The notes: generated by a model from the letters alone, not told the origin. A stretch of 35,753 nucleotides of DNA from Elusimicrobiota bacterium (GCA_003557485.1 PWOI01000029.1:1-35753); one strand, 5' to 3'; shown: positions 1 through 35,753, counted from the stretch's first letter. Program-made: numbers and translations.

Positions 1-894
1 AACCGCGGCGGTATAGGTTATACCCTTGTTTACGGCAATCCTGCCCTCGTACAGGAAGACCCCATTGAACGTAAGCCTTTTTTTCATGTCCTGCCGTCAA
101 GCCGGGCACTTTCGGTCTCGACTGCGGGCTGCAACCTGGAGTGTAAATTTTGTGAGGTCTGGGATATGGCTTTAGTTCGTCCCGAAGAAATATATGCATA
201 TGATATCCCATCCGGTGAAGTAGTCAAACATGCTCTTACGTCAGATGTAAAATCGATAAGCTACGCTTTCGGAGAACCTGTTGTTTTTTATGAATATATG
301 GCTCAGACAGCACGCTATGCCAGGAAAGAAGGGCTTCTGAACCTTATGCATACCGCAGGGTACATAAACACCAAACCCCTTAAGAAAATAATTCCTTATA
401 TTGATGCGGTCAATGTTGACCTTAAAAGTTTTGACGAAAATTTTTACAGGGAAGTGGTTTCAGGGCGTCTTCAGCCGGTATTGGATACTCTCAGGCTACT
501 TAAAAAAGAAGGTGTACATATTGAAATAACAAATATTATAATTCCATCCCTGAATGATGATGCGAAAATGATATCTGAAATGTGCTCATGGATAGCCGGG
601 GAACTCGGAACGGGTGTGCCGGTTCATTTTGCGCGTTTCTACCCGCTTTACAAGCTTTCTTCGATTCCGCGGACCCCGGTTTCAGCACTTAACAGGGCAA
701 GAGAAACGGCTCTTAAAAAGGGGCTGGAATATGTTTATGTATCAAGAGTGACGGGCCACGAAGGCGAAAATACTTTCTGTCCGGGATGTGGAAATAAAAT
801 AATAAAAAGAATAGGGTTTGTTGTAGACCGTGTTGACATAAAAGACGGAAAATGCAGTCATTGCGGACGTGTTATACCCGGAAGATGGAGCTAA
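1..894 (+). CDS. Radical SAM protein, AmrS-like (AmmeMemoRadiSam-type / PflA-related), 5' truncated by window edge
   Basis: Frame 1 is open from base 1, so the listed ORF at 166 is only the 3' part. It reads ...STAGCNLECKFCEVWDM with the CxxxCxxC Fe-S motif. The C-terminal Cys-rich tail is FCPGCGNKII...GKCSHCGRVIPGRW, typical of AmrS-type enzymes. Confidence 0.85.
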   Translation, partial: NRGGIGYTLVYGNPALVQEDPIERKPFFHVLPSSRALSVSTAGCNLECKFCEVWDMALVRPEEIYAYDIPSGEVVKHALTSDVKSISYAFGEPVVFYEYMAQTARYARKEGLLNLMHTAGYINTKPLKKIIPYIDAVNVDLKSFDENFYREVVSGRLQPVLDTLRLLKKEGVHIEITNIIIPSLNDDAKMISEMCSWIAGELGTGVPVHFARFYPLYKLSSIPRTPVSALNRARETALKKGLEYVYVSRVTGHEGENTFCPGCGNKIIKRIGFVVDRVDIKDGKCSHCGRVIPGRWS

Positions 895-2022
895 TCAGCG
901 AAACATTCTCCGGAACATTTCAAGCCGGGAAACAGATCTCCTGTCAAGATTTGTAAGCCCTGCCTCCTTTGCCCAGCGTATTGACTCTATAAATTCATCC
1001 GCGGTTATTGCCCTGGAAATTTTATCGTATTCAAAGGCCCTGTGTTCCACCCTGTACTGCGACATAATATTGACATAGGTTTCCTTGGAGAGATTTTCTG
1101 CTACCCATCTGACAAACTCCTTTGTCCCGGAAACACGGTTGGGCATAACGAGGTGGCGCACCATCAAACCGCGCACGGCAATGTCCCTGTCGTTGGTTAC
1201 AAGGTCCTCTGTCTGGCGGTGCATTTCTATAATTGACTCCTGCGCCATTTCCGGGTAATCACGAGAGCCGGTAAATATGTATTTGTCGGCTTTATCCCCG
1301 TCCATGAATTTTAAATCCGGCAGGTAAATATCTGCTATGCCGTCAAGGAGTTCTATGTTTTCCTTAAGTTCGTAGCCCCCGGTATTGTAGCATAACGGGA
1401 TGTTGAGTCCTTTTTTTATTGCAATCCTGAGAGCCGCGAGTATATTAGGCATCACATGGGTAGGGGTAACAACATTTATATTGTGACATCCCCGTCTCTG
1501 CAGAGCTATCATCATATCGGCCAGTTCTTCGTCACTTACCTGGCGCCCTCGGCCCTCATGGGCAATAGGCCAGTTCTGGCAGAAAACACAGCGCAGGTTG
1601 CAGTTGGAGAAGAATATTGTACCCGAACCTCCATTTCCTACAAGCGGTAGTTCCTCACCGTAGTGGGGGCTGTAACTGTGGACAACAGCCCTGTAGGGGG
1701 CGTTGCAGAAACCTTTCTGTCCTTTTGAACGGTCCACTCCGCAGCGGTGTGGGCAGAGGTCACAACTTCTGAGTTTTTCGTAGGCAAGTTCAATTCTTTC
1801 CTTGAGTTTACCCTCCGCTTCAAGTTTTTTATAGGACGGATACAGGCTGCTGTTATGCTCTTTTGCAGGCTTAGCCTGACATCCCGTACCTTTCAGCAGC
1901 AGGGCTGCTGCTGAAAAAAGCGTTGATTTTAAAAAATTTCTGCGTGTAAGGCTCATTTTTAAGTATTTTGGATGCTTTTTATTTCTTAATAAAGTACTAA
2001 TAAATTTTAGAAGCAATTGCAA
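895..2022 (-). CDS. Radical SAM protein, PflX/COG1313-like, with twin-arginine-type N-terminus
   Basis: Contains CDLCPHRCGVDR...GFCNA and SNCNLRCVFCQNWPIAHEG (CxxxCxxC). TTG start at 2022 is preceded by AGGAG (minus strand). An internal ATG at 1956 would give MSLTRRNFLKSTLFSAAALLL. Confidence 0.85.
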   Translation of the reverse strand: MQLLLKFISTLLRNKKHPKYLKMSLTRRNFLKSTLFSAAALLLKGTGCQAKPAKEHNSSLYPSYKKLEAEGKLKERIELAYEKLRSCDLCPHRCGVDRSKGQKGFCNAPYRAVVHSYSPHYGEELPLVGNGGSGTIFFSNCNLRCVFCQNWPIAHEGRGRQVSDEELADMMIALQRRGCHNINVVTPTHVMPNILAALRIAIKKGLNIPLCYNTGGYELKENIELLDGIADIYLPDLKFMDGDKADKYIFTGSRDYPEMAQESIIEMHRQTEDLVTNDRDIAVRGLMVRHLVMPNRVSGTKEFVRWVAENLSKETYVNIMSQYRVEHRAFEYDKISRAITADEFIESIRWAKEAGLTNLDRRSVSRLEMFRRMFR

Positions 2023-2096
2023 ACGAAAACTCCTGTTTGAATATTATTAAAGTTTTGATTAGAATTACCAAGAGAAAAAGTTTTATATAAATAGCT

Positions 2097-3407
2097 ATGA
2101 AATTCAGAAAAATAAATTTTTTAATATTTGCGATATTGTTCTTAACGGTTTTTGAGGGGCGGTCCTCTGTTACTTATTTCGGCGATATGCGGCCGGGCGG
2201 TTTTATAGTAGCGCGGTCTTCAGGGATAAAAAGCGCAGTTTTTAATGGGTCAGAAATACGGACAGACGGAAAATATGTAACAGTGGGGTTTGATAGAGAC
2301 GACAAAGGATCCCGCCGCCTTGAACTGATTTTTGAGGATGGAAGCATAGAAACAAAGACCATAAACCTACCGGAGAGAGAATATGTCATTCAGCATGTAC
2401 GGGGGCTTCAGGAGGAGCATGTCACACCGAGAGCCGAGCATGCTGCCAGGATAAGCAGAGAACGAGAAATCCTTAGGAACGCCATTGAAAAGGCAGGCCG
2501 TAAAGAAAAGGCCTATTTTTCTTCCGGCATAATGCGTCCCGTGGAAGGCGGCCGTATTACAAGTGTTTTTGGAAGCCAGAGGATACTTAACGGCGTTCCC
2601 GGAAGCCCTCACAACGGGATAGACATAGCTCTTCCCGAAGGGTCTCCAGTGCGCGCAATGTCCGATGGTAAGGTTATTCTGGCTGATGATTTCTTTTTTG
2701 CTGGAAAATATGTGATGATTGCTCACGGCCAGGGCCTCATTAGTTTCTATATGCATCTTTCAAAAGTAGAAGTCGTTCCGGGCCAGAGGGTTTACAAGGG
2801 AGATAAAATAGGGGAAGTCGGAATGACGGGCCGCGCTACAGGGCCTCATCTTCACTGGGGAGTGCAGTGGAACAGAAGCCGCATTGATCCGGCTCTGCTT
2901 CTTAATACCGGTATAGGCCTTGAAAGCAGTCATTTTATAATGGTAAGCGTGGGAGAACAGAAGTTGTACCTCTATAGTGACGGTGAACTTGTAAACTCCT
3001 ATCCGGTATCAACTTCCCGCTACGGAACAGGCAATAAATCCGGATCCTATAAACCCCCTCCGGGGCTTCACAGGGTAGCCCGCAAGATAGGTGACGGTGA
3101 GCCCGCCGGCACAGTTTTCCGGGGCAGGGTAAGAACAGGTGAGATAACCGAAATATACTATGACGGCAGAACTTCTGAAGGAGATTACATTCTTACAAGG
3201 ATACTGAGACTGGAAGGGCTGGAACCCGGAATAAATAAGGGTGAGGGTATAGATTCCTACAGCAGGTTTATTTATATACACGGGACCAAGGAGGAAGGTC
3301 TTATCGGCCAGCCTGTATCCTCCGGATGCGTAAGAATGAGAAATAAAGATGTAATAGAACTATTTGATATTGTAGAAGAGGGGACTTTGGTAGAAATAAT
3401 ACCATAG
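2097..3407 (+). CDS. Secreted M23 (LytM-type) metallopeptidase fused to a C-terminal YkuD L,D-transpeptidase domain
   Basis: N-terminal signal peptide; M23 motifs HNGIDIA and GPHLHWGV; YkuD signature YIHGT...IGQPVSSGCVRM. Confidence 0.9.
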   Translation: MKFRKINFLIFAILFLTVFEGRSSVTYFGDMRPGGFIVARSSGIKSAVFNGSEIRTDGKYVTVGFDRDDKGSRRLELIFEDGSIETKTINLPEREYVIQHVRGLQEEHVTPRAEHAARISREREILRNAIEKAGRKEKAYFSSGIMRPVEGGRITSVFGSQRILNGVPGSPHNGIDIALPEGSPVRAMSDGKVILADDFFFAGKYVMIAHGQGLISFYMHLSKVEVVPGQRVYKGDKIGEVGMTGRATGPHLHWGVQWNRSRIDPALLLNTGIGLESSHFIMVSVGEQKLYLYSDGELVNSYPVSTSRYGTGNKSGSYKPPPGLHRVARKIGDGEPAGTVFRGRVRTGEITEIYYDGRTSEGDYILTRILRLEGLEPGINKGEGIDSYSRFIYIHGTKEEGLIGQPVSSGCVRMRNKDVIELFDIVEEGTLVEIIP

Positions 3408-3416
3408 ATAATTATT

Positions 3417-4166
3417 ATGTATGGTGAAAAAATAAAAAAACTCTTTCCGCGTGCAGTAAGATATGACGAAAAATGGGTAAAAGAAAACTCTTGTGATGGC
3501 CTTACTCTTATATGCCTTGAAAGCCTCACCGGTATAATGGATTTAAAGCCTGGGATGCGCATTCTGGATCTTGGCTGCGGCTGGGCTGTAAGTTCTATTT
3601 TTCTGGCAAAAGAATTCGGAGCCAGGGTCTGGGCTGTAGATAAAAATATTTCGGCAACGGAAAATTATAAAAGGGCAGTTGAATACGGGTGCGAAGATAG
3701 TGTCTTTCCGGTTAAAGTTGATGCCCGCTCTCTTCCTTTTCCGAATGAATATTTTGATGCCGTGATTTCCGTAGATGCCTACACTTATTTCGGTATGGAT
3801 GAACGCTACCTTGAGTACCTTGTTTCATTTCTTAAGCCAAGCGGTAAAATAGGAATACTGGACGGTTGTTTTACTAAAGAATTTGAATCACCTAACGAAG
3901 TACCGGAACATATAATGCCGGTCTACTATGACCGGGAAGACCCCTGGTATACTGTTCACTCGCCTGAATGGTGGAGGAAATTCTGGGAAAATACCGGGAA
4001 AGTAAAAGTGCTGAAATCGGAAATTGTTCCGGAAACCGGAATTATCTGGGAGAAATATTTTGAAAACTGCAGCAGTTTTGACAGTGAAAAGAAACTTATC
4101 AAAGCCCTTAAAGAAGACAGGTTGGAAAATATGGCGCTGTTTCGGATGACAGCAGATAAAAAATAA
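3417..4166 (+). CDS. Class I SAM-dependent methyltransferase
   Basis: Motif I MRILDLGCGWAVSS, acidic AVDKN, and DAVISVDAYTYFG downstream. Confidence 0.85.
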   Translation: MYGEKIKKLFPRAVRYDEKWVKENSCDGLTLICLESLTGIMDLKPGMRILDLGCGWAVSSIFLAKEFGARVWAVDKNISATENYKRAVEYGCEDSVFPVKVDARSLPFPNEYFDAVISVDAYTYFGMDERYLEYLVSFLKPSGKIGILDGCFTKEFESPNEVPEHIMPVYYDREDPWYTVHSPEWWRKFWENTGKVKVLKSEIVPETGIIWEKYFENCSSFDSEKKLIKALKEDRLENMALFRMTADKK

Positions 4167-4167
4167 C

Positions 4168-4701
4168 TTACCCGTTCTTTAAAATTTCCTCTATAAGGCG
4201 TCTGTTATCCTGATCTGTCCAGTCCCTTGCGCCCGAAAGAAAAGAAGTTATATTTCCTTTCCTGTCTATCAGGTATGTCTGGGGTATTCCGCCGGTTTGG
4301 TCATAAGCTGAGAAGGCTTCTCCTCTGGCATCGAGAAAAACCGGGTAAGTATAACCGTGGGTTTCAATATAGTTCTGAACGGTATGACTATTTTCGCGAA
4401 CTGAAACAGCGAGTATTAAAAAACCTTTATCCCTGTAATCATCGTAAATTTTCTGCATAAAAGGTTTTTCATATCTGCACGGAGGGCACCAGGTTGCCCA
4501 GAAATTAAGCATAATCGCCTTTCCCCTGTATTCAGACAATGCTGAAACATTACCGTCAAGGTCAACAAGTTCTATCTCCGGCGCTTCAAAAAGGGGAGAG
4601 GCCTGTTTTTCCGGTCTTCGACCAGCCCCGAAAACAAGTGCCGAGGCAAAGAGAATGCCGACAGCGGCTATTATGAGATATAAAGCTTTTGTATTTTTCA
4701 T
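4168..4701 (-). CDS. TlpA/ResA-family membrane-anchored thioredoxin-like protein
   Basis: N-terminal hydrophobic anchor; MLNFWATWCPPCRYEKPFM; IPQTYLIDRKGNI. Confidence 0.9.
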   Translation of the reverse strand: MKNTKALYLIIAAVGILFASALVFGAGRRPEKQASPLFEAPEIELVDLDGNVSALSEYRGKAIMLNFWATWCPPCRYEKPFMQKIYDDYRDKGFLILAVSVRENSHTVQNYIETHGYTYPVFLDARGEAFSAYDQTGGIPQTYLIDRKGNITSFLSGARDWTDQDNRRLIEEILKNG

Positions 4702-4843
4702 TTTATGAATAAGGTAGAAAATATATTAAAATGTGTCAATCGGGAACTTATTTTTCCATAAAAAAGAAAATTGATTTTTTACTGTTATTTATTACAATCA
4801 AACTATAGAAAAAGGTTTAAATGTAAATTTACAGGGTATAATT

Positions 4844-5761
4844 ATGTTTCAAGCAGCTGATTTTGATATAACGGATGGTTTTAACGAGTTTCTGAAAAGT
4901 GCGGTAGAGAATCTTCCGGCGGTTTTCTCTACCATAATTATACTGGTTTTAATTACTCTTGCATTGAAAGTTATTCTTCGCAGGACCGAACATTATTTAA
5001 TAAATAAAACCAAGTGCAGGGCCAAATCTCCGGGCGAATATGAAAAAAGAGTAAATACTTTGACGGGGGTTTTAAATAAATTTATTTATATAATTATATG
5101 GGCTGCCGGACTTACAATTATGGTCGCCCGGCTCGGTATGAATATAGCGCCTCTTGTAGCCCTTGCAGGAGTCTTCGGGATTGCTATCGGATTTGGCGCT
5201 CAGAGCCTTGTACAGGACATAATAAACGGAATTTTAATACTTTTTGAAAACCAGGTGCGAGTTGGAGATGTTGCAGCAATAAACGGAACGAGGGGCCTGG
5301 TTGAGGCTATAAACTGGCGGACAATAATTCTCAGGGATGTTCAGGGAGCCGTACATATTTTTTCAAACGGGTCAATAAAATCCCTTTCTAACCTTACAAA
5401 AGAATGGTCTGCCTTTGTTTTTGATATAGGGGTTGCATACAAAGAGGACGTGGACAATGTTATTTCGGTTATCAGGGAAGTTGCTGACGGACTAGAGCAG
5501 GATGAAGAATTTGGCAAAAAAATAATAGAGCCCGTGGAGGTTTTCGGCCTTGATAAATTTGACAACTCTGCGATTGTAGTAAAGGGAAGAATAAAGACCC
5601 TTCCCCGCCAGCAGAGGCCTGTTGGCAGGGAATTCAACCGGAGAATAAAAATAGCTTTCGATGAAAAAGGAATAACAATACCGTTTCCGCACCTTAGAAT
5701 TTATACGGGTCCTCCTTCAGACCCTCTAGAAGTTCTTTTAAAGGACGAGGGTTCAAAGTGA
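4844..5761 (+). CDS. MscS-family small-conductance mechanosensitive channel (copy 1)
   Basis: TM helices followed by [41 protein letters not shown], the MscS pore/beta-domain signature. Confidence 0.92.
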   Translation: MFQAADFDITDGFNEFLKSAVENLPAVFSTIIILVLITLALKVILRRTEHYLINKTKCRAKSPGEYEKRVNTLTGVLNKFIYIIIWAAGLTIMVARLGMNIAPLVALAGVFGIAIGFGAQSLVQDIINGILILFENQVRVGDVAAINGTRGLVEAINWRTIILRDVQGAVHIFSNGSIKSLSNLTKEWSAFVFDIGVAYKEDVDNVISVIREVADGLEQDEEFGKKIIEPVEVFGLDKFDNSAIVVKGRIKTLPRQQRPVGREFNRRIKIAFDEKGITIPFPHLRIYTGPPSDPLEVLLKDEGSK

Positions 5762-5821
5762 AAGCAATGGCTGAAGGACTTTTCGTTGATATGGTTAAAG
5801 CGATCTAACTAGGAGTAAAAA

Positions 5822-6739
5822 ATGGCAGAATACGAATTAACTCAAAGCATAGCGGAGTTTTTTAGAGGAATTGCAGAGAAAATACCGGGATTTCTGGTGA
5901 TTTTTCTTGTTTTCATATTGCTTACTTTTGCAGTTAAACTTATACTCTGGCGGTTTGAATCCTATGTTATTGACCGGCTTAAGAAAAAGGGCGCCTTGCA
6001 GGCGGAAGCAGAAAAAAGAGTAAACACGGTAACCGGTGTTTTCAATAAATTTATATATGTTATACTGTGGATAGTAGGTTTCATAGTTATTCTAGGCCAT
6101 TTTGGTGTTTCAACCAGCCCGCTGGTCGCTGCGGTAGGTGTTCTGGGTCTTGCTTTCAGTTTCGGAGCACAGAGCCTTGTCAAGGATATTATAAACGGAC
6201 TATTTATCATTATTGAGAACCAGGTCAGGGTGGGAGATGTTGCAATAATAAACGGTACCGGCGGCTTTATTGAGGCAATAAATCTCCGGACAATAATATC
6301 GCGCGACCTCACCGGGACAGTTCACGTTTTTCCAAACGGTTCCATCGACACTATAGCCAACCTTACCAAAGAATGGTCTGCTTTTGTTTTTGATGTTGGC
6401 GTTGCCTATAAGGAAGATGTAGACAATGTAATTTCCGTAATAAAGGAGGTTGCCGAAGGGCTGCGTAACGATGAAGAGTTCGGGGAAAAAATAAAGGAGC
6501 CTGCGGAGGTTTTCGGGCTGGATCAGTTCGGTGATTCGGCAATAGTAATAAAAGGAAGAATAAAAACTTTTCCGCTGCAGCAGTGGGCTGTTGCCAGAGA
6601 GTTTAACCGAAGGATAAAGATGGAGTTTGACAGGCGCGGGATAACCATACCTTTCCCGCACAGGAGGGTTTACCTTGGCAAGCCGTCAGACCCTCTGGAA
6701 GTCCTGTTGAAAAAGAACAAGGAAGAAGGAAAAAAATGA
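5822..6739 (+). CDS. MscS-family small-conductance mechanosensitive channel (copy 2, tandem paralog)
   Basis: [41 protein letters not shown]. Same length (305 aa) and collinear with copy 1. Confidence 0.92.
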
Positions 6740-7992
6740 GTGACGTAAAAGATAAAAAACTTGCGCCTGAGGGCAAAAAAAGAATCCAGTGGGCCGATAC
6801 GGATATGCCTGTTCTGGAAGAGATAAGAAAGAGGTTTGAAAAGGAAAAACCCCTTGAGGGGCTTAAGCTTTCAGCCTGCCTACATGTTACTGCCGAGACG
6901 GCAAATCTTATGAGAACCTTCAAAGCCGGCGGCGCAGATGCGGTGCTTTGCGCTTCCAATCCGCTCTCAACCCAGGATGATGTTGCGGCTTCGCTTGTTG
7001 AGGATTTCGGGCTCAAAGTTTTTGCCATAAAAGGAGAAGGGAGGGATCTTTATTACTCTCACCTAAAGTCCGCCATAGAGCATAATCCGGACATAACACT
7101 TGACGACGGAGCAGATCTTGTTTCAACAATACATGAAGAATATGCCGATATGACATCCCGAATTGCTGCCTCTATGGAAGAAACCACTACCGGGGTAATA
7201 CGACTCAAGGCAATGGCTGCTGACGGTGCGCTTAAAATACCCGTTTTTGCAGTAAACGATGCTCTTACCAAACATCTTTTTGATAACCGTTACGGGACCG
7301 GTCAGTCAACGGTTGACGGCATAATAAGGGCAACCGATATACTTTTCGCGGGAAAGAATGTTGTTGTGGCCGGCTACGGTTGGTGCGGAAGGGGTTTTGC
7401 TTCACGCTCCAGAGGAATGGGAGCGAATGTCATAATATGCGAAGTTGATCCTGTAAAAGCCCTTGAGGCAGCCATGGATGGTTACAGGGTGATGAAAATG
7501 GATCAGGCAGCCGGAATAGGAGACCTTTTCTGTACTCTAACCGGAGACATTAATGTCATAGATAAAGGTCACTTTGAAAAAATGAAGGACGGAGCTATTG
7601 TCGCCAACTCGGGTCATTTTAATGTAGAGATAAATATAGACGCCCTTGAATCAATGAGTTCGGAAGTTAAAAAAGGAGTGAGAGATTTTATTGATTGCTA
7701 TGTTTTAAAAAACGGCAGAAAAATTAATCTACTTGCCCAGGGGAGGCTGATAAACCTTGCCGCTGCCGAAGGGCACCCTGCTTCGGTTATGGATATGAGT
7801 TTTGCCGGTCAGGCCCTGACAACCGAATATGTACTTAAGAACCGGAATTCATTGGAGCATAAGGTCTACCCGGTGCCACCGGAAATAGATGACTGGGTAT
7901 CAAGGCTTAAGCTTGAAACCATGGGAATAGAAATAGACCGGCTGACGGCTCAGCAGCAGGAATACCTGCAATCATGGAAAATCGGCACCTGA
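6736..7992 (+). CDS. ahcY: Adenosylhomocysteinase (archaeal/Thermotoga-like short form)
   Basis: [13 protein letters not shown]...[76 protein letters not shown]-binding region; C-terminus ends YLQSWKIGT. Confidence 0.95.
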
Positions 7993-8020
7993 AATATTTT
8001 CTTGAAAACCTGAAAATTAT

Positions 8021-8040
8021 ATCTTATCATTAAATAAGAT
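8021..8040. repeat. Short inverted repeat ahead of the TPR lipoprotein gene
   Basis: ATCTTAT-CATTAA-ATAAGAT, 7-bp arms, 22 nt upstream of the ATG at 8063. Confidence 0.4.
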
Positions 8041-8062
8041 ACGTTCTGGAGAATCCTTAAAT

Positions 8063-8764
8063 ATGATAAAATATGTTGTCGCAATTTTAATTCTTACCTT
8101 TCTTCCCTTTTCACAGGGTTGTGAGGGAGAAAACGTTTTTTCGGGGTTTCACAAATCAGGAACCGACACTTCAACCGGTGCCCGCCTTGCCGATGCAAGA
8201 AAGGCTCTTCGCGACGGAAATTACAAAGAAGCTCTTAAAATATACGAGGAGATTCTTGAGCAAGATCCCAGAAATTCCGAAGCTCTTTACGGGAAAGCGG
8301 CGGCCGAGCTTAGAGCTGCAGGCCTGGACCTGCGCCATATTTTCGATACCCTGCTGGACTTAGATGATGACGATGATGACGGTGAAATAGATATAATAGA
8401 CGAGCTTTTCGGTGGCCTGGGACTTAAAAATGTAGCCGATGCCACGGCCGAGTCCGTAAAAGATCTTAAAAAAATAGCTGACGGCAAAGCTGATGGAACT
8501 ATTCCTCCTGACAATTATGATGTTAATATGAATCTGGCCGTTCTTATAACCCTGAACGCTTTCGTTGATATGATGGTTAAAAATGATGTTGACAATATAG
8601 ATGACCTTGAAAATGAAATAGACGAGGGTGAGAGAAATAGCATTGTTGACAAAATTAAAGATGCAAAAAAATATGCTAAAGTTGCAGGCGGCGCAATGGG
8701 CAAAGATATAGTAGAAGCTTTTGATAATCTTATTGAGCAAATTGAAAAATGGAAACTCTCGTAA
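8063..8764 (+). CDS. Secreted/lipoprotein-like TPR-containing protein with acidic EF-hand-like loop
   Basis: N-terminus MIKYVVAILILTFLPFSQGC; TPR-like ARKALRDGNYKEALKIYEEILEQDPRNSEALYGKAAA; acidic DDDDDDGEIDIID segment. Confidence 0.7.
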   Translation: MIKYVVAILILTFLPFSQGCEGENVFSGFHKSGTDTSTGARLADARKALRDGNYKEALKIYEEILEQDPRNSEALYGKAAAELRAAGLDLRHIFDTLLDLDDDDDDGEIDIIDELFGGLGLKNVADATAESVKDLKKIADGKADGTIPPDNYDVNMNLAVLITLNAFVDMMVKNDVDNIDDLENEIDEGERNSIVDKIKDAKKYAKVAGGAMGKDIVEAFDNLIEQIEKWKLS

Positions 8765-8765
8765 A

Positions 8766-9908
8766 ATGATAAATAAACAGGTGACATCAACCCTGTTTGT
8801 CTTTTCGTTTCTTTTTTTTGTTACGATAGAGTCTGTATCTGCGCCTATAAACATAGAGGGCGTTGAAAACCTGGGGATGGGGGGCGTGGGGACTGCCGTA
8901 AACAGCCCGAAAGCCGTTCTTTATAATCCGGCTCTTCTGGGTCTTCGGGAAGGTTTCAAAATAACCGTTATCGATATTCCCATCACTATATCCCACGATA
9001 TCGTAAAAACTGCTATGTTTATCTATAAAAATATGGATGAGCTTATGGATAATGATGACTGGGATGAACTTGATGAGGATTTAAGGGACGATATAATTGA
9101 CCTGGCTCTCTATGATTTCAGGATTAACATAGGAATGCTTGCTCCTAACGTTTCAGCCGGCCCTTACCCTCTATATACGGGCGTGCGCTGGTGGGATATG
9201 TGGTGGGGGTTGGGTTTGTACAATGAGAATTACATATCTTTTTCTCTTGACGAAGGGATACTGATTCCGACATTTGACCTTAAGGCCCAGGCTGATGCCG
9301 TGGTTCACTTGCCGTTTGCATTCAGGGTCCAGCACCTTCCTTACAGGCTTCCGGGACAGCTTTATTCCGGTTTTGCCGTCAAATATATGATGAGGACCAG
9401 GGTGGAAAAAACAAGACGCAGTATAATGGAAATAGAAGAAGTTATGGATGAACTTGAAGATCAGGATTTTGAGCCGGGAACCGGATTGGGTTTTGATCTT
9501 GGTTTATACTACGATATATCTCCGAAATGGAGCATAGCGTTTGCTGTCAGGGACTTTCTGGGGTCAACTATAGAGTATCCGGACGGTGAAAAGGACGAGA
9601 TATCCGCCCGGATAGATTTAGGTGCAGAGTATACCCCTCACAGTAGAATTGAACTTGCTGCAGACCTCAGGGATATTAAATTCGATGACTTTACCGGTGC
9701 TTCTTTTTTCACCAAACTGCATCTGGGGTGCCAATTCCACCTGACAAGAATTTTGAAGCTGCGCGGCGGATTGTACCAGGGCTATCCTACATTCGGTTTC
9801 GGTATAGGCGGAGCGATAAACTATGCATTTTACGGGCGTGAACTCGGCCGATATGCAGGAGATGATCCCCAGTTGAGTCACACCCTGGCATTTGCTCTTA
9901 GATTCTAA
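8766..9908 (+). CDS. Outer-membrane beta-barrel protein, PorV/UPF0164/FadL-like
   Basis: Signal peptide, then ENLGMGGVGTAVNSPKAVLYNPALLGL (typical start of PorV/FadL-like barrels), alternating beta-strand pattern and C-terminal LAFALRF. ATG 8766 follows the 8764 stop and is preferred to the listed 8721 start. Confidence 0.7.
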   Translation: MINKQVTSTLFVFSFLFFVTIESVSAPINIEGVENLGMGGVGTAVNSPKAVLYNPALLGLREGFKITVIDIPITISHDIVKTAMFIYKNMDELMDNDDWDELDEDLRDDIIDLALYDFRINIGMLAPNVSAGPYPLYTGVRWWDMWWGLGLYNENYISFSLDEGILIPTFDLKAQADAVVHLPFAFRVQHLPYRLPGQLYSGFAVKYMMRTRVEKTRRSIMEIEEVMDELEDQDFEPGTGLGFDLGLYYDISPKWSIAFAVRDFLGSTIEYPDGEKDEISARIDLGAEYTPHSRIELAADLRDIKFDDFTGASFFTKLHLGCQFHLTRILKLRGGLYQGYPTFGFGIGGAINYAFYGRELGRYAGDDPQLSHTLAFALRF

Positions 9909-10990
9909 AAAATACGGGCGTTTTTCATCATAGCCACGCTTATAAGAAGAAATATTATGTTTGCCGACCATGCAGCCAGCATGGGAGACAAAATCCCACC
10001 GACCCCCATAGCGCGGCCTACCGTTATTGCTCCCCAGTAGATGAAAGCTATAAGAAGGGCGATAAAGAATCCAGCAGTCCTGCTTTTCATTCCTCCCCAT
10101 AGTGCTAGCGGTATTCCGAGTATTAGTATTATTGTGTTTGAAAATGGAAAAGATATCTTATGATGCAGTATAACGCGGTGCCTTCTTGAAGATAGCCCTC
10201 CTTTTTCAATTCTTCGGGTATGCCTGAGCAGTTCAATAAAACCCATGCTTTCAGGGTTTTCTTCGGCTTTTTCGAAGTTTACAGGGGTTTCAGGAAGATC
10301 AGTGTGTATTTTTTCAAATTCCATAAACGAAATGGATTGACCGTCATCAGGAGAAAAATCTCTTAAGGTTCCATTATAAAATTCCCATGACCCGTCAGTA
10401 TATACAGCGCGTTCGGCAGTCATTCTGGAAATTTCTCTGGTTGTACCTTTAAGGAATTCTATCATTTTCACTCCATAAAGCGTATTTTCTGAGAGCTTCT
10501 CTATGAAGTAAAAGCGGTCCCCTGCAGCGGCATAGGAGAAGTTTTTTCTTGTGTCGTCAGGCTCACGGGGGTCTCTTCCTCTTATAATACGGAAAAGATT
10601 GTCTGCTTTTCTGTTGGCTGGCGGAACAACCGTTTCGTTTATAATAAGAGAAGAAATGCTTATAAGAATAGAAATTAATATAAGGGGTTTAAGGGCTTTA
10701 AGTATGCTTATTCCGGAACTTCCTATAGCGGTTATTTCACCGTGCCTTTTCAGGGATCCCAGGGAGAAAAGAACTGCAAGAAGAGCAGCCACCGGCATAA
10801 CCATTACAAACCAGTCAGGTATCCTGTTTAAAAAATAGACCGCAAGCATATCTATAGGCGGTTTCTGATCAAGAAATGTATGCATATAATCGAAAAAGTG
10901 CGTTACAATCATAAGGATTAGAAAAGCAATTAGAGCTGCGAAGAACGGCTTGAGAAAAGAATAGGCCAGATATTTCTGTATCAGCTTCAC
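9905..10990 (-). CDS. lptG: LptF/LptG-family permease (LptG-like)
   Basis: YjgP/YjgQ architecture: KYLAYSFLKPF...PVAALLAVLFSLGSLKRHGEITAIGSSGISILKALKP. Confidence 0.85.
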   Translation of the reverse strand: MKLIQKYLAYSFLKPFFAALIAFLILMIVTHFFDYMHTFLDQKPPIDMLAVYFLNRIPDWFVMVMPVAALLAVLFSLGSLKRHGEITAIGSSGISILKALKPLILISILISISSLIINETVVPPANRKADNLFRIIRGRDPREPDDTRKNFSYAAAGDRFYFIEKLSENTLYGVKMIEFLKGTTREISRMTAERAVYTDGSWEFYNGTLRDFSPDDGQSISFMEFEKIHTDLPETPVNFEKAEENPESMGFIELLRHTRRIEKGGLSSRRHRVILHHKISFPFSNTIILILGIPLALWGGMKSRTAGFFIALLIAFIYWGAITVGRAMGVGGILSPMLAAWSANIIFLLISVAMMKNARIF

Positions 10991-12078
10991 CGGTTAAAAC
11001 TTACCGTGATCATTACGGCTCCCAGTCCACCCATTAGAAAATTAGGGAGCCACACTCCAAGCCAGGGCGCTATATCACCGTTAAATGCAAGCTTAATTCC
11101 ACCTGTCATAAGAAAATAATATATAGCAATAACGGCCAGACTTATTCCGATACCTATTGTTTTTCCTTTAACTTCTGCCCTTAGCCCCAATGGTATACCG
11201 CATAACATCAGTGCAAGTGCCGCTCCTGCAAGCGCGCCGCGAATATGCAGGTGTGCGGAAACTGTATTAGTAGGCAGTCCTCTTTCCTCAAGCCTGTTAA
11301 TTTCCTCTTTCATTTCAAAGTAACTTTTAGATTCAAGATTTTTACTCACAGTTATATCTTCATCGCTTCTGTGTATAGTTATTGAGTATTCTTGGAATTC
11401 GATACTGCTTAATATTTCGGGCCTGTCTGGGGGTTGGTGTCGGATAAACCCTTCATAAAGCATTAAAACAAGGGAGTTGTCTTTTTCGGTACTCCATATT
11501 CCTCTTCTCGCCTCAATAAACATTTCAGGTTCATCGTTGTCGGCCGGTTTGTTAATCATAACCTCCCTTAGTGATTGTTCTCTGTGATTAACAGAGTGTG
11601 CCAGAAGAGTATACTCTCCAATTTCAACCTGGGTCCCTTCTTCAATCTGTATGGCAGGTTCCCGGTAAGCCAGGTGAGTAAACCTGTAGCGAAAAGCATA
11701 ATTGCTTGCAGGGGCTACGTGGTAATTAAAAGGAATCATTATAAGAGCTATAACAAATGCGGCCCCTATAGCAGGTTTTATGATAGGAAGTATAGAGCTG
11801 CCGGAAGTTCGAATTGCCGTTATTTCTCTGTCGGAAGCCATTTTGCCGAATGTTATGACGCTTGCAGCAGCAACTGCCATGGGTACCGTAAGAACCAGTA
11901 TTGTGGGTAGGGAATAGAGCAGGAGTATTAATATTTCACCTGCTCCGACGCCTTTTGTTACAACAATCTCAACCAGCTGGAAAAGCCTTTCCATTATAAG
12001 TATAAAAGAGAAAAGCAGCAGGCTGATTGCCAGAGTAGGCAAAAACATTTTTAAAGTATAAGCAGTTAATATTTTCAT
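10987..12078 (-). CDS. lptF: LptF/LptG-family permease (LptF-like)
   Basis: YTLKMFLPTLAISLLLFSFILIMERLFQL...GKMASDREITAIRTSGSSILPIIKP. Overlaps the downstream lptG start by 4 nt. Confidence 0.85.
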   Translation of the reverse strand: MKILTAYTLKMFLPTLAISLLLFSFILIMERLFQLVEIVVTKGVGAGEILILLLYSLPTILVLTVPMAVAAASVITFGKMASDREITAIRTSGSSILPIIKPAIGAAFVIALIMIPFNYHVAPASNYAFRYRFTHLAYREPAIQIEEGTQVEIGEYTLLAHSVNHREQSLREVMINKPADNDEPEMFIEARRGIWSTEKDNSLVLMLYEGFIRHQPPDRPEILSSIEFQEYSITIHRSDEDITVSKNLESKSYFEMKEEINRLEERGLPTNTVSAHLHIRGALAGAALALMLCGIPLGLRAEVKGKTIGIGISLAVIAIYYFLMTGGIKLAFNGDIAPWLGVWLPNFLMGGLGAVMITVSFNR

Positions 12079-12147
12079 GTTTTAAAATAAAGTTTCATTC
12101 TTGGAAGATGCGGGAATTTTTATCCGAATATATTTAATATTTTGATA

Positions 12148-12705
12148 TTAAAAATCCGTAAAAATTTCAGAAGGACCTTTAATGAGAAGCAATATACTCC
12201 CTTCACCTCTTAATATTGCAAAAAGAAAAATAGTTTCTTTATCTTTTTTTAATCTAACTGAGCGCGCATCTCCAGAGATTAGTAATTCAGAAAAATTTTT
12301 AAATACTTCAGTTGTTTCTGTAGATATCTTTTCTGCAGTTGCGCGCATTATTTTTTCTATACTATTTATGTTAAATTCCTCTACCTTCCAGTGTTGTTTA
12401 TGAAAATAATCAGAGAACTCTCTTAGGGTTTCTTCTGAAGGCTTACCGGAGGTTACAATTGTTATGGAGCCTTTTCCCTCCAGAAGCTCTATATTGTAAG
12501 CTTTGTCAGCATAATTTTCGGGTATATCAACATCAACTATATGGTCAGTTCCGCTTAAAACAGCAATAGGGGGATGAAAATTACTGAGATTTTCAAATAT
12601 ATCATATACCGCTACAATAAGAATAATCAAAAATAATATTAGCGCTAATATGGCTAGCAATAATTTTTTCTTCTTATTTTGATTGTGTTCTCTAGTATTA
12701 CTCAT
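12148..12705 (-). CDS. Hypothetical membrane-anchored protein
   Basis: 185-aa ORF with charged N-terminus and one TM helix (KKKLLLAILALILFLIILIVAVYDIF), then a soluble domain. No family recognised. Confidence 0.6.
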   Translation of the reverse strand: MSNTREHNQNKKKKLLLAILALILFLIILIVAVYDIFENLSNFHPPIAVLSGTDHIVDVDIPENYADKAYNIELLEGKGSITIVTSGKPSEETLREFSDYFHKQHWKVEEFNINSIEKIMRATAEKISTETTEVFKNFSELLISGDARSVRLKKDKETIFLFAILRGEGSILLLIKGPSEIFTDF

Positions 12706-12919
12706 TTTTTTATTTATCTTTCTAATTATATTTGTAAGTATACTTAAATATAGCTAAAATCACAAAAAAAACATATTTATGTAAACACATAATTAGGTTA
12801 AGTAAGAGTAAAATGAATTAGTATAAATATATGATTTGAAATTATGACTCTACTTCAATTATAATTTATAATCAGAATGTAAAATTTTCTTTTGTGCTTT
12901 TTCCGGTTGTATTCAAAAT

Positions 12920-12994
12920 ATCCGGCTAGGCAAACCAAAGAAATCCCTTAATGCAAAGAGTAGGCGAAAGTGTAATAAAGATAGGCAGGATTGT
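12920..12994 (+). promoter_or_regulatory. Possible structured leader upstream of the SprA-like gene, with words reminiscent of a GEMM-I (c-di-GMP-I) riboswitch
   Basis: Reads GGCAAACC..AAAGAAA..UGCAAAG...GGCAGGAUUGUU. GGCAA can pair with the terminal UUGUU (2 GU pairs), which would cover the SD/UUG start. The expected tetraloop hairpin between GGCAAACC and GCAAAG is not evident, so this is weak. Confidence 0.2.
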
Positions 12995-15900
12995 TAATTA
13001 AAATAAAATTTATAAAAAAAAATCTGCAAGCGTTTTTATGTGTTTATGCGCTGTTTGTATTTATACCGTCAGGTTTGAAGGCTCTTAATCTTATGGATGA
13101 TGATGCACTTGACTATTTTATCAATGAAGAGATCGAAAGAGAAGAAATTGATGATTTTGAAAGGGCTATAGATATTGATAATCTTGAGTTTGACCGCGAG
13201 CTTTTTGACAGGATAAGGAGAGAAAAAGATGAGGATATATATGTCAGTCCGGAGATTGATGATGTATTTGATTTAATTGAAGCGGATCCGGACGACCCTC
13301 CTCTTTTAGAATATCCTCCGGTAATGCCTGACCTTCCTTATGAGGCGCGCCTTCAGATAACCGGCCGTAAATCAATAGCCCTTAAAACGGGTCATTCCTT
13401 CTGGCTGGGTGATGAAGAAGAAAGAACACTTACCGGTAACCCCCCCGGGCTCTTGCGGGGATTTGAAATGGATCAGGAACTTAGGGTTCGCATACAGGGG
13501 CAGGTAGGTGACAAGATTACAGTTGACGTGGACTATGATGATACCAAGCCCGCTTACGATGAGTCTGCCCGCCGTATTTCTGTGGTCTACAAGGGAGACC
13601 CGGACGAAATAATACAGGAAGCGGCTTTCGGGGATATAACCCTCACTCTTCCCAGAAAACATTTTATAGGATATTCACGTAGCGTTTTTGGTGCCAGGGT
13701 GAAAGGGCGTTATAGAAACCTTGATTTTATGGCAATTGCCTCCCAGACCAAGGGAAGAACTGAAGTAAAGGAATTTACCGGAGATACAACGTTCACCAGG
13801 AGGGATATAAGGGATATTGACTACATACGTCGCCGGCATTACAGCATAGACGTGGATACCTCTGTAAACCATCTTCCGATAGAACCGGGTTCAGTTGAGG
13901 TCTTTTTAAGGGACGGTGTAAGCGAAACCGGAGTGAAGATGGATGTAAAATATGTTAGCGGAGATACTCATAACGATTACTTTGAGAGACTGGTTCCCGG
14001 AAGAGATTTTACAGTAGATCATCAAACCGGAATTCTGACATTTTCCAGTTCCCTTTCCAGGCACTATATAGCGGCAGTCCGGTTTACCGGCAGCCAGGGC
14101 ACTGTTGGGGAAACGGATCCCGTTATTTTTGCGGATGAGCAGCGTGAGGGAGGAAAGACAGTTACTGAATACGAAAGAAAAAACTTTTACAGCCTTGGCG
14201 CGTCAAGGATATCAAGAGACGATTTTGTCCTTAGGTTTCTTGATACCAACAGAAAACCAGATACTCCGCCCAAGCCCGCATATACCGTTGATTACGATCG
14301 GGGCATACTTGAATTTGACCATAAGATGCCCTTTGACCCTGAAGACAAAAAAGGAATATATGACACTCACAACCCCCAACATAATTATATAATTTATGTG
14401 GAGTTTAAAAGCAGGATACGCCAGTATTTTCTTCGCCCTAATATTGTAAGGGGTAGTGAAAGGATAGTAAAGGACGGCAGGGTGCTGAGCCGGAACACGG
14501 ATTATTTAATAGATTACCCGTCAGGATTTATAACCTTTCTGAGACCCGAAGAAATAGATGAAACCACTACAATAAGGGCGACCTATGAGTATATGCCTTT
14601 TGGTATAGCTCAGCAGGAAACACTTGTAGGATTGCGGGCTGATTACCGGTTCTCCCGCAATCTTTCAATGGGGGGAACTCTGCTCTATAATTTTGCGGCA
14701 TCCGAGCGTGAAATACCCAGGGTAGGCCAGACTCCGCAGAGCGCCCTTGTCCTTGGAAGCAATATCGACCTGACAATACCTACAGGCCGCTATAATCCTT
14801 TTCCTACGCGTATAAGCGCCGAGGTTGCCCGGAGTGAAATGAATCCGAATACGATAGGTAAAGCAATGATAGATGATATGGACGGGATACGGATAACCCG
14901 CAGCGTATCGCTGAGAAAAGATCAGTGGCAGATAGCGGCAACGCCATCAGAAAGGGTAGCCAGTCCTTCCTGGATAGATCTGGATGAAGATGATGATAAA
15001 TACCTCAGCGACATAAACCCCAATGTTTCCAGGGATGAAGATGAGAAAGTATGGATCCTTGAGGTTGATTATGATATTCCCGCGACAGACAAGGGCTGGG
15101 GAAGCGATCTTGAAGTTTCAATTGTTAACCCTATCTCAAGGACCGGAATAGACATCGGAGATATGGATAAAATACAGCTCTGGTTTAAAGGCGACTTAAC
15201 CGATGCCGAACTGGATATTGATTTCGGGGTTATTTCGGAAGACGCTGACCGGACGGGAGTTATAAAACCGCATCCTGATAAGATTGAAGACAGCAGAATA
15301 GAAGGGTGGCAGTATGTTTATCCGGGGACCGCCCCTATAAGAAGGAATAAGGGCTGGAATTACGACTATGTAGGGGGTGGAGTTTTTACTATCGGAGCCG
15401 ATAACGGCAGGATAGATACAAACGATCTGGACAGAGACGGGATACTGGATAGAGTGGAAAATGTAGCAACCTTTGAGCAGGGACCCCTTTCGTCCGATAA
15501 ATGGAGACGCCTTGAATTTGATATAGGAGAGTTAGGCGAAGGAGAGAGGGCTAATTTAAGATTTGTAAAACATGTCCGTATTACTGTAAGAAATAAAAGC
15601 GGAGCAAGAAACAGGGGTAAATTTTACATAGCGAAACTTGAAGCCATAGGGAACCACTGGGAAGCCTCGGATGTTCATACCGATGACTCTTTCAGGGTTC
15701 TGGACGTAAACACTTTTGATAACCCCGATTACCGCAGGAATTCCCCCGAAGACGAAGATATCTATAAGGACATATACTCAAAAGTCGGAGGAAGGGATGA
15801 TATAAGGGAGGGAGCGCTTGAACTTAACTATGAACTGGAAAAAACTACTTCAGTATATGCATATATGGAGTTTCCTGCGGCACTGGACTTTTCCAGGCAT

Positions 15901-18180
15901 AAAAAACTGGAGTTTCTACTCTATGGAAAAGATGCGGGACAGGATGCCGTTTTCTTTATAGAATTCGGCGCCGGCGACAATTTTTACCGAAAAGAATATA
16001 AAATAAGCGATTATGATTTTGACAGCAGTGGATGGGAAAAATTTACTATTTCCCTCTCTGAAAAGAATCTTGCAGAGCTTGAAAAAACAGGAACTCCTTC
16101 TATTTCTAATGTAAGGGAAATAAGAGTGGGTATCAGAAATGACAGTGCCGGAAAGCTGGAAGGTAAAGTCTGGGTAAATGTTATCCACCTTTCGGATTCT
16201 ATTAAGCAGGTGGGTACCGCAGAGAGGTTCGATTTTTCTTCTACCATTCCGGGGATCCTGGAATACGGTGGGACATACGAACATGTTACAGAGGATTTCC
16301 AGACTATTACCGAGCCGCCCCGGAACCAGGAAATCACGGCCTATTCCGCCAATGCGCGCCTGACTTTGCTTGATTTCCTTCCTGTTCGGGGGCGTTACAG
16401 CCAGCGGGAAACCGTTACGCCCGCTGACCGTATACGGGATGAGGACAGAAACCCTTATATACGGGCCCGGGACGAAGGAAAGGTAGTAAGAAAAGACGGC
16501 AGTCTGGACGCCGATTTAAGGATAAGAAGATTGCCCGATATAGGCGGCCATTATTCCAGAAGTATTGAAAGGTCGGATTTTTCGGGAAGAATAGAGGAAC
16601 TGGAAACTATAAGAGGAAATTTGTCTTATAGCCCGCCCCTTGACGTATTCATAGTGCCCAGAAGTTTGCGCGGAAACGTCCGCAGAACCATAAGAGATAC
16701 TGCCTGGGATGACAGAATAATAGATGAAACAAGGGATTCCAAAAGTGATGGAGGTAAGGAAGACTGGAGCGAAGTAACATATGATTTCGGAGGAAGTTCT
16801 ACTTTCGATATGTTCGGTTTTCTGGATTTCAGGCCGGCTTACAGTAAAAACGTAAAGGACAGAACCTGGGATTTCTATGCAGGCGATTATGAGGGCAAAG
16901 AAAAAACCTGGCCCTGGAGCCGCCGCCAGAAAATTGATATGAATTCCACTTTAACGCTTGCCCGGTGGTTTAGGCCTTCTTTTTCATATGGTATAGATAC
17001 AAACGAAGATTATAATTTTGATACAGTGAATGGCTCTCCGGTTTTTATCGAGAGAAAGGATGTCGACAGAAATTTTGATATAGACAGCCGGGTTAGATTC
17101 GGTGTCAAACATGTAATCCCCGGGTTTGACCCGGTTGAAACCCTTGAGCTTGATCTGAACTACAGGTACGAAAAGGGTGAGAGCTATAAAAATCTTCCCA
17201 GCACGAGAAGTGTTTTTGATAAACTTGACTGGAGGAAAGAAATAGACTCAGATAAAGTGGATTCAGCTACAAAAAGAGACACCAGGAGGTACGGTACTGA
17301 CTGGCGGCCGTTTGATTTTATGAATCTCTCGGGAGACTGGTTGAAAGCTGTGGGAGATATGAGACTGAGAACCAACTACCGTAAAATAAATTCCTTTCGG
17401 CTCAGTCAGAATACAATTTACGAAAAGGACTCACTGACCTGGCCTGACCTGACCGCAGATTTCGGCCGTTTGCCGCGGCTGCCCTATGCAGGCAGGACAA
17501 TAACAGAGATAGATTTGAGGGGGACATACACTTTGGCTACCGATTTAGAGTACTCATACAGTGATGGAATAGACAGGGATGATGATATCCATGGTATTTC
17601 TGAAGAATGGAGGAGAAGGTATGGTGTTAATTCACGGTTTAAAATAAGGGGTAGATACGATTCTCTTCTGGATTATACTTCCGAATCAGCAGAAAAGATA
17701 GACCTTCGCGATTTGAATCCCTGGGACTGGCGTGACGAAAGAAGAACTTACAGCGGGCAGATAAAAGTTGAATTAAGACGATACTGGGACGTTATAGCCC
17801 GCTTCAGCCATTCTCGTCATGAAAGAGTTTCCTACCCTGATATCTTGCGGACCGACTCACGTAGTTACAGCCCGAGTTTAAGTTTCCGGGCAGTAATAGA
17901 TTTACCCGATATCGTAAATGTCCCTCTTTTTGGAGATGTGGCTGCCGGGAACCGTCTCAGGCTGGATGCTGATCTCAAAGCTGACTTTGCAAGGAGTGAG
18001 CTTGATATTTACCGGACAAATACAAACAGTTATACCTTCAACTGTACAGGTCAGCTGGATGTAGCGGCTAATATGCGAGGAAGCTTCGGGTTTGGAGCGC
18101 AGTATGTGCATAATATAGAGCGCTACGCTAACAGCTACGCCGGAATAAACCTCCGCGCAGAAGTAGTAATAACCTTTTAA
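12991..18180 (+). CDS. SprA-like giant outer-membrane protein (T9SS translocon SprA/Sov family homolog)
   Basis: 1729 aa, TTG start with upstream AGGCAGGA, signal peptide. SprA-family-like blocks: GQVGDKITVDVDYDDTKPAYDESARRISVVYKGDPDEIIQEAAFGDITLTLPRKHFIGYSRSVFGARVKGRYRNLDFMAIASQTKGRTEVKEF; MPFGIAQQETLVGLRADYRFSRNLSMGGTLLYNF; AMIDDMDGIRITRSVSLRKDQWQIAATP. C-terminus is beta-rich and ends VVITF. Confidence 0.8.
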   Translation: MLIKIKFIKKNLQAFLCVYALFVFIPSGLKALNLMDDDALDYFINEEIEREEIDDFERAIDIDNLEFDRELFDRIRREKDEDIYVSPEIDDVFDLIEADPDDPPLLEYPPVMPDLPYEARLQITGRKSIALKTGHSFWLGDEEERTLTGNPPGLLRGFEMDQELRVRIQGQVGDKITVDVDYDDTKPAYDESARRISVVYKGDPDEIIQEAAFGDITLTLPRKHFIGYSRSVFGARVKGRYRNLDFMAIASQTKGRTEVKEFTGDTTFTRRDIRDIDYIRRRHYSIDVDTSVNHLPIEPGSVEVFLRDGVSETGVKMDVKYVSGDTHNDYFERLVPGRDFTVDHQTGILTFSSSLSRHYIAAVRFTGSQGTVGETDPVIFADEQREGGKTVTEYERKNFYSLGASRISRDDFVLRFLDTNRKPDTPPKPAYTVDYDRGILEFDHKMPFDPEDKKGIYDTHNPQHNYIIYVEFKSRIRQYFLRPNIVRGSERIVKDGRVLSRNTDYLIDYPSGFITFLRPEEIDETTTIRATYEYMPFGIAQQETLVGLRADYRFSRNLSMGGTLLYNFAASEREIPRVGQTPQSALVLGSNIDLTIPTGRYNPFPTRISAEVARSEMNPNTIGKAMIDDMDGIRITRSVSLRKDQWQIAATPSERVASPSWIDLDEDDDKYLSDINPNVSRDEDEKVWILEVDYDIPATDKGWGSDLEVSIVNPISRTGIDIGDMDKIQLWFKGDLTDAELDIDFGVISEDADRTGVIKPHPDKIEDSRIEGWQYVYPGTAPIRRNKGWNYDYVGGGVFTIGADNGRIDTNDLDRDGILDRVENVATFEQGPLSSDKWRRLEFDIGELGEGERANLRFVKHVRITVRNKSGARNRGKFYIAKLEAIGNHWEASDVHTDDSFRVLDVNTFDNPDYRRNSPEDEDIYKDIYSKVGGRDDIREGALELNYELEKTTSVYAYMEFPAALDFSRHKKLEFLLYGKDAGQDAVFFIEFGAGDNFYRKEYKISDYDFDSSGWEKFTISLSEKNLAELEKTGTPSISNVREIRVGIRNDSAGKLEGKVWVNVIHLSDSIKQVGTAERFDFSSTIPGILEYGGTYEHVTEDFQTITEPPRNQEITAYSANARLTLLDFLPVRGRYSQRETVTPADRIRDEDRNPYIRARDEGKVVRKDGSLDADLRIRRLPDIGGHYSRSIERSDFSGRIEELETIRGNLSYSPPLDVFIVPRSLRGNVRRTIRDTAWDDRIIDETRDSKSDGGKEDWSEVTYDFGGSSTFDMFGFLDFRPAYSKNVKDRTWDFYAGDYEGKEKTWPWSRRQKIDMNSTLTLARWFRPSFSYGIDTNEDYNFDTVNGSPVFIERKDVDRNFDIDSRVRFGVKHVIPGFDPVETLELDLNYRYEKGESYKNLPSTRSVFDKLDWRKEIDSDKVDSATKRDTRRYGTDWRPFDFMNLSGDWLKAVGDMRLRTNYRKINSFRLSQNTIYEKDSLTWPDLTADFGRLPRLPYAGRTITEIDLRGTYTLATDLEYSYSDGIDRDDDIHGISEEWRRRYGVNSRFKIRGRYDSLLDYTSESAEKIDLRDLNPWDWRDERRTYSGQIKVELRRYWDVIARFSHSRHERVSYPDILRTDSRSYSPSLSFRAVIDLPDIVNVPLFGDVAAGNRLRLDADLKADFARSELDIYRTNTNSYTFNCTGQLDVAANMRGSFGFGAQYVHNIERYANSYAGINLRAEVVITF

Positions 18181-18191
18181 CCTCTGAGGTG

Positions 18192-18914
18192 ATGAAGGCA
18201 ATATTATTAAATTTATTTTTCCCCGTTAATTGTGCTTCCTGCGGTGGATATGTTAATCTGACTTCAGAATACGGGATATGCAGGGAGTGTGTTTCGGAAA
18301 TTGCACCCGTATACTCATGCGGATGCCGGTTTTGCGGAAGCCCGGTTGACAGCAAAACAGAATTCTGCAGGATATGTGCCGCGAATCAATCTTACATTGA
18401 TGATTTTTATACTGCGTTCTATTATGAAGGGACCGTCAGAAATATTATTAAAAAATATAAGTACGGAAATGCAAGGTATGTTGAGAAACTATTGGTTGAT
18501 TACCTTGTGAATCTTTTTAATAAATATATTCAGGAGAGGGAAAAAAACAGGATTGTAGTTCCGGTTTCTCTTCACCGCAGAAAGCTTAAGGAAAGAGGTT
18601 TTAATCAGTCAGAAGCTCTTGCTGCCAGGCTATCAAAGGCTTTGAGATTGAAAACCGTACCGCGTGCAATCATTCGAACAAGAAATACTGAACCGCAGTA
18701 TACAAAAAACAGGCAGGAACGCTTCAGTAATGTAAAAAATGCATTCAGCGCCAGCCGGAAATTATGTGCCGGAAAAGATATAGTATTACTGGACGATGTA
18801 TCTACAACCGGTGCTACAATACAGCAGGCCGCTGCCGCGCTCAGATCAGCCGGCGCAAAAAGGATTACAGCAGTTACTGTTGCGCACGGCCGTTTAAGAG
18901 ATATACAGGTTTGA
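18192..18914 (+). CDS. comF: ComF family protein / amidophosphoribosyltransferase-like
   Basis: CASCGGY...CRECV...CRFCG...CRIC zinc-ribbon region, KYKYGN, RRKLKERGFNQSEALA, and PRPP loop DIVLLDDVSTTGATIQQAAAAL. ATG 18192 sits after GAGGTG; the listed GTG start at 18189 is inside that SD. Confidence 0.9.
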   Translation: MKAILLNLFFPVNCASCGGYVNLTSEYGICRECVSEIAPVYSCGCRFCGSPVDSKTEFCRICAANQSYIDDFYTAFYYEGTVRNIIKKYKYGNARYVEKLLVDYLVNLFNKYIQEREKNRIVVPVSLHRRKLKERGFNQSEALAARLSKALRLKTVPRAIIRTRNTEPQYTKNRQERFSNVKNAFSASRKLCAGKDIVLLDDVSTTGATIQQAAAALRSAGAKRITAVTVAHGRLRDIQV

Positions 18915-18949
18915 TAAATTTTCTATAATAAGTAAAAATATAAAGAATT

Positions 18950-20383
18950 ATGAATAAAAAACAGAATCAGACAGAAATAAGAAAAGATAAATTAACAAAA
19001 CTGCGCGAGTCAGGAGTTAATCCTTATCCGCATTCCTTTGAAAACAGGATTGATGCCTTGGAAGCTCTTAAAATAAAAGATGGAGTAAAAGTCAGGGTGT
19101 GCGGCAGAATTATGAGCCGGCGCATTATGGGTAAGTCCTCCTTTGCTCACATCAAGGATGTATCGGGTCAGATCCAGGTTTTTATGGCGGTCGATAAGCT
19201 TGGCAGGGAAAATTATGATCTTTTTCGTGATACCGACATAGGGGATTTTATAGGAGTAGAAGGTGAGTTGTTTGTGACGCGTGCCGGAGAAAAGACAGTA
19301 ATGGCGGAAGCGTTTACTATACTTTCAAAATCCCTGAGGCCGCTTCCTGAAAAGTGGCACGGCCTTAAAGACGTTGAGACACGCTACAGGAAGCGTTATC
19401 TGGATATTCTTGTAAATCCGGAATCATCAAAAATATTAAAAGCCCGTTCAATAATAACGGCTGCCATAAGGGAGTTTCTTGAAAGCCGCAGGTTCTGTGA
19501 AGTTCAGACACCTGTACTTCAGGATATAGCCGGCGGTGCAGCCGCCAGGCCTTTTAAGACTCTCCATAATGTTTACAATACCGATCTGTATATGAGAATC
19601 GCTCCGGAGCTGTACCTTAAAAGACTCCTTGTAGGGGGTTGGGAAAGAGTTTTTGAAATGGGTACGAACTTCAGAAATGAAGGCCTTTCGTCTATGCATA
19701 ATCCGGAGTTTACAATGCTTGAAGTTTATGCGGCATACACAGACTACAATTTTATGATGGATCTGGCGGAGGAAATGGTAAAATCTGTTGCCGGAAAAAT
19801 TGTGGACGAAGGTTTTTCCGTTCCCGAAAACATAATGGGTGAGTGGGTAAGAAAAGATTATTGGGAGCTGCTGAAGGTTCACACGGGAGAGGATTTTACA
19901 CCTGAAATTACTTATGATGAAGTTAAGAAAAAAGCAGAGTATCTTAAAATCCCTCCTGGTAAAGATTCCATTGAAAAAATGCTGGACAGGATTTTTTCTC
20001 ATTATGTTGAAGAGAAACTGTCAGATCCGACTTTTGTAACGGGTTATCCTTCTTCTGCATCGCCTCTGGCAAAGCAGTCTCCTGAAAATCCTGGAATTGC
20101 AGAAAGATTTGAGATTTTTATAAACGGAAGCGAACTTGGAAATGCTTACAGTGAACAGAATGATCCTGAAATACAAAAGGAAGTCTTTTTAAAGCAGGCC
20201 TCTGGCAGCACTTCCCCTGTTGACAATGACTATATAGAAGCTCTGGAATACGGAATGCCGCCGGCTTCCGGTTTGGGAATAGGAGTGGACCGTCTCACTA
20301 TGGTCCTTACAGGCGCTGAAACTATCAGGGAGGTCCTGCTTTTTCCCATGCTGAAACCCAACAACGCCGACACCGGGGAGTAG
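18950..20383 (+). CDS. lysS: Lysine--tRNA ligase (class II)
   Basis: RYRKRYLDILVNPE; FEMGTNFRNEGLSSMHNPEFTMLEVYAAYTDY; GLGIGVDRLTMVLTGAETIREVLLFPMLKP. Confidence 0.96.
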   Translation: MNKKQNQTEIRKDKLTKLRESGVNPYPHSFENRIDALEALKIKDGVKVRVCGRIMSRRIMGKSSFAHIKDVSGQIQVFMAVDKLGRENYDLFRDTDIGDFIGVEGELFVTRAGEKTVMAEAFTILSKSLRPLPEKWHGLKDVETRYRKRYLDILVNPESSKILKARSIITAAIREFLESRRFCEVQTPVLQDIAGGAAARPFKTLHNVYNTDLYMRIAPELYLKRLLVGGWERVFEMGTNFRNEGLSSMHNPEFTMLEVYAAYTDYNFMMDLAEEMVKSVAGKIVDEGFSVPENIMGEWVRKDYWELLKVHTGEDFTPEITYDEVKKKAEYLKIPPGKDSIEKMLDRIFSHYVEEKLSDPTFVTGYPSSASPLAKQSPENPGIAERFEIFINGSELGNAYSEQNDPEIQKEVFLKQASGSTSPVDNDYIEALEYGMPPASGLGIGVDRLTMVLTGAETIREVLLFPMLKPNNADTGE

Positions 20384-21576
20384 TGAATATGTTTTTCAGC
20401 CTGAAAATGGCATGGGCTTACTTCAGAAAAGTATGGAGCCGCGGGATATGGGGCGTTATGGTCGTGATTTCGGTAATGGGTGTAATGCTTGGAGTGGCGT
20501 CACTTGTGGTATCCCTGTCAGTTATGAACGGTTTTCATACTGAAATAACCTCCCGGCTGCTTTCACTTAACCCTCATCTTATACTTATGCATCCTTTTGA
20601 AAACGAGAATACAAGGATTGAGGCTGCAGATAAACTTGAAAAAATTGATTTCGTGGAACAGTATTCCGCGTTTCTTCACGGGAAGGGGCTTCTTCAAAGG
20701 CGAGGAGAAAGCCATGGTATCGTAGTGCGTGGAGTGGAGCCGGAAGGCAGTTATCTTGATATAGACAGCCAGGTCTGGAAAGATCTTGGTGATGAGGGTA
20801 TTATAGTCGGAAGCGAACTTAAAAATATTCTCGCTTTGAGGGAAGGGGATGAAGTCTATCTTGTAATACCAACTCTTGACCGTCCGGGAATACCGTCCAT
20901 CCCCAGAGTGGAAAGATTTACTCTTGCGGAGGTATTTACTTCCGGAATATATGAGTATGATTCTTCTGTTGCATTTATTGATTATAGCCGTGCTGCTGCA
21001 ATTTTTGAAGACAGTGCAGCTTCCGGAATTGAAGTCTATATAAAAGACCCTTTTAAATCAGAGCAAGCAAAAGAGGTTCTTGAAGACAGGCTTGGCAGAT
21101 ATCATATAAGTACATGGATGGAAAGGAACTATAACCTTTTTGCTGCGCTTAGGCTTGAGAAAACTATGATGTTCATTGTCCTTGTAATGATAATAATTGT
21201 GGCAACGTTTAATATTGCGGGCACATTGATAATGACTTCTATAACCCGTTCAAAGGACTGCGGCGTAATGAGGGCCGTAGGAGCAACAAAAAGACAGATA
21301 AGAACTATGTTTAATTTTAAGGGCCTTATGATAGGGTTTACAGGAACCATTCTGGGGATGCTTCTTGGACTGGGGGTTGCTTTTCTTTTAAGCCGTTATG
21401 AATTTATACAGCTGCCGCCCCAGGTCTATCTTATTTCGACACTGCCAGTAAGGGTCAGCATCAAGGATATGGGCGTTATATTTATGGCCGCTATGTTAAT
21501 AAGTCTGCTAGCGACACTGTATCCGTCACGCAGAGCTTCAAATATTGAGATTGCAAGAGAAATCAGATACGAATAA
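20383..21576 (+). CDS. Lipoprotein-releasing ABC transporter permease (LolC/LolE family)
   Basis: AWAYFRKVW...GVMLGVASLVVSLSVMNGFHTEITSRLLSLNPHL; ITRSKDCGVMRAVGATKRQIRTMFNFKGLMIG; TLYPSRRASNIEIAREIRYE. Start is GTG 20383 or ATG 20389. Confidence 0.92.
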   Translation: MNMFFSLKMAWAYFRKVWSRGIWGVMVVISVMGVMLGVASLVVSLSVMNGFHTEITSRLLSLNPHLILMHPFENENTRIEAADKLEKIDFVEQYSAFLHGKGLLQRRGESHGIVVRGVEPEGSYLDIDSQVWKDLGDEGIIVGSELKNILALREGDEVYLVIPTLDRPGIPSIPRVERFTLAEVFTSGIYEYDSSVAFIDYSRAAAIFEDSAASGIEVYIKDPFKSEQAKEVLEDRLGRYHISTWMERNYNLFAALRLEKTMMFIVLVMIIIVATFNIAGTLIMTSITRSKDCGVMRAVGATKRQIRTMFNFKGLMIGFTGTILGMLLGLGVAFLLSRYEFIQLPPQVYLISTLPVRVSIKDMGVIFMAAMLISLLATLYPSRRASNIEIAREIRYE

Positions 21577-21585
21577 AAAATTAAT

Positions 21586-22269
21586 ATGAATAAAGACCTA
21601 ATTCTTGATAAAATAAGCAAAAGTTTTTTCCAGGGAGTGAAACACCAGAGGGTTCTTGACGGAATAAACTTGAAATTTTCACCGGGAAAGTGGTATACAA
21701 TATATGGCGTTTCCGGCAGCGGAAAAACAACCCTACTTAATACCATAGGAGGGATTGAAACTCCGGACTCAGGGTACCTTTATTGCAACGGCAGCAGCAT
21801 TTATGACCTGCCGGACAGAAAAATAAGCCGGTGGAGGAACCGGAGTGTAGGTTTTGTGTTTCAGTTTTTTCATCTTATTGGCGAGCTCAATGTCAGACAA
21901 AACATATTACTCCCCTGCAGAATAGGAGGCATTTCTCCGGATTTTGATTGGATTGAAAGGATAATAAAGGTTCTTTCCATAGATTCTCTTATGAGCCGCG
22001 CTCCCGCTACTTTAAGCGGTGGCGAGATGCAGCGTGCGGCTCTTGCCAGAGCGCTTGTTAATAAACCTTCATTTATTTTAGCAGATGAGCCCACCGGAAA
22101 CCTTGATTCGGGAAACAGTGCTAAAATAATAAAACTGCTTGAGGAATTAAAGGATGAGAGCGGTGCCGGCATAATATTGGCTACCCATGAGAGAGAACTT
22201 ATTGAGACCGGTGATGAAATATATGAAATTAAGGACGGAAAAATAAAAAGCGGAAAAAAAGGAGAATAA
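21586..22269 (+). CDS. lolD: Lipoprotein-releasing ABC transporter ATP-binding protein LolD
   Basis: Walker A GVSGSGKTTLLN; LSGGEMQRAALARALVNKPSFILADEPTGNLDS. Confidence 0.9.
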   Translation: MNKDLILDKISKSFFQGVKHQRVLDGINLKFSPGKWYTIYGVSGSGKTTLLNTIGGIETPDSGYLYCNGSSIYDLPDRKISRWRNRSVGFVFQFFHLIGELNVRQNILLPCRIGGISPDFDWIERIIKVLSIDSLMSRAPATLSGGEMQRAALARALVNKPSFILADEPTGNLDSGNSAKIIKLLEELKDESGAGIILATHERELIETGDEIYEIKDGKIKSGKKGE

Positions 22270-22272
22270 AAA

Positions 22273-23148
22273 ATGGAACGAATGGTATACCTCAACGGAG
22301 AATTTGTCGAAAAACAAAATGCGAAAGTTTCCGTATTTGATCATGGTTTTCTTTACGGAGACGGGGTTTTTGAAGGAATTCGGGCCTATGAAGGCAATGT
22401 TTTTAAGCTTGAGGAACATATTGACAGGCTTTTTGTCTCTGCAAAGGCAATAAAACTCACTATCCCGATTAAAAAAGAGGAGATTATATCGGCTGTTCTT
22501 GATACTGTCAGGAAAAACAATTTAACCGATGCCTATATAAGGGTTGTGGTTTCCAGGGGAGAAGGAGATTTGGGGTTAAACCCTACTAAGTGTCCCAGGC
22601 CTTCCATAATAATTATAGCTGACAAAATAGTCCTTTATCCGGAAGAATTTTATAAAAAAGGTCTTTCTATAATAACTGCTTCAACCAGGAGAAACATTCC
22701 GCAGGCACTCAGCCCTAGGATAAAATCTCTTAACTATCTTAATAATATAATGGCAAAGATAGAGGCTAACAGGGGAGGAGTTCCTGAAGCGCTTATGCTT
22801 AACAATCAGGGTTATGTCGCTGAATGTACGGGAGATAATATCTTTATTTTAAAGGGAAAAGATAAACTTATAACTCCTCCGCTGCATGCAGGAGTTCTGG
22901 ACGGAATTACCAGAAATTCTGTTATGGGTATTGCTGCTGATATGGGTATTGAAGTAGCCGAGGAATTGTTTACTCTTTTTGAAATCTACAATGCTGATGA
23001 GTGCTTTCTTACAGGTACAGCTGCCGAAGTAATACCCGTTGTAAAAATAGATGACAGGGAAATAGGCTCCGGGAAGGTGGGGGATATAACAAAAAGTTTA
23101 ATGGCGGAATTTTCAAGGATAGCAAAAATAGAGGGAGAAAAGATATAA
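22273..23148 (+). CDS. ilvE: Branched-chain amino acid aminotransferase-like (class IV PLP)
   Basis: MVYLNGEFVEKQNAKVSVFDHGFLYGDGVFEGIRAYEGNVFKLEEHIDRL; IKSLNYLNNIMAKIEAN; GYVAECTGDNIFI; DECFLTGTAAEVIPV. Confidence 0.9.
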   Translation: MERMVYLNGEFVEKQNAKVSVFDHGFLYGDGVFEGIRAYEGNVFKLEEHIDRLFVSAKAIKLTIPIKKEEIISAVLDTVRKNNLTDAYIRVVVSRGEGDLGLNPTKCPRPSIIIIADKIVLYPEEFYKKGLSIITASTRRNIPQALSPRIKSLNYLNNIMAKIEANRGGVPEALMLNNQGYVAECTGDNIFILKGKDKLITPPLHAGVLDGITRNSVMGIAADMGIEVAEELFTLFEIYNADECFLTGTAAEVIPVVKIDDREIGSGKVGDITKSLMAEFSRIAKIEGEKI

Positions 23149-23149
23149 A

Positions 23150-23659
23150 TTGCTTTGTAGTAGATGTGAAAAAAATCTGGCAACGGTCCATATTAAGAAA
23201 ATAGAAGGGGATAGAAAAGTGCAGCTTGATTTATGCGCCGCCTGCGCTTCAGATATTTCTCCCCCGGCGGCGGGACTCTTTGGTTTTCAAGAGGATTTTT
23301 TTGATAGTATATCAGATATTCTTGCCGGTTTCAGTGATATCCGGGAGGATGAGGACGAAGGCAGTCAGCATCGCTGCAGCGTATGCGGAACGAGTTTTGG
23401 TGATTTTCAAAAAAGCGGCAGGATAGGATGTTCAGACTGTTATGATGCTTTTTCCGAGCAACTTCTTCCTCTTTTGAAAAGATTGCAGGGATCGGTTCAG
23501 CATGCGGGAAAGAGTCCCTCTGGTAAAAGCCGCAGGCAGGAGTTGCTAAGCCTTAAAAAGGAACTGGAACAGGCAGTCCGGAAAGAAGAATATGAGAGGG
23601 CTGCAGTAATACGGGATAAAATAGAAGAAATTGAGAAAATAAAACATGAAACTGAGTAA
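23150..23659 (+). CDS. mcsA: McsA-like UvrB/UvrC-motif, zinc-finger activator of McsB
   Basis: TTG start; MLCSRCEKNLATVHIKK; CSVCGTSFGDFQKSGRIGCSDCY; C-terminal UVR motif LKKELEQAVRKEEYERAAVIRDKIEEIE. Confidence 0.9.
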   Translation: MLCSRCEKNLATVHIKKIEGDRKVQLDLCAACASDISPPAAGLFGFQEDFFDSISDILAGFSDIREDEDEGSQHRCSVCGTSFGDFQKSGRIGCSDCYDAFSEQLLPLLKRLQGSVQHAGKSPSGKSRRQELLSLKKELEQAVRKEEYERAAVIRDKIEEIEKIKHETE

Positions 23660-24716
23660 GCTTGCTGTACGCGATATTTCATGGCTTAAACCTCTTCCTT
23701 CTTCCGACAGTAGCATTATTTCTACAAGGATAAGGCTTGCAAGAAATCTTTGCGGCTGTCCTATGCCCGGAACAGCTTCAGAGGATGAACTCAAAAAATA
23801 TCTTAATTTAATTTTTGATGCAGCACAAAAAACTTCTTTTTTTAAAAATGCAACCAAGATAATATTATCTGATTGTTCAGAACTCGATCTTCGTCTCTTA
23901 ATGGAGAGGCATCTGATAAGTCACGAGCATGCTTTTTCTTCCCACTCCGGAGGTGTTATAATAGATGACAGGGAACAGATGAGCATAATGGTAAACGAAG
24001 AAGACCATCTCAGGATTCAGTATATTTCCGCCGGTTTGAATCTTTTTGATTCCTGGGAGGTGATAAACAGAGCCGATGATGAACTTGGAAAAAATATTGA
24101 CTTTGCCTATTCTGAAAAATTCGGGTATCTAACTGCATGTCCTACCAACACCGGGACAGGTATGCGGGCATCCTGCCAGATGCATTTGCCTGCGCTTGGT
24201 ATTTCAGGAGTTATGGCTGCGACAATGGAGAGTATTAACAAAATGGGGATGGTTGTAAGAGGGCTTCAGGGAGAAGGGACAAGAATAATGGGAGATATGC
24301 TTCAGGTTTCAAATCAGGTCACCCTGGGTCTTTCCGAACAGAGAATACTTGACAATCTTCAAAGGCTTCTCAAACAGGTTTCCCATAGAGAGGAGAAGAT
24401 AAGAAAAAAACTTATGGATAAAGAATCTGACTCCATTAAGGATCGGGTATGCCGGGCTCAGGGACTTCTTCTTAATGCATATAAAATTTCATATACAGAG
24501 GCCCTCAGTTTAATTTCTTCCTTAAGATTTGGCGTTTATACGGGTATGTTTGAGTATGATGCAGGAATACTCAATAATTTGATGATTAAAATACTGCCTG
24601 CCCATATTCAGCAGATAGAAGAAAAAAGCATGGAGCCGGATGAAAGGGACCGGGTCAGGGCTGACATGATAAGAAAGGAACTTAAGAATAAAGGGAGATT
24701 AAATAATGTTCAATAA
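23646..24716 (+). CDS. mcsB: Protein arginine kinase McsB
   Basis: [52 protein letters not shown]; overlaps mcsA by 14 nt. Confidence 0.95.
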
Positions 24717-27156
24717 ATTTACAAAACGGGCACAAAAAGTAATTGTTCTTGCACAAAAGGAGTCCAGGAAACTTAACCATGATTATGTTGGAACAGAGCA
24801 CATTCTTCTTGGCCTATTGTCGCTTAATGAGGGAGTTGCAGCTGAAGCTCTCAAGACTTTGGGTGTAGAAAAAGACAAGCTCAGAAGGCGCATAATAGAA
24901 ATGGTTGGTGAGGGTGACAATATACTTCTCTCCGGTGAAAGGCCCATGACTCCAAGGGCCAAGCGCGTTCTTTCCCTTGCAGTAAAAGAGGCAAATGAAC
25001 TGGGACATAATTTTGTAGGAACCGAACATATACTGCTGGGGCTTATACGCGAGGAAGAAGGTGTTGCTAATAGGGTTCTTGCCGGAGCCGGTCTTTCAAG
25101 GGAAAAAGTCCGTAAGGCTGTTATAAACCTCCTTGGCGACGGAGCTTTATCTCCCGGTGAAGCCGGCATGGGACCATTTAAACAGCAAAAAGCATCCAAG
25201 ACCCCGGCTCTGGATACATACGGCAGCGATCTTACGTTAATGGCCTCCGAAGATAAACTGGACCCTGTAATAGGCAGAGAAAAGGAAATTCAAAGAATAG
25301 TTCAGATACTTTCGAGAAGGACTAAAAACAATCCTGTTCTTGTCGGTGATGCGGGAGTGGGTAAAACAGCCATAGTTGAAGGGCTGGCGCAGAAAATATC
25401 CGATGGAGAGGTTCCGGAACTTCTTATGAATAAAAGGGTTGTTACTCTTGACCTTGCAGCTATGATTGCCGGAACGAAATACAGGGGTGAATTCGAACAG
25501 CGCCTGAAGAGGGCAATGAACGAAATTAAACAGGCAAAAAACAAAATAATATTGTTTATTGATGAACTGCATACCGTAATAGGAGCAGGTGCAGCCGAAG
25601 GCGCTATGGATGCGTCGAATATCCTTAAACCCGCACTCTCCCGTGGGCTTATGCAATGCGTAGGGGCTACAACTCTGGACGAATACAGAAAAAACATAGA
25701 AAATGACGCCGCATTGGCAAGAAGGTTTCAGCAGGTAGTTGTAGATCCGCCTACGGTTGATGAAACAATACAGATACTTAAAGGATTGAGGGACAGGTAT
25801 GAGACCCACCACCGTGTTAAGTTTTCAGATGAGTCTCTTGAGTCGGCCGCTCAACTGTCACAAAGATTTATAACCGACAGGTTCCTTCCTGATAAAGCTA
25901 TTGATGTGCTGGATGAGGCCGGCTCCAGCGCCCGCCTCAGGATGACAAGACTTCCCGATGACATCAAAATGATGGAAGACGAAAAAGCCTCTGTAACAAA
26001 AGAGAAAAAAGCGGCTATCGCTTCGCAGGAATACGAAAAGGCAGCCCAGTTAAGAGATGAAGAGAAAAAGCTTGAAGAAAAGATAAGAAAAGAAAAGCAA
26101 AAATGGGAAAGCAGTGTTCATGACGGGAAAAACACAGTCGGTTCGGACGAGATAGCCAAAATTATATCTGAATGGACAGGTATTCCGGTTAAAAAGATGA
26201 CTGAAACAGAGCAGAAAAGGCTTCTTAATATGGAGGAAGAGCTGCACAGAAGAATAGTAGGCCAGGATGAGGCGGTTAAAAAGATTTCGCAGGCTATTCG
26301 CAGGTCAAGAACCGGTCTGAAAGATGCAAGAAAACCTATAGGCTCTTTCCTTTTTCTCGGTCCTACCGGAGTTGGTAAAACCGAACTTGCAAGAACGCTT
26401 TCTGATTATATGTTCGGTGACAAAGATTCTCTTATAAGAATAGATATGAGCGAGTTTATGGAGAAATTTTCCGTTTCCCGCCTTATAGGCGCCCCTCCGG
26501 GTTATGTGGGATATGAAGAGGGCGGTTCCCTTACCGAAGAAGTTAGGAGAAAACCCTATTCGGTTGTTCTTCTGGATGAAATAGAGAAAGCCCATCCGGA
26601 AGTATTCAATATACTTCTTCAGATTTTTGACAACGGGCAGATTACGGACAACCTGGGCCACAAAGTGGTTTTCAGAAATACTCTGGTGATAATGACTTCG
26701 AATCTTGGAGCCAGAGACCTGAAAAGTAAGGGTATGGGCTTCCAGAAAGGCGGTGAGGCTGAAATGGACTACAGCCAGATAAAAGAGAAGATACTTGAAG
26801 AATCTAAAAAAACTTTCCGCCCTGAATTTATAAACCGCCTGGATGAGATGATAGTTTTTCATCCTCTTCAGAAGGAACATATTATCGATATAGTAAAGAT
26901 CTTAGCAGATGAACTTAAAGAGCGTTTGAAAAGCCAGAAAATAGAATTGAAATTTACCGATGCATCTCTTGAGTTTCTTGCAGAACAGGGTTTTAACCCC
27001 GAATACGGTGCGCGCCCGCTGGAAAGGACTATAAGAAAATATATAGAAGATCCGCTGGCAGAAGAAATGCTTAAGAAAGAACTTGTTCCTCCGGCAAATA
27101 TAAGCGTAGAATTAAAAGACGGAAAGATTCACTTCAAGCAGAGCAGGAAGAGTTAA
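24706..27156 (+). CDS. clpC: ATP-dependent Clp protease ATP-binding subunit ClpC
   Basis: Double Clp_N repeat ([11 protein letters not shown]), two Walker A motifs ([29 protein letters not shown]), UVR linker [20 protein letters not shown]; overlaps mcsB by 11 nt. Confidence 0.96.
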
Positions 27157-27211
27157 CCCTGTCCGTACTCAATAGATTTTTCAGCCGGGTAAAGGCCGGC
27201 CGGATATTTTT

Positions 27212-30200
27212 ATGAAGATAAAAGGTAAGAAAAGAGTCTTTTTCATAATCATAGTCTTTCTGCTGACAATTACAGCCGGAGCCTACCTGTATGTTCAGAG
27301 CAGGGAATTTAATGAACATCTTAAATCTATTATAAAAACAACACTTTCAGATTACGCAGGAAGGGAAGTGAAAGTCGAAAGAATAAGTACGGATATATTT
27401 AACCGGACTATAATTTCAGGTGTCCGGATAATGGATGATGAGAGAAAAAAAGAGCTTATAAGCATAAACAGGATCAAACTCAGTTATTCTCTTATAGAGC
27501 TTTTTAGAAATATACGGGATCCCGAAAGGATTATAAGCAGTGTGACCTTTTACGGACCGTCTATAACCATTGATGCTACAGGAGAAAAGCCCAAAATTCC
27601 CGGTCTTGAAAAAATGAATTCCGGAGGTGAAAGCAAAGGGCTTCCTTCCTGGACACTTCGGGTTGTCAGGGGGAATGCTCATATTCTGCTTCCCGGAGAA
27701 GTGAGTTACCATATAACTTCCTGTAACGGTTCCGTTTTTCTGGGAGGATATCCTGAATTACATTCAAGAACAGAATTCAGAATAGAAGAACTGGACGGTT
27801 CGGTAAACGTAAGGGGAGATGTTAATGTAATCAGCGGCGATTTTTCAGGCACTCTGAATCTGAATAAAATAAAAGTAAGCGATCTTCGGGATCTTTTTCC
27901 TACGGAAACCGCTCAAGAATTTCCTTCAGCCAATCTGGACGCCTCATTACGTTTCACCGGAAACACGGAAGAAATTAAAAGAAGTATAAGTTCGCTATAC
28001 CTGTACGGGGACATGCACTTGCGCGCGGCAACATGGAAAGAATTTACTGTTCCGTATGCAAAAGTAAACATATCGCCCCGCCGGCTTCTTGTAGAAGAGG
28101 GTTCGGTAGGCTGGAAGAATAACTCGCTTTCAATTCGAGGAACTATAGAAAACTACCTTGTGCTTCCGGATATGGATATACAGCTAGGGGGGACGGTTGA
28201 TACTTATAGCGCTCTTAAAGAAATAGGAGTAGATGCAGTCCAGGGGATTGCTGAAGTAGAAGGAGAATTTAAAGGTACTGCATATGACCACCGCATATCC
28301 GGGTCTGTTTTCATGGAAAAAGCATCCATAGGTAAAAGAAAGGTTTCAAAAATAGAAATTGATTTGAATTATAAAGAGGATGTGCTTCAAATACTTTCCG
28401 GCGAATTTGAGGCTGCCGGAGGCAGGCTTTTGGTGTCCGGGAGTTTAAGTGCATCTGAAGAAATCGATGTGAGAGGAAGAATAGAAAACATGGCGCTTAT
28501 GGATATTGCCCTGGAAGATGCGCTTAAAGGCAGTGTTGACGGAGATATAAGTATGTCCGGTTCCTGGGAAGACCCTTTTGCAGAAATCGATTTTTCATTT
28601 ATGGGAGTCTCTGCGGGATACAAGGACTTTGGTGATATTTCATTGAAAGCTGAGTATTCATCCGGTCGTATTTCACTGGACGGTTTTTCTCTTGACGGTA
28701 AATACTCCCTGTCCGGTTCGTCGTTTTACGATACTCAGTCAAAGACGTTGTCAGAAATAAATGCATCCATTAACTCCTCTGAAGGAGAAGGACTTAATGT
28801 GCAAGGAGAGATACAGATGTCCCCTGCCAGAACTTCCCTGCGTTTTAAAGGAGAAAACATATTTGCAGGAGACCTGCCTGTTTTAAGGGATATTTACAGC
28901 AGCGGCAGCGGAACCTTCGGTTTTGACGGTTCTCTTGAGACGGAACCGGGAAAACTATTTATTGAATCATCAGTAACGACCCGTAATTTCAGATTAGATG
29001 ATGTGTTGTATTCTCTTGACGGAGAACTTTCAGCCCTGCTTAAAGACAACGGCAAGAGATTTTACAATGCGCGCATAAACAACTTGAATGATTACCTGAA
29101 AGGCATGGTTGAGCTGGAATTTTCAGATGGTAAATACAGGTTGGGCAGGGCGTCTGCAGATTTCAGCAGAGCGGATCTTGCTCAGCTCGCTGTATTGCTT
29201 GGGAGTCCCGAAATAATTACCGGCGGATATATGCGGGGATATGCAGAATACAGTGAAGATAAAAGAAGGGGGGAAGTTGAGATCGAACGGCCCTCTTTTT
29301 ACGGAAGTGAATTTGACTCGGCGCGCACCCGGCTTTCTTTTGCGGGGAATGCAGTTAACCTGGTTTCGATGGTTCTTGAAAGCGGTCCGGGCAGAGCTGA
29401 GTTTACCGGAGAAGTATACCCCGAACAGAACATTAATATGTTTGTCAGCAACTTTGATTTATATGACAGAATTATGTCGTTTACGGGAAAATACAGCGGA
29501 GCCTGGAGCAGCATATACAATTTTACTGCGTCAGCTGAGGATATAGTTATCGACGGCTGGGAATTTGACGATATTGAACTCTCGGGTGAATCCGATGAAA
29601 AAGAATTTAAAATAAATTTTGAAAGCAAGCCTTCTATTACTGCATCGCTTACTGCAGGAAGCGGGCCTGAAGGTAAACTTTCGGGAAATATAGATATAAA
29701 AGATATTGATGCGTCTGCCGTTGCAGATACTGCCGGGCTGTCTCACGAAATTTCCGGAGCGCTTAACGGTAAAGTAGAAATATCAGGTACAAAAAGGGTT
29801 CCTGAATTTTCTTATACGAGCCGCCTGAGTGATGGGCGTTTTGAAGGTGTATCGATCAGTCTTGAATCGTACGGGCATTACAGCCCGGGTATTTTGAGGC
29901 TGGATGAGATAAAAGGAAGTATTGGTGAAAATGGAAATCTCTCTGCATCTGGGAGTTATGAAAACGAAAAATTGGATTTTAGCTATTCAGTTAAAAACTT
30001 CTCCGTGCCGGAACATCTTAAAGATAATATAAGTGCTCTGATTGACATTGAAGGGAATATAGGCGGCTCACGGAATGATATCAAGATTGATTACAATAAA
30101 CAGGCAAGAGATATCAAGACGGCAGGCCTTTCGGCAAAAAGTTTCTCTTCCCATGGCAGGTACTCCGGTAAAGAATTAATTATTGAATCCGGAAGAATCG

Positions 30201-32254
30201 GTTTTGATACAGGAGCTCTTTCTATATTGTCGGGAACCGTCAGCAGCGGACAGGGAAAAATGCTGGATCTGATTTTGAGTATAAGGCTTGAAAATCTAAG
30301 AGCCGGCCCGGCAGCACTTCTGGGCCGTGCATCTGTGAAGGGGTATATTAACCCGGAAACCGTTGATTTTAAGGCCGATATATCTCCGGAAACGCTTATT
30401 ATAAACCGTTACCGGGTGGATAAGCCTTTCACTATACAGAAGTCAGACAGGAAGATACAGTTAAGAGCCCGCGAAGGCATTGAGTCCGATATAAAATTAC
30501 TTCCGGATAGCGCAATAGAAATTGAAAGTATAAGAATGCGTCATGCAGATGTCCGCCTGGCCGGGGATGGATTTTACAGCAACGGAAGTTTTAACGGGTC
30601 ATTTGAAGGCCGGGGCATAGAGATTAATAATATCATGCGGCTGTTAAACAGTGAATCGGACATTAAAGGCCGAGCAGCAATAAATATACAATTAAATGCT
30701 GATGATTCTGGTTTAAAGGCTTCCGGAAATATAAATATTCCTGAACTTTCTTACAGGGAACTTGAACTCAATAATATAAATAGCCGTTTTACATATGACA
30801 GTGGTGAAGTATATCTGGAGGAAACACATATCAGAGATCCGCGTTATATAGACCTTTCTGCGGCAGGTAAACTTGGCGACGATTCTGATTTTGAAATAAA
30901 AATAAACAGATTATCCCTTTCTGTTCTGGAAAGCATTTCAAGAGAGATAACGCATACATCAGGATATTTTCAGGGAGAATTTGCTGTTAAAGGTGAAATG
31001 TCAGATCCGCGTATAGAAGGTTACGCAGAACTTGTAGGAGGCAGCCTAAGGGGAGAGAGCCTTTTTGATGAAATAAGTCGTATAAACTGTAGGATATCAG
31101 CTGATGGGTCAAGGCTTGTGGTTGAGAATATGAAGGCGCGCTGGGCTCCGGGCTCTGTAAGCGCAGAAGGGTATATGGATTTTTCTTCTTCGCCTTTTGA
31201 AGTAGACATTCTTGTGAATACCGAAGGCGACAGGGGGGTGAATATAAGGGTTCCGTATCTTGATATTCCGCAAAGCGCTATATTCGGCAGACAGTTGAAT
31301 CTTCCCTCACAGGGCGAACCTTCTGGGAGTTTCAGGTTTTATACAGAAGGAGAAGAAAAACATATTAAAGGTGACATACTTCTTTCAAATGCGCATTTTA
31401 CATATCCGCCGGCTCAGGAAATACAGGCTCCCGAGACCCCCGATGCTTCCTTTCTGGATGAAGTATATCTTAAAATTAAGCTTACGGCCGGAAGGGCAGT
31501 TTGGTATGAGAATACATTTGCCCGGGCCCGGGCAAGCGGGAGTTTGATATTTGAAAAGGAACCATCAGGGCCTCTGCTTGTTAACGGAGTTATGCATTCC
31601 GACCAGGGAAATGTTAATTTTTTTAACCGGGACTTCCGGGTGAGAGAAGTGCGCGTTATATTTGAAGACGGAAGGGAATACATAGAAGGTACTGCAGCTA
31701 CAACGGTTAGGCGCAGGATCGATGATGATATTCCCGAAGACGATGAGATTGAAATGCGTATATCACGCAGCCGTATTGCTGATATGGAGCCTCAGTTCTC
31801 ATCTGCAAGATTCGCGGAGATAACAACTTCCAGGGAAGCAACGGAACTGGCTATGGCCGGTGCGCGCCTTGAAGATTTAACGTCAGAAGAGCGTAATATG
31901 CTTATGAGAAGAGAACTCCTGCGAGCAATTGATGCAAACCTTACTTCCCCTCTTGTCCAGAATATACTACGGCAGGCAGATATTGTTGATGTGGCGAAAG
32001 TCGATATTAAATTTGAAGAAGACCCGGAACTTGAAGCCCTGCAGCTTAGAGGGGCAGGATTGCGGCTAGGCCGTCATTTGACGGACAGGTTTTATATGGG
32101 GTACTACATTGAATACGGTGCGGCTATACATAACCCTTTGAGGCTTTCTCATGAATTAGATATGTCCTATCGTATGAGAGAAAGTCAGTTTTTGAGAGGG
32201 AGGATTTCAGACGAAGAGCAATTTCTGGGAATAGAACAGAGGTTCAGATTCTAA
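27212..32254 (+). CDS. tamB: TamB/AsmA-family translocation and assembly module protein (DUF490-like C-terminus)
   Basis: 1680 aa with a single N-terminal TM, long beta-repetitive body (VRGRIEN..., ISGSVFMEKA...), C-terminal NGVMHSDQGNVNFFNRDFRVREVRVIFEDGREYIEGTA..., ending GIEQRFRF. Confidence 0.85.
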   Translation: MKIKGKKRVFFIIIVFLLTITAGAYLYVQSREFNEHLKSIIKTTLSDYAGREVKVERISTDIFNRTIISGVRIMDDERKKELISINRIKLSYSLIELFRNIRDPERIISSVTFYGPSITIDATGEKPKIPGLEKMNSGGESKGLPSWTLRVVRGNAHILLPGEVSYHITSCNGSVFLGGYPELHSRTEFRIEELDGSVNVRGDVNVISGDFSGTLNLNKIKVSDLRDLFPTETAQEFPSANLDASLRFTGNTEEIKRSISSLYLYGDMHLRAATWKEFTVPYAKVNISPRRLLVEEGSVGWKNNSLSIRGTIENYLVLPDMDIQLGGTVDTYSALKEIGVDAVQGIAEVEGEFKGTAYDHRISGSVFMEKASIGKRKVSKIEIDLNYKEDVLQILSGEFEAAGGRLLVSGSLSASEEIDVRGRIENMALMDIALEDALKGSVDGDISMSGSWEDPFAEIDFSFMGVSAGYKDFGDISLKAEYSSGRISLDGFSLDGKYSLSGSSFYDTQSKTLSEINASINSSEGEGLNVQGEIQMSPARTSLRFKGENIFAGDLPVLRDIYSSGSGTFGFDGSLETEPGKLFIESSVTTRNFRLDDVLYSLDGELSALLKDNGKRFYNARINNLNDYLKGMVELEFSDGKYRLGRASADFSRADLAQLAVLLGSPEIITGGYMRGYAEYSEDKRRGEVEIERPSFYGSEFDSARTRLSFAGNAVNLVSMVLESGPGRAEFTGEVYPEQNINMFVSNFDLYDRIMSFTGKYSGAWSSIYNFTASAEDIVIDGWEFDDIELSGESDEKEFKINFESKPSITASLTAGSGPEGKLSGNIDIKDIDASAVADTAGLSHEISGALNGKVEISGTKRVPEFSYTSRLSDGRFEGVSISLESYGHYSPGILRLDEIKGSIGENGNLSASGSYENEKLDFSYSVKNFSVPEHLKDNISALIDIEGNIGGSRNDIKIDYNKQARDIKTAGLSAKSFSSHGRYSGKELIIESGRIGFDTGALSILSGTVSSGQGKMLDLILSIRLENLRAGPAALLGRASVKGYINPETVDFKADISPETLIINRYRVDKPFTIQKSDRKIQLRAREGIESDIKLLPDSAIEIESIRMRHADVRLAGDGFYSNGSFNGSFEGRGIEINNIMRLLNSESDIKGRAAINIQLNADDSGLKASGNINIPELSYRELELNNINSRFTYDSGEVYLEETHIRDPRYIDLSAAGKLGDDSDFEIKINRLSLSVLESISREITHTSGYFQGEFAVKGEMSDPRIEGYAELVGGSLRGESLFDEISRINCRISADGSRLVVENMKARWAPGSVSAEGYMDFSSSPFEVDILVNTEGDRGVNIRVPYLDIPQSAIFGRQLNLPSQGEPSGSFRFYTEGEEKHIKGDILLSNAHFTYPPAQEIQAPETPDASFLDEVYLKIKLTAGRAVWYENTFARARASGSLIFEKEPSGPLLVNGVMHSDQGNVNFFNRDFRVREVRVIFEDGREYIEGTAATTVRRRIDDDIPEDDEIEMRISRSRIADMEPQFSSARFAEITTSREATELAMAGARLEDLTSEERNMLMRRELLRAIDANLTSPLVQNILRQADIVDVAKVDIKFEEDPELEALQLRGAGLRLGRHLTDRFYMGYYIEYGAAIHNPLRLSHELDMSYRMRESQFLRGRISDEEQFLGIEQRFRF

Positions 32255-32258
32255 ACTA

Positions 32259-33215
32259 ATGAAAAGAAGAGATTTTTTAAAAACGTCGCTTGCAGCAGCT
32301 GTCTCTCTGGGAGGCGGTAATATTTTTAAGTTTTTGCGCCAAATCAAAGCCGGTCCTGATTCAGAAAATAAAAATATGCCTTTAAGGCAACTTGGAAAGA
32401 CAGGGCACAAAGTAAGTATCTTTAGTCTTGGGGGAGAATCCGCTGTAGAGAACAGAAGAAACAGGAAAAAAGCTGTAGACTTGATAAACAGGGCTATAGA
32501 CGGTGGTGTAAACTATATTGATACGGCGCCTTCATACGGCGCCGGAGGCAGTGAAGAAAATATAGGACAGGTTATGAAATCGCGGAGAGGGGAAGTTTTT
32601 CTTGCTACGAAAACCCATATGAGAACTTATGATGGAACAATGCGTCTTCTTGAACAGAGTTTAAACCGCTTAAATACCGACTTTCTTGATCTTTACCAGC
32701 TTCATAATGTGCGTACGGATGAAGACCTTGAAAGAATATTTTCTCCGGGAGGCGCGCTGGAGGCACTTGTAAAATTAAAGGATGAGGGAGTAATAAAGAA
32801 TACAGGAATTACCGGTCACAGAAGTCCTGAAGTGCTTTTGAATGGAATAGAAAAGTATGATTTTGACTGTATACTGCTTACTTTAAACGCTGCTGATATA
32901 CATTACAAACCTTTCCAGAAAGATCTGCTGTTAAGAGCCTTAGAAAAAGATATGGGAATAATTGCAATGAAAATTACAGCAAGGGGTAGAATTTTTACAC
33001 CGGGAGGGTTAACCTCTATGGAAGAGGCGCTGGGCTACACTCTTTCATTTCCTGTAAGCACAGCAATAGTAGGTATTTCTAATAAAGAGCAGCTTGAAGA
33101 AAACCTCAAAATAGTAAGGAGTTTCAAGCCTCTTAGCGAGGCTGTTCTTAAAGAAATTGAAAGCAAGACAGAACCCTATAAGAGAGAAGGTAATTTTTTT
33201 AAATATTACTGGTGA
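32259..33215 (+). CDS. Aldo/keto reductase with N-terminal twin-arginine signal
   Basis: MKRRDFLKTSLAAAVSLGGG; MPLRQLGKTGHKVSIFSLGG; NYIDTAPSYGAGGSEENIGQVMKSRRGEVFLATKTHMRTYDG; DFLDLYQLHNV. Confidence 0.9.
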   Translation: MKRRDFLKTSLAAAVSLGGGNIFKFLRQIKAGPDSENKNMPLRQLGKTGHKVSIFSLGGESAVENRRNRKKAVDLINRAIDGGVNYIDTAPSYGAGGSEENIGQVMKSRRGEVFLATKTHMRTYDGTMRLLEQSLNRLNTDFLDLYQLHNVRTDEDLERIFSPGGALEALVKLKDEGVIKNTGITGHRSPEVLLNGIEKYDFDCILLTLNAADIHYKPFQKDLLLRALEKDMGIIAMKITARGRIFTPGGLTSMEEALGYTLSFPVSTAIVGISNKEQLEENLKIVRSFKPLSEAVLKEIESKTEPYKREGNFFKYYW

Positions 33216-33226
33216 TAAAAAACCGT

Positions 33227-33271
33227 GGGCCTTTTAGCTGCGCAAGGGCATTGACTAAGGGGCCCTTTTTT
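33227..33271 (+). terminator. Rho-independent terminator after the aldo/keto reductase
   Basis: GGGCCTTTTAG ... CTAAGGGGCCC forms an 11-bp stem (with GU pairs), followed directly by a T run. Confidence 0.8.
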
Positions 33272-33353
33272 AGATAGCTTTATTGACGAAACAGCAGCCG
33301 GCTTGAAATAAAAATTTTATTAACTATAATTACATACTATGAGAAAGAGGTAA

Positions 33354-33689
33354 ATACAAAAAATCAGAAAAGAGCTGGAAGCAGAAAGGCAGGATATTCT
33401 CGAGGCTGTAAAGCGCCTTAAAGAAAAGGAAGAGTCCTATCTTAATGACGAGGTTGGCGACGATCTTGATAAGGCGGCCGGTAACAGTCAGAGAGAACTG
33501 CTTTTTTACATATCAGACCACGATCACCAGAGACTGGACGCCATAGAGGATGCTATTCAGAAGATTGATGAAGACAGATTCGGTATATGCGAAACATGCG
33601 GAAAGAAAATATCGAATAACCGTTTGAATGCTATCCATTATGCCCGCCTCTGTATGAAGTGCAAGCCCGAGGCGGAAAACAACTCCTGA
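33354..33689 (+). CDS. DksA/TraR-family C4 zinc-finger protein; start codon unclear
   Basis: Frame 3 reads IQKIRKELEAERQDILEAVKRLKEKEESYLNDEVGDDLDKAAGNSQRELLFYISDHDHQRLDAIEDAIQKIDEDRFGICETCGKKISNNRLNAIHYARLCMKCKPEAENNS*. The nearest in-frame ATG (33339) is separated by TAA at 33351-33353. Absent from the supplied ORF track. Confidence 0.8.
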   Translation: MQKIRKELEAERQDILEAVKRLKEKEESYLNDEVGDDLDKAAGNSQRELLFYISDHDHQRLDAIEDAIQKIDEDRFGICETCGKKISNNRLNAIHYARLCMKCKPEAENNS

Positions 33690-33693
33690 AAAA

Positions 33694-34965
33694 GTGGCCG
33701 CCGGCGCCGTAGATAAAATAAAAGAAGCAAAAAATTTTCTTTACAGGGATATCTGGCTTGTAAATGTTGCTGCCTATAGCAGGGTTAAAGCTCTATTAAT
33801 ATCAGGGCTTAAGGTCGTGCTAATCACAGCAGGTGACTTCATACACGATAAGTGTGTTCTCAGGGCGTCTTCTATTACCTATTACTTTTTTCTTGCCGTA
33901 GTTCCTTTCCTTGCTGTGGCAACTGCTGCAATCAAAGGTTTCGGTATGCAGGATGAGTACGGTGAGACCCTTCTTAACAGGGTTCTTATGAACCCTGAGC
34001 TTTCCCGCGAAATAATAAACTACATTGAAAATACCAACCTGGAAACACTGGGACTTTTCGGCGCAATTGCGCTGGTATATATAGCTATACTTCTTCTTTC
34101 TAATATAGAAAAGTCTTTTAACGATATGTGGGGGGTAAGGGAACAGCGTCCCTACCTTAGAAAAATAGTCTACTATCTCTTTGCAATAATGGTTGTCCCG
34201 GTTTTTATGACAATTATAGTATCTAACGTTACCGGTGTGATGACGGGAGATATGCTTTCAAGCGGAATATGGCACTATGTAGTAGCTTGGCTTGTTCTTA
34301 CTCTGCTCTATGTCGCCTTCACTAATGAAAAAGTTAAATTCCATGCGGCTCTTTCGGGCGGGCTTTTAGGGTCAATACTCTGGAATCTTGCCTGGATGGG
34401 ATTTATATTCTATGCGGTAAAAGTAAAACAGTTTGACAGGGTTTACGGCAGTTTTTCCCACATATTTCTTACGTTTCTCTGGGCTTATGTGAGCTGGATG
34501 ATAGTCCTCCTGGGATCGGAATTTGCCTTTGCAATTCAGAATTTTAAAACATACAGAAAAGAAGGTAAATCCGATAACATAAGCTTTTCTTATAAACAGA
34601 AACTTGCTCTTATAATTCTTCACCTTATATACTCAAACTTCAAGGACGGGAAATCACCCCTTTCATCGGATGATATAATAAATACCACCCGCGGCCCCAT
34701 AAAGATGATAAACGAACTTCTCTACGAACTTGTTAATATGGGGATTCTTGTTGAAAACAAGAAAGACGACAAGCGTTATTACTCTCCTGCCAAGAGTGAA
34801 GAGAAGGTTACGGTTCCATATATTATGGAGAAACTCCAGGGTTACGGCATATCAGATATCCCAATGAATAAGGATCCGCGCTTTAACAAGGTGGAGCAAA
34901 TACTTAAGAAAATAAGAAAAGAGTCCGAAGAGAATTACAGAAACATCAAAGTTTCTGAAATCTAA
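33694..34965 (+). CDS. YihY/BrkB-family inner-membrane protein
   Basis: GTG start; CVLRASSITYYFFLAVVPFLAVATAAIKGF; multiple TMs; FSHIFLTFLWAYVSWMIVLLGSEFAFAIQ; C-terminal winged-helix-like extension. Confidence 0.88.
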   Translation: MAAGAVDKIKEAKNFLYRDIWLVNVAAYSRVKALLISGLKVVLITAGDFIHDKCVLRASSITYYFFLAVVPFLAVATAAIKGFGMQDEYGETLLNRVLMNPELSREIINYIENTNLETLGLFGAIALVYIAILLLSNIEKSFNDMWGVREQRPYLRKIVYYLFAIMVVPVFMTIIVSNVTGVMTGDMLSSGIWHYVVAWLVLTLLYVAFTNEKVKFHAALSGGLLGSILWNLAWMGFIFYAVKVKQFDRVYGSFSHIFLTFLWAYVSWMIVLLGSEFAFAIQNFKTYRKEGKSDNISFSYKQKLALIILHLIYSNFKDGKSPLSSDDIINTTRGPIKMINELLYELVNMGILVENKKDDKRYYSPAKSEEKVTVPYIMEKLQGYGISDIPMNKDPRFNKVEQILKKIRKESEENYRNIKVSEI

Positions 34966-34967
34966 GC

Positions 34968-35435
34968 TTATTCTTTTTTTGATTTATTTTTTATAGTCTC
35001 GAGCACGCGTATATCCATCTTGTCCATTTCCCGGCCTGTCTCCTTTTTGTTTTGAAACAGGTCGTCAAGGGAGATAAAATAAGTGGGAGTATTTCCGTAT
35101 TTGGATTTAACCTTGTTTTTAAGTGCCTTGAGCGGTTCGACTCCTGTTATGGAATTTACAAGATGTATCTGCACAGGAGGGACTCCTACCTGGTAGAAAT
35201 TTCCGGTTTTCTCAAAATAATCTTCTTCTATATTTGAAATGTCAGCGCCAAAATCTTTAAGAGCCTGATAAGTTTTTCTGCTATTTTCCAGTGATGGTTC
35301 AATGAGAATATCCAGGTCGTTTGTGAAACGGGGCCGACCGTGATAAATCACGCCGAAACCTCCTATAATACAGTAGTTAACACGCCGGGTGTTGAGGCAG
35401 GAAAGAAAGTCTCTGAAATCAGGTTCAATCTTCAA
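34968..35435 (-). CDS. Nucleotidyltransferase-fold protein (MNT/AbiEii-like)
   Basis: NYCIIGGFGVIYHGRPRFTNDLDILIEPS: GG...RxTxDLDxL catalytic-like signature. Confidence 0.75.
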   Translation of the reverse strand: MKIEPDFRDFLSCLNTRRVNYCIIGGFGVIYHGRPRFTNDLDILIEPSLENSRKTYQALKDFGADISNIEEDYFEKTGNFYQVGVPPVQIHLVNSITGVEPLKALKNKVKSKYGNTPTYFISLDDLFQNKKETGREMDKMDIRVLETIKNKSKKE

Positions 35436-35635
35436 TTTTTTGAAAAGCCCGCTTTTGTTATTTTTTTATCAAGCGGCTTGTGCTCTATATTGCGTATCAG
35501 GTAATACTGCTCTCTTAAAAACTGGGCGCTGTCCAGTCTCTGGGCGGGAGTAAGGGATAAATCGAACTCAAGGGAATGCCTTTCAAGTTCCTCGAAGGAG
35601 CTGCATTTATTCGTGGAAAACTTTTTCCTTTTCAT
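35432..35635 (-). CDS. Small partner protein of the nucleotidyltransferase gene (putative antitoxin-like)
   Basis: 67-aa ORF directly upstream and overlapping the nucleotidyltransferase by 4 nt; charged and helical; no family recognised. Confidence 0.55.
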   Translation of the reverse strand: MKRKKFSTNKCSSFEELERHSLEFDLSLTPAQRLDSAQFLREQYYLIRNIEHKPLDKKITKAGFSKN

Positions 35636-35678
35636 ATAATAATTATAGTAAATTTTAAGAGAGAATAAAACTCTAAAG

Positions 35679-35717
35679 AAAAGCCCCGCTCCGGAAAAAT
35701 AACCGAAGCGGGGCTTT
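35679..35717. terminator. Bidirectional intrinsic terminator
   Basis: AAAGCCCCGCTCCGG-AAAAATAA-CCGAAGCGGGGCTTT stem-loop with A/T flanks on both sides. Confidence 0.75.
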
Positions 35718-35753
35718 CTGTAACCTGTAGAATAAGAGTTAGAAACTTATTCC

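Follow-up and report, generated by a model that had tools for sequence, protein, structure and literature searches.

The DNA analysed here (the window) is a stretch of 35,753 nucleotides from an Elusimicrobiota bacterium (GCA_003557485.1); it makes up the entire contig C42 of a genome assembled from a metagenome (2.07 Mb, 86.6% complete). Several of the gene names used for the window are based on a reading of the sequence together with conserved gene order. On the plus strand, a gene for a TPR lipoprotein of 233 amino acids (8063-8764; TPR_19, 27.6 bits at a cut-off of 25; one clear TPR) is followed, 1 bp past its stop codon, by a gene for a divergent barrel of 380 amino acids (8766-9908) that profile comparison places in the PorV superfamily (FadL fold). 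The minus strand then carries lptG (9905-10990; PF03739, 6.5e-80; TIGR04408, 225.7 bits), whose stop overlaps that of the barrel gene by 4 bp, the second LPS export permease gene lptF (10987-12078; PF03739, 1.5e-73; TIGR04407, 172 bits), and an open reading frame of 185 amino acids with one apparent TM helix that matches no family above cut-off (12148-12705). Back on the plus strand lie the gene for a SprA/Sov-like outer-membrane translocon pore (12991-18180; 1729 amino acids, TTG start codon; TIGR04189 and the SprA entry of the PDB) and a gene for a ComF-like phosphoribosyltransferase (18189-18914; PF00156 and PF18912). The order downstream of sprA is comF, lysS, a LolC-like permease gene, a LolD-like ATPase gene, ilvE, mcsA, mcsB, clpC, and tamB. 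These coordinates confirm the layout given in the original prediction, which had the TPR gene directly upstream of a PorV/FadL-like barrel gene, and lptF/lptG together with one further open reading frame separating that barrel from a SprA-like gene about 3 kb away (3.1 kb as measured). Elsewhere in the window, a single protein combines M23 endopeptidase and L,D-transpeptidase (YkuD) domains (2097-3407), and two genes for MscS-type channels stand in tandem (4844-6739).

The relatives that we used for comparison belong to a candidate phylum mostly deposited under 'Elusimicrobia', and those that carry names are mostly deposited as 'Elusimicrobia bacterium'; our sample of the phylum comprised 13 genomes, with the window's own genome (G000) counted in. 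Homology of the window protein to SprA is far beyond chance, and on sequence grounds its standing as a true SprA homologue is secure. It matches TIGR04189 at 5.4e-59 (199.6 bits at a cut-off of 200), and the solved SprA of F. johnsoniae is recovered at 6.6e-27, along four colinear blocks, with a profile built from 11 relatives; the last third of the protein has no match by sequence. The SprA/Sov outer-membrane pore of a T9SS is represented by a single gene in each of the 13 genomes of the phylum, in G000 by the window gene.

The cluster around sprA is real and old but modular. As far as the contigs extend, the block lptG-lptF (divergent)-SprA-comF-lysS-lolC-lolD-ilvE-mcsAB-clpC-tamB is conserved within the taxonomic order of the window's genome, and the arrangement lptFG-SprA-ComF recurs across several lineages of different labels. 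By manual count, lptFG adjoins SprA in 17 of the 32 SprA loci found on genome contigs, and the loci with this arrangement include metagenome-assembled genomes labelled Desantisbacteria, Clostridia, and Elusimicrobia. A comF-like gene directly 3' of sprA was seen in nearly every locus that is long enough: in all genomes of the phylum whose contigs reach that far, and in many other lineages (12991-18914 in the window; L060-L080). The TPR and barrel genes stand side by side as a unit in eight of the phylum's genomes. They lie between SAHH and lptG in G000 and L067; G007, G009, and G010 agree with this once contig breaks are allowed for, and the barrel precedes lptG in G008. An apparent separation of the pair from sprA in G007 and G010 was dismissed, since it reflects contig breaks with matching flanks. 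The complete order SAHH-TPR-barrel-[CTD peptidase]-lptG-lptF-SprA-ComF is present in locus L067, and large parts of it occur in other genomes. Four genomes (G011, G012, G001, G005) keep SprA and have no TPR-barrel pair; in G011, SAHH directly abuts lptG. In family f5 (G002, G003, G004), lptF-lptG is followed by a gene for a CTD protein and another PorV gene, and SprA is encoded elsewhere; in G002 and G004 the CTD protein and PorV genes beside lptFG converge on the TPR-barrel pair. Conservation of the neighbourhood across relatives is in this way borne out for lptFG-SprA-ComF and for the TPR-barrel pair; it does not extend to the 12148-12705 open reading frame, which is not part of the module and was ruled out as a conserved partner because in G009, a genome of the same genus, the gap from lptF to SprA measures only about 250 bp. 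Open reading frames of 310-322 amino acids upstream of sprA in G007 and G012 turned out to encode an IS200-like transposase with a DnaA-type helix-turn-helix; two relatives have such a Y1 transposase inserted in the lptF-sprA gap (L017:2336-3301; L019:15987-16925).

The lipoprotein call for the product of the first gene of the pair is good, since its lipobox cysteine (Cys20) is invariant in nine relatives; a DVNxNL motif is also common to them. The structural model of the protein is helical and reasonably confident (pLDDT 78), and its structure matches are to generic TPR folds only. We found no match to SprE, either by sequence or by fold, and a weak one to the PorE model NF052230 that covers the TPR part alone (E 0.017). 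Like SprE/PorW of the Extended Translocon (PMC10994853), the window protein is a lipoprotein with TPR; with 233 amino acids, one clear TPR, and no SprE match, however, it is not a large multi-TPR lipoprotein related to SprE and was ruled out as PorW/SprE. The suggestion that it might stand in for PorW/SprE therefore falls: this is a small TPR protein of generic type, and the SprA-bearing genomes without the pair lack it. PorE, a lipoprotein with TPR, propeller, CPD, and OmpA parts, offers a further parallel in that a TPR lipoprotein is linked to a barrel, as in the window, whereas the window protein has just the TPR part.

From its sequence, the window barrel is a divergent member of the PorV superfamily, one of about 20 in the genome. 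The PorV/FadL-like character proposed for it stands at the level of the superfamily: hhalign aligns it with the CTD-paired PorV proteins described below over 287 columns (99.5%, E 5e-23), so that homology to PorV/PorQ runs along the barrel. The link to PorV itself is weak, with NF033709 (PorV_fam) scoring 7.8e-11 and 42.1 bits, below the curated cut-off of 90; the best PDB sequence match is PorV (E 0.04). The Pfam families DUF5723 and TraF_2 both exceed their own cut-offs on the protein. A Foldseek search with the low-confidence AlphaFold model (pLDDT 63) returned FadL/TodX, PorV, and BamG about equally poorly. The window barrel shares its overall fold with the FadL/TodX channels, yet sequence profiles group it with PorV, not FadL. 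It has no CTD partner in its own genome, whereas a CTD protein follows the barrel in G007, G008, and L067, and a like order with related barrels is present in L066 and L085. In f5, the window-type barrel bears a CsgG domain.

The protein that occupies the slot between the barrel and lptG in G007, G008, and L067 is CTD-tagged and belongs to the M6 peptidases in G008 and L067, as it does by homology in G007; L078 also has the M6 type. In L066, L085, L083, and f5, lptFG has an S8 subtilase beside it. Near lptFG/SprA, we noted CTD peptidases of the M6 or S8 type, by lineage, at L018:691-2373, L067:3936-5525, L066:5061-6833, L083:36-1685, L085:768-2396, and L164:3568-5097. The occurrence of unlike peptidase folds with a shared sorting tail at one and the same locus hints at processing, such as removal of the CTD, and the CTD-tagged peptidase beside lptFG/SprA is a possible functional counterpart of PorU. 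C25 peptidases occur in five f5 genomes, and in three of these (L196, L197, L198) a C25-CTD protein with PorU/gingipain architecture was confirmed; C25 (the PorU-type sortase with CTD) was not found in the window's genome or taxonomic order. The window's genome has neither M6 nor C25, and the CTD-tagged M6 peptidase was rejected as a universal part for the window, its M6 form being found in just G007 and G008 of the 13 genomes.

CTD proteins and PorV-family barrels are abundant throughout the phylum. PorV_fam (NF033709) exceeds its cut-off in all 13 genomes with 9-35 matches per genome, of which 26 fall in the window's genome, where some represent fragments of one gene; the type A sorting domain (TIGR04183) likewise exceeds its cut-off in 13 of 13 genomes, with 5-33 matches each. 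The two counts correlate across genomes (partial r 0.62 on genome size). For at least 63 of the 150 CTD matches listed, a match to PorV follows on the same strand at a distance of 69-398 bp, mostly 70-180 bp, against an expectation of 0.2; 87 have no PorV behind them among the matches listed, and none of the 150 listed is preceded or faced by a PorV match. Viewed from the barrels, with CTDs called by a profile built in this analysis, a CTD protein is encoded immediately 5' of 34 out of 48 PorV entries, 15 of these 34 in the window's genome; the 48 include some duplicates and contig ends. The open reading frames of CTD protein and PorV mostly overlap by a few bases, in an operon-like manner, and the CTD ends a few residues from the stop codon. 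Moreover, the distances among CTDs correlate with those among PorV proteins within genomes (Mantel r 0.73, p 2e-4), also in the window's genome alone (r 0.69, 15 pairs); part of this co-variation could reflect joint duplication of the two genes and not specificity of binding.

Searched against the PDB, the paired PorV proteins find PorV at 6.8e-27, with the FadL-type TodX as the next family at 3e-4. PorV shuttles and type A CTD cargo, two components of a T9SS, were hence both found in the genome, the PorV elsewhere than in the window barrel alone. The label 'type A' is approximate, since the CTDs match FlgD_ig (PF13860) about as well as the T9SS models and also, weakly, type B (CHU_C). Cargo domains are of the surface type (fn3, Kelch, FG-GAP, CBM, sortilin/BNR). 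Many of the paired PorV proteins have C-terminal periplasmic extensions with TPR, OmpA, CsgG, LysM, or carboxypeptidase-regulatory domains; fusions of PorV-family barrels to periplasmic TPR, CsgG, OmpA, or LysM domains were noted in L118, L101, L120, L117, L160, and L164. On the short contig C14 of G000, locus L154 has a CTD of a style (NPFNPSTTIRYALP) unlike the others and may be contamination from another phylum.

We weighed three alternatives to the reading given below. The C-terminal Ig-like domains might be FlgD-like domains of general structural use, and the PorV-family barrels next to them might anchor surface proteins independently of SprA; the equally good FlgD_ig matches would fit this, as would the fact that most CTD-PorV pairs have no SprA gene next door. 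We nonetheless consider it improbable, as the domains sit at the extreme C-terminus and TIGR04183 exceeds its cut-off in every genome of the phylum, all 13 genomes have SprA, T9SS PorV is the solved barrel nearest to the paired ones, and several lineages have CTD peptidases beside lptFG-SprA. Somewhat less remote, though still rather unlikely, is an ordinary but divergent T9SS in which the GldLM motor, the GldKN ring, and SprE have diverged too far for the profiles used and in which PorV, a standard part, has expanded in copy number. SprA, PorV, and CTD are each still recognisable, and one family of the phylum has C25-CTD (PorU-like) proteins, as such a system would have it. GldM was found in none of 32 genomes (13 of the phylum and 19 further SprA-bearing ones) and GldL in none of the 13 of the phylum, results that count only as non-detection, since the searches had no T9SS-positive control genome; they weigh against this alternative all the same, given that SprA was found at 5e-59. 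The cognate pairing of PorV with cargo would, even then, be unlike any described T9SS (PMC12618676).

The third alternative concerns the window pair and is to be taken more seriously than the other two, although the balance tips away from it: the barrel and TPR lipoprotein may be unrelated to SprA and serve as an outer-membrane accessory or as a small-molecule channel of the FadL kind, their proximity to it being inherited gene order. TodX/FadL ranks above PorV in Foldseek, DUF5723 and TraF_2 pass their Pfam cut-offs, four genomes have SprA without the pair, and the neighbours lptFG and ComF are housekeeping genes. The fold model behind the Foldseek ranking is of low confidence, however; the barrel matches the CTD-paired PorV proteins by profile-profile comparison, a CTD protein comes after the barrel in relatives (with the same order and related barrels in L066/L085), and the window's genome itself has PorV-TPR fusions. 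The TPR lipoprotein and barrel would then amount to a two-gene version of the barrel-TPR unit, of the same type as these fusions, and the pair may be a docking or processing unit for CTD proteins because relatives have it beside a CTD-tagged secreted peptidase and lptFG. Of the 'minimal translocon-like module' in the original prediction, SprA, the barrel, the TPR-barrel pair, and the conserved lptFG neighbourhood are retained; the notion is too narrow, because SprA persists without the pair and because shuttling probably falls to the some 20 other PorV paralogues of the genome, most of them encoded beside CTD cargo genes outside the window.

Taking the gene content as a whole, we think it probable that the phylum has a T9SS-like translocon with cargo-dedicated PorV shuttles, whose outer-membrane pore is encoded in the window and whose function in secretion we infer. 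Cargo would pass the inner membrane by Sec, and its CTD would enter the SprA pore; its own dedicated PorV-type shuttle would pull each cargo out via the lateral gate of SprA and hold it on the cell surface. The TPR, OmpA, LysM, or CsgG extensions found on many shuttles would anchor these, together with their cargo, to the cell wall. More tentatively, and as a possibility that we would not put on a par with the translocon itself, this may be a T9SS-like system outside the FCB phyla with one PorV shuttle per type-A-like cargo, often anchored to the wall, that dispenses with the GldKLMN motor and ring, for example by employing single-use shuttles instead of a PorV that is extracted by the motor and recycled.

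Such an arrangement differs from the known T9SS in distribution and in shuttle logic, because T9SS and CTDs are held to be confined to FCB or Bacteroidota and adjacent cognate shuttles to type B CTDs. According to reviews, T9SS genes are absent outside the FCB phyla (PMC11285876) and CTD proteins are restricted to Bacteroidota (PMC10202324), and TXSScan reports T9SS in Bacteroidetes only (PMC4793230); the system described here lies outside these groups. Common to it and to the T9SS of Bacteroidota are SprA in four colinear blocks, PorV-family barrels, and type-A-like CTDs. The latter system, however, uses one PorV for all type A cargo, cognate adjacent shuttles being known for type B CTDs only (PMC12618676), whereas here many PorV paralogues exist, most of them beside a cargo gene; it also has a GldL/GldM motor, of which our control-free searches detected no counterpart here. 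In Flavobacterium johnsoniae, type B cargo and its cognate PorP/SprF are encoded as cargo gene followed by shuttle gene (PMC12618676), as here, but in our genomes the shuttles are of the PorV family and the CTDs are nearer to type A/FlgD-Ig. In five operons of F. johnsoniae, a type B cargo and its shuttle are encoded together with a homologue of PorE (PMC12618676), so that some have a PorE-like wall-binding partner, whereas here the shuttle itself often carries the wall-binding domains. In Bacteroidota, PorE unites TPR, CPD, and OmpA-like domains (PMC12204202), a set that the shuttle extensions resemble, with TPR, OmpA, and CPD fused to PorV proteins. Proteins of this kind are already labelled by family models in many genomes; we found no literature on SprA, PorV, or T9SS in Elusimicrobia in a search that most subscription papers lay outside.

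A cognate PorV-cargo system outside the FCB phyla would, if true, recast the origin of the T9SS, with translocon and shuttle preceding the motor. The need for a motor in export through SprA would become directly testable, and the phylum offers many natural CTD-shuttle pairs with which cargo recognition can be tested.
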